Shown here: one piece after another, positions 1-64,000 of the stretch
Numbering within the stretch: position 1 is the stretch's first letter
Layout of the letters: each line of letters begins with the position of its first letter
Origin: Verrucomicrobiales bacterium
GTDB lineage: Bacteria > Verrucomicrobiota > Verrucomicrobiia > Verrucomicrobiales > DEV007
Assembly: GCA_029212615.1 (NCBI GenBank)
Contig: JARGPJ010000001.1
Coordinates: forward strand, 186,001-250,000
Direction: 5' to 3'
Length of the DNA: 64,000 nt
Translations under genes and position numbers: made by a program
The notes under the pieces: model-generated
Told to the model about the DNA's origin: nothing
The model's input: the letters and a program-made list of their open reading frames with translations, nothing else
The model's database searches: none

Positions 1-2
1 TC

Positions 3-1877
3 GATGAAGCGCGTGAAAAGGGCGTCGGCTTTCTCTGTCTCCCCGAGCTGGCGATCACAGGTTACGGCTGTGAGGACATGTTTCTCTCGCCTGAGATCGG
101 GGAACAGGCGATGAACTCGCTTCTGGCGCTCGCGCCGAAATGCAAGGGCATCGTGGTCGCAGCGGGACTTCCGATCTGGTTCGAGAGTTGCGTGTTCAAT
201 GCGGTCGCTCTGATTGCGGATGGAGAAATCGTCGGTATTGTCGCCAAGCAGAATCTGGCCGGTGACGGACTCCACTACGAGCCCCGCTGGTTCAAGCCCT
301 GGACAGAGGGCCAGGTCGAACGCTTCGTGATCGATGGCAAGGCGGTCCCGCTGGGGGATCTCGTTTTCGATATTGGCGGGGTCCGCCTCGGCTTTGAAAT
401 CTGTGAAGATGCCTGGGTCGCCAACCGGCCCGGGACGCGACTGGCGCGCCGCGGGGTGGATCTGATTTTCAATCCCAGCGCGAGTCACTTTGCCTTCGGC
501 AAACAAATGGTCCGGGAGCGCTTCGTCCTCGAGGGCTCGCGTGCTTTCGCCTGTGGCTATGTCTACGCGAACCTTCTCGGCAATGAAGCAGGGCGTGTCA
601 TTTACGACGGTGGCACGGTGATCGCCTGCGGCGGCGAATATGTCGCGGAGGGGCGACGTTTCTCTTTTCACGATCACATCCTCACGGCAGCGACGATCGA
701 TTTGAACCTGACAAGGCTGCATCAGGCGCGGCAGGTGAGCCATCGACCCATCCTCGGTGAGAATGACGACCTCACGGTGAAGGTCGATTTTTCACCCACC
801 TGGAAAGGGCCCTACACCACTGAGTTCAGTCACGCCGATCTCGCCGCTGATTCGAAGGAGGAGGAGTTTACCCGGACGATGGCGCTCGGCCTCTTTGATT
901 ACCTGAGAAAGAGCTACTCGGGTGGGTTTGTCGTATCCCTAAGCGGAGGCGCGGACTCGGCCGCCACCGCTACACTGGTGAAGCTCATGGCTGATCTGGC
1001 GATCGACGATCTCGGCGAGGCGGGTTTTAGAAGGAAGCTTGGACACATTCAGTTCGATGACCGTCCGCTCATGTCCCAACTTCTCTCCTGTGTTTATCAA
1101 AGCACGCGGAACAGTTCCGAGACGACTCGAAGCGCCGCTGAAGCCGTCGCGAAAGCGCTCGAGGCGGATTATCAGGAATGGGACGTCGATGCGCTCGTGG
1201 AGGGCTACCGCGGAATCGTCGAGAAAGGGCTTGGCCGCAAACTGAGCTGGGAGACGGATGATCTGCCGCTGCAGAACATCCAGGCCCGCGTCCGCGCCCC
1301 CGGTGTCTGGATGCTGACGAACATTCGTAACGCGCTGCTCCTTTCGACGAGCAATCGCTCTGAAGCGGCGGTGGGCTATGCGACGATGGATGGTGACACG
1401 AGTGGCGGCCTCAGCCCGATTTCCGGGATCGACAAGGCATTTTTGCGGCAGTGGCTTTGCTGGATGGAATCGGAAGGCTGCGAGCCGGACATCAAGCCGG
1501 TTCCCGAGCTGAAGGTCATCAACGTCCAGGCGCCGACTGCTGAGCTCCGACCGTCTGAAGACAAACAGACCGACGAGTCGGATCTCATGCCTTACCCGGT
1601 CCTCGACGCGATCGAAAAATTGGCGATACGCGACAAGAAGCTGCCTGTCGAGGTTTGGGAATTCATGTGTGAATCACACCCTGACTACGATGCGGAAACG
1701 CTGAAGGCGTGGGTCACCAAATTTTTCCGGCTCTGGAGCCGCAATCAATGGAAGCGGGAGCGCTATGCGCCCGGGTTTCATCTCGATGATAAAAACCTGG
1801 ATCCCAAGACCTGGTGCCGCTTTCCTATTCTCAGCAGCGGTTTTCAGTCCGAGCTGAAAGATTTGGAGAATCGATAG
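3..1877 (+). CDS. nadE: Glutamine-dependent NAD+ synthetase, 5' truncated by window edge
   Basis: Frame stays open upstream of the listed ATG at 78 (DEAREKGVGFLCLPELAITGYGCEDM...); nitrilase-like N-terminal domain (FEICEDAW) and C-terminal synthetase P-loop SLSGGADSAAT. Confidence 0.93.
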   Translation, partial: DEAREKGVGFLCLPELAITGYGCEDMFLSPEIGEQAMNSLLALAPKCKGIVVAAGLPIWFESCVFNAVALIADGEIVGIVAKQNLAGDGLHYEPRWFKPWTEGQVERFVIDGKAVPLGDLVFDIGGVRLGFEICEDAWVANRPGTRLARRGVDLIFNPSASHFAFGKQMVRERFVLEGSRAFACGYVYANLLGNEAGRVIYDGGTVIACGGEYVAEGRRFSFHDHILTAATIDLNLTRLHQARQVSHRPILGENDDLTVKVDFSPTWKGPYTTEFSHADLAADSKEEEFTRTMALGLFDYLRKSYSGGFVVSLSGGADSAATATLVKLMADLAIDDLGEAGFRRKLGHIQFDDRPLMSQLLSCVYQSTRNSSETTRSAAEAVAKALEADYQEWDVDALVEGYRGIVEKGLGRKLSWETDDLPLQNIQARVRAPGVWMLTNIRNALLLSTSNRSEAAVGYATMDGDTSGGLSPISGIDKAFLRQWLCWMESEGCEPDIKPVPELKVINVQAPTAELRPSEDKQTDESDLMPYPVLDAIEKLAIRDKKLPVEVWEFMCESHPDYDAETLKAWVTKFFRLWSRNQWKRERYAPGFHLDDKNLDPKTWCRFPILSSGFQSELKDLENR

Positions 1878-1990
1878 TCAGTCGGTCATCGGCCGGCACG
1901 CGGAAGTGAAGCAGTTTGCGGTCAGCCTTTGGATTTCGGGCCTGTCGGCAGGGCTATTGCGGATAACGTGGAATTTACCCCTCCATGGAA

Positions 1991-2133
1991 CCTGTCCCTC
2001 TCCTGCTTATAAATAGCCTGTCCCTCCATTGGGCTCCTCTCAGGCTTTGTCCCTCTCAGGCTTGGGGCTCCAATAAATAGCCTGTCCCTCTATTGGGTCG
2101 AAAAATCGATAAATAACCTGTCCCTCTATTGAG
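1991..2133. repeat. Cluster of REP-like short repeats, consensus ATAAATArCCTGTCCCTCyATTGrG, three full copies plus partial copies
   Basis: Copies at 2009-2033, 2073-2097 and 2109-2133; partial CCTGTCCCTC at 1991-2000 and TGTCCCTC near 2048; copy 2 has AATAG/CTATT inverted arms. Confidence 0.8.
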
Positions 2134-2273
2134 GTGGACGTGAACAAGGGGAGATGTGGGCCGGGTGGATCAACGGGGTCGGCCATCTATTTTCCTCGGC
2201 GATGACTTTAACCACTGTAAAAGTAAGCAATAATTAGTTTGTATATCTTAGAAATCAGAATATTCTAATTTTT

Positions 2274-3875
2274 ATGGTATTGAACCAAAATGCGGCTGGT
2301 TATAGCTTCACTGACTTCAAGTTCGCGCTGCGGGCCCGGTGGACGACGGTTGTTCTCCTTGGGGCAATCCTTCTCACGGCGGGTTCTTATCTAACCGTCA
2401 AGAAACCAATCAGTTACCGCGCGGTTTCAAATCTTGCTTTTGCCGAAGACGTGCAGGCCATCCCGGTCTTCCGCTCGAGCACAGACGTGAGACCGATGAC
2501 AATTGACGTCAAAAAGCAGGCCCGTACTGAACTCATGAGTGGGGTTCTTTTTCTGAAAGTCGCAGACAAATACGATCTCCCGGAGCGCTGGCAGATGAGA
2601 AACCGGGCTGCCACCCTCGAGAGAATGCGACGCCAGATCGAGATCGTCTATGACCCGAAGGCTGACCTCGTTCAAGTGATCGCCCACGACGACACTGACG
2701 AGGGCGCTGCGATGCTGGCCAACGCGATCGCCATGGAATTCGTTGACCAGAAGAAATTCGAGGCCCGCCTCAAGGCGGAGGAGAGAATCAGAAATCTAAA
2801 CTTTGAGCTCGAGAGCCGACGCGAGGAAGTCGTCTCCGTCGAGGGCGAAATCGCCTCGCTACGTGCCCTCGAGAATCCCCCGGTTGAGCAAATCGAGAAT
2901 CTACGCCGGGGTCTGGTGCAGGACGCTCACCTCATCCGCTCGCTCGAAGCCAAACACCAGCTCGCTGTCATTGAACAACGTGAGGCGGCACCCGCTGTCT
3001 CACTTCTCACGAAGGCGGTTCCGGAAGAGACGGCTCTTGTCAGTCAGCGTTGGTATCTCCCGACGATGCTTGGTCTCCTCGGCGTCGCCCTCGGCGTGAT
3101 TTTCATCGGGTTGTTCGCGGTTCGCGGAACACAATTGCAGATCGCCGCAAACCTCAAGAATACGCTCGACCTCCATCTCATCGGGTTTGCCCCGGTCGTC
3201 AGCTACCCGCTGGTTCGACTTAAGCGCATCGCCGACAAAATTGTCGAGCCGTATCGCTACCTACGCGAAAGCATCAGGAAACTTCCGGCGGCCGATTCCT
3301 CATTCATCCAGGCCATTTCCGCGAACTCTGATTCTCAGCTCGCCGACGTTATCAGTAATCTCTGCGTCGTCATGGCGGAAGCGGGGAGCTCGGTCATGCT
3401 TATCGACGGAAACCTGCGCGACCCGCAACTCTACAAACTTTTCGATGCGGCAAATCATCCGGGTCTCTCCGACTATCTCACCGGCGAAATGCGCCTTGAA
3501 GAAACGGTCGTGAAATCCCGGAAGAATAACCTCTGGTTCATGCCAAGCGGCCCGCCAAGAGAGGACCCTTCAAGCCTCTTTTCAGGAAAGCGGATGGAAG
3601 ATCTTGTCTACGACATGAAGTCGCGCTTCGACTATCTGATCATGACGTGCCCCTCCCCCCTGTCTTTCTCTGAAACAGGGATTGTCGCAGGTATCGCCGA
3701 CCACACGATAGCGGTTTCGTCCTACCAGAAGCATTCTGAAAAAACGCTCTCTCAAATCAAACAATCACTCGAGTCCTCGGGCGGTTTGCTCTCCGGCGTT
3801 ATTTTGAGCCAGTCGATCGCGGTCCCCATCAAGAAGAAGCCCGCTCAAAACCGCAGAGAGAAAGCTCTAGCGTGA
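2274..3875 (+). CDS. Wzz/CpsD-type exopolysaccharide chain-length determinant protein with degenerate BY-kinase-like domain
   Basis: N-terminal TM, coiled coil, second TM (LPTMLGLLGVALGVIFIGLFA), then MinD/CpsD-like domain VMLIDGNLRDPQLYKLF; canonical Walker A GxGKS/T absent. Confidence 0.75.
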   Translation: MVLNQNAAGYSFTDFKFALRARWTTVVLLGAILLTAGSYLTVKKPISYRAVSNLAFAEDVQAIPVFRSSTDVRPMTIDVKKQARTELMSGVLFLKVADKYDLPERWQMRNRAATLERMRRQIEIVYDPKADLVQVIAHDDTDEGAAMLANAIAMEFVDQKKFEARLKAEERIRNLNFELESRREEVVSVEGEIASLRALENPPVEQIENLRRGLVQDAHLIRSLEAKHQLAVIEQREAAPAVSLLTKAVPEETALVSQRWYLPTMLGLLGVALGVIFIGLFAVRGTQLQIAANLKNTLDLHLIGFAPVVSYPLVRLKRIADKIVEPYRYLRESIRKLPAADSSFIQAISANSDSQLADVISNLCVVMAEAGSSVMLIDGNLRDPQLYKLFDAANHPGLSDYLTGEMRLEETVVKSRKNNLWFMPSGPPREDPSSLFSGKRMEDLVYDMKSRFDYLIMTCPSPLSFSETGIVAGIADHTIAVSSYQKHSEKTLSQIKQSLESSGGLLSGVILSQSIAVPIKKKPAQNRREKALA

Positions 3876-3891
3876 AGTACGTCTAACAGGA

Positions 3892-5217
3892 TCAAGTCTG
3901 CTGCAAACTCGATGAATCAGCACTTTCACTGAACTCATCAAAGCGGTGCCGGAGAATATGCGGGACGATGGCCGAGAGAATGACGTCATTCCCCTCGTAG
4001 TCGGTGCTGAGAATTTTGGCTTCGCGATGAAGGAGGGCAACAAGATCCTGCCGCGCCTGAGGGATACGCAGAGTGAGTCGCGCCACACGATCCACCATCA
4101 TTTCACAGAGACGTCCCACGAGCGTATCGAGCCCCTCGCCGGTCGCTGCTGAAATGAATACCGATCGCTCGTCGAAATGCCCCTTCAATTCATGAAGTCG
4201 ATCAGGGTCATGCGAAATGAGATCCACTTTGTTTAACACTGTAATCATCGGCTTATCGATCGCACCGAGTTCCCTCAGCACGGAAAGCGTCGTCTCGTGA
4301 AACTCGAAGATCTCAGGAGCACTGGCATCAAGCACGTGAATCAAAAAGTCAGAAATAACAGCTTCCTCGAGCGTGGCTTTAAATGCCTCGACCAATCGGT
4401 GGGGAAGATTGCGAACGAACCCCACGGTGTCCGTCATGAGGAGTGGCTGTCCGTCAGGCAATTCGATGCGACGGGTCGTCGGATCGAGCGTCGCGAAGAG
4501 TTTGTCTTCCGCGAGAACCTCGGAACCGGCCAGAATATTCAGGAGCGAACTCTTTCCTGCATTGGTGTAACCGACAATTGAGGCCTGACCGATGCCTTCA
4601 TCAGCACGTTGCTTTCGCTGCGTTTGGCGATTTCGGCGAACTTCATCGAGCTCCGACTTGATCCGCTCGATCCGCTTGCGCGCGAGACGGCGGTCGACCT
4701 CGATCTGCTGTTCACCTTCACCCCGCGCAGCTCCACCACCACCGCCGCCACCTGATCCGCGCTGACGGTCAAGGTGGGTCCACATCCGTGCAAGTCGCGG
4801 CAACGAATACTGCATCCGGGCCAGTTCCACCTGCAGGCTCGCCTCCTTCGTCTGCGCCCGCATTTTGAAAATATCGAGAATAACCTCCTCGCGATCAATC
4901 ACGGTAAGGTCCCCTTCCTCCTCCCAGGTTCGCTGCTGGGAGGGCGACAGTTCGTTATCAAAGATGATGCAGTCTGCGTCATACTCGCCCGCCTCGGCAA
5001 TGAGCTCAGCTGCTTTTCCGGAACCGGTGAGGTAACGCTTATTTCGATCCCGAATAAATACACACCTCGTCGCGACAATCCCGATGCCCAGAGTGCCGAC
5101 CAACTCGACCAGCTCTTCGAGGAGATTCTGCGCTTCGGCCTCATCGGCCCGGTCGAAGTAGGCGCCTATCAGAAAGGCGCGCTCCACCATTTGTGGTTTA
5201 TCGCGGGTATCAAACAT
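3892..5217 (-). CDS. hflX: GTPase HflX
   Basis: GYTNAGKSSLLN G1 motif, DTVGFVRNLPH, NKVD; HflX N-terminal domain with glycine-rich linker GSGGGGGGG. Confidence 0.95.
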   Translation of the reverse strand: MFDTRDKPQMVERAFLIGAYFDRADEAEAQNLLEELVELVGTLGIGIVATRCVFIRDRNKRYLTGSGKAAELIAEAGEYDADCIIFDNELSPSQQRTWEEEGDLTVIDREEVILDIFKMRAQTKEASLQVELARMQYSLPRLARMWTHLDRQRGSGGGGGGGAARGEGEQQIEVDRRLARKRIERIKSELDEVRRNRQTQRKQRADEGIGQASIVGYTNAGKSSLLNILAGSEVLAEDKLFATLDPTTRRIELPDGQPLLMTDTVGFVRNLPHRLVEAFKATLEEAVISDFLIHVLDASAPEIFEFHETTLSVLRELGAIDKPMITVLNKVDLISHDPDRLHELKGHFDERSVFISAATGEGLDTLVGRLCEMMVDRVARLTLRIPQARQDLVALLHREAKILSTDYEGNDVILSAIVPHILRHRFDEFSESADSSSLQQT

Positions 5218-6128
5218 CAGGAAAGTAATTCTTTCAGCGTCGCAAAGTCTTCATCGATCGCCTTAAGAACGGTAGGAACCATGTCAGGATCCTTATGCCC
5301 GAGATACTCAACGTGCAAGCTGATCGGCCCTGAAAAATCACTCTTCTTAAGAAGCTTAAAGAAAGATTGATCGACGGCACCTTCGCCAACCGGCCCCCAT
5401 GAGAGCTCATTATCATCCCAGGCGGGCTCCTTAACGTAGACCGTATCCAGGTACGGCCGGATTCGCGCAAAATTCAGCGGCCAGGCCTTTGCCCCCTCCA
5501 CCGTGGCGTGCCCGATATCAAAGGCGACGCCGATTTCGGAGGGCTCAAAAGATTCGAGGGCTCCTGCAAGATCCCAGATCGGCCCTCCGAAATAATTTTT
5601 ACCGGAGTGGTTTTGATACACAGGTTTGATCCCCAGTTCATTTGTTAAAGCGACGAGGTCTTTGAGGCGCTCGACAAATTCACCGACCTGAGGAGCGATA
5701 GGCCTGTCCATCTCATACTTGTAGTATCCCATGCGGAAACGCTCCACCCCCAACTCCGCTGCCGTTCTCAGAACCTGCTCGGTGTATTGCTCATCGCTCA
5801 CCTCATTGATCGCTGAAGTCATCACCGTCATCTTGAGACCGTTTGCTTTGAGGGTTTCCATTTGCCTGGGAAGGTCCTCTTCAACGCGCTCAGGAAGGAC
5901 ATGTCCTCCCGGTCTTACGGCGCCTTCGATGCCGTCAAACCCCATCGCGGCGATCTTGATTGCCAGGTCCTCGTAGCTGAGATGCTGAAGCGCTTTCGTG
6001 AAGGTGCAGAATTCGAAACGGCTCTTTTCCTTCGCGAAAAGATTCGAGGTAAAGAGCGGTGAAAGCGCCATGGCTGCAGGCGCCAGCTTTAGAAGATCCC
6101 GGCGACCGGGCAGCGAAGATTGACTCAT
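5217..6128 (-). CDS. Sugar phosphate isomerase/epimerase (xylose isomerase-like TIM barrel), secreted
   Basis: N-terminal RRDLLKLAPAAMALSP Tat-like signal; MGFDGIEGAVRPGGHV, VAFDIGHA, HVEYLG motifs; stop overlaps hflX start. Confidence 0.82.
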   Translation of the reverse strand: MSQSSLPGRRDLLKLAPAAMALSPLFTSNLFAKEKSRFEFCTFTKALQHLSYEDLAIKIAAMGFDGIEGAVRPGGHVLPERVEEDLPRQMETLKANGLKMTVMTSAINEVSDEQYTEQVLRTAAELGVERFRMGYYKYEMDRPIAPQVGEFVERLKDLVALTNELGIKPVYQNHSGKNYFGGPIWDLAGALESFEPSEIGVAFDIGHATVEGAKAWPLNFARIRPYLDTVYVKEPAWDDNELSWGPVGEGAVDQSFFKLLKKSDFSGPISLHVEYLGHKDPDMVPTVLKAIDEDFATLKELLS

Positions 6129-6314
6129 GAGCGTATGCTATCGAAGCTTGCCCGCCCCGGCAAGAGTTGAGATAATCGCAGTCACGTAATACTTCTGAAT
6201 CAAAATCACGATAGAATCACGAATCTACTGCGCCTCTTTGAATCCGGGAAGCAGACACGGTTTTCCGTGTTAGAGATCCCGTTGAACGACGCCTGAAGAT
6301 TGATCTTCCCCCTC

Positions 6315-7310
6315 ATGAAAACACCCCTTCCCCTTCTCATTGGTTTCGCCACCTTGCTCTGCTCATCGACTTTCGCCCAGATCGGAAGCGATGGCGAAGG
6401 CTGGTCTATTCAAGGTACCGATCCGATCAAAATCTACTACGGCGGGGAGCACATCACGAGCTATGAGCCCGGCGTTGAAGCCGGGAGACCTTATTTTTAT
6501 CCCATCATCGGGCCGACGGGAGAGAACCTGACTCGGAACTGGCCCATGAAAGAAGGCTTCGACGATGAGGCAACCGATCACATTCATCACCGCGGGATGT
6601 GGTATGGCCTCGGGAATGTGAACGGCCTCGATTTCTGGCACTTCTCCGAAGACGAGAAAAAACAGGGCAAAACCTTCGGCACGATCCGTCACCGCGGAAT
6701 GAACAGCGCGCAGATCTCAAAAGATGATCTCATTTTCAGAACGAAATCAGAATGGCTCGCGCTCGATGACGAAACGCAGCGGGTCATGTCAGATAAACGG
6801 GAATTCCGCTTGTTCTACGACGGCAACGGATCACTCGTGCTTGACTTGACGCTGACCCTCATCGCCGATGCCGGAGACGTCACGATTAACGATGACAAAG
6901 AAGGCGCCTGGTCGATCCGGACCATTCCAACGCTCAGACTCGAAGGCGATCACGCGAAAGGAAACATCATCAACAGCGAAGGACTCGAGGGACGCGAGGC
7001 ATGGGGCAAACGGGCGAGCTGGGTTGATTACTTCGGCGTTGACCGGGCGGGCAATCCCGTCGGAATCGCAATCTTTGATCACCCCTCGAATTTTCGCCAC
7101 CCGACCTGGTGGCACGCCCGCCACTACGGCCTCTTCACGGCGAATCCGTTCGGGCAGAGCAACTTTGAAAAGAACGTGCCGAAAGAGTCCGGCAAACATG
7201 TGATCCACAATGGTGAGGAATTGACCTTTCGTTATCGGACTCTTTTCCACAAAGGCACTCCCGGGGAAGCCAATCTCGACATCGCCTACGAAGCGTTCAC
7301 GCTGAAATAG
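6315..7310 (+). CDS. DUF6807 / PmoA-like family secreted protein
   Basis: DHIHHRGMWYGLGNVNGLDFWHF and HPTWWHARHYGLFTANPFG motifs; signal peptide from ATG at 6315 (listed start at 6300 is TTG). Confidence 0.78.
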   Translation: MKTPLPLLIGFATLLCSSTFAQIGSDGEGWSIQGTDPIKIYYGGEHITSYEPGVEAGRPYFYPIIGPTGENLTRNWPMKEGFDDEATDHIHHRGMWYGLGNVNGLDFWHFSEDEKKQGKTFGTIRHRGMNSAQISKDDLIFRTKSEWLALDDETQRVMSDKREFRLFYDGNGSLVLDLTLTLIADAGDVTINDDKEGAWSIRTIPTLRLEGDHAKGNIINSEGLEGREAWGKRASWVDYFGVDRAGNPVGIAIFDHPSNFRHPTWWHARHYGLFTANPFGQSNFEKNVPKESGKHVIHNGEELTFRYRTLFHKGTPGEANLDIAYEAFTLK

Positions 7311-7334
7311 TCGATCCCTCGAAGCTGTTGATAC

Positions 7335-7370
7335 GAAAAAAGCCGTTCCGCTGAGGCGGAAACGGCTTTT
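7335..7370. terminator. Bidirectional intrinsic terminator between convergent genes
   Basis: AAAAAAGCCGTTCCGC-TGAG-GCGGAAACGGCTTTT hairpin with A/T tracts on both sides. Confidence 0.88.
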
Positions 7371-7396
7371 CACACAAACTGATTAAATCCCGAAAA

Positions 7397-7957
7397 TCAG
7401 GCGCCGCTCCAACTGCTGTAGACGTTAACACGGGTCCCGTAAGTCGTGTTATCGAAAATGACCTGAGCGGATTGAGCGGGAAGACGAATGCAGCCAGCCG
7501 AGGCCGGATAGCCGGGAAGATGTCCGGCGTGAACACCGTAGGCACTCCCGCTAAGACGCATCCAGTAGGGCATTTCAACCCCGTAGATGGTGGAAATTTT
7601 TCCAGTCCTTACCCTCTGCGTCATGTTAAAACTTCCCCGGGGCGTCCACTTCCCGGGGCGGGCAGTGGAGACAGGGGTATCGACCGCAATCTTCCCATCA
7701 ACAAGCAAATAACCCCGCTGATCCGCGATATCGATCACGACACGGGTATTGCTCTTATTGCTCTGTGAAAGCACGCCCGGGTTTACCCGCGCACCACTCC
7801 TGTGGCGCTCGATGGAAGGCTTTGGCTTAAGAGCGGTCCGGAAAGAACTGCCGTTACGTTCCGCCGAGGCAGAATCATTGGTAGATGTGCACGCCGAAAA
7901 CATCGAAGCCCCCATAATAAGGGACGCCGAAAGAGCGCACGAGAGTACTCTTCTCAT
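7397..7957 (-). CDS. L,D-transpeptidase (YkuD family) lipoprotein
   Basis: Lipobox-like MFSAC; VHAGHLPGYPASAGCIRLP active-site motif. Confidence 0.88.
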   Translation of the reverse strand: MRRVLSCALSASLIMGASMFSACTSTNDSASAERNGSSFRTALKPKPSIERHRSGARVNPGVLSQSNKSNTRVVIDIADQRGYLLVDGKIAVDTPVSTARPGKWTPRGSFNMTQRVRTGKISTIYGVEMPYWMRLSGSAYGVHAGHLPGYPASAGCIRLPAQSAQVIFDNTTYGTRVNVYSSWSGA

Positions 7958-8071
7958 TATAACTGTCTGTGTCTGTTGTTTGTGTGTGTTTAGCGTGGTG
8001 TGTTAATTCACGCTACACAGAATATAACAGATCCAAACAGTTATGGAAATTATATTTTTGGTTTTCCGGTA

Positions 8072-9256
8072 TTATTCGGAAGGAAGAGGTCTTTCAGGAT
8101 TCGTATCCTTTTCGTAATCAACACCTTCCAAACCAAACCCAAAGAGTCTTAGGAATTCATTCTTGTATCCTGAAAAGTCAGAGAGATCCGAAAGGTTCTC
8201 AGTGGTGACTTTCTCCCAGGCATCGGCAACGGCCGCCTGAATGTTATCCTTCATCTCCCAGTCATCAATTCGGATGCGCCCCTTCTCATCGAGAGTGGCG
8301 CCTTCTTCACTACCGAGATGGTCAGCAAACAGTCGCTGAATCTGTTCGATCGTTCCCTCGTGAAGGTCAGCTTCTTTCATGACCTTGTAGAGAAGGGAGA
8401 TGTAGAGAGGCACCACAGGAATGGCGGAGCTCGCCTGAGTCACGAGGGCTTTGTTCACCGAAACATAGGCCGTGCCCTCGCCAAACTCGCTGTTCATTCT
8501 CGCGGTGGATTCTTCGAGATGCTCCTTCGCTTTGCCTATCGTTCCGTTCGTGTAAATAGGATAGGTGAGGTCCGGTCCGATGTATGAGTAGGCTACGGTC
8601 GTGAACCCTTCCGCGAGAACACCCGCTTCCTTCAGCGCGGCGATCCAAAGTTCCCAGTCTTCCCCACCCATGACTTTCACCGTGTGAGCAATTTCATCGT
8701 CCACCGCGGGCTCGATCGAGACGCTGTTGACCTCACCGGTGTCGGTGTTGAGATTCTTCTGAGAATAGGGCTGACCGATTGGTTTGAGGACTGAGCGGTA
8801 GGTCTCGCCATCGGTCGGATCAGTCCGGCGCGGTGACGCAAGGCTGTATACGATGGAATCGACCTGCCCGAGATCCGCTTTAATCGTCTCGATCACTGAG
8901 GCCTTCATCTCGTTGGAGAAAGCATCGCCGTTGAAACTTTTCGCGTAGAGCCCTGCTTCAGCTGCGGCCTCCTCGAAAGCGACCGAGTTGTACCAACCGG
9001 CGCTGCCGGTTTTACGCTCCGTTCCCGGCTTTTCGAAGAAAACACCGATCGTCGCAGCACCGCCACTGAATGCCGGCACGATTCGCGAAGCGAGGCCATA
9101 TCCGGTCGAAGCGCCAATCACGAGCACCTTCTTCGGTGGATTGGCGATCGGAGGACAGGACTTCACGTAATCAATCTGTGACTGCACGTTGGCGGCGCAC
9201 CCCTCAGGGTGAGCAGTGGTGCAGATAAATCCTCGCGTTTTAGGGGTAATAATCAT
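8072..9256 (-). CDS. fabV: Enoyl-ACP reductase FabV / trans-2-enoyl-CoA reductase
   Basis: MIITPKTRGFICTTAHPEGCAANV N-terminus and KVLVIGASTGYGLASRI nucleotide-binding motif. Confidence 0.95.
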   Translation of the reverse strand: MIITPKTRGFICTTAHPEGCAANVQSQIDYVKSCPPIANPPKKVLVIGASTGYGLASRIVPAFSGGAATIGVFFEKPGTERKTGSAGWYNSVAFEEAAAEAGLYAKSFNGDAFSNEMKASVIETIKADLGQVDSIVYSLASPRRTDPTDGETYRSVLKPIGQPYSQKNLNTDTGEVNSVSIEPAVDDEIAHTVKVMGGEDWELWIAALKEAGVLAEGFTTVAYSYIGPDLTYPIYTNGTIGKAKEHLEESTARMNSEFGEGTAYVSVNKALVTQASSAIPVVPLYISLLYKVMKEADLHEGTIEQIQRLFADHLGSEEGATLDEKGRIRIDDWEMKDNIQAAVADAWEKVTTENLSDLSDFSGYKNEFLRLFGFGLEGVDYEKDTNPERPLPSE

Positions 9257-9342
9257 GTCGATAAAAAGTCAGTGATTTCAGAGAGCGTTAGCAGGAGGAG
9301 CAAGGGAAAACAACCGGTTTGTGGGTATCTGAGCGGGAAAAG

Positions 9343-9378
9343 AAAAACCCGCAACCGATCAAATCGGGAGCGGGTTTT
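9343..9378 (-). terminator. Intrinsic terminator of the DUF5069 gene
   Basis: On minus strand AAAACCCGCtcCCGATttgATCGGttGCGGGTTTTT. Confidence 0.8.
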
Positions 9379-9402
9379 CGCAAAATCGGCGGGTGAAGCG
9401 GA

Positions 9403-9843
9403 TTACTTCAGCTCCTGAGTATGAAAGATTGCCCAGTCGTCAAGATTGTTCAGATTGACGGCATCCTTGATCGTGCCGTCGTCTTCACGTCCCGCAGCGT
9501 CGAGGATCTCTTTGCGAGTTCCATCGTCGTGAATGTAACCGGTGATCGCTGCGTTTAATTTATCGACCGCATCCTGATCGAGAGAACCTCCCTTTTGCTG
9601 AAGAATCCAGTTCTCCAACTCGATATAGGATGGCTTGGAGTCCGCGATGAAAGCTTCGAAGTCAGCCTTGTCGATCCCGATTCCGTCGAGGACCATTTGA
9701 TCGTAGCCCGCCCCGATCGCAGGGTAGTCAGCGTGAAGCTTACCGGCAGCACCGAGAGAGGCTTTCATCCAGAGACGTGGAAGATGAAGAACGCCGAGAG
9801 GGCCTGCTGTTCCGGAACTGATGGTTGGGACAATGTTGCTCAT
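9403..9843 (-). CDS. DUF5069 domain-containing protein
   Basis: LPRLWMKASLGAAGKLHADYPAIGAGYDQMVLDGIGID family pattern. Confidence 0.75.
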   Translation of the reverse strand: MSNIVPTISSGTAGPLGVLHLPRLWMKASLGAAGKLHADYPAIGAGYDQMVLDGIGIDKADFEAFIADSKPSYIELENWILQQKGGSLDQDAVDKLNAAITGYIHDDGTRKEILDAAGREDDGTIKDAVNLNNLDDWAIFHTQELK

Positions 9844-10028
9844 AAATTATAATCGATTCTTTTCTTAAAACGCGCCGGAATGCTATCCACCAACGCAACG
9901 GGAAATTACAAGATCCCCGCCCCGCCTTCAAACTCTTTCCATCCTTGAACCCGTGCCGTAATCGACTCATTTTTTCCGTAAGGATAATCAGCACCTGCTG
10001 TAAGTTCGATTCAGTGACTTAAACGACC

Positions 10029-10775
10029 ATGAGCATCCAATTCAAAGCCGCCCTGACAGACATCTTCAAAACGGAGAAAAAGTGGATGACAGTCCTCGGA
10101 CTGTCCGTCTCGATTCTAATTCCCGTCGTGGGCCCCATGGTCTCCTTCGGCTACCTCCTCCGCCGCTTCACTCGCGAACGCGAAGGCCGCGCCATCGAGG
10201 ATTTCGATTTCAACCATTTCAGCGAATACCTGAAAATCGGCCTCTGGCCCACCCTTGCCATGCTCGCGATGTCAGCCCTCATCATCCCCATCGTAGTCCT
10301 GTTCAGCATCGCTCCGGCGGTGATGATCCCCCTCGCTGAAAGTGGCAACGAAACGGCCATGGTGATCATAGGCATTGTCGGCTTTCTCCTCTACCTGGCC
10401 TCTCTCGCAGCCTTCACCGTTTTATCCTACCCCGTCATGCTCCGATCCGGTTTGACGATGGATTTCAAATCAGGCTTTTCATGGACCTTCATGAAAAGTT
10501 TCGCCGCCAAAGTCGGGCTGAGTCTCATCGGCTACTTCATTCTCCTCACCATCGTCTCAATCCCCTTCGTGCTCCTCGGCTACCTGGCTCTCTTCATCGG
10601 CGTCTATGTCGTCGCCGCCTGGATGCAAATGGCGTTGATACACCTCGTCTATCAACACTACGATCTCATGGTCGAACGCGGCGGTGAGCGCATCGAAGTG
10701 AATCCTGAAGTGACAAAAAACTTCGGCAAACCACCTCTCCCCACTACTCCCGCTGAGGAGATTACGCCTTCCTAA
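10029..10775 (+). CDS. DUF4013-like polytopic membrane protein
   Basis: Multiple TM helices; GYLLRRFTREREGRAIEDFDFNHFSEYLKIGLWP. Confidence 0.7.
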   Translation: MSIQFKAALTDIFKTEKKWMTVLGLSVSILIPVVGPMVSFGYLLRRFTREREGRAIEDFDFNHFSEYLKIGLWPTLAMLAMSALIIPIVVLFSIAPAVMIPLAESGNETAMVIIGIVGFLLYLASLAAFTVLSYPVMLRSGLTMDFKSGFSWTFMKSFAAKVGLSLIGYFILLTIVSIPFVLLGYLALFIGVYVVAAWMQMALIHLVYQHYDLMVERGGERIEVNPEVTKNFGKPPLPTTPAEEITPS

Positions 10776-11968
10776 CTGTCCTCACGCCCGAAGTCTTTCG
10801 CCGTGATCCCGAGCTCACTGCGAAACTGGGCGTTCATTTGGCGCGTTCCGCTGTAGCCACAGCGGCGCGCGATTTCCCCCTGCGCGAGATCGGCCTCTTC
10901 TACGAGGAGCCGCTGTGCTTCACGCATTCGAAGACGGAAAATGAATGCCCGCGGCGTGCACCCGAGGCTGTCGAGGAAAGCATCCTCCAGCCACCGCCGG
11001 GATCGTGGCGTCGCATCGACAAGGTCATTCACCCCGATCGGCTCATGAAAGTGGGAACGCGCAAACTCAACTGCTGAGAGTAAATCCGGATGATCCACCG
11101 CGAGACTGTCAGTCGAGGCGCGATCCTTAATCTCTCCGGGAAGGACCACGCACTCATCACTCGTGATCACTTTCCCCTGGATCAAACGATCAAGCATCCG
11201 AGCCGCTTCCAGTCCAATCTCGGCATCGTTCCGCTCGATACTGGTCAAAGGAGGGCGACAGGATTCGCAGGCAACTGTGTCGTTGTTCACCCCGATCACG
11301 GCGACATCCTCCGGAACCCGCAGGCCGACCCGCTCGCATGCCCGGATCACCATCGCAGCGCGTGGATCGTGAGCTGCCATGACGGCAAAGGGTGGCGTTA
11401 ATGTTCCAAGCCAAAGCTCAAGCTCTCCCTGTCCCACATCCCACCTCGTCTTGGCTCCAATCGTTCCCGGAACCTGTAAAATCGAACAATCGAACCCTTT
11501 TCGATCAAGTTCCTGCGAAAAGCCTACTTCATAACATTTCGAGTACCAGATATCGGAGATGCCATAAAAACCGAACCGCCGGTAACCACGGTCAAGAAGG
11601 TGCCAGGCTCCCATTTTTCCCAACTGCTCATAGTCCGGCCTCACCCGGGGAAATGGAGTCTCCGCGACCGCCCCGGAAAGATTCACAACCGGGCACTTCA
11701 ACGACTTCAGCACCGCAATATCTTCCGCCGTATTTGCAAGGGCGATGACACCATTGCCCTGCCACCCCTCCAGCGCCGTCGGTGACAGATGATGCGTTTC
11801 CGGACTGATGAGAAAACGCCAGCTCGTATGTCTCTCCGCATATTCACGAATCCCGCGAACAACCCGCTCGAGGTGGGTGATTCCGACATTGATCGCAAGA
11901 GCAATCTCTAAAGGTTGGCGCCGACTCATTGTTGCGCAAAAGTGCACCTTCATGAGCGAAATGTCCAT
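10772..11968 (-). CDS. XylR-like transcriptional regulator (LacI-type sensor domain plus C-terminal AraC HTH)
   Basis: VAVIGVNNDTVACESCRPPLTSIE sugar-binding domain; C-terminal AraC HTH LAQGEIARRCGYSGTRQMNAQFRSELGITAKDF. Confidence 0.9.
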   Translation of the reverse strand: MDISLMKVHFCATMSRRQPLEIALAINVGITHLERVVRGIREYAERHTSWRFLISPETHHLSPTALEGWQGNGVIALANTAEDIAVLKSLKCPVVNLSGAVAETPFPRVRPDYEQLGKMGAWHLLDRGYRRFGFYGISDIWYSKCYEVGFSQELDRKGFDCSILQVPGTIGAKTRWDVGQGELELWLGTLTPPFAVMAAHDPRAAMVIRACERVGLRVPEDVAVIGVNNDTVACESCRPPLTSIERNDAEIGLEAARMLDRLIQGKVITSDECVVLPGEIKDRASTDSLAVDHPDLLSAVEFARSHFHEPIGVNDLVDATPRSRRWLEDAFLDSLGCTPRAFIFRLRMREAQRLLVEEADLAQGEIARRCGYSGTRQMNAQFRSELGITAKDFGREDS

Positions 11969-12025
11969 TGTGCGTTTTTACAATTCAGAGTTTACCTTTT
12001 TCCCATTCATTTGAATAATCCCTGC

Positions 12026-12895
12026 ATGCGACTCCTGACCCCTCTCCTCGCTCTGATTCTCTCCGCCGGCACCGTGCTGGCTCAGAAAGTTGATACGCCC
12101 CCGCCCACGAAACCACCGCTGATCGAGTCAGACATCGGCCTGCTTCCGGAAGGCACAGACCATCTCGATCTCATCCTCCTGATCGGACAATCAAACATGA
12201 AAGGACGTGGCTTCATGCCCGCGGAACCGCTCAACGACCCGCGCTTTATCATGATGCATCTGCGGAACGATCAATGGTATCACGCGCGACACCCTCTTCA
12301 TCTCACCGGTCACCCTGAAACCTTCAAAGGACATGACAACGCAGGCGTCGGCCCGGGCCTCGCTTTTGCTCAAACCATCGCCGCCGAGTCTCCTGCGGCA
12401 AGAATCGGACTTCTCCCCTGTGCCAAAGGCGGCTCCCCGATCAGTCTCTGGAGCAAAAACGGAAATCTTTATGCTGAAGCGATCCGAAGAGCACGCCTCG
12501 CCCTCAAACGCGGTCCAAGAGGAAAAACGCGGCTTCGAGCCGTTCTCTGGCTGCAAGGCGAGGCGGATTCAAAAGTCGCAAAACTTCCCACCTATGCGGA
12601 CTCTCTCAACGATCTCGTGGATCGCCTCAGAAAGGACCTCAAGAGCCCGGACCTCCCGTTTATCGCCTGCACCATCGGGGAAATGAATAAGGACACCGCC
12701 GAAGTCAACAGGGCGGAAATGAACAAACTGCTCCTCGACCTCCCCAATCAGCGCAAACACACAGCCTGTGTCGATGCCCGCGATCTCACGGGACACATCG
12801 GCGACTCTGTCCACTTCAATACTCAGAGCCAGGAGGAAATCGGCCGACGCTATGCCGCAAAGCTCCTCGAACTCGAATCTCAAGCACGGGACTGA
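12026..12895 (+). CDS. Sialate O-acetylesterase-like carbohydrate esterase (SASA domain), secreted
   Basis: Signal peptide MRLLTPLLALILSAGTVLAQ; LILLIGQSNMKGRG, GLLPCAKGGSPI, LWLQGEAD, DSVHFN. Confidence 0.85.
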   Translation: MRLLTPLLALILSAGTVLAQKVDTPPPTKPPLIESDIGLLPEGTDHLDLILLIGQSNMKGRGFMPAEPLNDPRFIMMHLRNDQWYHARHPLHLTGHPETFKGHDNAGVGPGLAFAQTIAAESPAARIGLLPCAKGGSPISLWSKNGNLYAEAIRRARLALKRGPRGKTRLRAVLWLQGEADSKVAKLPTYADSLNDLVDRLRKDLKSPDLPFIACTIGEMNKDTAEVNRAEMNKLLLDLPNQRKHTACVDARDLTGHIGDSVHFNTQSQEEIGRRYAAKLLELESQARD

Positions 12896-12979
12896 CATCT
12901 CTCAACCGGGCAATGCCTACCCCGAGCACGCGGATAAAACCATTCGAATGAATGGCGTTGCCCGGCACACACGCAAAAA

Positions 12980-14227
12980 ATGAAAGCTCTCTTTTTCCTC
13001 AGCGTCTCGTTGCTCCTCATCCAGTCAGGCATGGCCGATACCCCGGGTAGCTGGCCGATCGAACGCCTCAAAACGGAAGTTCCCGCCTATCACATAGAGG
13101 ACGAAACCGCCCCCATTCAATCGCTGATCTACGAAGGCGAGCCAGTCGATGGTAAACCTACCGAAGTGTTTGCCTTCTACGCTTCCCCCAAAACCCTCGG
13201 CACCCTGAAAGAAGCGGAGAAAGTTCCTGCCGTTGTTCTCATTCACGGCGGCGGGGGAACCGCTTTCTCCGATTGGGTCTGGCTCTGGGCACAACGCGGC
13301 TATGCCGCCATCGCCATGGATCTGTCAGGACGGCGCCCACCCGCTCCGACCTTCGATGAGAATGGAAACAAAATTCCCGATGCCCGCCACCCCAAAGAAG
13401 CCCGCGTCCGTCTCGAAAAAGGGGGACTCGATCACACCGGAGTGGAAAAATTCGAAAGCATCGGTGGCAATAGGGATGACGACTGGCCCTTTCACGCCGT
13501 CGCCAATGTCATGAAGGCGCACACCCTGATCAGAAGTCTCCCTGAGGTCGACCCCGACAAAACCGCCGTCACCGGGATCAGCTGGGGCGGCTACACAACC
13601 TGCCTCGCAGCCTCACTCGATGACCGGTTCAAAGCGGCCGTCCCCGTCTACGGCTGCGGATTCCTCTTCGAAGGGGAGTCCGTGCAAAAGCCATCCATCG
13701 ACGCTCTCGACGACCGCCGTGAGGCCTGGATCGCCGCTTATGATCCTTCGAGCCATCTCGGCAAGTGCACGGTTCCGACCCTCTGGGTGAACGGCACCCA
13801 CGACAACCACTACGTCCTCGACAGCTACGCCAAATCCTACTCACTCGTTCAGGGGCCCGGGACTATTCGAATTGAGCCTCGCATGCGACACGGCCACCAA
13901 CCGGGATGGGAACCAAAAGAAATCGGAATCTTCGTCGATTCACTCCTCATTGGCGGGACACCCCTGCCGAAAGTCGGCGAGATGTCCGTCTCCGACGACG
14001 GTGAAGTTTCGGTGGAGTATCAGTCTGGCATTCCCATAAAAACAGCAGAGCTTTACTACACCTCAGACGAAGGCCTCCGCACTGAACGAAAGTGGAAGAG
14101 CCTCGCGGCCTCGATTGAGGATGGAAAAGTCAACGCGGAAGGTCTCCCGGCAACGGCCAATACCTGGATCCTGACACTCACCGATGAAAGGGATGCCATG
14201 GTGAGCAGTAAGGTGGGTTTCCGGTAG
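12980..14227 (+). CDS. Secreted alpha/beta hydrolase, acetyl xylan esterase/dienelactone hydrolase-like
   Basis: Signal peptide; VLIHGGGGTAFSDWV, TGISWGGYTTCLAA nucleophile elbow. Confidence 0.8.
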   Translation: MKALFFLSVSLLLIQSGMADTPGSWPIERLKTEVPAYHIEDETAPIQSLIYEGEPVDGKPTEVFAFYASPKTLGTLKEAEKVPAVVLIHGGGGTAFSDWVWLWAQRGYAAIAMDLSGRRPPAPTFDENGNKIPDARHPKEARVRLEKGGLDHTGVEKFESIGGNRDDDWPFHAVANVMKAHTLIRSLPEVDPDKTAVTGISWGGYTTCLAASLDDRFKAAVPVYGCGFLFEGESVQKPSIDALDDRREAWIAAYDPSSHLGKCTVPTLWVNGTHDNHYVLDSYAKSYSLVQGPGTIRIEPRMRHGHQPGWEPKEIGIFVDSLLIGGTPLPKVGEMSVSDDGEVSVEYQSGIPIKTAELYYTSDEGLRTERKWKSLAASIEDGKVNAEGLPATANTWILTLTDERDAMVSSKVGFR

Positions 14228-14292
14228 CAGCCTGAAAAAATTTGTCACTCCCGACTCAGTGTATCAGACCACTTTGTCTATTCCCCTCACGA

Positions 14293-14967
14293 TCAAGCCC
14301 TTAAAACTGCCTCCGCCACGAGTAAATCGGCCGGCACGGTGATTTTAAGATTCGGCTCACGATTCTCTACGAGACGAACCTTTTCCCCCAGCGCTTCGAT
14401 CGCGGAAACTTCATCAGTGACGAGCGCCCCCTGTGCCAACACCTCGGCATAAGCCCGGCGCAATAAACTGACATTAAAGATCTGAGGTGTCTCCATCGCC
14501 CAGAGATCCTCACGCGCCACGGCTCCGCAAACATCCCCTTCAGCATCAGCGCGCTTCAGGGTATCCGCGATGCGATGAGCGAGACTCGCCGCTCCCGTTT
14601 CCATCGCGACTGCCGCGCACTGCGAGATTGCTTCCGGACTCACAAGGGGCCGCGCTCCGTCGTGAACAGCGACAAGATCAGATTCCGGCCCGACCCGGGA
14701 AAGTCCGGCATTTACCGAGAGGTGACGCTCAGCCCCCCCTTCGATCGCTTCGACGAATTTGGTGATCCCGAGCCTTTCTGCATCAGCGGTGACGGCATCT
14801 AACTTTTCAGCTGATGTGACGACGCGGATTTCAACGACTTCAGGACAAGCTTGAAAAGCAAGGATGGAGCGACTCAGCACCGACTCACCGGCGAGATCAG
14901 CCGCGAGCTTGTCAAAGCCCATGCGGCGACTGCTGCCGGCAGCGACAATGATCGCAGAGATTTTCAT
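14293..14967 (-). CDS. ispD: 2-C-methyl-D-erythritol 4-phosphate cytidylyltransferase
   Basis: AIIVAAGSSRRMGFDKL, VAVHDGARPLVS, TDEVSAIEALG. Confidence 0.93.
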   Translation of the reverse strand: MKISAIIVAAGSSRRMGFDKLAADLAGESVLSRSILAFQACPEVVEIRVVTSAEKLDAVTADAERLGITKFVEAIEGGAERHLSVNAGLSRVGPESDLVAVHDGARPLVSPEAISQCAAVAMETGAASLAHRIADTLKRADAEGDVCGAVAREDLWAMETPQIFNVSLLRRAYAEVLAQGALVTDEVSAIEALGEKVRLVENREPNLKITVPADLLVAEAVLRA

Positions 14968-14980
14968 GGGTGAGTTTTCA

Positions 14981-15086
14981 GGCCACGAATGAAAACGAAT
15001 GCCGGGGAAAGGGACGAATCAAAGACTCAGCCGTTCGTGGCCATTCCCATTCATTCGTGAAGGCGCAGCGCATTCGTGTTTTCAAG
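14981..15086. repeat. Degenerate CACGAATG/CATTCGTG repeat cluster with inverted arms
   Basis: GGCCACGAA 14981-14989 vs TTCGTGGCC 15034-15042 (perfect 9 bp); further ACGAATG, CATTCGTGA and CATTCGTGTTTTCA copies. Confidence 0.65.
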
Positions 15087-15105
15087 CTGGCGGCGGGGAT
15101 CCAGA

Positions 15106-15561
15106 TCAGGAAAGTTTCGCCATGACAGCCTGCGAGAGCGTCTTGCCATCCGCACGCCCGGCGGTCTTTTCCTGAACGATTTTCATGACTTGTCCCATCT
15201 CCTTTCGGGAAGTCGCCCCGACCTCCGCGATCGCGGCATCGATGATCTCAGCGATTTTGTCTTCGCCCAGGGGCTCAGGAAGATAGCCGTTGAGGACAGC
15301 CATTTCAGCTTCCTCCTGCTCAACCAGCTCCTGACGATCAGCAGTCTTGTATTGCTCAATGGAATCCTGGCGTTTCTTCACTTCTTTCCGAATCACGGCC
15401 ACGACCTCGGGGTCGGTGAGTTCAGCGTCCGCACCGCCTTTTTCGATCGCCGCATTCTTCACGGCAGACTTCAGCATCCGAATCGTATTCAACGCGAGCG
15501 TGTTTTTCTCACGCATTGCTGTTTTCATGTCTTCCGTAATCTGTTGGGATAATTCGCTCAT
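15106..15561 (-). CDS. GatB/YqeY domain-containing protein
   Basis: DMKTAMREKNTLALNTIRMLKSAVKN; LPEPLGEDKIAEIIDAAIAEVGA; MGQVMK. Confidence 0.92.
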   Translation of the reverse strand: MSELSQQITEDMKTAMREKNTLALNTIRMLKSAVKNAAIEKGGADAELTDPEVVAVIRKEVKKRQDSIEQYKTADRQELVEQEEAEMAVLNGYLPEPLGEDKIAEIIDAAIAEVGATSRKEMGQVMKIVQEKTAGRADGKTLSQAVMAKLS

Positions 15562-15613
15562 GCGCTAAGCTACGCACGATCAATCATTTCGCGACGTAAA
15601 AAGCACCTCTGAC

Positions 15614-16114
15614 ATGTCATCCTCCCGCCCTCCTCTCAATCTCGCCGGCCGCCTTTGGAAAATTGCGATGGGCCTCGTTCTCGTTACCGTCGGCAGTCTT
15701 TTTGTCTACTACCTTTGGGGCTCCTACGAGAGGGCTGCCAAAATGGATCTCTGGGTCGAAACACCCTGCCTCATCACGTCAATGAGCGTCGATGACAGTG
15801 AGCTGAACCAACGGGGCATGCCGAAATATATCATGGAGGTTCGATACGCCTACGAATTCGGGGGAAAGGAATTCACCGGGGACCGGATCAAGCGACTCCC
15901 CATTGAAGCGAGTGACCCGAGAAAATTGAAAAAGCATATCGAACGATATCAGAAAAACACACAGTTGGTTTGCTTCGTAGATCCAGCCGAACCGTCTTCA
16001 GCCGTATTAAAAAAGGACACCAAAGCGGCTCTTTACTCGATCTGGTTCCCCGGCTTGTTCATCCTCGGAGGAGGCGGTATGATTTTGTCCGCTCTCTTTC
16101 GACGATCTTCATGA
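15614..16114 (+). CDS. DUF3592 domain-containing membrane protein
   Basis: Two TM segments flanking a soluble domain; W.ETPCLITSMSV...YEFGGKEFTGDRI. Confidence 0.75.
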   Translation: MSSSRPPLNLAGRLWKIAMGLVLVTVGSLFVYYLWGSYERAAKMDLWVETPCLITSMSVDDSELNQRGMPKYIMEVRYAYEFGGKEFTGDRIKRLPIEASDPRKLKKHIERYQKNTQLVCFVDPAEPSSAVLKKDTKAALYSIWFPGLFILGGGGMILSALFRRSS

Positions 16115-17055
16115 AGACCGGACTGCTCCTCGACGACACCTTCACCGAACACGATCCGGGGGATCATCATCCCGAAGCCCCCGGCAGGATCAAAGCGATC
16201 ATCGCGGAGCTGAACCGGTCCCGCCTGTCAGAATCCTGCCACCTCCTGCCGGGACGAAGCGTCACTGACGACGAGATTCGCCTCGCACACACCGACGGCT
16301 ACCTCAAGACTGTGCTGAGGGAACTGAACGGTACCAGCGGGCAGCTCAGTACCGGCGACACAAATTTCGGACCACACTCCCTGCGGGTTGCCCGCGAGGC
16401 TGTCGGCGGTGTCCTCAATGCCGTCGACGGAGTCATTTCCGGCGAGCTGAAAAACGCTTTCTGTGCAGTCCGCCCTCCCGGGCACCACGCCACGTCCGAT
16501 CGAGGGATGGGATTTTGCCTCTTTAACAACGCGGCCATCGCCGCCCGATACGCGCAGCAACATTATGGTATCGAGCGGGTCGTCATCATTGACTGGGATG
16601 TGCATCACGGAAACGGCACGCAGGATATTTTCTACGACGATGGAAGCGTCTTCTACTTTTCCACCCACCAGCACCCCTGGTACCCGGGGACTGGCAGCAA
16701 GGACGAAACGGGAGCGGGAAAAGGGAAAAAAACGAACTTAAATATCCCCCTTCCCGCAGAGTCCGGGATGGCTGAAATCGGAGGCGCCTTCCGGGGACCT
16801 TTCTCAGCGAAAATGAAGGAGTTCAAACCTGAACTCGTCATTATCTCCGCCGGGTTCGACAGCCGAATCGGGGATCCCCTCGGCCAATTGGCCTTAACTG
16901 ACAGGGATTTTGCAGAGCTCACTCAGATTCTTTCCGCGATGGCGAATGAATTCGCCGACGGAAGGCTCGTCTCGGTGCTCGAGGGTGGTTACAATCAGTC
17001 CGGCCTTGCCCTCGCCGTTCAACATCACCTCAAAGCCCTGCAATCCAGTTCATGA
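16111..17055 (+). CDS. Histone deacetylase-family / acetylpolyamine amidohydrolase-like protein
   Basis: AVRPPGHHA, DWDVHHGNGTQDIFYDDGSVFYFSTHQ, SAGFDSRIGDPLG, VLEGGYN; ATG at 16111 overlaps preceding stop. Confidence 0.92.
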   Translation: MKTGLLLDDTFTEHDPGDHHPEAPGRIKAIIAELNRSRLSESCHLLPGRSVTDDEIRLAHTDGYLKTVLRELNGTSGQLSTGDTNFGPHSLRVAREAVGGVLNAVDGVISGELKNAFCAVRPPGHHATSDRGMGFCLFNNAAIAARYAQQHYGIERVVIIDWDVHHGNGTQDIFYDDGSVFYFSTHQHPWYPGTGSKDETGAGKGKKTNLNIPLPAESGMAEIGGAFRGPFSAKMKEFKPELVIISAGFDSRIGDPLGQLALTDRDFAELTQILSAMANEFADGRLVSVLEGGYNQSGLALAVQHHLKALQSSS

Positions 17056-18455
17056 CGATGCGTTTTCTTCTTCTCACTTTCACTCTGGGGCTTTTCGCAC
17101 CGCTGCAAGCAGGTGAGCGCCCCAATTTGATCATCATCATGGTCGATGACATGGGCTACGCGGGCCTCAGTTGTTTCGGAAATCCCTACTTTAATACCCC
17201 GGAACTGGATCGACTTGCCGCGGAGGGAATGCGTTTCACCGACTTCCATTCCTCGGGGACGATGTGTTCCCCTACCCGGGCGGGACTGCTCACGGGACGC
17301 TACCAGCAGCGGGCCGGCATCGAAGCCGTGATTCACCCGAAATCGGACCACCCGGAACACCGGAAAGGGCTGCAATTGTCAGAAACGACTTTTGCCGAGG
17401 TCCTCAGGGAAGCAGGATACACCACTGGACTCGTAGGGAAGTGGCATCAGGGCTACCCTCAGAATTCCGGAGACTTTCACCCGCAACATCACGGCTTCGA
17501 CGAATTCGTAGGCTACCACAGCGGCAATATCGATTTCATCAGCCACGTTGGAGACCACAGGCGACACGACTGGTGGCACGGCAAAAAGCGCACGGAGGAG
17601 GAAGGATACAGCACCCACCTGATCAACGAATACGCAGACGACTTTGTGAGGCGTCACGCCCTGTCTGATAAGCCTTTCTGCCTCTACATCGCCCACGAAG
17701 CGATTCACAACCCCATCCAGGTGCCCGGCGACCCCGTCCGCCGCACCGAGGACGAATGGACGAGATGGGACTGGCGTAGTGCCCCCCAAGAGGCCGTCAT
17801 TGAAAAGTATCGAGGCATGACTCTTCCCGTCGATAAAGGTCTCGGGCAGCTCCGCCAAACCCTGGCGGAACTGGGAGAAACAGAAAACACCTTCATCTTC
17901 TTTTTCTCAGACAACGGCGGGGCAAAGGAGTTTCCAAGCAACAGCCCTCAGTTTCGGGGACAAAAAGGATCCGTCTACGAAGGAGGGCACCGCGTCCCGG
18001 CCATCGCCCATTGGCCCGGAAGAATTCAACCGGGCACAGTCAGTGACCAAACCCTGTTCAGCCTCGACCTCATGCCGACGATGCTCTCTCTCGCCGGCGC
18101 CGAAGATGAAAACCTGCCACTCGATGGCGTTGATCTCTCCCCTCTTCTCTTCGAAGAGAAAGCTCTGAAATACCGGACACTCTTCTGGGCATCCCTTGGA
18201 AATGGGGGCGACCGCGCAGAAGCCGTGCGGTCCGGTCCATGGAAGCTGGTCGTCCATCATCCGGAGGCGGCCCCGGGAACTTTCGAAAACGGAAGGCCCG
18301 AGCTCTACCACCTGGGCGATGACCCCGCCGAAACCACCGACCTTCACCTCACGCACCCTGACAGATCTGCCAACATGCTCGGAGAATTAAAAGCCTGGTA
18401 TGCGGACACGCAGAAAGGCGCGACGCCACAATCCGGCGGCTGGCCCGCCCTCTAG
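17052..18455 (+). CDS. Sulfatase (arylsulfatase family), secreted
   Basis: Signal peptide; IIIMVDDMGYAGLSCFG; CSPTRAGLLTGRY Cys-type formylglycine motif. Confidence 0.93.
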   Translation: MTMRFLLLTFTLGLFAPLQAGERPNLIIIMVDDMGYAGLSCFGNPYFNTPELDRLAAEGMRFTDFHSSGTMCSPTRAGLLTGRYQQRAGIEAVIHPKSDHPEHRKGLQLSETTFAEVLREAGYTTGLVGKWHQGYPQNSGDFHPQHHGFDEFVGYHSGNIDFISHVGDHRRHDWWHGKKRTEEEGYSTHLINEYADDFVRRHALSDKPFCLYIAHEAIHNPIQVPGDPVRRTEDEWTRWDWRSAPQEAVIEKYRGMTLPVDKGLGQLRQTLAELGETENTFIFFFSDNGGAKEFPSNSPQFRGQKGSVYEGGHRVPAIAHWPGRIQPGTVSDQTLFSLDLMPTMLSLAGAEDENLPLDGVDLSPLLFEEKALKYRTLFWASLGNGGDRAEAVRSGPWKLVVHHPEAAPGTFENGRPELYHLGDDPAETTDLHLTHPDRSANMLGELKAWYADTQKGATPQSGGWPAL

Positions 18456-18512
18456 GGCAAATCACTCATCATTCGTCATTTGCATCCCCAAAGTTCCCAC
18501 CTTTCTTAGATT

Positions 18513-19964
18513 ATGTCCCGCCTCTCCAGTCTCGCCCTTCTCCTCCTCATCTGCTGCTCCTACGCTCAGGCAGGCAGCCCCGAAGAAGTCATTGCCGAGA
18601 TGGAAAAAATTCAGAACGAGTCAGCAACCCGAACGGCCTCGATCGGACTTTGCTTCATTCCGCTCGACGGGGAACTCTCCGATGCGCAGGGCTACCGGAT
18701 CGACACAGGACTGATCCCCGCCTCAACGATGAAGGCGATCACTACCGCCACGGCCAATGAAACCCTTGGCCCTGACTTTACCTTTCAAACCCGCCTCGAG
18801 ACCGCCGGCACAGTGAATGAAGCGGGCACACTCAACGGGCATCTTATCGTTCGAGGTGGTGGCGACCCCACCCTGGCTGAGTCAGGCATTTCTTCGACGT
18901 TCTCAAAATGGAAGGCAGCAATGCTCGAAGCAGGCATCAAAAAAATCGAAGGATCCATCGTCGGGGACGCCTCCATTTTCGGAACGAAGCGGGTTTCAGA
19001 CTCCTGGCCCTGGAATGACTTCGGGAACTACTACGGGTCCGGACCGTGCGGTCTAACATTCCACCAGAACCAGTTCTTCGCCTCCTTCAGCACTCCAAGC
19101 GTCGGAGGACCGGCTCCGCTTATCGGCACCGACCCGAAACTTCCTGACGTAAAATTTTTCAACGAGATGCGGGTGGGATCCTCAGGCTCCGGAGACAACG
19201 GCTACATTTACGGAGCGCCCTATGGCAAAACCATCTACCTGAGAGGCACCGTTCCCAACACCGGCTCGAGCTTCACAATCAAAGGTGCCCTCCCCGACCC
19301 TGCCTTTTTCTGCGCGCGGGCATTCACGAAGTATCTCTCCGGCGGTGGCTTCGAAGTCACCGGCGACCCGACCACTATCCGCCTCATGACTGATGCGGGG
19401 GAATCTCCCGCCGCCCGGAAAATCATTCACGAGCAGGAGTCCTCCTCACTGAAAGATATCATGTATTCGACAAACATGAAATCGGTCAACCTGCGCGCCG
19501 AATGCATCTTCAGAATGATCGGACACGATGCCTCCGGAAAGGGTACCATCGATGCTTCAGCCAAAGCGGTCCGCGATCACTGGTCTGCGAAGGGAGTCGA
19601 CATGACCGGCTACTACATGGACGACGGCGCGGGTCTCTCGCGAGCGAACACCGTGACCCCCCGACAAATGGCGGGCATCCTCTATCTCGCGGCTCAAGGC
19701 AACGACTTTGATGCCTTCAAATACACCCTCCCTGTCGCCGGCCAGTCGGGAACTTTACGCAGCATCGGCGGAGGCACCGCCGCATCGGGGCGGGTGCGGG
19801 CCAAAAGCGGGACAATCGGACGAGTACGGAACTACGCCGGTTATCTCGATGCACGTTCCGGAAAAAAATATGCCTTCGCCATTTTCATGACCAACTACTC
19901 CGGCGACCTCAGCACCATTAAATCCCGGATCGTCCGGGTATGGAGTAAAATGGTGGCAATGTGA
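18513..19964 (+). CDS. dacB: D-alanyl-D-alanine carboxypeptidase/endopeptidase (PBP4 family)
   Basis: PASTMKAITTATA (SxxK), DDGAGLSRANTVTPRQM (SxN), RAKSGTIGRVRNYAGY (KSG). Confidence 0.92.
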   Translation: MSRLSSLALLLLICCSYAQAGSPEEVIAEMEKIQNESATRTASIGLCFIPLDGELSDAQGYRIDTGLIPASTMKAITTATANETLGPDFTFQTRLETAGTVNEAGTLNGHLIVRGGGDPTLAESGISSTFSKWKAAMLEAGIKKIEGSIVGDASIFGTKRVSDSWPWNDFGNYYGSGPCGLTFHQNQFFASFSTPSVGGPAPLIGTDPKLPDVKFFNEMRVGSSGSGDNGYIYGAPYGKTIYLRGTVPNTGSSFTIKGALPDPAFFCARAFTKYLSGGGFEVTGDPTTIRLMTDAGESPAARKIIHEQESSSLKDIMYSTNMKSVNLRAECIFRMIGHDASGKGTIDASAKAVRDHWSAKGVDMTGYYMDDGAGLSRANTVTPRQMAGILYLAAQGNDFDAFKYTLPVAGQSGTLRSIGGGTAASGRVRAKSGTIGRVRNYAGYLDARSGKKYAFAIFMTNYSGDLSTIKSRIVRVWSKMVAM

Positions 19965-19997
19965 AATCCGGCATCACTGACAGGCACCCCGCCCCCC

Positions 19998-20426
19998 TCA
20001 AGACTTTCCGTCCAGATACTTCCAGGCCCCCTTATAACGCCGGAACCGCGAACGCTCGTGTAACTCCTGCGGCTCATCGTTGTAGTAATACTGAGCGACG
20101 AACTCCACTTTTCCGACCTTGTCATCCTTCCCCCCCTTCACGACATCGAGGATTTCGAGACCGCTCCAATTCACTTCCCGGATATTGCTCTCCAACTCCT
20201 CCTTCAACCGGGGAGTCCGTGTATCGGGGTGAGTCGACTCAACAAGGTAATCCGTGAGCCGGAAAAAATACGCGCTGTATCGCGACCGCATCAACTGCTC
20301 TGCCGTATCCGGCTTCGCCCGACCGTAGTGATAGGGCATGCAACAAGCTTCATACTTCTGCCAGCTTTTGCACGGGCAAAGAGAGACTTCACGCTCGCGG
20401 GGCACCCAGTTGGGATCATTACTCAT
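19998..20426 (-). CDS. YchJ/UPF0225-like protein with SEC-C motif
   Basis: SLCPCKSWQKYEACCMPYHYGRAKPDTAEQLMRSRYSAY. Confidence 0.9.
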   Translation of the reverse strand: MSNDPNWVPREREVSLCPCKSWQKYEACCMPYHYGRAKPDTAEQLMRSRYSAYFFRLTDYLVESTHPDTRTPRLKEELESNIREVNWSGLEILDVVKGGKDDKVGKVEFVAQYYYNDEPQELHERSRFRRYKGAWKYLDGKS

Positions 20427-20537
20427 GCCTTCTTTGTCCCATGCACACCTCTAAAAATCCAATGCAAAACCACGAAGAGATGATGATTGATAAGCCTTCC
20501 TCCCTGTTGACAGAAGGGATTCTCTAGCGGAAATAGG

Positions 20538-20619
20538 CATTGCCAAACCGCAGCGAGTGGCCTTTCGGGGTCACTCCATGTGCTGAAGCCCCGGTGTTCT
20601 CCCACCGGGGTTTCTTTTT
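20538..20619 (+). ncRNA. Candidate small RNA of unknown family
   Basis: TTGACA at 20507-20512 in an otherwise empty + strand; hairpin GAGTGGCC-TTTCGG-GGTCACTC then terminator; 5' end is a guess. Confidence 0.45.
20589..20619 (+). terminator. Intrinsic terminator, + strand
   Basis: CCCCGGTG-TTCTCC-CACCGGGG followed by TTTCTTTTT. Confidence 0.88.
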
Positions 20620-20624
20620 GCCCG

Positions 20625-21494
20625 CTAATCCAGCCATCCTAACTCAACCAGAAAGGTATCGAGTTGGGCCAGGGTTTGAGGCAATGCCGGCTCATTTCCC
20701 CCGGCCGGTTTCTTTCCTGCATTGAAAAACCCGTGCCCCTCTCCGTCATACCCGTGCAGGACACAGATCACTCCGGCTTCCTGCATTTCCGAGGCAAAGA
20801 GTTCAGCCGTTGCATAAGGAACGGTATCGTCCGCTTTCCCATGAAAAATAATGCAGGGCGGCGCTTCTTTCGAAACATGATGGACCGGAGACAGGGATTC
20901 AGGCTCGACTCCCATTCGCTCTTTCATTTCCTCACTTCGATCCTCGCCCCAGAAATCTTTCCCTTCGAAGGGGGCAATCACACAGGCTGGATTAAATAGA
21001 GCAAGAAGCTCAGGTTTCGAACCCGGGTCGTCCGGAATCACGCCGAGACAAGCAGCAATGTGCCCCCCGGCGCTTCCCCCGCCGGCACCAACCCGTCCCG
21101 GATCAACCCCCAGCTCCGCTGCATTTTTCCGGATGAATCGCATCGCATCACGGGCATCTTCAACACAATCTTTAGCGAGAGTTCCATGACGTGTCGCGAC
21201 ACGATAATCGGCGACAAAGGCAACCATTCCTCTATCAGCCAGATACTCCGCATGTGTCTCAAACTGAGCAGGGGAACCGGCATTCCACCCCCCGCCGAAG
21301 AAAAAAACAATCGCAGGGCGGGCATCGGAAGGCTTCCAGTCATGAGGTCGGAAAGACCACATCTTCAAGGGAACGTCTCCCGCGGTTTGGTAGACATACT
21401 CAGTGGCATCCTCAAAAACAGGCGGATAATCAAACGCATCCGAGGCGGTCACAAAAAACGAGAATAAACAGAACAGGGCCGAAAAGAATTTCAT
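20625..21494 (-). CDS. Secreted alpha/beta hydrolase (Aes/BD-FAE-like esterase)
   Basis: IVFFFGGGWNAGS, GAGGGSAGGHIAA nucleophile motif, DGEGHGFFN. Confidence 0.85.
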   Translation of the reverse strand: MKFFSALFCLFSFFVTASDAFDYPPVFEDATEYVYQTAGDVPLKMWSFRPHDWKPSDARPAIVFFFGGGWNAGSPAQFETHAEYLADRGMVAFVADYRVATRHGTLAKDCVEDARDAMRFIRKNAAELGVDPGRVGAGGGSAGGHIAACLGVIPDDPGSKPELLALFNPACVIAPFEGKDFWGEDRSEEMKERMGVEPESLSPVHHVSKEAPPCIIFHGKADDTVPYATAELFASEMQEAGVICVLHGYDGEGHGFFNAGKKPAGGNEPALPQTLAQLDTFLVELGWLD

Positions 21495-21614
21495 CCGGAA
21501 AGTCTACTGATTCCCCCGCAATGAAACAACTCCGCTCATGCGTATGATCAAACCCGCAGGGCCGTCGAGCCCCAACTCCTCTAAGCCTTCAGGATACAAA
21601 TCACTGGTGTTTCG

Positions 21615-23162
21615 CTATTCCACCGGCTCCACCGATTCAGCAAAGTAACGAGGCAGGTCCTGCCGAAACAGATCATCAAGTTGCGTTGCATGGGAAATCG
21701 CTCCCGATGAGGGAAAGGGCACCAGGGTGAATCGATAGCGCCGCCCCTTTTTAAGTCCCGCCGTCGATGCGAGCGTCCGGTCCTGAAAGGCCCAGAGGAA
21801 AACAAAGGCTTCACCTTCGCTGTACTCCCCGCTCTCCATCGCAATCTCACCGACGAGCACAGAGTAGATCGCGGAATCATACGCCGTCTCGAGAGGGTCA
21901 CCTATCCTTGAGCGATCATGCACGACACCGGTTAACGTCATCACATCAGGACGAACACTCCCTGATCGCGACCGTGGATTGAACTCCACTCTTTCCCACC
22001 GAACCCCGGCCCGCCGCCCCGGGATCTCCGCGAGGAGGAGATCCCGGGCCGAGAAAACCCAGATCACCTTTTTCTTCTTCGCGACGACATCGAGTGGCAG
22101 TGCCGCGAAAGCTTTCCGGGCTCCACTTGCCCCGCCCCCGTTGATAGCAATCACATGAAACTGAAGGCCTGACTGTCCTGAAAGATGGCTTGCCAGCCCT
22201 GCACCAATCCTTTCCTCACCACTCTCACCAAACCCCAATGAAGGATCATCGTAAATGTTCACGAAACTATCACCCAGCAGAGCATAAGGGGACTCCGGGT
22301 TCGGAGCGACCGGATTTCCGAGCTCCGCATCGATCACCTGCACCAGGGGCTGCGACTCTTCCGGAAAACAACCATCGGCCTCCCCCAGGCCTAACATATC
22401 AACTAAGTCGCCTCGATTTTCGCGTTCAACTTCCCGCATCCCTGTAACAAGCCCACCCTTCGGCAACGCCGCTGCGTCGGCGATCAAAACAGCCGCCTTC
22501 TGCACCGCCCCGGAACTCCAATGGGTGTCCTGATCCAGAAAGGGCTCAGCCCCTTCGAGCGCCGGCATCAAATCCACAAAGGTGATTCCCGCCTCTGAAA
22601 TCCGCTCTTTCATCAAATGCCAGAAAGCCGGAACCGAATCATGATTTATACCGCGGACCGACACCTTCATTGATTTCGTCGGCACCGGCACCACAAGCAA
22701 TTCAATACCCCGTTCACGAAGCTGATCCGAGAATTCAAGAATGACCGGCAACGGGTCCTGCCAGGGAGTTCCCCCCGGAGCCCGGGCCACCGAAGTGGGC
22801 TCCCTGTAGAACGGTCCTTTTCCGATCACGGAATCGATATCGGGACGGTAATGGAGAGTTCCCTGCCCCCCCATGACAACACGGGAATTCCCTTCCCGCA
22901 AACCACAGCTCAGGATTGACTGATCCCTCTCCCGCCACTGCTGAAAGACAGTCGCGTCAGAAAATGCCGAATCGATATCCCGCAAAACACTGCGAAAAGA
23001 CTTACCTTGTTCCGGCTTGGACAGAGCCAAGTCAAAGGAGCTCAATGAAAGAATCAACGGAACGACGAGAAAGAGAATAAACGTCGTGATTCCGACTAAA
23101 AGAGTGATTGGTCCCGGCACTACTTCCTCTCTCAGGTCCTCTTTCGAATAGGGATTCTTCAT
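21615..23162 (-). CDS. AlgX/AlgJ-like SGNH O-acetyltransferase partner protein
   Basis: N-terminal TM; GIELLVVPVPTKSMKV, DQDTHWSSGAV, ALLGDSFVNIY. Confidence 0.8.
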   Translation of the reverse strand: MKNPYSKEDLREEVVPGPITLLVGITTFILFLVVPLILSLSSFDLALSKPEQGKSFRSVLRDIDSAFSDATVFQQWRERDQSILSCGLREGNSRVVMGGQGTLHYRPDIDSVIGKGPFYREPTSVARAPGGTPWQDPLPVILEFSDQLRERGIELLVVPVPTKSMKVSVRGINHDSVPAFWHLMKERISEAGITFVDLMPALEGAEPFLDQDTHWSSGAVQKAAVLIADAAALPKGGLVTGMREVERENRGDLVDMLGLGEADGCFPEESQPLVQVIDAELGNPVAPNPESPYALLGDSFVNIYDDPSLGFGESGEERIGAGLASHLSGQSGLQFHVIAINGGGASGARKAFAALPLDVVAKKKKVIWVFSARDLLLAEIPGRRAGVRWERVEFNPRSRSGSVRPDVMTLTGVVHDRSRIGDPLETAYDSAIYSVLVGEIAMESGEYSEGEAFVFLWAFQDRTLASTAGLKKGRRYRFTLVPFPSSGAISHATQLDDLFRQDLPRYFAESVEPVE

Positions 23163-23163
23163 C

Positions 23164-24582
23164 TTAAAACTGGAAATAGAGAAACGGGTTAAACCCCTGA
23201 AGAGACATTACCCTGACACTAATAAAAGTAAGACCAAGTCCTGCAGCCACCTTCCACCAAACAAGCCTTTCAAGGAACTCTCTGCTATTCGGAAAGAATA
23301 GCGCAATGATTAAGCAGACACACAACTGCCCGAGCTCGACCGGGCGGAGGATGAGTTCATGAAGCAATCCCTGTTCTTCTCCTGCCTCACCAAATCCGCT
23401 CATGGCTTTGAGATAGTTCACCGCCACCCCACATGACTCTGACCGGAAGAATACCCAGGTAACGAGCAGCAAGACCCCGGTGACGGCTCGCCCGATTACT
23501 CGTGGAATCGGCAGATTGAATCGCTCCCTCCCCCATCGTTCCAACGCGAGAATAGCACCGTGCAATGCCCCCCAGATCACAAAGGTCCATTGAGCACCGT
23601 GCCATACTCCTCCGATCAACATGACGAGAAGTAGATTCAAATAGGTTCTCGCTCGGCCCCGCCGGTTTCCACCCAGCGGAATATAAAGGTAGTCCCGGAG
23701 AAATCCGGAGAGCGATATATGCCACCGTCGCCAGAACTCCGTCAAACTCGTACTTTTGTATGGCGAATCAAAATTCTCCATGAACCGGAACCCCATCATG
23801 CGGCCTAATCCCAGGGCCATATCGGAATAAGCCGAGAAGTCGAAGTATATCTGGAGTGCATAGGTCACTGCCCCCACCCAGGCCGCTAGAGCACTGAGCG
23901 ATCCGCCCCCTGCCTCAAAGCAGGTATCGGCAATTTGCCCCATTGGATTCGCGAGAAGAATCTTCTTGGCGAAGCCGTAATTAAACCGGGTCATCCCGGC
24001 AGCAAATCCCTGCATGGTATGACTTCGGTTTCTCAACTGCTCCGAGATCGCCCCGTAACGAACGATGGGACCGGCAACCAACTGCGGGAACATCGATACA
24101 TAACAGGCGAAATCGGCAAAATTTTTCGCCGCCTTCGCATGCCCCCGATATAGATCGATGCTGTAACTCATCGATTGAAAGGTGTAGAAAGAAATCCCCA
24201 CCGGCAGCACGATATACCTCAGGAAATCCGGCGCCCCGACTGGTTCCCACCCCATCCATGTCGCAAGTCCCCCGATACTATCCGAAACGAAAATAGCGTA
24301 TTTGAAAAAACCGAGAGACAATAGATTCACCGAAATCGAAACCCACAACGCAGTTTTCCCCGCCAACGGTGACTGCCCTTCTTTCGAGATGACACCACCG
24401 CAGAGGTAATCCACAAGGGTCGATCCGAACATCAGGAGAACGAACCACGGATTCCACCATCCGTAGAACACATAACTGAGCAAGGTGAGCGTGATCGACT
24501 TCCATCTAAATGGAGTCAAATAATAGAGCAGCAACGCAATCGGCAGGAACCCGAAGAGAAAGATATGGGAGGAGAAGACCAA
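23164..24582 (-). CDS. MBOAT family O-acyltransferase (AlgI-like)
   Basis: MVFSSHIFLFGFLPIALLLYYL, GISFYTFQSMSYSIDLYRG, FWRRWHISLSGFLRDYLYIPLGGNR, GGVWHGAQWTFVIWG. Confidence 0.95.
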   Translation of the reverse strand: MVFSSHIFLFGFLPIALLLYYLTPFRWKSITLTLLSYVFYGWWNPWFVLLMFGSTLVDYLCGGVISKEGQSPLAGKTALWVSISVNLLSLGFFKYAIFVSDSIGGLATWMGWEPVGAPDFLRYIVLPVGISFYTFQSMSYSIDLYRGHAKAAKNFADFACYVSMFPQLVAGPIVRYGAISEQLRNRSHTMQGFAAGMTRFNYGFAKKILLANPMGQIADTCFEAGGGSLSALAAWVGAVTYALQIYFDFSAYSDMALGLGRMMGFRFMENFDSPYKSTSLTEFWRRWHISLSGFLRDYLYIPLGGNRRGRARTYLNLLLVMLIGGVWHGAQWTFVIWGALHGAILALERWGRERFNLPIPRVIGRAVTGVLLLVTWVFFRSESCGVAVNYLKAMSGFGEAGEEQGLLHELILRPVELGQLCVCLIIALFFPNSREFLERLVWWKVAAGLGLTFISVRVMSLQGFNPFLYFQF

Positions 24583-24704
24583 AATGAAGAGGCTTCGTAT
24601 TATTCCCGACAGATCATTTTCAGCAAGAGGATTCAGGTTTGTGGTGACAAACGAATCACTGTTTTATAATGGGACGCGAAACGTTGAACTGTCACTATCT
24701 CCGC

Positions 24705-25658
24705 ATGGAAAACCGCCCTATCGAATTTGTTACCCCAAGCAAACGCGCTTTCGAGCGAATGAAAGACATTCTCTTTCGCCCTTTTGATATGCAAAAGTGG
24801 TTTATCCTTGGTTTCAGCGCCTGGCTTGCCACCCTCGTTGAAGGAGGAGGATCCTCGGGGTCCGGCGGAGGAGGAGATACTTCAGGATTCGAAACGGACG
24901 ATTTTTCCCTCTCCGATACCTTGAGTAAAATGAGCTCGTGGATACAGGAGCATCTCATGATCATCCTGATCATCGGAGGAGTCGTTCTCCTGCTCATTGC
25001 CGTCGTAGTGGTTGCGCTGACCTGGGTTCAATCCCGCGGAAAACTGATGTTCATCGACAACGTCATGAACAACCGGGCCCGAATCAGTGAACCCTGGAAA
25101 GACTTTCGAGGGCCTGCTAACTCGCTCTTTGTCTGGCTGCTTGTTTACGGAGGCATTGTTTTCCTCTCCCTTACCCTTCTCATCGGCTGCGCCCTGTTCA
25201 CCGCCTGGCCGATGATGAAATCCGGGAGTTTTGATACCGGAACCATTCCGGTTTTTGTCGGCCTCGGAGCGATCTTAATCGCGATGAGTCTTGCCGCCGC
25301 CTACATCAACGTACTGCTCGAGAATTTTATTATTCCTCTAATGCACCATGACCGGATCTGCACAACGGAGGCATGGAAAAGATTTCTTTCTCTGCATTCC
25401 CGCCGAACAGGTTCATTCGTTCTCTTCTTCCTCTGGACACTCCTCCTCCGTACCGCCTCCGCTTTTATCATCCTCGCTCTCGTCCTGGGAACTTGCTGCA
25501 TCGCCTTGATCCCACTGATCATCCCCTACCTCGGAACGGTGATTCTCCTACCCGTTTTTGTATTCTTCAGGCTTCTTGGCCCGGAGTTCCTGAAACAGTT
25601 CGGCGACGAATTTGATACCATGATCGACGGGAGGGAACCGCCCTCTCTGCCTGCTTAA
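24705..25658 (+). CDS. Polytopic membrane protein (DUF7544-like)
   Basis: MENRPIEFVTPSKRAFERMKDILFRPFDMQKWFILGFSAWLA; glycine-rich segment; several TM helices. Confidence 0.65.
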   Translation: MENRPIEFVTPSKRAFERMKDILFRPFDMQKWFILGFSAWLATLVEGGGSSGSGGGGDTSGFETDDFSLSDTLSKMSSWIQEHLMIILIIGGVVLLLIAVVVVALTWVQSRGKLMFIDNVMNNRARISEPWKDFRGPANSLFVWLLVYGGIVFLSLTLLIGCALFTAWPMMKSGSFDTGTIPVFVGLGAILIAMSLAAAYINVLLENFIIPLMHHDRICTTEAWKRFLSLHSRRTGSFVLFFLWTLLLRTASAFIILALVLGTCCIALIPLIIPYLGTVILLPVFVFFRLLGPEFLKQFGDEFDTMIDGREPPSLPA

Positions 25659-25659
25659 T

Positions 25660-26292
25660 TCACTTCGCCTTCGGCGTCGTGATATAGGGCGCCCTCAGAT
25701 AGTGCGGCTCGAGAACCACGTCCCTCGACCATTCCGAAAGAGCTGTTGCCTGTGCCCGGATCGCGACCCCGACCGCCGTGGGATAGGAGAGGCGCACCCC
25801 GTCAATAGCATCCGCCACCTTTCGATCGGCGGTGAAACAGTCGCCCTCTCCTGCTTCCATTGACCGACCCACCTGTTCGATGACGACATCTTCAGGAAGC
25901 AGTTCGGGGTCGCACTGGAGAACCCTCGAGACAAGCCGGGCGACAAAGAAGGTCTTACGACGGGCATCACCCAGAACCGTGTAGTCCGCTTCATCCGACT
26001 TCCATGCCTCAAGGGAAGAGACCCCCAACAACGGAACATCAAGGATCATGCTCAAACCGTTGGCAACAGCAATCCCAACCCTGACACCACCATACGAACC
26101 GGGCCCAAGACCAACCGCAATACCGCTAATTTCCTCCCGGTAGCGACTCAACATTTCTGATACCGGGTCGAAAATCACAGCATTGTGTGCCCTCTCAGTT
26201 TCAAACGAAGCCTCCCAGACCGGTGCTTCCGCCCCTCCGTCAAGCAAAGCCAGTGACGCCCGCGGCGTCGATGTTTCTATCCCCAAAATCAT
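25660..26292 (-). CDS. tsaB: tRNA threonylcarbamoyladenosine biosynthesis protein TsaB
   Basis: MILGIETSTPRASLALLDGG; VGLGPGSYGGVRVGIAVANGLS. Confidence 0.93.
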   Translation of the reverse strand: MILGIETSTPRASLALLDGGAEAPVWEASFETERAHNAVIFDPVSEMLSRYREEISGIAVGLGPGSYGGVRVGIAVANGLSMILDVPLLGVSSLEAWKSDEADYTVLGDARRKTFFVARLVSRVLQCDPELLPEDVVIEQVGRSMEAGEGDCFTADRKVADAIDGVRLSYPTAVGVAIRAQATALSEWSRDVVLEPHYLRAPYITTPKAK

Positions 26293-26705
26293 CTTTTCCG
26301 AAGCGTTCGCACCTGATCCTCACCGACCGTAAAATCATATCTAATCACTTCCTCAGGCAACAAACCCGGGAACTTGTCCGCCCACTCAACGATAACAACC
26401 CCTTCCTCGTCAAGGTAGTCATCCCAACCGATCTGGATCAACTCATCAGCTGATTCGAGGCGGTAGAAATCAAAATGAAAGACCGGAAGCCTCCCGCTTC
26501 GATATTCATTCACCAGAGAAAAGGTAGGACTACTGACGGCATCATCCGCTCCTATTCCGGAAACGATCCCTTTACTGAAATGTGTCTTGCCGGCACCGAG
26601 ATCACCACAGAGCGCCACGACACTGCCCGCTTCGAGAGACGCACCCAGGTCAGCACCGGCAGCGATCATTCCGGCCTCATCAGAAATGGACAGACAATCA
26701 CTCAT
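26289..26705 (-). CDS. tsaE: tRNA threonylcarbamoyladenosine biosynthesis ATPase TsaE
   Basis: LCGDLGAGKTHFSKGIV; SPTFSLVNEY; HFDFYRLE; VIVEWADKF. Confidence 0.95.
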   Translation of the reverse strand: MSDCLSISDEAGMIAAGADLGASLEAGSVVALCGDLGAGKTHFSKGIVSGIGADDAVSSPTFSLVNEYRSGRLPVFHFDFYRLESADELIQIGWDDYLDEEGVVIVEWADKFPGLLPEEVIRYDFTVGEDQVRTLRKR

Positions 26706-27615
26706 TCGTTTTAAAATGCTCCCATCCCCGGGAAAGCTCGAGGGGGGTATCCTCTGTGACTTCGCCGATGATGGTCAGGGCAACTTCCGGAAAGGCATTC
26801 GCCCAGGCAACCATTAACATTCCCGTCTTCTCCGGCGCTATCGTAAAGAGTAGCTCATAATCCTCTCCGTCGGAAACCGCCTCCTGTGTGGATACCCCCT
26901 CATGACAGGGCAATCGATCCGGCGAAACCGTGTATCCTTCGCCGCTGGCCTGAGCGAGACGCGGCAGATCAGAACCGAGGCCATCGCTCAGATCCATCAT
27001 CGCTGAAGGCCGGTGATTCGAGACAAGCCATTGCGCTTCACGAATTCGAGGAGTGAAGCGCAGATGCCGCCCACTCTCAAACGATCCCCCGAGCCGTCCG
27101 GAAACAAGGATCAAATCTCCGCGCCGGGCCCCTGACCGCAGAACGCAATGTTCCGGGAGAACCTCTCCGGTCATCGCAATCGAAATAACGGCTCCTTCGC
27201 CCGGCAGCCTTGAGGTTTCCCCCCCCACCACCACACAATCAAATGAGGCCGCGACGGCAGCCATGCCCGCGTACCATCCGGAGACTTCGTCGACTGAGCG
27301 GGAGTCATTGAGCGCGAGGGTGACAAGAGCATGTTTCGGAGTACCTCCCATCGCCGCGATGTCGCTGACAACCCGTTTCATGGCTTTCTCCCCAACGAGA
27401 TGAGCGTCCGTCCCCCTCGCAAAGTGAACCGCTTCAATGAGGCAATCCGTCTTCAAGAGTAGATGGCGTTCAGCTCCCGTATCGATCACCGCGCAGTCAT
27501 CCCCCGGACCCACAACGACATTACCTCCCGTAGGAAGACCCGCGACAAGACGCTCAATGAGCCTGTCCTCGCCAAGCTCAGCCACCGTTTCCGTTCTATC
27601 GTTTCCCCCGTCCAT
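26698..27615 (-). CDS. thiL: Thiamine-monophosphate kinase
   Basis: GPGDDCAVID, LKTDCLIEAVHF, GGETSRLPG, DLSDGLGSDLPRLAQASG. Confidence 0.93.
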   Translation of the reverse strand: MDGGNDRTETVAELGEDRLIERLVAGLPTGGNVVVGPGDDCAVIDTGAERHLLLKTDCLIEAVHFARGTDAHLVGEKAMKRVVSDIAAMGGTPKHALVTLALNDSRSVDEVSGWYAGMAAVAASFDCVVVGGETSRLPGEGAVISIAMTGEVLPEHCVLRSGARRGDLILVSGRLGGSFESGRHLRFTPRIREAQWLVSNHRPSAMMDLSDGLGSDLPRLAQASGEGYTVSPDRLPCHEGVSTQEAVSDGEDYELLFTIAPEKTGMLMVAWANAFPEVALTIIGEVTEDTPLELSRGWEHFKTNE

Positions 27616-27618
27616 GTT

Positions 27619-28464
27619 CTACTCAGCTGACGACGGGATGAGCATGAAAACAATATTCGCGGCATTGAAAAAAGCATGCATCCCGATGGGCACCCAGAGA
27701 GATCGACTCCATTCGTAGGCAAGACAAAGCAGAATCGAAAAGGCCCACAACGGAAGCAAGGCAGGCAGATTGCCATGAACCGCAGCAAAAAGCGCTCCGA
27801 TCACGACCGCCGCAAAAACCGGATTGGTGGCGCGCTTCAAAGCTCCGTACATGTAGCCGCGAAAGAGCAATTCTTCGACAACAGGCGCCGCGACACATGC
27901 CATCACGATAGTCAAACCGATGAAAAGGGCCGATTGATTTTCCTGCAGCGTTTGCACTGACTCCTGGATCGCAAGATCAGAGAAAACACGATCGAGCATC
28001 ACTTGCGAAACGCCGCCCAGTGCCCAGGCGCAGATCACGAGAGAAGCGACACCTCCGAGAATCGTGTAAACAACGATGAGAGGAAGCCCCAGCTTCTTCA
28101 GGCCGAACAATTCAACCACACGCCGATTCCGAACCCATTCAATGATCCCGTAGGTCATCACTCCGACAAAGAAAAAGTAGGCAATATTCACGAGAAGAGA
28201 ACCAAGCTCACTTCCGCCGCCTTCCGCCTTCTTTTCTCCACCGCCATTCTGAGCAACCATGACCTCAATCATCGGATTGCTGAGAAAGAGCAATGACGGG
28301 AAAAACATCAAGGCAAGGTCATACCCATCAAAATCAGGGGAGGCCAAGGCTTCAGATACCCCCCTCCTTCGAACCAATGCAAAAGCAATCACCCCCGCAA
28401 AAAGGGTGATGAGAGCAATAATTTCGAAGTCGAGAAGGACTTGCTTCGCGGCGAGTTCGTCCAT
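27619..28464 (-). CDS. CPBP family intramembrane metalloprotease
   Basis: APVVEELLFRGYMYGAL; LFAAVHGN; MHAFFNA. Confidence 0.9.
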   Translation of the reverse strand: MDELAAKQVLLDFEIIALITLFAGVIAFALVRRRGVSEALASPDFDGYDLALMFFPSLLFLSNPMIEVMVAQNGGGEKKAEGGGSELGSLLVNIAYFFFVGVMTYGIIEWVRNRRVVELFGLKKLGLPLIVVYTILGGVASLVICAWALGGVSQVMLDRVFSDLAIQESVQTLQENQSALFIGLTIVMACVAAPVVEELLFRGYMYGALKRATNPVFAAVVIGALFAAVHGNLPALLPLWAFSILLCLAYEWSRSLWVPIGMHAFFNAANIVFMLIPSSAE

Positions 28465-28480
28465 TAAAGGAATCGCTCGC

Positions 28481-30952
28481 CTAGACTGTCAACGGTGGCA
28501 AATGCCAAATCTCGTCGGCATACTCCTGAATTGTCCGGTCGCTGGAGAATTTTCCAACGCGCGCGGTGTTCAAAATCGCCATTTTCGCCCAGTTGGATTG
28601 ATCGCGATAGGCGAGGTCCACCTTATCCTGAGCCTCGATGTAGGAGCGGTAATCAGCGAGAACGAGATAAGGATCCCCTCCGTCGAGAAGGCTGCGGCGA
28701 ATGCTGTCAAAGGAGCCCTTCGGGGCAAATGAATCCGAACTGAGCCAGTCGATCACAGCGCGAAGCTCCTCGTCAGCCCAGTATTCGTCGATCGAGCAGT
28801 AACCACCCTTCCAGAGAGACTCCACTTCCTCGACGGTGAGGCCAAAGATGAAAATGTTCTCGTCTCCGACTTCTTCCTTAATCTCAACATTCGCACCATC
28901 CAGGGTTCCCAGAGTAAGCGATCCGTTGAGGGCAAGCTTCATATTACCCGTTCCCGATGCTTCTTTACCGGCCGTCGAGATCTGCTCAGAAATATCGGAA
29001 GCAGGAATGATGATCTCGGCAGAACTCACTCCGTAGTTGGGAATGAAGGCAACCTTCAGTTTTCCGCCGATACGCTCATCGTTATTGATCACCTCGCCGA
29101 TCGCATTGATTGCGTGAATGATTTCTTTCGCGAGGACGTACCCGGGAGCGGCTTTTGCTCCAAAAACGAAAACACGCGGGACAACATCGAGGTCCGGATT
29201 CTGAAGCAGGCGACGATACTGCGTGAGGATATTCAGGAGATTCAAATGCTGACGCTTGTACTCGTGAAGACGCTTAATCTGAACATCAAAGAGCGCGGAA
29301 GGATCCACTTCGATACCACAACGCTCCTTGATAAGGGCCGCCAAATTCTCTTTGTTCCGGTGCTTGATCGCCATGAACTCCTTCTGAAAATCCGGATCGT
29401 CCGCAAATTTTTCAAGGCCGCGAAGCTTATCCAGATTCGCAGGCCAGTCGTCCCCGATCGAACCGTCAATGAGACCGGAGAGCTCCGGGTTGCAGGCCTT
29501 GAGCCAGCGACGCGGCGTGATCCCGTTTGTCTTATTCTGAAAACGATCAGGGAACAACGCATAGAAATTACTGAAGAGATGTTTCTTGAGCAGATCGGTG
29601 TGAAGCGCAGCAACACCATTGGTCGTGTGACTGCCCACCACCGCGAGATACGCCATCCGGATCTGCTTCGGCGCACCTTCTTCGATGAGAGACATTTCCG
29701 CCTTCTTGTGCTGGTCGCCCGGCCACTTCGCCTCGACAAAGTCTTCGAGGAAACGTTTGTTGATTTCAAAAATGATCTGGAGATGACGGGGGAGAACTTT
29801 CTCAAAGAGAGGAACACTCCACTTTTCCAAGGCCTCCGGCAGGAGCGTGTGGTTGGTGTAGGAGAAAACCTTCTGACAGATTCCCCACGCCTGATCCCAG
29901 GGCAGCATCTCGTCGTCGATGAGAATCCGCATCAGCTCAGGCACCGCAATCGCCGGGTGTGTGTCATTCAGCTGAATCGCCGCTTTATCGACTAAACTGT
30001 CCCAGGTGTCGTTCGAACGGCGATGACGCTTCACAATATCCTGCAATGAACAGGCGACGAAGAAGTACTGCTGCACAAGGCGCAGCTCCTTTCCTGCTTC
30101 AGTCGAGTCATTCGGATAGAGAACCTTCGAAATTGACTCGCTCTCCGCTTTTTCGCGCACCGCTTCGACGTAACCACCGCGGTTGAAGATATCGAGATCG
30201 AAATCGCGTGACGCTTTACTCTCCCAGAGCCGAAGGTAATTAATCGTCGATCCCGTATAACCAACGACGGGCACATCCCAGGGGACACCAAGGATAGAAC
30301 GGGTGTTTGTCCAGACAGGGCGCCCCTGACCCAACTCATCAAACTGATTCTCGACATGCCCGTAGAGAGGAATCTCAACGGCATATTCGGGACGGCAGAT
30401 CTCCCATGGATTACCAAAGCGACGCCATTCATCCGGCGACTCCATCTGCTCACCATCAATGAACTTCTGACGGAAAAGACCAAACTCATAGTTGATCCCA
30501 TACCCGACCGCCGGAAGATCAAGGGTCGCAAGCGAATCCATGAAGCAGGCCGCCAGTCGACCCAGTCCACCATTTCCAAGCCCTAGATCAGGGCCCTGCT
30601 CGAAAAGCTCGTCCATATCGAGACCCAATTCCGAAATCGCATCACGGCAGGATTCAAGGAGCCCCAGATTAACGAGGTTGTTCTCAAGAAGGCGTCCCAT
30701 GAGATACTCGAGAGAGAGATAGTAAACCCGGCGCACATTCTTCTTATGGTGCGCGGTGTGAACCTCACAGGCGCGCTCCAGCATGCGCCCCCGAACGGCG
30801 AGACAAATGGCACGCCACCAATCCCCGTGCGTCGCTGTTTCGACGCTATGAGCCTGATTCTTGATCAAATTTGAAATGATCTCCTGCTTCAGAAGCTCAG
30901 TTTCGGAGAGACTTCCCGCGTCGGCGGTCGATTCACTTGTTTGCGTTTCCAT
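28481..30952 (-). CDS. glgP: Glycogen/starch/alpha-glucan phosphorylase
   Basis: [74 protein letters not shown]. Confidence 0.97.
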
Positions 30953-30959
30953 AGTTCTG

Positions 30960-31427
30960 TTAAATTAAGTCACTTCCGAATGCGCCATCAAGGACAGAGC
31001 GGACGAAATCAGTCATCCCGGCTTCGGTAGATTCCCGTGGACCGGCGACATTCAGGGTTTCAATAAATTGTTTCTCCACAAATTCCTTCAACTCTCGTGA
31101 AGGCTCTTCAGTCATTTCTTCCACAATGACTAAGCAGGGACGGTTCCATTTTGACGTAAATTTCTTCGTTAGCTTCGTCCCGCCAACGATTTTCCGCGAT
31201 CTCAGAAAAAGCACGGTTCCGTCACTATCGCGAACATTCCACTCCGTTCGCTGAGAATACCCTTCGCCCGGTGTTTCGATCAACGGAAAACGCCCGTCAA
31301 TGGAACCATCCTCAGCCAACCGTCCGGCAGGGCACCAGCCTCCGCAGGAGACTTCTGCATCAAGAGCCCACTCCAACGCCGCTCGATCCACCCCGGTTTG
31401 ACCTCCTGAAACGATTTTTGGCAACAT
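30960..31427 (-). CDS. Putative molybdenum carrier / SLOG-fold protein
   Basis: [43 protein letters not shown]; in-frame extension to 31472 would include a strong hairpin, so 31427 is preferred. Confidence 0.85.
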
Positions 31428-31463
31428 AACGAGGCCGCGAGGAGACCCGACAGGGTTAAATGA

Positions 31464-31486
31464 CCGACTCAACAGGGTTGAGTCGG
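31464..31486 (-). terminator. Perfect 10-bp hairpin between FKBP and SLOG genes, possible terminator or processing site
   Basis: CCGACTCAAC-AGG-GTTGAGTCGG; weak T-tract on minus strand. Confidence 0.55.
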
Positions 31487-31497
31487 CCGATCAAAGA

Positions 31498-32184
31498 CTA
31501 CTCGATTTCGAGAAGCTCGACCTCAAACACAAGCGTGCTGTAGGGTTTGATATCGGCACCGGCACCGCGGGACCCGTAGGCGAGATTGTAGGGGATAGTG
31601 AAGCGAAACTTAGATCCGAGTGGCATCAGCTGAACGCCTTCAGTCCAACCGGGAATCACACGATTAAGGGGAAACGAAGTCGGCTCACCACGATCAACAC
31701 TGCTGTCGAAGACGGTCCCGTCGAGAAGTGTCCCGTGATAGTGCACGGTCACGTTGTCAGTCGCTCCGGGCTTTTTCCCGTCACCTTCTTCGAGGATTTC
31801 ATACTGAAGACCGGATTCCGTGACTTCAACGCCTTCTTTCTTCGCGTTCTCTTCGAGGTATTTCTGACCTGCTTCGAGATTTGCTTTGTCCTCTCCCTGC
31901 GCGGACTTGGCATCGACCATCTTCTGGCTCTCTTCGAAGGCTGAAGCCACTTCGTCTTCAGAAAGGATGGGTTCACCGCCGGCGTTCACTGTTTTGAAAG
32001 CGGCAAGAAACTGATCAATGTCGATTTCGACACCGCGCTCACCAAGTTGACGCGCGATCATGAGCCCGTAGGCGTAGCTCACGCGCTCTTCGAGAGATTC
32101 AGGTTTTTTTATTTCTTCGGCATTCATATTGAGGCAGGTAAAAAACACGCCCGCTATGGCCATCATGTAAGTAAGTGCGCGCAT
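31498..32184 (-). CDS. FKBP-type peptidyl-prolyl cis-trans isomerase, exported
   Basis: VTVHYHGTLLDGTVFDSSVDRGEPTSFPLNRVIPGWTEGVQLMPLGSKFRFTIPYNLAYG. Confidence 0.95.
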   Translation of the reverse strand: MRALTYMMAIAGVFFTCLNMNAEEIKKPESLEERVSYAYGLMIARQLGERGVEIDIDQFLAAFKTVNAGGEPILSEDEVASAFEESQKMVDAKSAQGEDKANLEAGQKYLEENAKKEGVEVTESGLQYEILEEGDGKKPGATDNVTVHYHGTLLDGTVFDSSVDRGEPTSFPLNRVIPGWTEGVQLMPLGSKFRFTIPYNLAYGSRGAGADIKPYSTLVFEVELLEIE

Positions 32185-32421
32185 CTGGATGATATAGTTG
32201 AGTTTAATTCTGGCGGGATGAATGGATCAGGTCCCGCGGGGGCGGTGAACCTAAGGCCGAAAGGACACCGGTCAAGCGGGGGCTGCGGGAGCGCTCCCCC
32301 CCCATTGATTGCGCCTAAGATTCAGCCACGATCTTCGTTCTAGAGAATGTAAAGGGGTGCTGCATACAGCTCAGAATGATTCGTCCAAAAGAAGTAATTT
32401 TCATCTCTTGATAACTAAATG

Positions 32422-32494
32422 AGGCGGAAATTATAAAATTTTTTGAAAAAATTTGAAGAATATTTAAAAACATTTATCTTTTTGAGTTCCGCCT
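32422..32494 (+). promoter_or_regulatory. AT-rich, GC-clamped leader with nested palindrome
   Basis: AGGCGGAA 32422-32429 / TTCCGCCT 32487-32494; AAATTTTTT-G-AAAAAATTT at 32436-32454. Confidence 0.55.
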
Positions 32495-32498
32495 GATC

Positions 32499-33110
32499 AT
32501 GTCCACCCTTCGCATCTCACCTATCCTCCTCATTCTATCCTGCCTTTTCCTGGCAGGGGTGAATCAGGCTTTTGCTTTTAAAACGGTGATCATCGATCCC
32601 GGTCACGGCGGGCGCGACCTCGGAGCAGCCGACTCGTATGTCTATGAGAAGCACATCAATCTCGATGTCTCCCGCCGCCTTGAGCGCGCCCTTAAAGAAG
32701 CGGGCTTCAAAACGGTGATGACACGCACCCGCGACGAATTTATCGCGCTCTCAGAGAGGTCCTCCCATGCGAATCGCTACCGCAACGCTGTTTTCGTGAG
32801 CGTCCACTTTAACTCTGCCTACCGCACCGCCGCACTGGGCATTGAAACCTTCTATCGAAGTTCCACCTCGGAAAAGTTCGCCCGTTTCGTTCAAACGGAG
32901 CTGATTAAGAACGTCGGGGCAACGGATCGGGGCGTCAAAACCGGCAATTTCTCCGTCCTCCGCCATACGAAGCATCCCTCTATTCTCGTTGAAGGTGGAT
33001 TCATCAGTAATAAAGATGAGCGTTCCGCCATGCTCGACCCTCAGTATCGACAAGTCGTCGCCGACAGCATTGCCCGCGGAATTATCCAGTTCAACCGCCG
33101 CCGTTTGTAG
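32499..33110 (+). CDS. N-acetylmuramoyl-L-alanine amidase, exported
   Basis: VIIDPGHGGRDLGA; FVSVHFNSA; SILVEGGFISN. Confidence 0.93.
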   Translation: MSTLRISPILLILSCLFLAGVNQAFAFKTVIIDPGHGGRDLGAADSYVYEKHINLDVSRRLERALKEAGFKTVMTRTRDEFIALSERSSHANRYRNAVFVSVHFNSAYRTAALGIETFYRSSTSEKFARFVQTELIKNVGATDRGVKTGNFSVLRHTKHPSILVEGGFISNKDERSAMLDPQYRQVVADSIARGIIQFNRRRL

Positions 33111-33125
33111 TCTATCCTGTGACCC

Positions 33126-34592
33126 ATGCTGGTCACCTGCAAACAAATGGCCGCTGCTGAGGAGCAGCTTTTCTCGACGGGGGTTTCCGCCGAATCATTA
33201 ATGGACAAAGCCGGGCACCTCTGTGCTCTCGCGATTCAACGGTTTTTCCCCTGCCCCGGTCGGGCGATCATTTTTTGCGGCAAAGGCAACAACGGCGGTG
33301 ACGCCCTCGTCGTTGCCCGCTGGCTGAAGCGATCCGGCTGGCTCGTCGAAGTGCGTTACTCGCACGGGCGCGATGAACTCTCGCCTCTCGGCCTCAAGAA
33401 ACGGGACGAATGGGAAGCAGAAGGGAACGCGCTGAAGAACCCAACCGGGCCTGCCTTCGTCCTCGTCGACGGCCTCCTTGGCATCGGAGCCTGCGGCCCC
33501 TTACGTGGCCGCATTCTCGAATCGGCCTCGGAAATGAGGCGACTCCGTGACGAGCAATTCGGCACCTGCTTTGCGATCGATATTCCAACCGGGCTGAACG
33601 CAGATACCGGTGAACCCGGAGCAGGCACGATCATCGCTGACTATACCCTCTCAATATGTGCACCAAAGACTGGATTCACCTGTCGTGAAGCGGTCAACTT
33701 TCTCGGCCGGCTCATTGAAATCCCGCTCGACATCCCTGTCCCGGAAGCCAATTCAGCGATTCGATTCCTTTTTCCCTCCCAACTTCGCTGCCGATATCCA
33801 CGACGCGATTTCGATACGCACAAAGGATCCGCCGGACGTGTCCTCATCATTGCCGGTTCCCGTGGGCTGAGCGGTGCCGCCGTATTGGCCTCTCTGGGTG
33901 CCTCCCGATCCGGAGCGGGCCTCATCACCGTCTGTGTCCCGGAAGAAATCTATGCCATCGTCGCCAGCCAATGCCCCGCTGAAGTGATGGTTCGCCCCGT
34001 TTCCTCGATTCAGGAAGCCCTCTCTTTTCCTCACGATGTCGTCGCGATCGGCCCGGGACTCGGCCGGGAGCAGGATCAATCCATCGTTCGCGCATTGAGG
34101 CATCACGAAAGAGACATGGTCGTCGATGCCGACGCTCTCAACGCGCTCGCCTCTTCCGGGATCTCACCGGTAAGCCTTCCGGCGAATCGCCTCCTCACTC
34201 CTCACCCCGGAGAGCTTGCCCGCCTCACTGATACCACCGGCACCCGCTGCGAAGTAACCAGAAAGCTGGCGGACGAATGGAACGTAAGCCTGCTTCACAA
34301 AGGAACACGCACCGCAATCGCCACCCCCGGATATCCTCTCGAACTCAATACTACCGGTCATCCCGGAATGGCCAGCGGCGGGATGGGAGACGTCCTCACC
34401 GGGATGTGTGCCAGCCTCATTGCTCAGGGGCTTAATCTCCACGATGCCGCCTGCGTCGGAAGCTGGCTTCTCGGTCGTGCTGCTGAGATAGTGCGGGATA
34501 AATCCTCCTTCGCTCCGGAATCGATCAACGCGGTCCAGGTCGCCCGGTCTCTGGGACGGGCAATCTTTGAACTTCGTCACGATCCGGTCTGA
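33126..34592 (+). CDS. nnr: Bifunctional NAD(P)H-hydrate epimerase / ADP-dependent dehydratase
   Basis: FCGKGNNGGDALVVARWL (epimerase); HKGSAGRVLIIAGS, LTPHPGELARL, GMASGGMGDVLTGM (dehydratase). Confidence 0.95.
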   Translation: MLVTCKQMAAAEEQLFSTGVSAESLMDKAGHLCALAIQRFFPCPGRAIIFCGKGNNGGDALVVARWLKRSGWLVEVRYSHGRDELSPLGLKKRDEWEAEGNALKNPTGPAFVLVDGLLGIGACGPLRGRILESASEMRRLRDEQFGTCFAIDIPTGLNADTGEPGAGTIIADYTLSICAPKTGFTCREAVNFLGRLIEIPLDIPVPEANSAIRFLFPSQLRCRYPRRDFDTHKGSAGRVLIIAGSRGLSGAAVLASLGASRSGAGLITVCVPEEIYAIVASQCPAEVMVRPVSSIQEALSFPHDVVAIGPGLGREQDQSIVRALRHHERDMVVDADALNALASSGISPVSLPANRLLTPHPGELARLTDTTGTRCEVTRKLADEWNVSLLHKGTRTAIATPGYPLELNTTGHPGMASGGMGDVLTGMCASLIAQGLNLHDAACVGSWLLGRAAEIVRDKSSFAPESINAVQVARSLGRAIFELRHDPV

Positions 34593-35013
34593 GCGGAGCA
34601 GGCGCCAACCAGGAGAAGGGCTTTCGTGGAATATTTCTGACGACGCCGAAAATCACGACCAGGGTGATCAGGGCAACCGAGTAGCCATATTTCCACGAAA
34701 AGGGCAACGGCTTCAGGCTCCCCGGAAAGACCCAGCTGCACCAAAGTCGTCCGGCACCGAAAAGAAGGAAGGGCAACGCGATCACAAAGGCAACGTTCTG
34801 CTGGATCGCCCCATACAAGTCGCCCCGCAAGAGTGCTTGAGTGGCCCTCGTGTTACCGCACCCGGGGCAATGAAGTCCGGTCAAATGATGAAGGGTGCAC
34901 CGGGGCAGCCACCGGACTTGATCCCCCTCCGGAACCTGAGTGAGCTGAAAAGCGGCAACAAGTCCTCCCAACACCGCGACGGCGGTGAGAGAAACTTTGA
35001 AAGCCGTCGACAT
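34525..35013 (-). CDS. DUF2752 domain-containing membrane protein
   Basis: RCTLHHLTGLHCPGCGNTRATQALLRGDL. Confidence 0.85.
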   Translation of the reverse strand: MSTAFKVSLTAVAVLGGLVAAFQLTQVPEGDQVRWLPRCTLHHLTGLHCPGCGNTRATQALLRGDLYGAIQQNVAFVIALPFLLFGAGRLWCSWVFPGSLKPLPFSWKYGYSVALITLVVIFGVVRNIPRKPFSWLAPAPLRPDRDEVQRLPVPETGRPGPR

Positions 35014-35018
35014 GCCCT

Positions 35019-35555
35019 TCAGGTCTGCTCCGCGATAGCACCGACCACTCCGATCGCGAAGAAAGCAATGTTAGCGATCAGTCCGAGTCCAAAAGCAATC
35101 CAGCACCACATTCTCGCCAGCCGTGACGCTTCTTTTGCCTCATCGATTTCCCCTTTCTCAAGTGCCGGCCCCACTTTGACGGCAAAAATGAGCGCAGGGA
35201 TCGCAGCGGGGAGACAACAAAGAACGAGGCAAACAATGGACTGCCAGAGGTAGCTGGGAACTTTCTCAGTGCTGCCGGCAGAAGGGCGAGTCACCGGAGA
35301 GAGCGTGGAAGAAGTCACCGGGGCTTCCTCAACCATCGGCGGAGGGGCCGTAGACTCCTCCTGACTCTCGACAACAGGTTCCGGTGAAACATTTAACTCA
35401 GGCACCGAGCGATAGGCAACCCAGTCAGGCATCGCCTCATTCCAGACTAGATCCGACGCTCTGACGTCACCCTTTTCAAAAAGACTCACCAGCTCCTCTT
35501 GAGAAACCGGACCGTTCTGCTGTCCATTCGTTGCGTAGTACCAATCCATAATCAC
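35019..35555 (-). CDS. GYF_2 domain protein with C-terminal TM (CD225/DUF4190-like)
   Basis: DWYYATNGQQNGPVSQEELVSLFEKGDVRASDLVWNEAMPDWVAYRSVPEL. Confidence 0.82.
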   Translation of the reverse strand: MIMDWYYATNGQQNGPVSQEELVSLFEKGDVRASDLVWNEAMPDWVAYRSVPELNVSPEPVVESQEESTAPPPMVEEAPVTSSTLSPVTRPSAGSTEKVPSYLWQSIVCLVLCCLPAAIPALIFAVKVGPALEKGEIDEAKEASRLARMWCWIAFGLGLIANIAFFAIGVVGAIAEQT

Positions 35556-35567
35556 CGAAAACCTACC

Positions 35568-36035
35568 TCAACTTTCAGACTCTCCGAGTAATAATTCCTG
35601 AAGAATCCTATCCTGACAACGGTGCATCACCTCGCGCTCTTTTTCAGCAAGATCTGTGTGACCATTGAGATGAAGCAACCCGTGAATCAAATAAAGGAGT
35701 GTTTCCTCAGCGATAGAGTGCCCATGTTCCGGCCCCTCCCTCTCCGCCGTATCAACGCTGATCAAAATTTCACCGTGATGAAAAGTGATCACATCCGTCG
35801 CCGTCGGATCATCCATAAAATCTGCGTGCACCTGCGCAATCGCTTCATCTGAAATGAGCGATACCTCGACTTCGGCCAGCCCCGGAAGAACCGGCGTCTC
35901 GGTACCGACCTCATTCAAACAGAGAGGAACCGCGAGATTCCCAAGCCGTTCGAGCCACTTCAAATCGATCCGCGCCTCTTCGAGATGGTCAAAGACCTCA
36001 ATAGCGGGAAGTGCGTCAGGGGCGGCCATTAACAA
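35568..36035 (-). CDS. ybeY: Endoribonuclease YbeY (16S rRNA maturation)
   Basis: DPTATDVITFHHGEILISVDTAERE; YLIHGLLHLNGHTD. Confidence 0.9.
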   Translation of the reverse strand: MLMAAPDALPAIEVFDHLEEARIDLKWLERLGNLAVPLCLNEVGTETPVLPGLAEVEVSLISDEAIAQVHADFMDDPTATDVITFHHGEILISVDTAEREGPEHGHSIAEETLLYLIHGLLHLNGHTDLAEKEREVMHRCQDRILQELLLGESES

Positions 36036-36065
36036 CGGTAGTTTTATCCAAACAGCATTGCCCGC

Positions 36066-37724
36066 CTAGGTGGACGGCACCTTATCCGATCCCTCTTTTC
36101 CGCTCGTCGAAGGAGACTCGGTTGCCGCCGACTTTTTCTTTTTCGAAGACTTCGGCTTATCGGCTCCTTCTTCGATCTTCGGATACTCGATGCGGGTATG
36201 CATCATGCTGCGAAGCGTTTTTGAAAAGCTGTTCTTAATCGTCGCGAGATCGGACAGGGTCAGCGCAGCATCATCAAGTTGCCCGTCGTTGAGGCGGTCG
36301 CGGAAAATATCATCGATGAGCTCATTGATCTTCTTCACCGTCGGCTTCTGCAGGCTTCGTGACGCACTCTCGACGGAATCAGCGAGACTGATGATCGCAC
36401 TCTCCCGCGTTCTCGGCTTCGGACCGGCGTAGCGAAAGGATTCCATTTTCACCTCGGGGATATCTTCCTCATGGGCTTTCCCCTCCTCAAACTGTTGCCG
36501 GATTTCGTCGCGGAGCTTCAAGGCCCGATGATAGAAAAAGCGGATCAGCGAAGTCCCGTGATGCTCACGGATCACATTCACAATCTCCGCATTGAGCTTA
36601 TGCTTGATCGCCATGTCGACCCCGTCTTTGACGTGGGCCATCACGATGAGCGCACTCATGTTGGGTGTCAGTTCATCATGCGGATTGTGCCCGTCACCGA
36701 TATTCTCCACAAAGTATGCGGGCTTTTTCATCTTCCCGATATCGTGAAAATAGGAGCAAACCCGACACATCACGGAACGTGCCCCGATCGCTTCGGCTGC
36801 TGTTTCAGCAAGAGTCGCGACGACGAGACTGTGGTGATAGGTCCCCGGTGCTTCTATCGTCATTTTCTTGAGGAGCGGATGATTCAAATCCGCCAACTCG
36901 ATCCAGGAGACGTCCGTCGTGATGCGAAACGCTGCTTCGATCAAGGGGAGAAGTCCGCTCACAACAATCGCCGTGAGCGTCGATACCAAAATGGCCGAGA
37001 GGGCCTGCTTACCGAGCATTTCCCACTGCCCGGGCCCCGCATCGAAACCCGGCCACTCAATCTGTCCAAGAGTGAAGGCCAGAAAAACACAGGCAAGACC
37101 GGAGTACGCTCCGGCCATGACGAGGCGCGAACGCTTCCTCACCTGATTCGTCAGGTAGATCGCGACAAAGCCGCAGATCATGGAAAAAATAATGAACAGA
37201 AACGCCTCCTCGTTCGCCACCGTCATTCCCCCGAAAAGACTCGCATAGACAACGGCAAAGGTTCCGTGCCGGCGGCCCACGAGAAGTGACACCACAATGG
37301 GCGCAAAGATATAGGGCTCCACGAGGAAACGAAAACCTCCTCCCGGCGCGAAAGTCGTCGCCACATACTCACTCAACTTCACCAGAAGAAGCTGAGTCAG
37401 AATAATCGTCAGCATGAGCGTGACCGTGGAATTCTGTCGAAAAGTCTGCGGCAGACTCACATGCCAGTGGACCATGAAGGTCGCACAAATAACCGTGACA
37501 ACGACAAATGCCTGGATCGGGTTCCCCGCAAAAATCGAAGTGCCACTCGAGCTGAAGACAATCCAGGAGGAAACCAGTGCTGCGAAGAGAATAAAGAGGA
37601 GGCCACAAATCTGCCACCCCGACCGCATCATTGCTGTGGCGGCGGTTTCGTTCGGCTTGCGACGCTTCTGACCGCTGGAAAAACCACGGCTTTGAAGTCG
37701 CTTCTGCGAGAAAAAATGGAACAT
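36066..37724 (-). CDS. HDIG-domain membrane phosphohydrolase (PgpH/YqfF-like)
   Basis: 7TM-like region, then HSLVVATLAETAAEAIGARSVMCRVCSYFHDIGKMKKPAYFVEN. Confidence 0.9.
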   Translation of the reverse strand: MFHFFSQKRLQSRGFSSGQKRRKPNETAATAMMRSGWQICGLLFILFAALVSSWIVFSSSGTSIFAGNPIQAFVVVTVICATFMVHWHVSLPQTFRQNSTVTLMLTIILTQLLLVKLSEYVATTFAPGGGFRFLVEPYIFAPIVVSLLVGRRHGTFAVVYASLFGGMTVANEEAFLFIIFSMICGFVAIYLTNQVRKRSRLVMAGAYSGLACVFLAFTLGQIEWPGFDAGPGQWEMLGKQALSAILVSTLTAIVVSGLLPLIEAAFRITTDVSWIELADLNHPLLKKMTIEAPGTYHHSLVVATLAETAAEAIGARSVMCRVCSYFHDIGKMKKPAYFVENIGDGHNPHDELTPNMSALIVMAHVKDGVDMAIKHKLNAEIVNVIREHHGTSLIRFFYHRALKLRDEIRQQFEEGKAHEEDIPEVKMESFRYAGPKPRTRESAIISLADSVESASRSLQKPTVKKINELIDDIFRDRLNDGQLDDAALTLSDLATIKNSFSKTLRSMMHTRIEYPKIEEGADKPKSSKKKKSAATESPSTSGKEGSDKVPST

Positions 37725-37842
37725 GTGCGGTCTGTCTTCTCGTCGGTCCTGATCAGATGATTTCCCCGATGAGATCGTGTGTGTGGAAGACAGTTAGCCC
37801 TTATTTGCCCCCGCTACAACTGCGAAATGCAGCCAATTTTGT

Positions 37843-38826
37843 TCAAATGATCACCATGCAATCACCGTAGCTGAAGAAGCGATACCGTTCCTCAACCGCT
37901 TTGGCATAGGCCTCCATCATGAGATTTTTTCCGGCAAGCGCTGCGACGAGCATCAAGAGAGTTGACTTGGGAAGATGAAAATTGGTGAGGAGCGCATCGA
38001 CAACCTTGAACTGATAAGGGGGATAGATGAAAATATCAGTTTCCCCCTTCCCTGCTACGAGGACGGATTCCCCACTTCCCCCGGCACAACTTTCAAGGAC
38101 ACGGACCACGGTTGTCCCGATCGCTATGGTCCGTTTCGCCGCCCCGATCGCCTTCACCGTTGATGCCTCCAGCTCATAATGCTCGCTGTGCATGTGATGT
38201 TTAGTCATGTCTTCCTCCGATACAGGACGAAACGTTCCGATCCCGACATGAAGCGTGACGAAAGAATGCGGCAGGGTCGAAAGCATCTCGTCGGAGAAAT
38301 GGAGGCCGGCGGTCGGCGCGGCAATTGCCCCGGCCTTTTTCGCAAAGACCGTCTGATATCGCTCGGTATCGGTCGAGTCGTCGGGACGGGCAATATAGGG
38401 AGGCAGGGCAAGGTGACCGTGCACATCCTCGTCCGGTTCAACGTCGAATTCGATGATGCGTTCACCTCCCTCTTCGCAGATCTCAATGACAGTGCCGATA
38501 GAGGTTCCAATATCAACGGTGCGCCCGACTTTGAAGCGCTTGCCCGGACGAACCAGGCATTTCCAGCGACGGGGGCCAACAATATCAACCCGCAGTATCT
38601 CACGGGTTTCATCATTGGAAAAAAAGCGGGCCGGAACCACCCGGGTATCGTTCATGACAAGGAGGTCGTCTTTCTCGACTAGGTCGGGAAAATCCGCAAA
38701 CCGCGCGTGTTCGATCGTCCCTTCGTCGCGGCGGACGATCATCATCCTCGATTCATTCCGCTGCTCAAGCGGACGCTGCGCGATGAGTTCCTCGGGCAAA
38801 TGATAGTCAAAGTCACTTGTCTTCAT
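37843..38826 (-). CDS. queA: tRNA preQ1(34) S-adenosylmethionine ribosyltransferase-isomerase
   Basis: MKTSDFDYHLPEELIAQRPLEQR; MNDTRVVPARFF; PTAGLHFS; TNFHLPKSTLLMLVAALAG. Confidence 0.95.
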   Translation of the reverse strand: MKTSDFDYHLPEELIAQRPLEQRNESRMMIVRRDEGTIEHARFADFPDLVEKDDLLVMNDTRVVPARFFSNDETREILRVDIVGPRRWKCLVRPGKRFKVGRTVDIGTSIGTVIEICEEGGERIIEFDVEPDEDVHGHLALPPYIARPDDSTDTERYQTVFAKKAGAIAAPTAGLHFSDEMLSTLPHSFVTLHVGIGTFRPVSEEDMTKHHMHSEHYELEASTVKAIGAAKRTIAIGTTVVRVLESCAGGSGESVLVAGKGETDIFIYPPYQFKVVDALLTNFHLPKSTLLMLVAALAGKNLMMEAYAKAVEERYRFFSYGDCMVII

Positions 38827-38909
38827 GAGGGAATGCTTCGTCCAAAATCTCCCGAAAGAAAGAACCGATTCCATGCCTGAGAACAGCGCAGCTCTGTCAC
38901 TCCCCCCGC

Positions 38910-39350
38910 CTAACGGTGATACGGCTCGCCCCTCATCACCGTATGGACACGATAGATCTGCTCCAGCAGGACGAGCAAAGCCAGCTCATGCTGAAGGGTG
39001 AATCCACTCATCGAAATGACATGGTCAGCTGCCTTTCTCGTCTCCGCAGCATGACCATCCGCCCCGCCAATCAGAATCGAGACCCGCTTCACCCCGTGAA
39101 GCTGCCACTTTTCCACCCGCTTCACGAACTGATCAGTCGTCCAGCTCTCTCCACGCTCATCGAAAACAATCCGGAGTGAACCTTCGCTCTTTGCCAGAAG
39201 CTGGAGGCCGTTCTCTTTCTGCCCGAGATCCTTTGGAAGAAGGTCGAGAGAAACCGGGGCATAGCGGCGCAGGCGCTTTTGATATTCCTCCACGCCCTGT
39301 TTAGCATAGGCGAGCGAGGGTTTTCCGACTGCTGTGATCTGCCACTTCAT
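38910..39350 (-). CDS. rlmH: 23S rRNA pseudouridine(1915) methyltransferase RlmH
   Basis: MKWQITAVGK; VFDERGESWTTDQF; VSILIGGADGH; RAEQIYRVHTVMRGEPYHR-type C-terminus. Confidence 0.92.
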   Translation of the reverse strand: MKWQITAVGKPSLAYAKQGVEEYQKRLRRYAPVSLDLLPKDLGQKENGLQLLAKSEGSLRIVFDERGESWTTDQFVKRVEKWQLHGVKRVSILIGGADGHAAETRKAADHVISMSGFTLQHELALLVLLEQIYRVHTVMRGEPYHR

Positions 39351-39393
39351 TGTTTCTTCAAAGAACCGAAGCTCAACTTGCAACGAGCCATGC

Positions 39394-40224
39394 ATGAACG
39401 CAAGATCACGCTCATTGAACAAAGAACTGCCATCAGCCTATCTCGATCGATTTTCAGGAATCGCCCGACTCTACGGAAGCGGAGCCCTGCCCAAACTCCG
39501 GAGCGCACATGTCGCCGTCATCGGCGTTGGAGGCGTCGGTTCCTGGACCGCTGAAGCGCTTGCCCGAAGTGGCGTCGGCGAAGTCAGCCTGGTCGATCTC
39601 GATGAAGTCTGCATCACCAATGTAAACCGCCAGCTCCCCGCTCTCGATGGCGCGGTCGGAAAATTCAAGGTAGCGGCACTGGCGGAAAGAATGCGCCTCA
39701 TCAATCCGGAGCTCAAGGTCCACGAAACACTCGCTTTCTTTACCGAAAACACCGCCGACCGACTTCTTGAAACCGGCTTTGATGTCATCGTCGATGCCAT
39801 CGATGCGGTCAACGAGAAGGCATTTCTCATCGCGACCTGTCGCGACCGTGGCATCCCTCTCGTCGTCGCCGGCGGAGCAGGAGGAAAGAGCAATCCAGCC
39901 AACGTCAGTTCTGACGACCTTGCTTTCGCGACCAACGACAGACTTCTCCGGCTCGTTCGGAAAAATTTACGCAAGGACCATGGATTTCCCAGAGAAGACG
40001 CCAAAGCGCCTTTCGGGATTCGCGCTGTTTTCAGCACTGAAAATGCCAGGTTCCCCTGGGCCGACGGCAGCGTGAGAGAAGATCCCGAACCCGGAAGCCA
40101 TCTCCGTCTTAATTGTGCTACCGGGTTCGGAACGGCTACGCCCGTGACAGGAACCTTCGGATTCACGGCCGCCGCAGAAGCAATCAGCCTGATTCTACAA
40201 CAGCAGCTGCCCCCGGTCAGTTAA
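39394..40224 (+). CDS. tcdA: tRNA threonylcarbamoyladenosine dehydratase (TcdA/CsdL)
   Basis: AVIGVGGVGSWTAEALARSGVGEVSLVDLDEVCITNVNRQLPA; GFGTATPVTGTFGFTAA. Confidence 0.92.
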   Translation: MNARSRSLNKELPSAYLDRFSGIARLYGSGALPKLRSAHVAVIGVGGVGSWTAEALARSGVGEVSLVDLDEVCITNVNRQLPALDGAVGKFKVAALAERMRLINPELKVHETLAFFTENTADRLLETGFDVIVDAIDAVNEKAFLIATCRDRGIPLVVAGGAGGKSNPANVSSDDLAFATNDRLLRLVRKNLRKDHGFPREDAKAPFGIRAVFSTENARFPWADGSVREDPEPGSHLRLNCATGFGTATPVTGTFGFTAAAEAISLILQQQLPPVS

Positions 40225-41848
40225 GTGCCACCAATACTCTGATCTGATCCACCTCAAGCGTCCCGCCCTTGAGTTTGAGATTCAAGGTGTGTCGATCATC
40301 GCTGAGCAAAATTTCATCACTGCCCATATCAAGACCCCGGCCCCGATTGAACTCAGCCCCGACATGTGCAAGCGAGGTGCCCACTGATTGATCAGAGCTT
40401 GTGAGCCGATCCGATGAGTAGATGAGCCCGACCACTTCGTGATCAAATGTCAGGGAAGCTTCCACCTCCTCACCGTCCACTCCGTTGGTCGGCCACAACT
40501 GGAGCAGGTAACTGCGAAGCTCTCCGCGAGATTGAAGTGCCTGACCGGGATTCGCCTCGGCTGCCGCAAATTGACCAACCTGAATTTGATCCACCTCCAT
40601 CTCAAACTCAGGACGGAAGGACTCATTTTCGACAAAAACCTGGACCTCGCCTTCCTGATCAGTGGACTTGATTTCAGACCCCGGCATTTCGATGCGAACG
40701 GAACCAAGGTTTTTCTCCACCCCTGAAAGCAACTCCCATCCACCCAGGAATGGCTGTGGATTGTAGGGAATATCCACCAGCTTTTCACGGGTCAAATCAG
40801 CCTTCACCGCTTCCAGTTTAAAAAGTGATCGACAGCCTCCATCCTGTAAACAAACTCCTCCATCACCTTCAAAAACGATCGCATCGGTAGAGTATTCCGA
40901 TCTCGCATCAATCCCGATCAACGGCACGGGCTCCGTGACACTGAGACCTTTCGACTGCAAAGTGATCCCGGCATTGGCCGGGCTGTTTCTCGCCATCGCG
41001 ACCCCGTGAAAAACGTGAGCCGTCGCATCATCTTTCACCTCAAATTTGGCAGGACCTTCGACTGTCATCTCACCGCCCGCGGCAAAGGTTAAGGCGACGA
41101 TTCCTTTTTCCAGTTCATAGATCCCCGACTTCACCTCACCCTTCGCACCCGGCATTAAATCTCCGGCCCACTTCGCGTCCACACTCGCCTTCGTTACGAT
41201 GGCCAATGAAGAATTCGCAGGCAATCGCTCAACGCCCTGCTGCGCGATGAAAAAAGCTCCGACAGCGACAGCCGCCGCAATCGCTGCCATCTTCAAAACA
41301 GTAGGTGTCCAGGAAACAGGCATCTCAACCACCTTACCGTTTTCCTCCCCCGCCCCGGAGAACTCACGAACAAGCCGGTCCTCCAGGTCATCGACAAAAT
41401 GATCGCGAGTCGTTTCCGCCCACATCCGTGTCTCGAGCGCTTCAATGAACGCCGCCTCACTCCGTGACTCGGCAACCGCTTCCCGAATCCACTCTTCCTC
41501 GGCGAGATATCTCTTTACCGAAGCAATTTCCGCAGGTGAATCGAGGAGGTGCTTTGCCAACTGATCCCCCTCCGCTGAGGTGATCTCCCCCTCGCAAACC
41601 CTCGCAACGAGCGTTTCAGGTGACTGCTCAAATGCATCCTTCGCAGAACGAAAAAGCGTCTCACTCCGTTCCGGACCATCAGTGAGGACCTGCCGGATCA
41701 TCTCCGCAAACTCCAGTTCCCCCCCCAGCTTCTCAGCGAGTCTCGAATCCTCTTTCGCGAGAACAGCCAACTCCGACAAAAGCTCAGCGGAGATATCTCC
41801 GCTGAGAAAATTGGCCAGAAGCTGGTCTTTTCTATCGCTTGGATTCAT
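40217..41848 (-). CDS. FecR-like membrane protein, probable partner of adjacent ECF sigma factor
   Basis: N-terminal cytoplasmic region, single TM (MAAIAAAVAVGAFFIAQQ), FecR-like GIYELEKGIVALTFAAGGEMTVEGPAKFEV. Confidence 0.8.
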   Translation of the reverse strand: MNPSDRKDQLLANFLSGDISAELLSELAVLAKEDSRLAEKLGGELEFAEMIRQVLTDGPERSETLFRSAKDAFEQSPETLVARVCEGEITSAEGDQLAKHLLDSPAEIASVKRYLAEEEWIREAVAESRSEAAFIEALETRMWAETTRDHFVDDLEDRLVREFSGAGEENGKVVEMPVSWTPTVLKMAAIAAAVAVGAFFIAQQGVERLPANSSLAIVTKASVDAKWAGDLMPGAKGEVKSGIYELEKGIVALTFAAGGEMTVEGPAKFEVKDDATAHVFHGVAMARNSPANAGITLQSKGLSVTEPVPLIGIDARSEYSTDAIVFEGDGGVCLQDGGCRSLFKLEAVKADLTREKLVDIPYNPQPFLGGWELLSGVEKNLGSVRIEMPGSEIKSTDQEGEVQVFVENESFRPEFEMEVDQIQVGQFAAAEANPGQALQSRGELRSYLLQLWPTNGVDGEEVEASLTFDHEVVGLIYSSDRLTSSDQSVGTSLAHVGAEFNRGRGLDMGSDEILLSDDRHTLNLKLKGGTLEVDQIRVLVALN

Positions 41849-41851
41849 GAT

Positions 41852-42406
41852 TCAGAGAGCTTCCGGCATCGGGGTTGACTCCATGCGTTTATCCATGCAC
41901 TTGCGCAAGGCACCCCTGACCCGCTCAAGTGCTTTCCTCACGGCGGGGGGATTCATTTCAAATTGATCCGCGATATCAAGTGCCGAATTCTCGTCCTCGT
42001 ACCGGGACCGCAAAAGCTGCAGGCTCTTCTCCGGTAACTCCGAAACACAGGCGCGCAAGGCATTCAGCTTGGCAAGCCCGCGATCACCGATTTCTTCGTC
42101 TTCGTGATCACTGGCGGAAGAACTCGATAACAATACGTCCGTCAAATTATCAGAAAGGATCCTTTTCCGCCTCGCATCCTTGCGGCGCTCGTTAATCACA
42201 AGATTTCTCGCAATCCCCCGCAGCCAGGCTCCGAAATCGCGCTCGCGGTCAAACTCATCGAGCCGGTTGTAGGCAACGATAAACGCCTCCTGAGCCACAT
42301 CATCAACCCAGAGAGGGTCCACCCCGAGCGCACGAACGAAGCCCCGCAAGCCCGCATGGTGCTCGCGGACCTGCTCGATAAACAGCTCCTGCGTGGTTTG
42401 ATCCAT
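41852..42406 (-). CDS. RNA polymerase ECF sigma factor (Rhodopirellula/Verrucomicrobium-type)
   Basis: VDDVAQEAFIVAYNRLDEFDRERDFGAWLRGIARNLVINERRK; region 4 LRSRYEDENSALDIADQFEMNPPAVRKALERVRGALRKC. Confidence 0.93.
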   Translation of the reverse strand: MDQTTQELFIEQVREHHAGLRGFVRALGVDPLWVDDVAQEAFIVAYNRLDEFDRERDFGAWLRGIARNLVINERRKDARRKRILSDNLTDVLLSSSSASDHEDEEIGDRGLAKLNALRACVSELPEKSLQLLRSRYEDENSALDIADQFEMNPPAVRKALERVRGALRKCMDKRMESTPMPEAL

Positions 42407-42569
42407 CTCTTTAGTTACCCAATATTGCCATCAAAAGAACAAATGTGACGCCCCTCTGACAATAAATTTCACCCCTGAAAACCTATTTCGAGAACCACCC
42501 GGACGAATTGACACCGCAACCATTTCGACTAGATTCGCGGTCCGTCACTTTTTGAAGGCGGATTTCCCC

Positions 42570-42641
42570 GCCACTGTAGCTCAGGGGTAGAGCAATTCAC
42601 TCGTAATGAATAGGTCGTCGGTTCAATTCCGACCAGTGGCT
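42570..42641 (+). tRNA. tRNA-Thr (anticodon CGT), 3' CCA not encoded
   Basis: Full cloverleaf: GCCACTG/CAGTGGC acceptor, GCTC/GAGC D-stem, ATTCA-CTCGTAA-TGAAT anticodon arm, GTCGG-TTCAATT-CCGAC T-arm. Confidence 0.96.
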
Positions 42642-42789
42642 TCCCCCCCCCTTTTTTCGCTCATTGATTCGGTCAGACCGCCTCCCGTCAAAGGGCTCAC
42701 TCCCCGGAAGCTCAGCCACTTTCGCCAAGCGCCTGAAGTGAACAACTCCTGCCGAAGGCGACAGCCGTTTGATCCCCTGACCTTCTAGA

Positions 42790-43653
42790 TCACCCGCCTT
42801 CTGCGATCTTCTTTATCGTCTCAAGGAACTTTTTGGGATCGTCCGTGCCCACGGAATCCGGTTGATGGCGGAGCAGACTGAGCGTTTGGTCCCATTCACC
42901 AGTCGCCTGATTAAGATGCAGTTTCGCACCCGCAGCGCGAACTCTTTTCACCGCTCCATCTCCCTCAGCGAGCCACCTGGACCAAATTAAAATAAAATCG
43001 GCACCCGCCCCCGCAAACGCCTCCAGGTCATCAACGGCCGGCATTATTGCCAACTGTTTTGCCTCCGGAAGCAGTTCCCGGAAACGCCTCGCCTGCTCAA
43101 GGCTATGCGGCCCCACCAGAGTGCCCGCCGGGTCTCCATGCTCGCGAATTACCTCCGCAACCTTCCGGTCATAAGCGGCACCCTGTTCTTTCAGGTCGAG
43201 AAAAAGATCAACTTTACCCCGGCAAATCCCGGCGACTTCAATGAGCGAAGGAATTCGTTCTCCACGATACTTCTCATCAAAATGTGAACCTGCATCAAGT
43301 TGCCGGAGTTCAGCTAAAGTCAGGGAATTCGCCGGCCCTTTTCCATTTGTCGTCCGGTCAAGAGTCCGGTCATGCAGAATAAACAACTGGCCGTCTTTAC
43401 TGACACGCACATCGACCTCGACCGCCGTGGCACCCACCTGGATGGCTCGATTCACAGAGGCCAGCGTGCATTCGGGGCGCTCCGCGCTTGCGCCGCGATG
43501 TGCAATCACTTGAGAAACCCGGCCGGCAGCGATCGCGATCTCAGGATCCACAGGATTTTCTTCCGAAAATGAAACGGTGCAAAATATCACACCCAGCAGA
43601 AGAATGAGAGACGCAGGAGGCACCGCCTCATTGGCAGGAAAAGGAGTATTCAT
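42790..43653 (-). CDS. Glycerophosphodiester phosphodiesterase, exported
   Basis: VIAHRGASAERPECTLASVNRAIQVGATAVEVDVRVSKDGQLFILHDRTLDRTTNG. Confidence 0.95.
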   Translation of the reverse strand: MNTPFPANEAVPPASLILLLGVIFCTVSFSEENPVDPEIAIAAGRVSQVIAHRGASAERPECTLASVNRAIQVGATAVEVDVRVSKDGQLFILHDRTLDRTTNGKGPANSLTLAELRQLDAGSHFDEKYRGERIPSLIEVAGICRGKVDLFLDLKEQGAAYDRKVAEVIREHGDPAGTLVGPHSLEQARRFRELLPEAKQLAIMPAVDDLEAFAGAGADFILIWSRWLAEGDGAVKRVRAAGAKLHLNQATGEWDQTLSLLRHQPDSVGTDDPKKFLETIKKIAEGG

Positions 43654-43998
43654 ATTTTTCTCTTATCAGGTTGAAAGGGAGATGCCCGTTCCCGTCGCTT
43701 CGATGAGAGCAGCGCTCCGCCCTCGACCGGACAGCGGCCCACTCTCACCAGGGCAGACCTTTCCGGTCAATTCGTGTTCCTGCTCAATCAAGGGGTACAG
43801 GAGTCGGGAATAACAGCGACTACTCATGTATTTAGTCGTTGTGAGCCATTCCAAACAACGCTTTTCTTATCATTCAGCCCTCGCTGCTCCGCGCCCCCTG
43901 ATTCCACGGCATAAAAAGGCGATTCAACCCCGGAAATCATGGCGTCTTCCGGTCCCCGCTGTGTCGCAGAACGGAAAACAGTGCTCTATTACCACTCG

Positions 43999-44427
43999 AT
44001 GGAACTCAATCAGTTTACGGATTACTCGCTGCGAACATTGATCGTCGCAGCTCTGAAAAATGGTGATCTGACTTCGGTCCGTGAGGTCGCTGCGTCCTTT
44101 TCTATTTCCGAAAATCATCTCGTAAAGGTTGTTCACAAACTATCAAAACTCGGATACCTCGAAACAATCCGGGGGCGCTCGGGAGGCATTCGACTGGCAA
44201 AAGCCCCTGAATCCATCCCGATCGGGGAAGTCGTCCGTGCGGTTGAGTCATTTACCCTCGTTGACTGTATGCCGCCGCGTACAGGCGAATGCCGGATTGC
44301 GGGAGTCTGCCGTCTTCAGGGACTTTTGCACCGCGCATCAGCCGCATTTTTCAGAGAACTCGACTCACAAACGCTCGCCGACCTCGTCGCAAACGAAGTC
44401 GAATTGCGGGACCGGCTGGGCATGTAG
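43999..44427 (+). CDS. nsrR: Rrf2-family regulator, NsrR-like
   Basis: MELNQFTDYSLRTLIVAALKNGDLTSVREVAASFSISENHLVKVVHKLSKLGYLETIRGRSGGIRLA; Cys motif VDCMPPRTGECRIAGVCRL. Confidence 0.88.
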   Translation: MELNQFTDYSLRTLIVAALKNGDLTSVREVAASFSISENHLVKVVHKLSKLGYLETIRGRSGGIRLAKAPESIPIGEVVRAVESFTLVDCMPPRTGECRIAGVCRLQGLLHRASAAFFRELDSQTLADLVANEVELRDRLGM

Positions 44428-44504
44428 GGATTTATTCGTCGAAGAACTGAGCGACCTCGGAATAGCCGGGGAGTAATTCAGCCAAAGAAGGCACCACCTC
44501 TTCT

Positions 44505-44912
44505 TCACCTTCCGCTCCTCTCATTTGTCTCAGCAAAATCTTTAACCCGGCTGAGCATAACCGCTGCAATATCTTCAGCAATGCGTTTCAAATGCTCTGC
44601 GTTCTCTCCCGTAAAGTGGAGGTCGACAGATTGCGCAAACAGTTTCAGGCATCGCTGAAACCGCTCAGAGCTCATCTCTGTTTTGAGACTCAGCTGTAGG
44701 TGAGGCTTCAATGGATTACCCCGATAATTCCCGCCTCTGAACATGGCCCTCTCCCAGAAGTCCACGATCTTCGGGATGTGGGTTCCCCAATCAACTTTTG
44801 CAATCTCATCAAAAACGGGGCCGAGCAGTTCATCCTCCCGCACTTGGGAATAGAAATATATAACGATGACTTCGAGATCAGCTCTTCCCTCTATATCCCT
44901 GCTTTCGCTCAT
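44505..44912 (-). CDS. Group III truncated haemoglobin
   Basis: VIYFYSQVREDELLGPVFDEI; IVDFWERAMFRGGNYRGNPLKPHLQLSL; RFQRCLKLFAQSV. Confidence 0.87.
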   Translation of the reverse strand: MSESRDIEGRADLEVIVIYFYSQVREDELLGPVFDEIAKVDWGTHIPKIVDFWERAMFRGGNYRGNPLKPHLQLSLKTEMSSERFQRCLKLFAQSVDLHFTGENAEHLKRIAEDIAAVMLSRVKDFAETNERSGR

Positions 44913-45526
44913 TGCACTCCCCCGGACTTTTCAGACTCCTCGACCGGATCAAAATTCACAGGCATGGAAATGGCCAGGCCGGCGACACGGGAATCAAGAT
45001 TGCTCCGGTAGGGGACGTGACACTTCAGGCATTGATTGTGAAGTGTAATCGCTCCGACAAACCGGTACCTGCCGTCCTCCATCCCGTAAAACTCTTCAGC
45101 TCCTTTCTTGAGAGCATCGGCCGCTCTTTGCTCAAATTCATCTTGAGGGTCATGCCCCTTGTCCTTTGTAGCATTTACACCGAGCCACCGGATATCGACC
45201 ATCCATGACCGTGACATTTCTTTAAACACGTCTTCCAGAGACTGAGAGGGAAGAGCAAGAGCGCCACTCTCACCGTCATCTCCATCACCGAAAAAATCCC
45301 GGTGCATCACCTGAAGGGCTCCATGCATCGCTTCGTGCATCCAGCGGGCCCGGCCACGCGCCTCACTTTCGCTGGAAGGTAGATTCTCTTTCGCTTTCTC
45401 CGGAATCCCTTCCAGGGACTCAGCTGCGACATCATCTTCCGCCCGCAACAACCAGCCGCCGACCGCGCTGAATGCCAGTGTGACGATCATCAAAATGATC
45501 ACGGAAAATGAAGGACTAATTTTCAT
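44909..45526 (-). CDS. Tll0287-like (DUF3365) membrane-anchored c-type haem protein
   Basis: N-terminal TM; ITLHNQCLKCHVPYRSN (CxxCH). Confidence 0.8.
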   Translation of the reverse strand: MKISPSFSVIILMIVTLAFSAVGGWLLRAEDDVAAESLEGIPEKAKENLPSSESEARGRARWMHEAMHGALQVMHRDFFGDGDDGESGALALPSQSLEDVFKEMSRSWMVDIRWLGVNATKDKGHDPQDEFEQRAADALKKGAEEFYGMEDGRYRFVGAITLHNQCLKCHVPYRSNLDSRVAGLAISMPVNFDPVEESEKSGGVQ

Positions 45527-45537
45527 GACTTGAAATA

Positions 45538-45560
45538 AAGATGTAAAACAAGTACATGAT
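45538..45560. promoter_or_regulatory. Putative NsrR operator
   Basis: AAGATGTA-AAACAAG-TACATGAT; against AAGATGYA-N7-TRCATCTT, left half 8/8 and right half 6/8, correct spacing. Confidence 0.6.
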
Positions 45561-45650
45561 TTAAGATTTATCGCAATAACACCTCCCACGATTCAGGTAG
45601 CGTTTACACGTCCCGTCGAAACCGTGGGAACAACATCACCGACTTTCCAC

Positions 45651-46877
45651 ATGAGTTCACACGCTCACCGCAACTCAGATTCCGGGCCCGGCATTCAAAC
45701 CCTGGCAATTCATGCGGGAGAGCACCCGGACCCGGTGACGAAAGCCTCTTCGCCCAATCTGGTGATGTCTTCGACTTTTCTCGCTGACCCTGATGCCTCC
45801 TTCTCAGCTGAAGGAAGCCATGAGGACGAAGGCTACTTTTACTCCCGGTGGTCCAACCCGACAGTCGCTCAACTGGAGAGCAAGCTCGCAGCCCTCGAAG
45901 GTACGGAATCCGCAATGGCCTTTGCTTCCGGGATGGCAGCGGTCAACGCGCTCTTTCTTCACTGTTTGCGTCCCGGTGATCACCTCGTAATGGGAGATAT
46001 CGTGTATGCAGCTGTATCAGAGACCGCAAATGATCTCCTTCTGGAACTCGGTATAAAAATATCGCGAGTCGATACTTCCGATCCCGCTGCCGTCGAAACG
46101 GCTCTACGGGAGAACACCCGGCTCGTTTATATCGAATCGCCATGCAATCCCATTCTCCGTCTCACCGATATCGCTGCGATAGCGAAGCTGCTCCGCGGCA
46201 CGAAGGCGCGGCTCGCAGTAGACTCGACTTTTGCCACACCGGTGGCGACTCGCCCCACCGACTACGGCGCCGACTTTGTGATTCATTCACTTACCAAATA
46301 CCTCGGTGGTCACGGCGATGCCGTAGGAGGCGCCCTGCTCGGCCCAACTGAAGACATCACGGAGATACGCCGGAAAGCAGGAATTCGCATGGGGGGCGTC
46401 CTCAGCCCCTTCAACGCCTGGCTGATTCTGAGAGGTCTCGCTACTTTCCCACTTCGGATGCGCGCCCATGAATCAGCGGCGATGGACGTGGGACGCTTCC
46501 TCGAAAATCACCCATTGATTAGTCGCGTCTACTATCCGGGATTCGAATCCCATCCTCAGCATGAACTTGCTGCGCGCCAGATGAACAATTTTTCCGGGAT
46601 GCTCACCTTCCAGACGGAAAGGCATGCCGAACTCCCGCACCTCTTGGCGGAAAATCTGGAAATCATCCACTACGCCGTCTCCCTCGGACATCACCGTTCC
46701 CTCATTTTTTACATACCTACTGAGGAGATCCTGAAGACATCCTTCAAACTAACAGAACAACAGAACGAAGCTTATCGTGAATTCGCGGGAGATGCTATCT
46801 TCCGACTATCTGTTGGAATTGAAGATTCAAAGGATCTCTGTGCAGACCTTGAAAGAGTATTCTCGAAACTCACTTGA
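45651..46877 (+). CDS. Trans-sulfuration PLP enzyme (cystathionine gamma-synthase / methionine gamma-lyase-like)
   Basis: IHAGEHPDPVTKASSPNLVMSSTF; YSRWSNPTVAQLESKLAALEG; SLTKYLGGHGDAVGG. Confidence 0.92.
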   Translation: MSSHAHRNSDSGPGIQTLAIHAGEHPDPVTKASSPNLVMSSTFLADPDASFSAEGSHEDEGYFYSRWSNPTVAQLESKLAALEGTESAMAFASGMAAVNALFLHCLRPGDHLVMGDIVYAAVSETANDLLLELGIKISRVDTSDPAAVETALRENTRLVYIESPCNPILRLTDIAAIAKLLRGTKARLAVDSTFATPVATRPTDYGADFVIHSLTKYLGGHGDAVGGALLGPTEDITEIRRKAGIRMGGVLSPFNAWLILRGLATFPLRMRAHESAAMDVGRFLENHPLISRVYYPGFESHPQHELAARQMNNFSGMLTFQTERHAELPHLLAENLEIIHYAVSLGHHRSLIFYIPTEEILKTSFKLTEQQNEAYREFAGDAIFRLSVGIEDSKDLCADLERVFSKLT

Positions 46878-47027
46878 TCTGATCGTGGACGAGCACCTCC
46901 GCGCCGTCGGACCCCGATCGAGACGACGAACGGCATGAATGAATTGCCGGGATAACGACAGAAGACGGCACGCCCGTCAAGATGCGGCAAGGAGGGATCC
47001 CCGGTTCTACCTGGAGCCTTCCGCCCA

Positions 47028-47870
47028 TCAAAAACCTAAAACCGCTGTGACCGGATAATGATCCGAAGGGAGCCTCCCTTCCTTTCGATAACGATCAATT
47101 GCCGCAAACCTTACCTCAAATAACGGGGAACAAATCACCCAATCAAGTCGCCGCCCGTCATCGGCATCTTTAAACCCGGTAAATGTGCCTTCCTTCCCGG
47201 GCAGGACCTCGGGATTAAGATGGCGAAAAGTATCAACGAACGCCCCATCATCTCCAATCAGCGTCGCATGAGGCGCACTGCCATCCGCGCAATTGAAGTC
47301 CCCCGTGATGATAAACGGGTTCTCTCCCGCGATCCCGGGAATGCGCTTGCGGATCAATTTCGCCGATTCTTCACGTGCCATCGCACCTCGATGATCAAAA
47401 TGAGTATTCGCAAATACGACCCTTTTCCCGGATCCCCTCTCTTTGAGACGCACCCAGCTCACGATACGGGGCAAACTCGAATCCCAACTCTTCGAGGCAA
47501 CCACTTCCGGTTCTTCACTGAGCCAGAAAGTGCCCTTGTCGAGCAGCTCAAACCGGCTCTTCCGGTAGAAAATCGCACAGGACTCCCCTCCATCCGGGGT
47601 TCTCGGAACTTCATACACCTCATACTCCGGCAAATTTTCGCTGAGGAATTCAACCTGAAAACTGAGTGACTCCTGCAATCCCAACAAATCCGGTGAGGTC
47701 CGTACAACGGTCTCCACGACCAAATCTTTTCGATGGGGCCAGGCATTGTCACCATCTTTCGCTGAGCCAAAACGAATGTTAAAAGACATCACCGAAAGGT
47801 CTTCACCAAATAAGGAGGAAGAGCAGAGAAGAAAGCACAGAACCAATGCCAAGTTGAAAATTCGATTCAT
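47028..47870 (-). CDS. Secreted endonuclease/exonuclease/phosphatase family protein
   Basis: LSVMSFNIRFGSAKDGDNAW; DLLGLQES; VFANTHFDHRG; IITGDFNC; PSDHYPV. Confidence 0.92.
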   Translation of the reverse strand: MNRIFNLALVLCFLLCSSSLFGEDLSVMSFNIRFGSAKDGDNAWPHRKDLVVETVVRTSPDLLGLQESLSFQVEFLSENLPEYEVYEVPRTPDGGESCAIFYRKSRFELLDKGTFWLSEEPEVVASKSWDSSLPRIVSWVRLKERGSGKRVVFANTHFDHRGAMAREESAKLIRKRIPGIAGENPFIITGDFNCADGSAPHATLIGDDGAFVDTFRHLNPEVLPGKEGTFTGFKDADDGRRLDWVICSPLFEVRFAAIDRYRKEGRLPSDHYPVTAVLGF

Positions 47871-48253
47871 CGTCAAACACTCTGAAGTGCGATCCTGCCT
47901 CAATCAACTCCGCGAAACGGACCCCTCCTTCACCGGCCATACCTTGCACCCCGCAGACGAACCAGCCTCTCCAAATACAGGCTATTTCCGCCCCCTTACA
48001 GTGGCCGGGAAACACTCCTTCCGGATCTTCAGCCGGGCAAGGGCAGGCTCGAATGAAGTTCCCCCCTCTGTCAGCGCATTGCTCACCCTCGAGTGAAAGG
48101 AGTGGAAAATTACCCTTCCCTCCTCTATAAAAAGAAATTCGGGCGTCAAGCCCGCGAATCCCGGTTGAACATATATAGCCGGATGATCTTCAGCTGAGTC
48201 AGAATGGACTGAAGTCCGGCCCATTTTCCCGAATCCCCCCCCTCTCATACATC

Positions 48254-48511
48254 ATGGAAGAAGACGAAGTATTCAAAGTTTATGTCAAGCCGGGATGCCC
48301 CTGGTGCGTCGATGCGATCGCCTACCTCAAAAAGGGAGGCTACCATTTTGAAGAAATTGATGTCACCTCGGACCCTGTTGCTTTTGCGAAAATGCAGGAG
48401 ATTTCAGGGCAAACCTCGGCGCCGACGATGACAGTGGGAAATTTACTGCTCGCGGATTTCGGGGTCGAAGAACTGGTTCCCTTTCTCGAAGAACACGGGC
48501 TCCTGAGGTAG
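48254..48511 (+). CDS. Glutaredoxin
   Basis: VYVKPGCPWCVDAIAYL; SAPTMTVGNLLLADFGVEEL. Confidence 0.88.
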   Translation: MEEDEVFKVYVKPGCPWCVDAIAYLKKGGYHFEEIDVTSDPVAFAKMQEISGQTSAPTMTVGNLLLADFGVEELVPFLEEHGLLR

Positions 48512-48573
48512 ACCCTTCCGCAGAAATCCTTAACGGAATCGCCGGAGACCTTGTCAAATCATCCGGCGGAATA

Positions 48574-48607
48574 AAAAAGCACCCGACGGTTTCCCGGCGA
48601 GTGCTTC
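48574..48607 (-). terminator. Intrinsic terminator of the small exported protein gene
   Basis: On minus strand AAGCACTCGCCGG-GAAA-CCGTCGGGTGCTTTTTT. Confidence 0.82.
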
Positions 48608-48641
48608 GATCAGCAGAATGGCAGGACTGCCCTGCCTTGAA

Positions 48642-48926
48642 TCAGCTGGCTTTTGCAGGAGCGACCGAATCGGCCTTGTTGTGCTCGTGAACAACATCGA
48701 CTTTCTTTCCATCAAGGTCGGCGATGTCAGTTTCCTTTCCGTCAGCATCTTTCACTTCCGTGGTCGCCTGAAGCTGAATCGGCTTAGTCGTGCCTTCGAT
48801 AGCGAGTGATTTAGTGTCCTTGTCATAGGACAGCGTACCGGTAACGGTCGTCTTTTTGCCGCAACCGGCGTATGCGGAGCCTGCTGCGATGGCAACAGCT
48901 GCAATAATTCCGAGGATCTGTTTCAT
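48642..48926 (-). CDS. Small exported protein of unknown function
   Basis: MKQILGIIAAVAIAAGSAYAGCGKK signal peptide; own terminator downstream. Confidence 0.7.
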   Translation of the reverse strand: MKQILGIIAAVAIAAGSAYAGCGKKTTVTGTLSYDKDTKSLAIEGTTKPIQLQATTEVKDADGKETDIADLDGKKVDVVHEHNKADSVAPAKAS

Positions 48927-49038
48927 GAATTCAATGGGTGGATAGTTAGTTGTCAGATTCGATTCATTCCGATACAACCATTCATGCATTGAAGTGTTTC
49001 CGCTTCTATATGACAAGCTTATTCTGAGCCACCTGAAC

Positions 49039-49626
49039 ATGCCATCCCCCAGACTCAAGATTCATAGACGCGGCGGAATCCCTGCCGCCCTCTTCAGCAT
49101 TCTGTTTTTTACCAGTCAGCTCGCAACAGGGCATCCGCTTCCGGAAATCCCGGTCTGGGCCTTTTTTGAGAAAGATGGTTCAGCGCGTTTTGAAATCGAG
49201 GTAGACCCCCGCTGTTTTGTGGAAAACCCCGAAGATGAACTCTACATGCTTCATTGGTATCTTCAGCGCTGTGACAAGGAGGAAAAAAATGAAATGTTTG
49301 AGCAGGCCAAGGCATTTATTCCTACCCGTGTCGATCTTGTCTTTGGCCCGGATAATTGGAAGATTGATCCGGATTACCACTGTGAGTTCACCACGCGGGG
49401 CGGCAAGCCTCTCAGGAAGCTCGATGACCCGGTCATGATTCGCGTGTCCTTTGAGACCAGGATCCCCCGATCAGTAAAGACCTATCAGCTCCACGCTCAT
49501 GACGTGGGAATTTTCAGCGTATTGTTTTTGAATCATTTCAACGACGCTGCAGTACCCCGGATTCAAACTCTGTTCCCGGGTGAAAAGAGCTACGCGCTCA
49601 GTCTTGAGCAGCCCCCCGAAAAATAA
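49039..49626 (+). CDS. Exported hypothetical protein
   Basis: Signal-like GGIPAALFSILFFTSQLATGHP, then acidic soluble domain; no family recognised. Confidence 0.65.
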   Translation: MPSPRLKIHRRGGIPAALFSILFFTSQLATGHPLPEIPVWAFFEKDGSARFEIEVDPRCFVENPEDELYMLHWYLQRCDKEEKNEMFEQAKAFIPTRVDLVFGPDNWKIDPDYHCEFTTRGGKPLRKLDDPVMIRVSFETRIPRSVKTYQLHAHDVGIFSVLFLNHFNDAAVPRIQTLFPGEKSYALSLEQPPEK

Positions 49627-49794
49627 ACCTGATCGAATCAGCCCGTCGACGGGGGGGGAATGGCAACGTTTTCGCCCCGCACCGCATGATCCAAAAGAAA
49701 AAACTTCATTCTGAAGTCACATTTTACACTGGTAGCAGCCAATGAATTCTGGCTTAATGCCGCCCTTCTTTAAATATTTCCGCCAGCGATCTCC

Positions 49795-52239
49795 ATGACA
49801 ATTCCAGAACTCCAGTCGGCACTTGATGCTAATCCCGAAAATTGGGAGCTTCGCCTCACCCTCGTGCAAACGCTCGTTGCCGAGGGACGTCACGATGCCG
49901 CTGTCGAGATCGTCAACAACGGACAGGCCCTCCCCCGCGAACCCGCCCCCTGGCTTGATGCTGCCAAATGTTATGCGGCGGTAGGCGCTCTTGAGCAGGC
50001 GCGAGGCCTTATCGCCAGCTCACTCGAGATTGATCCCGCATACGGACCCTCACTGACCTATCAGCAGGAAATCGAGCAACAAATTGCCGCGGCCGCCGCT
50101 CCAGTGCCCGTGGCCCTATCCGCTGATGATATCGATGAAGAAGTCGAGGAGGCGTCCCCTCCTCCTCCGAGCGCAACCATTGTCGAAGCCCTCAAAGCTG
50201 AAGGCGGATCCAACGATCCGATTGCCCTTCCGAAAGTGTCCTTTTCCAGCGATGAGATGGATGCGCTTCACGCCGCAGAGCTTGAAGCAAAGAGACTGCG
50301 CGAAGCTTCCATCAAACGGGATAAGTACAATTCTATCATCATCACTGTCCTGCTTCACGTCGCGATCTTTGCTCTTCTGATCTCAGTGGCAACGAAGATC
50401 CCGCCAAGCACTCCTCCACAGATCGTGGCCTCCTCCGCCGCTGAGCAGCAGGAGGAAACCATTGACGACACCACGATGGAGAAACCGACGGTCGATCCAA
50501 CAACGGCCGTCAACACCGCTGTGACCGATATTATTTCCGTCTCTGCCGAATCGAGCCTTTCCGTCTCCAGCCTCGACATCCCTGTCGCTGACATGGCCAT
50601 GGAAAACATCGTATCCTTTAATCCTTCCATGAGCCTCGGCATGCCGACTTCATCGGAATCCAAGATGATGTTTGGTCAGGAAATGGAGGGTGAAGTTCTC
50701 GGCGTTGTTCTCGATGTCTCCGGCTCCATGGCGGAATACCTCCCCATGGTCGTCCGTGAGGTCGATAAGAATTTCAAGGACTCTCCTGTCGTCTATTTAC
50801 GAAACATGGTTATCAGGAAGGAAAAGAATGTTGATCCTCTTACTGACGTCATGATCATTGTCCCGGAAGAAGTGATTCCCTTTGATCAGGAATTAAAAAC
50901 CCGAACTCCCTATTGGTTTCTTTGGCACGATCTCCCGAAGAAAGCCCCCCAACGATATGTTGATCGACTCATTGAAACATTCAAAACAAGGCCGAATCAG
51001 TTTCTTTCAGCGGGAGGAAGGGGAGCGAATAACAGCCGGGTTCAGGCGGCGATCGAATTTGTGATGGAAGAGAAAATTGATTCTCTCTACATTTTTTCCG
51101 ACTTTGAAGACTTCGTCGATGAAGATGCCGCCCTTACGATCGGCCAAATGCTGGGGCGCAGAAAAATCCGCACCTACATTCAACCAGCGGAGAAAAAGAC
51201 AGAGTCTCTTTCAATCGTGACCAATAAGATCGCAAACCGCACTCTCGGACGCCAGCTCCCGACACTGGTTTCCATTCTCAGCGGAGGGGACAGTGAGGAG
51301 AAGCCGACATCTCTACTTCCTCCCAATCCGAAGGACAAGAAGATGGCCACCGACATCGACTTCACCTATGCCACTCCCCGCCCTGAAATCACGAGCAAGG
51401 AGTTCTACGGATTTCGCCCCGCGAAAGGTTGGAATGAGATTCATCGGATCGTTGAGCCGGAGTACGAGGCTGTCTTCTACGGCCCTCAAGCCAATGCCTT
51501 TATTTTCCTGAAAGACAACGACGGGAATTTCATTCAGAACCCGATACACTTCGACTACCACAGTTGGAAATATGTCCCCGATGCCCCGGATCCCCGCTCA
51601 CGCCTTCGGCGGCGGAAATTCCTCCGACTCCAGGAGGAGCCCTCATTTGACGGGAAGGAGATCGTTTGGAAAATGGTCCTCGAAGATGAAGTCAAATTCG
51701 ATGTGCACCTTTACCTCGGTCGAAAAGGTATGAATGCGACCTACGTAGCTGAGTTTCCGGAAGACAAAGAAAACGCCAGTCGTGACTGGGCGCACATTCA
51801 CTTCAAAATCCCCGCGCTCGCATCAGAGAAAAGCGACCGGTTCTTCGGCTATGATTTCCCGGCGGAAGGGGTCAAACTGGATGATGTCCGCGCTGTCGTC
51901 GAACCTAATGAGCTTATCGTCAACCTTCCCCGGCAGGATAGAGACAAGTATGCTCAGGGATGGAAGGAGCTCGGATTTGAACCGGGTTACAACACCCGAA
52001 AATTTGATGAACTCAGTCGCCGGCTTCCCAACAACATTCGCGACATGGAGGTCAAAGGACCTTCGTGGGGCGGTCGCACCATGAGCTTCCGGACGACAAG
52101 CAGCAAAATCCTTCTCGACGGCGGCCAGCCTCGAGCTGACACCGAACCATGGGAGGGCTTCAACGCCCGTCTCATTCGTCGAGGAGAGACTCGCGAACGC
52201 TTCACCAAAACCGAAGCTATCGAGATCGAGATTAAGTAA
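49795..52239 (+). CDS. TPR - transmembrane - vWA-like domain protein
   Basis: N-terminal TPR-like helices; TM IIITVLLHVAIFALLISVATKI; VLGVVLDVSGSMAEY MIDAS-like motif. Confidence 0.75.
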   Translation: MTIPELQSALDANPENWELRLTLVQTLVAEGRHDAAVEIVNNGQALPREPAPWLDAAKCYAAVGALEQARGLIASSLEIDPAYGPSLTYQQEIEQQIAAAAAPVPVALSADDIDEEVEEASPPPPSATIVEALKAEGGSNDPIALPKVSFSSDEMDALHAAELEAKRLREASIKRDKYNSIIITVLLHVAIFALLISVATKIPPSTPPQIVASSAAEQQEETIDDTTMEKPTVDPTTAVNTAVTDIISVSAESSLSVSSLDIPVADMAMENIVSFNPSMSLGMPTSSESKMMFGQEMEGEVLGVVLDVSGSMAEYLPMVVREVDKNFKDSPVVYLRNMVIRKEKNVDPLTDVMIIVPEEVIPFDQELKTRTPYWFLWHDLPKKAPQRYVDRLIETFKTRPNQFLSAGGRGANNSRVQAAIEFVMEEKIDSLYIFSDFEDFVDEDAALTIGQMLGRRKIRTYIQPAEKKTESLSIVTNKIANRTLGRQLPTLVSILSGGDSEEKPTSLLPPNPKDKKMATDIDFTYATPRPEITSKEFYGFRPAKGWNEIHRIVEPEYEAVFYGPQANAFIFLKDNDGNFIQNPIHFDYHSWKYVPDAPDPRSRLRRRKFLRLQEEPSFDGKEIVWKMVLEDEVKFDVHLYLGRKGMNATYVAEFPEDKENASRDWAHIHFKIPALASEKSDRFFGYDFPAEGVKLDDVRAVVEPNELIVNLPRQDRDKYAQGWKELGFEPGYNTRKFDELSRRLPNNIRDMEVKGPSWGGRTMSFRTTSSKILLDGGQPRADTEPWEGFNARLIRRGETRERFTKTEAIEIEIK

Positions 52240-52262
52240 TCCCACGCGAGAGCAACAAGGCC

Positions 52263-53474
52263 TCAGCGGTCGCCACGCCGAATCTCTGAGCCTTCGAAGT
52301 ACACGCGGATGCGATAAGTCGTATTCGGACGAAATTCGATCTCACCCGTCTTAACATCGAAGCGCTGAGGCACTTTTGAAAGCTGCTTGTCGACCACTGC
52401 GTGATAGCCGCGGTCCGAGAAAATGTCGATCAACATGGCCAGCGCGAGGGGGTTCGCCAAAACCTCATCCTCATTATTGATCACCGCTCGACCCGAAATC
52501 GCATGGCGCTCGATGATGGGGATAAACTTGTTCGTAATGAGATCGACGACCTCCTGAAACAAACTCTGGTCCTGCCTGACATAGCTATCCAGTCGGCGAA
52601 CAAGTTCCTGCCGTGCATGCAGTACCAATTCGCTTGCGAGAGGAATCTCACGGATCATCGAAAAGGTTTCAGGCTCAAGCTCAAGCGAGCTCTGATACTG
52701 AAGCTCCTGAAGAATATTCTCTTCAACCTCGGAAACAGAACCTTGCGCGTTAATCAGGTGATAGAAAAAGACCTCACGAAGTGACTGCAGGGCATCCCAG
52801 GTACTTTCCTTAAAGACACGGTAGCGGTGCTTTGCTGCCTCAACATCCAAATCCGTCGGGCGAAGTTCCTGAACTTCGCCGACACCGGTCATCCGAACTT
52901 CCTCATTGTGCTTTGCGATTTCGCGACCGCGATAGAGCTGACGCTCAACACTCGTTTTCTCGTCCACAAACAGGACCATGACGTGAATCGTCGGAAGCCT
53001 GAAAAATTCAGCAAGATGCGTGTGCGCATAATCCCGGTGCATCTTCCCGATTCTCTTGACGAGAAGCTTCATGCACTCAACCTGAATCTTTGTCCTCGGA
53101 AAACCATCGAGAACAGCGCCATCGCGAAACTCCGCTCCCAGCATCTGGCGGAGAAGAATCCCCATCACTTCACGGTCCCCCACCAACTGCCCATTATCCT
53201 TTAACGCTTTCGCTTCAGGACTGTCGAGCAGGGAACTCACCACAATCGGCGGACAGGTGAAACCCCGCGCTTTCATGATGAATCCAGTGTTCGTCCCTTT
53301 ACCGGAACCGGGAGCACCACCCAGGAGAATAATCTCTTTGGGAAAGCGCAAATTTTCGAGCCCAATTTCGTCGACCAACCCCTTCCAGACGGCATTAAAA
53401 ATCAACTGGGCGTCCTTAATCTCGACGTCCTTCAGGCCACTCGCCTCATCAGCGGCAGGTTTGGGTTCACTCAT
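52263..53474 (-). CDS. Adenylate kinase-like nucleotide kinase with long C-terminal extension
   Basis: ILLGGAPGSGKGTNTGFIM, VLDGFPRTKIQ; about 200 further residues after the kinase core. Confidence 0.8.
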   Translation of the reverse strand: MSEPKPAADEASGLKDVEIKDAQLIFNAVWKGLVDEIGLENLRFPKEIILLGGAPGSGKGTNTGFIMKARGFTCPPIVVSSLLDSPEAKALKDNGQLVGDREVMGILLRQMLGAEFRDGAVLDGFPRTKIQVECMKLLVKRIGKMHRDYAHTHLAEFFRLPTIHVMVLFVDEKTSVERQLYRGREIAKHNEEVRMTGVGEVQELRPTDLDVEAAKHRYRVFKESTWDALQSLREVFFYHLINAQGSVSEVEENILQELQYQSSLELEPETFSMIREIPLASELVLHARQELVRRLDSYVRQDQSLFQEVVDLITNKFIPIIERHAISGRAVINNEDEVLANPLALAMLIDIFSDRGYHAVVDKQLSKVPQRFDVKTGEIEFRPNTTYRIRVYFEGSEIRRGDR

Positions 53475-53621
53475 GCAAATCTCGTCCGCTCGAATCATGC
53501 TTGCCGCAAGTCGAATTCGAGGCACCCGTTCACTATTCTCGATAATTCACCGACAAACAGCGACGGACGGGGAGTCACCCCATCCACACACAAGAGGGTT
53601 ATCTCACTGACTTTACCCTGT

Positions 53622-55733
53622 TCAATCCAGCTTCAGCCATTGCACGGCATCAATAATGACATGTCCTTCCGTGCCCTCGTTACTGATGGTCACCGTGGAT
53701 GTTTCGCCGGCTGAATAGGTGAAGGTCCCGATTTCATGAAAAGGAGGATGAGAGGGCTTCTCCTTTTGACTGAGCATCAGTGCCGTAGTTCCCTCCGCCG
53801 TTTCGACCGCAACCGGAACAGCTGACGCCCGATTGTGATTCGGCGGATAGGCAACGCGAACCGCATACTCACCCGCTTCTTCCAACACTGTTGTAAAGGC
53901 TGCCGTCGCCTCCCCTTTCTGCTGATTATCATCATGTCGATAACCGAAACCAACAAAAGGACCATTCGATGAACTGGTCTTCGAGAAACCGGTCAGCGTT
54001 GCTTTTTCATCATCAACCACAATCCCGTCGAGATCAGTCACAGCAGTCCCTTTTCCACCCGAGACCGGACCGTCATAATGCAGGACCTGGCCCTCTTCAA
54101 GAAGACGTGCTTTGAGCTCTTCATAGGGAACATCCTGCACATCGAGTCCACCGTCGATTGCCATGGCAGCAGCCGTTGCCGCACTTTGTCCCAGAATCAT
54201 GAAAACGGGTTCCATCCGGATCGACCCGAAGGCGATGTGAGTGCTGGAGACACAAACCGGAGCGAAAAGATTAGTGCACTGATCCCGCTTCGGAACCAAC
54301 GAACCGTAGGCAATCTCGTATGGGCCACGAGTGCTCACTCCGATATCACCTTCGTTCTGGACATAACCATTATCATCAATGTGGCGCTGCGTATTGTGGG
54401 AGTCGATCGCATAGGAGCCCATGCCAACAGAGTCAGGAGTAGGGTTAACCTTTCTCAGTTCGTTTTCCGTCATGACAAAGTCACCGATCATGCGACGAGC
54501 CTCACGAATATAGAGCTGATGCGACCAGTTTCCGTTCTCCTGAAATTCATCCTTAGGCAGCCCCCAGTTATTCATTTCATCCTGCACTTCCTTGGGAACA
54601 CGAGGATCATTGGCGATAAAGTAGAGAAGGCCGAGCTGATAGGTTTCATGCTCCGCAATGATCTCACGGCGCTCTTCATAACTGCCCTCGGGATAGCCAT
54701 AGTTGTAACCAATATTATCGAAACTGAAGGGACCGTGATTGTTCGTGTCGGTTTTGTGATTAGGAACCACATCAAATTTATTGAAAACCTCCATTCCCCA
54801 ACCCGCTTCAAAACAGCGAACCAAGAGCTCGTATTGATTCGGATCATAGCCATTCGGCTTCGTAAACGGAATCCGGTTCTCAGGATGGTTGGTTAAGCAC
54901 ATGCGGAAACAATAAGCCTGCACACGATGATCACCTTCACCCCGCTCACCCGGAGGATCGGTGCTGATTCGTGCAAGGACACCGCTCGAGGGGTCACCGG
55001 GAACAAGATAGGCGCTGACCGGACGGTCGAGGAGTTGAAAGTGATGCTTGTGGTGATCCACCTCGGTCTGAACGCCGTTCCAATTCTCATTATAATCAGC
55101 GTTCGCCTCCCGACCGACATGATAATCGACCCCGGAAGCAGCGATGAGATCTCCCTCATATGTCGTATCAAGAAACATCTTCCCCGAAAATTTCTTCCCG
55201 CTCAAGGTGGTGATGGATACGATTCTTCCATCCTTCATCTCCACCCCATTCTCACGATCGAGCCACTCATCGCGGTGCACCGTGAGGCCAAATTCAGCGA
55301 CGTAATCCTCAAAGACTTTCCGGGCAACGCTGGGCTCAAAAACCCACATTGTCCGGTTCTTTCCATCCATCGCGGGGGTTCCCTGACCCGTATTTCCGTA
55401 GTCTTCCGGCTTCTCCCACTTCCAGGTTTCCGGCTTTTGATATTCCTTCCATACCCGATGATAGAAGTCACGGGACAGCCCTCCAATAACCGCCTTATTA
55501 CCTGTATCTGTCCATCCAAGCCCACCACTGGAAAGACCGCCAAGGATAGTATCCGGACTGACGATTACGACAGATTTCCCCATCTTCTTTGCCTGCACCC
55601 CGGCGATGACGGCAGCGCAGGTCCCGCCATAGATCACGACATCATGTTCAACATTCTCGTCCGCCGAAGCCGGTGAGAGAAAAGCCAGTGAGGCCGATAG
55701 AAGCAAAGAAAGAGTGAGCAGGGATTTTTCCAT
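53622..55733 (-). CDS. Secreted FAD-dependent oxidoreductase with C-terminal golvesin/xanthan-lyase-like domain
   Basis: DVVIYGGTCAAVIAGVQAKKMGKSVVIVSPDTILGGLSSGGLGWTD; C-terminal EYAVRVAYPPNHNRASAVPVAVE...IGTFTYSAGETSTVTISNEG. Confidence 0.88.
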   Translation of the reverse strand: MEKSLLTLSLLLSASLAFLSPASADENVEHDVVIYGGTCAAVIAGVQAKKMGKSVVIVSPDTILGGLSSGGLGWTDTGNKAVIGGLSRDFYHRVWKEYQKPETWKWEKPEDYGNTGQGTPAMDGKNRTMWVFEPSVARKVFEDYVAEFGLTVHRDEWLDRENGVEMKDGRIVSITTLSGKKFSGKMFLDTTYEGDLIAASGVDYHVGREANADYNENWNGVQTEVDHHKHHFQLLDRPVSAYLVPGDPSSGVLARISTDPPGERGEGDHRVQAYCFRMCLTNHPENRIPFTKPNGYDPNQYELLVRCFEAGWGMEVFNKFDVVPNHKTDTNNHGPFSFDNIGYNYGYPEGSYEERREIIAEHETYQLGLLYFIANDPRVPKEVQDEMNNWGLPKDEFQENGNWSHQLYIREARRMIGDFVMTENELRKVNPTPDSVGMGSYAIDSHNTQRHIDDNGYVQNEGDIGVSTRGPYEIAYGSLVPKRDQCTNLFAPVCVSSTHIAFGSIRMEPVFMILGQSAATAAAMAIDGGLDVQDVPYEELKARLLEEGQVLHYDGPVSGGKGTAVTDLDGIVVDDEKATLTGFSKTSSSNGPFVGFGYRHDDNQQKGEATAAFTTVLEEAGEYAVRVAYPPNHNRASAVPVAVETAEGTTALMLSQKEKPSHPPFHEIGTFTYSAGETSTVTISNEGTEGHVIIDAVQWLKLD

Positions 55734-55849
55734 GCTCAAAGTTTAACGAATGCTCCCAAAGCGACAAGACACCGTTCGCGCCAAAAAAAAGGTGACCACT
55801 TTCAAAGCGAAGGCTATCCAAGGAGACTACCTCCAAAAAGAATCTGCTT

Positions 55850-57274
55850 CTATGCCAGCAGATCTTTGACCACCGATCCGTGAACATCAGTGAGACGGAA
55901 GTCCCGACCGGAGAATCGATAGGTCAGTTTTTCATGATCGAATCCGAGTAGATGCAACATCGTCGCGTGCAGATCGTGAACATGAACAGGATTGGAGGCC
56001 ACGGATAACCCGAAGTCGTCCGTCTCACCATAGGCCATGCCACCCTTGACGCCTCCACCGGCCATCCAGACGGTAAATCCATCCACGTGATGGTCACGCC
56101 CGATACGGTTCACATCTTTCTTCGCCACTTTCTGAATAGTGGAGGTCCGCCCCATCTCGCCACCCCAGACAACAAGCGTGTCTTCCAACATTCCACGCGC
56201 CTCAAGATCCTCTAACAAAGCAGCAATCGGCTGATCTGACTCCCTCGCAAGGCGCTGGTGGTTCGGCAGTAATCCGGCATGACTGTCCCACGGCTGGCCA
56301 GCCCCGTGATAACACTGAACATAGCGAACCCCCCGCTCCACGAGACGACGGGCCATGAGGAGGTTTCGTCCCACCGGCGTGTCCCCGTAACTCTCCCGAA
56401 CTACTTCGGGTTCTTTCGAGACATCAAAAGCATCCGTCGCTTCGCTCTGCATGCGGAAAGCCAACTCCATCGAATGGATTCTCGAATTCAAACGTTCATC
56501 ACCCTCCCTGATCGAGGCATGCCCCTCATTAAGAGCTTTCGTGAGCCGAAGCAGATTCCTTTGCGTGCCAGTACCGATGTCATCGCGACGAAGATGCGGG
56601 ATCATTTCCCCTGCCTTGCGATTCGTCTCAATGTGCGTCCCCTGATAAACCCCCGGAAGAAAGGAACTTGTCCAGTTTCTGGACTGCGCTGTAGGCATTC
56701 CGTTAGGCATCAAGACCACATAGCCGGGGAGATCCTCGCTCTCAGTTCCCAGTCCATAAAGAACCCATGAACCGATACTGGGACGTGCCAGAACCGGGTT
56801 TCCGCAATTCATCATGAGGAGTCCCGGCGAGTGATTGGCTATCTCACTCTGCATCGATCGAATCACACAAAGCTTGTCAGCATGTTTCGCCACATTGGGA
56901 TACAACTCGGAAATTTCGAGACCGCTCTCGCCGTGCTTTGAAAACTCAAATGGAGATGCCCAGATTTCCCCGACACGATTCCTTTGCGTATTCTGCAAGG
57001 TCTTCTTAATCGATTCAGGCAACTCCTGTCCATCAAGCTTCTTAAGCTCCGGCTTATAGTCGAAGGTATCAATCTGCGACGGACCTCCATTCATGAAAAG
57101 ATGAATGACCCGCTTTGCCTTAGCGGGGAAATGCGGCTGCCTGGCAGCGAGCGGTGAATCAAGCGGACCCTGTCCGTGCACGCTCGAGAGCAGATCCGAA
57201 GCTGCGATGGCGCCCATGCCAAAACCAAGCCGCTGGAGAGCGGAGCGTCGTGAAAGATGAAATTCGTTGCTCAT
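55850..57274 (-). CDS. DUF1501 domain-containing protein
   Basis: RRSALQRLGFGMGAIAASDLL; FPAKAKRVIHLFMNGGPSQIDTFDYKP; VVWGGEMGRT. Confidence 0.95.
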   Translation of the reverse strand: MSNEFHLSRRSALQRLGFGMGAIAASDLLSSVHGQGPLDSPLAARQPHFPAKAKRVIHLFMNGGPSQIDTFDYKPELKKLDGQELPESIKKTLQNTQRNRVGEIWASPFEFSKHGESGLEISELYPNVAKHADKLCVIRSMQSEIANHSPGLLMMNCGNPVLARPSIGSWVLYGLGTESEDLPGYVVLMPNGMPTAQSRNWTSSFLPGVYQGTHIETNRKAGEMIPHLRRDDIGTGTQRNLLRLTKALNEGHASIREGDERLNSRIHSMELAFRMQSEATDAFDVSKEPEVVRESYGDTPVGRNLLMARRLVERGVRYVQCYHGAGQPWDSHAGLLPNHQRLARESDQPIAALLEDLEARGMLEDTLVVWGGEMGRTSTIQKVAKKDVNRIGRDHHVDGFTVWMAGGGVKGGMAYGETDDFGLSVASNPVHVHDLHATMLHLLGFDHEKLTYRFSGRDFRLTDVHGSVVKDLLA

Positions 57275-57277
57275 GAT

Positions 57278-59578
57278 TCAGTCCACGTAAAGAAACTCAT
57301 TCGACATGCATAGCGATTGAGCAATGAGAGCCCAGGGGGGAATATTCCGCCCTTCTTCGATCTCTGCGAAGCGCTCAACCCGGTCTACCTCTACGGGTGT
57401 CGGTGGCCGTTGCAACACCCTTTCAAAAACCGCCTCGATACGCTCGTTGCGATCATCGATTTTATCGAGCCCGACATCGTCAATGAGAGCTTCCGACTGC
57501 TCAATCATGAAAGGCGAGTTCATGAGAAATAAAGCCTGGGGGGAAACAATATTATCGGTGCGTGAACCCTGTGTTTGCACCGGAGAGGGGAAATCAAAGT
57601 TCCGCAGAGTCGGGTCAAGGTTGAAACGGTTTACGTAGCCGTAAACACTGCGACGCCTCGTGTAGTCATCGCCCCACATCTGCCCCGGCCGACCCCGCAT
57701 ACTGAGGTCGAGCTGACCGGCAACCGCGAGTAGAGAGTCACGAAGCTCTTCGATACGAAGCCGGGAACGATTCGATCTCCAAAAGAACTCATTTTCCGGA
57801 TCAATCGCCACCATCTCATCCCGATTCAGGCTCGCCTGCTGAAAGGTCTTCGACGTCACGATGAGGCGAACCAGCTTTTTCGTAGACCAGCCTTCCTCAA
57901 TAAACCAGCTCGCCAGAAAATCGAGCAACTCCGGGTGGCTTGGCGCTTCACCCTGAAGCCCGAAATCGGACGGTGTATCAACGATCGGGTCGCCCATCAA
58001 CATTGCCCAGACCCGATTCACATAAACACGCGCCGTGAGCGGATTCTCAGGATCGACCATCTTTTCCGCGAGCTCAAGGCGCCCACTGTCCTTTGCATTG
58101 AAGGGCTTCTGCTCCGGATCAATGATTTTCAAAAAGCGCCGGGGAACGCGTTCCCCCTTATTCGATGGCTCTCCGCGAATGAATACGGCAGGTTCAGCTG
58201 GCTTTCCTTTTTCAGACACCGTCATGGCCCGGGTCGGTGCCCCCCTGTTGAAAAGTAAGAGTTCGGCCAGATCAGTCTGCTCTATCTCAGCAGCAAGCGA
58301 ACGATTGTTCCCTTTCACTTTTTCACCGGCCTCTTTGATTTCCCGATCAATTTCAGCTCTTGCTTTCGTATATTCCGCCACTTCCCCGGCCCCGGCCTCG
58401 TAACCTTTAATTACCGGAAAGGCATTTAGCTTCCAGGGCTCAGGACGACTCAATGAATTGAACACCCCATACAAAGAATAGTAATCAGCCGTCGGAACCG
58501 GTTCGAATTTGTGATCGTGACAACGGGAACAGGAAACTGTCATCCCGAGAATTCCCCGGGTCGTCACATCAATGACATCATCCACAAAATCGTGGGACAT
58601 GTTCCGGTAGGGTGAAACGGCGATAAACCCGAGCGCAGCGAGGGTGGGATCGTTTTTCCCTTTCACAAAGAGATCAGCAGCAAGCTGCTCTTTCACGAAG
58701 AGATCAAAGGGCTTATCCTCGTTGAATGAATCGATCACATAGTCGCGATACGTGAACGCATACGGATAATAGTGCGGTGTCTTGGTATCCGGCCGATAAG
58801 TGATTGCGGTGTCAGCGTAGCGGGCGATATCCAGCCAGAATCGCCCGACGTGCTCACCAAAGCGGGGCGAGGCCATAAGTTCCTCGAGATAAGCATCGTA
58901 ATTCTTATCCTTCAGACCACCTTCTACCGGCGGCAATCCCGTCAACTTGTAGCTCAAGCGTCGCATCAAGGTTCGTTTATCTGCGACAGGCGATGGAGTA
59001 AGTCCATTCTCTTCCAATTTCGCCCAAACAAACTGATCAACCGGATTTTCGTTCCAAACCGGATCAGTTACCTCTGGAGGAGTGATTTTTTGTACCGGCT
59101 GAAAAGACCAATGATCCTTCGCCTTCTCGAAAATCACGTCCTGATCACCCAACTGGGAAAACTCAGTCTCCCCCATATCTTCAGCCGGACCTGCAGCCCC
59201 GTCACGTATCCACTTCTTCAGGATGGCTACTTCTTCTGCCTCCAACTGATACTTAGGGGGCATCTCAACATTCGGATCGGTGTAGGCAACGGCGGTGATG
59301 AGCAGGGATCCCTTAAGGTTTCCGGGGATCACCGCTTTGCCACTGTCCCCCCCTTCAAGCCAACCGGATTCCCGATCCAGAAGAAGTCCGCCTTTCTGGG
59401 AGCCTTCCGCTTCTGAATGGCAATCGTAGCAATGTTTCACGAGAAGAGGACGAACCCGCCGCTCAAAAAACTCGGTACCACTCATTTCACCCGACGGCTG
59501 TGCGCCAACACTCAGCGGCAAGCTCGAGAGCAGAATCGAAAGAAGGAGGATAAAGGAGGACTTCACTATCTGAAACAT
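57278..59578 (-). CDS. PSD1 / DUF1549-DUF1553 protein with planctomycete-type cytochrome c domain
   Basis: FFERRVRPLLVKHCYDCHSEAEGSQKGGLLLDRESGWLEGGDSG; FWLDIARYADT; NRVWAMLMGDPIVDTPSDFG. Confidence 0.95.
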   Translation of the reverse strand: MFQIVKSSFILLLSILLSSLPLSVGAQPSGEMSGTEFFERRVRPLLVKHCYDCHSEAEGSQKGGLLLDRESGWLEGGDSGKAVIPGNLKGSLLITAVAYTDPNVEMPPKYQLEAEEVAILKKWIRDGAAGPAEDMGETEFSQLGDQDVIFEKAKDHWSFQPVQKITPPEVTDPVWNENPVDQFVWAKLEENGLTPSPVADKRTLMRRLSYKLTGLPPVEGGLKDKNYDAYLEELMASPRFGEHVGRFWLDIARYADTAITYRPDTKTPHYYPYAFTYRDYVIDSFNEDKPFDLFVKEQLAADLFVKGKNDPTLAALGFIAVSPYRNMSHDFVDDVIDVTTRGILGMTVSCSRCHDHKFEPVPTADYYSLYGVFNSLSRPEPWKLNAFPVIKGYEAGAGEVAEYTKARAEIDREIKEAGEKVKGNNRSLAAEIEQTDLAELLLFNRGAPTRAMTVSEKGKPAEPAVFIRGEPSNKGERVPRRFLKIIDPEQKPFNAKDSGRLELAEKMVDPENPLTARVYVNRVWAMLMGDPIVDTPSDFGLQGEAPSHPELLDFLASWFIEEGWSTKKLVRLIVTSKTFQQASLNRDEMVAIDPENEFFWRSNRSRLRIEELRDSLLAVAGQLDLSMRGRPGQMWGDDYTRRRSVYGYVNRFNLDPTLRNFDFPSPVQTQGSRTDNIVSPQALFLMNSPFMIEQSEALIDDVGLDKIDDRNERIEAVFERVLQRPPTPVEVDRVERFAEIEEGRNIPPWALIAQSLCMSNEFLYVD

Positions 59579-59780
59579 AAGCGATTTAACGCTCCCGTCA
59601 TGAAGTGCTGACAGCGGGATTACGTGAAGGCGAAAAACCCGCCAAAGCCAGCTATTTCAGGACATTTCGGCACCGGAGAGGTTTCACCCTTCCCTCTGAA
59701 AGGCTCTCTCTCCTGAGCTGAACCGGCACAATCATCCGGCTTCTCAACTTCAATCCACCCCCGGGAGGGCCTTAAATACC

Positions 59781-59807
59781 TGTATTTTACAAGTAATGTA
59801 TGTTACA
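59781..59807. promoter_or_regulatory. Tandem palindromic operator upstream of marR-like gene
   Basis: TGTATTTTACA-AGTAA-TGTATGTTACA, two 11-mers with TGTA/TACA arms, 10/11 identical. Confidence 0.65.
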
Positions 59808-59815
59808 GATAATAG

Positions 59816-60253
59816 ATGTCAGTCCGATTCAATGAGTCCCCGGGGTTTTTGATCGACCGTAGCGCGCACATGCTACGCATGCGAGCCAGAGCAAAACTTG
59901 CCGATTTGGGAATTGATCTGACCACTGAGGAAATGATCATTCTTGTTGCCCTCAACAAAAATGATGGCCAACGCATCGGAGACCTCGCCGCCCTCCTCCA
60001 ACGCGACAACACAACCTTGACCCGCCAAATTGAAAGCCTTGAAAAAAAGGGCTGCGTCCGCCGGAAATCCGCTCCTGACGACCGCCGCGCCGTCCAGGTA
60101 TTCCTGAAGAAAAAGGGCGTTCGCTACTTCGAGAGTTTTGATCCTGAAATGCGCGCCTTTCGCGATCAAATGCTTTCAGGCCTTTCCGAAACGGAGCAAA
60201 AACTACTCACCGCCTGCCTTCGTAAGATCCAGGCCAACCTATCGTCCCTGTAA
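59816..60253 (+). CDS. MarR family transcriptional regulator
   Basis: Winged HTH QRIGDLAALLQRDNTTLTRQIESLEKKGCVRRKSAPDDRRAVQVFLKKKG. Confidence 0.92.
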   Translation: MSVRFNESPGFLIDRSAHMLRMRARAKLADLGIDLTTEEMIILVALNKNDGQRIGDLAALLQRDNTTLTRQIESLEKKGCVRRKSAPDDRRAVQVFLKKKGVRYFESFDPEMRAFRDQMLSGLSETEQKLLTACLRKIQANLSSL

Positions 60254-60276
60254 TCACGCAGCCCCATTTATTAGCC

Positions 60277-61512
60277 ATGAATCGTCTTCACTCCCCCCTT
60301 TTTCTGATCCCACTGCTGGCACTCTCCGCCTGCGATTCCGGTGCTTCAAAAACTCCCCCCGGCATGGGTGCCACTCCAAATGTCACCGTCGCTGCGGTCG
60401 AAGAACGAATGATCCCCGACGAACTGAGCTTCGTTGCCCGTGTCGCAGCGAAAGATCGTGTTGATATCCGGGCTCAGGTCAGCGGCATTCTCATTGAACA
60501 AAAATTCGAAGATGGGGCCGATGTCAAAAAAGGAGACCTTCTGTTTGTGATTGAACCTGACGAATATGAGACAGCCCTCGCTTCAGCAGAGGCGGAAGTA
60601 GCCAGCGCTGTCGCTCAGCAGGATAACGCCGAAAGATACTACAAACGCCTCAAAACAGTAGGATCAACCGGCGTTTCGGCGACCGAAATCGAACAGGCGG
60701 AAATCGACACGCGCATCGCCACCGCTGCCGTGGACCGCGCTGTCGCAACCCGAAGCACCGCCGAACTCAACCTTAAGCGGACCCGCATTTATGCACCGAT
60801 CGACGGACAGATCGGCAAAGCGATGGTCGATGCCGGCAACCTTGTCGATGCCAGCACCGGCACCCTCGCCACCATCGTTCAGGTTGATCCTATCCGGGTG
60901 AAACATTCTCTCAGCGAAAAATTCTTCACCGAGGAAACGGAACAACTCGTCGATCGCGATCCTTCCCTGCCACCCATTCGTGACACTCTGATCCCGAGAA
61001 TCGTCCTATCGACCGGGCAACACTACGCTCACGATGGAAAGATCGTGTTCCTCGACAACGAAATTGCCAGCACCACAGGAACAATCCAGGCCGAAGCTGA
61101 ATTCTCGAATCCCGACGGCATCCTGAAACCGGGGCAGTTCGTCGACCTCCTCGTCCAGCGGGGCGAACCGGTAAAACGACTAACTGTCCCACAATCCGCG
61201 ATCCAGCAGGATCAACAGGGTCACTTCGCTCTGGTCGTGGACGAGGAAGGTAATGTCATGCAGCGGCGCATCACCACCGGGGACCGAATCGGTGTCGACT
61301 GGACGGTCGAAGAGGGGCTGAACGCGAACGAAAAAGTCATCATTCAGGGAATCGAGAAAGTACGCCCCGGCTCAAAAGTCAACGCACTCGAATTTACGGA
61401 TCAAGCGCCTTCCCAAACAGAAGCTCCCGAAGAGAAAACTGCTGAAGGTAAAACTGCACCCTCCACCTCCCCTCAAGCGAATCCGGAACCTGCTCCCGCC
61501 GGGGACGCTTGA
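60277..61512 (+). CDS. RND efflux periplasmic adaptor (membrane fusion protein), lipoprotein
   Basis: Lipobox LSAC; VDIRAQVSGILIEQKFEDGADVKKGDLLFVIEPDEYETAL; LKRTRIYAPIDGQIGKAMVDAGNLVDA. Confidence 0.95.
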   Translation: MNRLHSPLFLIPLLALSACDSGASKTPPGMGATPNVTVAAVEERMIPDELSFVARVAAKDRVDIRAQVSGILIEQKFEDGADVKKGDLLFVIEPDEYETALASAEAEVASAVAQQDNAERYYKRLKTVGSTGVSATEIEQAEIDTRIATAAVDRAVATRSTAELNLKRTRIYAPIDGQIGKAMVDAGNLVDASTGTLATIVQVDPIRVKHSLSEKFFTEETEQLVDRDPSLPPIRDTLIPRIVLSTGQHYAHDGKIVFLDNEIASTTGTIQAEAEFSNPDGILKPGQFVDLLVQRGEPVKRLTVPQSAIQQDQQGHFALVVDEEGNVMQRRITTGDRIGVDWTVEEGLNANEKVIIQGIEKVRPGSKVNALEFTDQAPSQTEAPEEKTAEGKTAPSTSPQANPEPAPAGDA

Positions 61513-61556
61513 TCGATCTGCCCGGTGTCACGCCCTTTCATCTTTCCCTGCCCCCT

Positions 61557-64000
61557 ATGTCATCCCTTTTCTTTATCGACCGGCCGCGCTTTGCGTTTGT
61601 CATCTCCATCGTCATCACCCTGGCAGGCCTCATTGCCCTTAGGCAACTGCCGATTGAGCAATATCCAAGTATCACCCCTCCGCAGGTAAAAGTCTCCGCC
61701 ACCTATCCCGGCGCCAGCGCAGAAGTCATCGAAAACACCGTTGCCACCATTATCGAAGGGGAAGTCAACGGCGTCGAAGGCATGAGCTATATGTCATCGA
61801 CTTCAACCAATAGTGGCGGATACACCTTGACCGTCACTTTCGATCTTGAGACTGATCCTGACCTCGCAACCGTCAACGTGCAAAACCGTGTCGCCCAGGC
61901 CACTTCGCGCCTCCCCACTGCGGTAACCGATCAGGGAGTCGTGGTCGAAAAAAGCTCGAGCGATATGCTTCTGATTTATGCCGTTACTTCGCCCGGGGGA
62001 TCCTCAGGCGTCCTCGAACTTGCCAACTACGTCACGATCAATATTACCGACAGCCTCTCACGCGTAAACGGCGTCGGCAGCACCAACGTCTTCGGTGCCG
62101 CCGACTATGGCATGCGGGTCTGGCTCGACCCGAATCGACTCGCCAACCTCAACCTCTCCCCTGACGACATCGCCGCGGTCATTCGAGCGCAGAACATCCA
62201 GGCCGCCGCCGGCGGCATCGGTCAGGCACCAACCTCAGACGAACAGCAACTCGCCTACTCGATCCAGGCACAAGGTCGCTACACGACCGTCGAAGAATTC
62301 GAAAATATCGTCATCCGGGGTGAATCCGATGGCAGCCTTCTGAGATTGCGCGATGTCGCCCGCGTCGAACTCGGCCGCCAAAGCTACACCGGAACGAATA
62401 CCCTCAATGGGAATCCGGCCGTGATTTTCGCCGTCTATCAGACCCCCGGATCAAATGCTCTCGAAGTCGCCGAGAATGTGAAGTCGAAAATGATCGAGAT
62501 CTTCGATACCGCGCCCGCGGACATGAAATACACCCTCGTGAACGACTCGACCGAATTCATCGCCGTCTCACTTGAGGAACTGGTCGTCACTTTAATGGTT
62601 GCCCTCGCTCTTGTCATCCTCGTGGTCTTCGTCTTTCTACAGGACTGGCGCGCCACCCTTGTTCCTGTCATCGCGATTCCGGTGTCACTCATTGGAACTT
62701 TTGCGGTGTTCTCTATGATCGGCTTTTCGATCAACACCATCTCACTGTTCGGCCTCGTCCTTGCCATTGGCGTAGTCGTGGACGACGCCATCGTTGTCAT
62801 TGAGAATGTGAAGCGACACCTCAGCGACGGACTCTCAGCCATCGAAGCGACCCGCACCACGATGAAAGAGGTTCAATCCCCTATCATTGCGACAACACTT
62901 GTCCTCATGGCCGTCTTCGTTCCCGTCGCCTTCGCCGGCGGCATCGAGGGACGTCTCTACCAGCAGTTCGCCCTCACCATCGCGATTGCCGTTGGCATTT
63001 CCTCCATCAATGCGTTGACCCTTTCCCCTGCTCTCTGCGCAACCTTCCTCAAGGCCGACGATCCGAAGAAACGGAAGTTCATTTTTTTTCGCTGGTTTGA
63101 CAAGCTGTTCGACAAAGTCACCGGAGGCTTTGTCTCCAGCTCCGCTTTCTTTGCTAAACGCCGGATCGCCACCGTTCTGGTTCTCGCGATTATCAGTGCC
63201 GTGGCCGTGATGATTTTTCAACGCACTCCGACCGGATTCATTCCGAACGAAGATCAGGGCGTTGTCTTCGTCGATGTGCAACTACCGAATGGCGCTTCGC
63301 TTGCCCGCACGGACGCATTCATGAGCGAAATCGAATCGCGCATGATGCAAATGCCCGGTGTGCAAAACGTTATTGCGGTGCGCAATTTTTCCATCCTCGC
63401 CGGTACTGCATCGAACGTTGGATTTGCAGTGGCCGAGCTTGAACACTGGGAGAAGCGCACGGATCCGGGCCTCAGTAGTGACGCTGCCATCGGGCGCCTC
63501 TTTGCCGAGCTCGGTACCATACCCGGCGCGACGGTCCTTGCTTTCAGCCCGCCTCCGATTCGCGGCATGGGCAGCAGCGCCGGCTGGGAAGCTGTCGTTC
63601 AGGATACTCAGGCAAGGGCACCCGATGAACTTGCCGCCGCCGTGGGTGCCGTCGTTTACGAAGCCAATCAAAATCCTAAAATCTCCCGCGCCTCCAGCAC
63701 CTGGAAAGCGAACGTCCCGCAGATCAAAATCAGTGTTGACCGTGACCGTGCCCAACTCCTCGGCGTCCAGACCGCCTCGATTTTCGACACCCTCGGTGCC
63801 TATCTCGGTGGCCAGTACGTAAACGACTTCACCCAGGTCGGACGCGTCTACCAAGTCATGATGCAGGCCGACGAAGAATTCCGGAATGATCCCGACGATA
63901 TCGGAGACCTCTATACACAGAACGCCGCAGGGGAAATGGTCCCCCTCTCCGCTCTTGTCGACATCAGTGATACTCTCGGACCGGAAACGATCACCCGCTA
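61557..64000 (+). CDS. RND efflux permease (HAE1/AcrB type), 3' truncated by window edge
   Basis: MSSLFFIDRPRFAFVISIVITLAGLIALRQLPIEQYPSITPPQVKVSATYPGASAEV; VVVDDAIVVIENV in TM4; frame open to end. Confidence 0.95.
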   Translation, partial: MSSLFFIDRPRFAFVISIVITLAGLIALRQLPIEQYPSITPPQVKVSATYPGASAEVIENTVATIIEGEVNGVEGMSYMSSTSTNSGGYTLTVTFDLETDPDLATVNVQNRVAQATSRLPTAVTDQGVVVEKSSSDMLLIYAVTSPGGSSGVLELANYVTINITDSLSRVNGVGSTNVFGAADYGMRVWLDPNRLANLNLSPDDIAAVIRAQNIQAAAGGIGQAPTSDEQQLAYSIQAQGRYTTVEEFENIVIRGESDGSLLRLRDVARVELGRQSYTGTNTLNGNPAVIFAVYQTPGSNALEVAENVKSKMIEIFDTAPADMKYTLVNDSTEFIAVSLEELVVTLMVALALVILVVFVFLQDWRATLVPVIAIPVSLIGTFAVFSMIGFSINTISLFGLVLAIGVVVDDAIVVIENVKRHLSDGLSAIEATRTTMKEVQSPIIATTLVLMAVFVPVAFAGGIEGRLYQQFALTIAIAVGISSINALTLSPALCATFLKADDPKKRKFIFFRWFDKLFDKVTGGFVSSSAFFAKRRIATVLVLAIISAVAVMIFQRTPTGFIPNEDQGVVFVDVQLPNGASLARTDAFMSEIESRMMQMPGVQNVIAVRNFSILAGTASNVGFAVAELEHWEKRTDPGLSSDAAIGRLFAELGTIPGATVLAFSPPPIRGMGSSAGWEAVVQDTQARAPDELAAAVGAVVYEANQNPKISRASSTWKANVPQIKISVDRDRAQLLGVQTASIFDTLGAYLGGQYVNDFTQVGRVYQVMMQADEEFRNDPDDIGDLYTQNAAGEMVPLSALVDISDTLGPETITR

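Follow-up and report, generated by a model that had tools for sequence, protein, structure and literature searches.

A Candidate NsrR-Type Nitric Oxide Response Module Joining a Tll0287-Like c-Haem Protein and a Group III Truncated Haemoglobin in Verrucomicrobiales

Organization of the Locus

The window, i.e., the whole stretch of 64,000 nucleotides analysed here, belongs to a Verrucomicrobiales genome of 4.55 Mb (G000), and the relatives used for comparison are Verrucomicrobiales MAGs, some of them labelled Akkermansiaceae. The genes and features at the locus are as follows:

43999–44427, + strand: nsrR, encoding an NsrR-type Rrf2 repressor of 142 aa, in frame within the 43939–44427 ORF
44505–44912, − strand: group III truncated haemoglobin (TrHb-III), 135 aa, similar to 2ig3
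44909–45526, − strand: sCache_heme gene, encoding a stand-alone Tll0287-like c-haem protein of 205 aa (PF11845, 5b82 fold)
45538–45560 (modelled as 45536–45562), no strand: predicted NsrR-type dyad AAGATGTA-N7-TACATGAT, based on motif score and conservation
45651–46877, + strand: methionine gamma-lyase/cystathionine gamma-lyase-like PLP enzyme (PF01053, 383 bits)

The sCache_heme and TrHb-III genes share 4 nt (44909–44912) and are both convergent to nsrR, their coordinates agreeing with the overlap and orientation given in an earlier note on this DNA, and they likely constitute one operon. The start of the sCache_heme gene was taken as the ATG at 45526; the GTG at 45589 was rejected, as it would put the box inside the gene, and the ATG of the relatives comes after the box. 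Promoter and terminator scans at the locus gave scores no better than those of shuffles.

Elsewhere in the window, at 40217–42406, an ECF-type sigma factor gene is followed by a gene of 543 aa that matches no Pfam family, an arrangement similar to a sigma/anti-sigma (FecR-like) pair. In addition, an endonuclease/exonuclease/phosphatase-family gene lies near nsrR at 47028–47903, and its planctomycete counterpart (L206:1837–2724, 27% identity) directly adjoins nsrR, possibly by coincidence.

The Regulator and the Haem Proteins

The Rrf2 protein of the window (PF02082, 120 bits) has NsrR as its best NCBIfam model, with 142.2 bits against a curated equivalog cut-off of 182, followed by RirA as the second-best curated model (108.6 bits), and its best solved relative is NsrR from S. 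coelicolor (5n07, E 1e-18). It is called NsrR-type here because its score lies below the curated NsrR cut-off, as likewise occurs with the planctomycete protein of L202 (125 bits). In S. coelicolor NsrR, the Fe-S cluster is ligated by three cysteines and Asp8. The corresponding residues of the window protein, Asp8, Cys90, Cys98 and Cys104, are invariant among relatives (alignment A7). The Cys pattern that the earlier note had called NsrR-like is thus borne out by these residues, by the best model and by the best solved relative, and the ligands whose lack it had named as a counterargument are kept across the relatives.

Regarding the globin, it is related to Ctb from C. jejuni (2ig3, E 1.9e-12), and its Pfam scan gave no Bac_globin match. 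The haem-pocket residues Tyr21, His45 and His71 align with the Tyr B10 and the distal and proximal His of group III (alignment A6), while the distal G8 position bears Cys88, where all aligned relatives have Trp. Among the 19 TrHb-III loci fetched, a box was found upstream or in the same cluster in seven and was absent in the other 12; judged by these predicted boxes, TrHb-III is not always under NsrR.

The sCache_heme protein possesses an N-terminal hydrophobic helix, a PF11845 match (28.0 bits, cut-off 24.1) in a region that also resembles cytochrome c segments, and a single CLKCH motif (C166-L-K-C-H170), invariant or nearly so among sCache_heme proteins in alignment A2. The Cys pair of this motif is its only Cys, so that the axial Cys of the redox (Cys/His) type is absent. 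As haem c is attached outside the cytoplasm, the protein is expected to be located there. Its AF2 model (pLDDT 80) has Tll0287 (5b82) as the top PDB fold match (E 2.7e-4, prob 1.0), with a Geobacter haem-c sensor domain as the next best, whereas Tll0287 was not found by sequence-only PDB searches. No other Pfam domain was detected in its 205 aa that could serve as a fused signalling output, and for this reason the protein is not filed as an NO sensor: from the "c-haem sensor-like protein" of the earlier note, the Tll0287-like c-haem part is retained on the basis of PF11845, CLKCH and the 5b82 fold, and the word "sensor" is dropped.

Two members of the sCache_heme family have been measured, as described in a 2026 preprint (PMC12889525): a stand-alone protein from P. 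putida, with Cys/His-ligated haem and redox-like, binds NO weakly (koff ~0.06 per s), and a signalling member without the axial Cys binds NO with a koff of 6e-4 per s. By that criterion, the window protein, lacking the axial Cys, should resemble the latter, and by this analogy the exported c-haem protein probably binds NO. A homologue on a Planctomyces plasmid adjoins cytochrome oxidase genes, and so not every member of the family need serve NO.

The Predicted Box and Its Conservation

The box AAGATGTA-N7-TACATGAT stands upstream of both divergent genes, 11 bp from the ATG of sCache_heme and 90 bp from that of the PLP enzyme; the nsrR gene of the window lacks one. When its match to AAGATGYA-N7-TRCATCTT was recomputed, the 14/16 arm positions and the N7 spacing reported in the earlier note were obtained again. 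Alone, a single 14/16 box is unremarkable in a genome of ~4.5 Mb, where such matches are expected several times, and when the 120 bp preceding the window sCache_heme gene are shuffled, the same core score is reached in 1.8% of cases. In the genome-wide scan that the earlier note had suggested, the consensus pattern with up to three mismatches occurs at 124 places in the window genome, barely over the 105 of a reversed control pattern, and this count was set aside as evidence for the box. A profile built with the window left out (R2) matched the window box as the only place in G000, although with a weak score (13.6 bits, E 0.53). Other candidate boxes in G000 were discarded, not being recovered by the profile and, for those in the scanned loci, lying under the PWM threshold.

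For the comparison with relatives, homologous c-haem genes were taken from ~30 related genomes, and the 120 bp upstream were scored with the 14-position NsrR consensus of Rodionov 2005, which is independent of these genomes, at a threshold of at least 10. This score was reached upstream of 20 of the 26 sCache_heme genes versus 11 of the 217 control ORF starts from the same loci, one of the control matches being an nsrR gene (L057) with a perfect 14/14 site. In alignments anchored on the box, the mean pairwise identity is 0.66 for the 23-bp box and falls to the background (0.25–0.29) in the flanks, so general genome relatedness does not explain the conservation of the box. The consensus of the relatives is roughly AARnTGyA-N7-TrCAnCTT, with the core TGyA-N7-TrCA, found at the same place before most sCache_heme genes. 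It is this conservation, and not the single site, that makes the predicted box significant.

The motif is not restricted to the c-haem genes, as a profile trained on them detects it at the start of nsrR in 14 of the 23 loci without a c-haem neighbour (39 of 3302 control stretches). In relatives, the same profile matches upstream of NnrS, a classical NsrR target (PMC1274295), and of a hemerythrin gene that diverges from nsrR. Further matches precede the gene of an HPP-family membrane protein with TrHb-III behind it, some TrHb-III genes, and genes for exported TrHb-I, part of which carry a fused YHS domain.

In many relatives, an NsrR-type box also directly precedes the gene of a conserved exported protein of ~435 aa, which contains a single CxxCH and matches neither Pfam nor NCBIfam; the family comprises L156:3513–4817, members in L140, L141, L145, L148–L154, L157, L198 and L203, and two copies in G000 (L256 and L257), both of them without box. 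Its gene directly follows nsrR in other genera and adjoins the c-haem gene in Planctomycetota. The AF2 model of this family (pLDDT 61) is too poor to use.

Orthologues of the PLP enzyme carry boxes as well, located 4 bp before the gene in L143 (G024, 76% identity) and between divergent TrHb-III and PLP-enzyme genes in L155 (G029, 78% identity). These two boxes represent the two sides of the promoter region of the window, and 45651–46877 therefore probably belongs to the module, under the same predicted box as the c-haem operon. A PLP enzyme with such a box suggests that the NO response involves sulfur or thiol metabolism.

Distribution and Gene Order in Relatives

Within the genus, the presence of the c-haem gene and that of nsrR go together, with Fisher p 8.6e-5 over 34 genomes and 4.9e-4 over those at least 90% complete, both tests ignoring phylogeny. 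Each gene is also found without the other, and G025 has the c-haem gene but lacks a good box as well as a good match to nsrR.

Many relatives of the same genus have the c-haem gene followed by nsrR in an operon, with an exported TrHb-I divergent from them, whereas in the window the c-haem gene shares its likely operon with TrHb-III, and nsrR is convergent to both. L179 has the same arrangement as the window, a c-haem gene with TrHb-III behind it, and a box immediately ahead of the start. The pairing of c-haem protein and TrHb-III put forward in the earlier note thus stands for the window and L179, but it does not extend to most same-genus relatives, which have the exported TrHb-I beside the module. 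All four of the parts that it had named (NsrR-like regulator, TrHb-III, c-haem protein and NsrR box) are real, and comparative evidence that does not depend on the window connects them. As a separate observation, an exported truncated globin is unusual, and an exported fusion of a YHS domain and TrHb-I occurs at L039:8572–9138 and in L043, L044, L046, L050, L057 and L063, transcribed away from either the c-haem gene or nsrR.

In Planctomycetota, nsrR is found near c-haem genes in several loci, and boxes precede nsrR in L199, L202 and L208. One locus (L198) consists of the gene of the ~435-aa CxxCH protein, the c-haem gene and a NorB-type NO reductase gene. A second, different Tll0287-like gene clusters with nsrR and the c-haem gene in L199, L202, L206 and L212, where further members of the cluster are PAS-domain proteins, nitrite/sulfite reductase and ScdA_N (DUF542) proteins. 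In G000, the PF00115 proteins were considered as NO reductases and rejected, as they look like oxidases.

Proposed Mechanism and Alternative Explanations

Taken together, these data make it fairly probable that the locus is an NO response module run by the NsrR-type regulator, comprising a c-haem/TrHb-III operon derepressed by NO, a cytoplasmic globin that removes NO and an exported c-haem protein that binds NO or transfers electrons. Sequence and comparison support this reading through the genes themselves, their overlap, the conserved dyad, the co-occurrence with nsrR and the presence of the motif at other NO genes. From these we infer that the operon is repressed, that NO is the signal, that the c-haem protein binds NO and that the lyase takes part. 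Holo-NsrR would bind the dyad at 45538–45560, at the start of the sCache_heme–TrHb-III operon, blocking transcription. NO would then destroy or nitrosylate the Fe-S cluster, releasing NsrR and derepressing the operon, probably together with the PLP-lyase gene that diverges from it. Subsequently, the cytoplasmic TrHb-III would remove NO, and the exported c-haem protein, having no Cys free as axial ligand, may scavenge NO extracytoplasmically or take part in NO-related electron transfer.

Within an NsrR-controlled module, the c-haem protein could instead be a periplasmic redox carrier during the NO response, with no NO binding in vivo, which we regard as rather unlikely. The redox-like behaviour of the stand-alone P. 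putida member (PMC12889525), the plasmid homologue adjoining cytochrome c oxidase genes, the NO reductase next to the c-haem gene of L198, an enzyme that needs electrons, and the likeness of the PF11845 region to cytochrome c segments would all suit such a carrier, but the window protein is without the axial Cys typical of the redox-like member.

As for the signal, an Rrf2 protein that senses iron, Fe-S status or nitrite, similar to RirA or IscR, would turn the module into a haem or iron stress response. The position of RirA as second-best curated model and the score of NsrR below its own cut-off are compatible with this; however, both the top-scoring model, by a clear margin, and the best solved relative are NsrR, the dyad is that of the NsrR consensus, and the motif lies upstream of NnrS and a hemerythrin gene in relatives, making a signal other than NO quite improbable. 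Finally, a dyad of this quality would not by itself stand out in 4.5 Mb, as would be expected if the neighbours and the box were a mere coincidence, but the conserved footprint, the co-occurrence and the recurrence of the same gene pair with the box in L179 contradict this, leaving coincidence barely credible.

Returning to the NsrR-controlled NO response, a wider reading is put forward tentatively, in which stand-alone sCache_heme proteins without the axial Cys may be specialised in binding NO outside the cytoplasm as members of an NsrR regulon common to Verrucomicrobiota and Planctomycetota, i.e., a c-haem counterpart of cytochrome c' working with interchangeable truncated haemoglobins. This would give a candidate biological role to stand-alone members of the Tll0287/DUF3365 family, for which a redox carrier function had so far been conjectured, and predicts that the absence of the axial Cys tells which of them bind NO. 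Moreover, the outline of an NsrR regulon emerges for Verrucomicrobiota, and Planctomycetota show signs of it too; this regulon would gain at least two uncharacterised or unexpected members, the ~435-aa CxxCH protein and the methionine-lyase-like enzyme.

Comparison with Known Systems

Campylobacter jejuni Ctb is controlled by NssR, an activator of the CRP family, and is not known to be under NsrR. This globin (PDB 2ig3) belongs to the same sequence family as the window TrHb-III and has the haem-pocket Tyr and His residues in common with it, while the window protein differs in having Cys, and not Trp, at G8. With the sCache_heme/DUF3365/Tll0287 family (PMC12889525; PDB 5b82), the c-haem protein shares the fold, the CxxCH and the extracytoplasmic c-type haem; it is stand-alone like the redox-type member but lacks the axial Cys, and its gene has a predicted NsrR box upstream, a context that PMC12889525 does not mention.

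In the open-licence literature, no paper was found tying DUF3365/Tll0287 to NsrR, nor any description of an NsrR regulon in Verrucomicrobiota or Planctomycetota, which is in line with the statement of the earlier note that a c-haem/TrHb-III pairing under NsrR was not known as described. NsrR homologues as such have been reported from magnetotactic Planctomycetota (PMC11014258).

The NsrR regulons of Proteobacteria, Bacillus and Streptomyces (PMC1274295) have in common with this module the type of regulator and the dyad gATGyAT-N5-ATrCATc, and also NnrS as a target and the control of NO-removing haem globins, as predicted for the module and its relatives. A parallel within that study is the glbN–lpg2536 operon of Legionella, the predicted sole NsrR target there, in which a small globin gene belongs to an operon whose NsrR site is apparently the only one in its genome, as in the window genome; however, its globin is called a cyanoglobin and its partner is a ferredoxin reductase, whereas the partner in the window is a c-haem protein. 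The locus represents a real conserved module; globins under NsrR are already familiar from other bacteria, and the c-haem member and the putative regulon in Verrucomicrobiota are apparently new.
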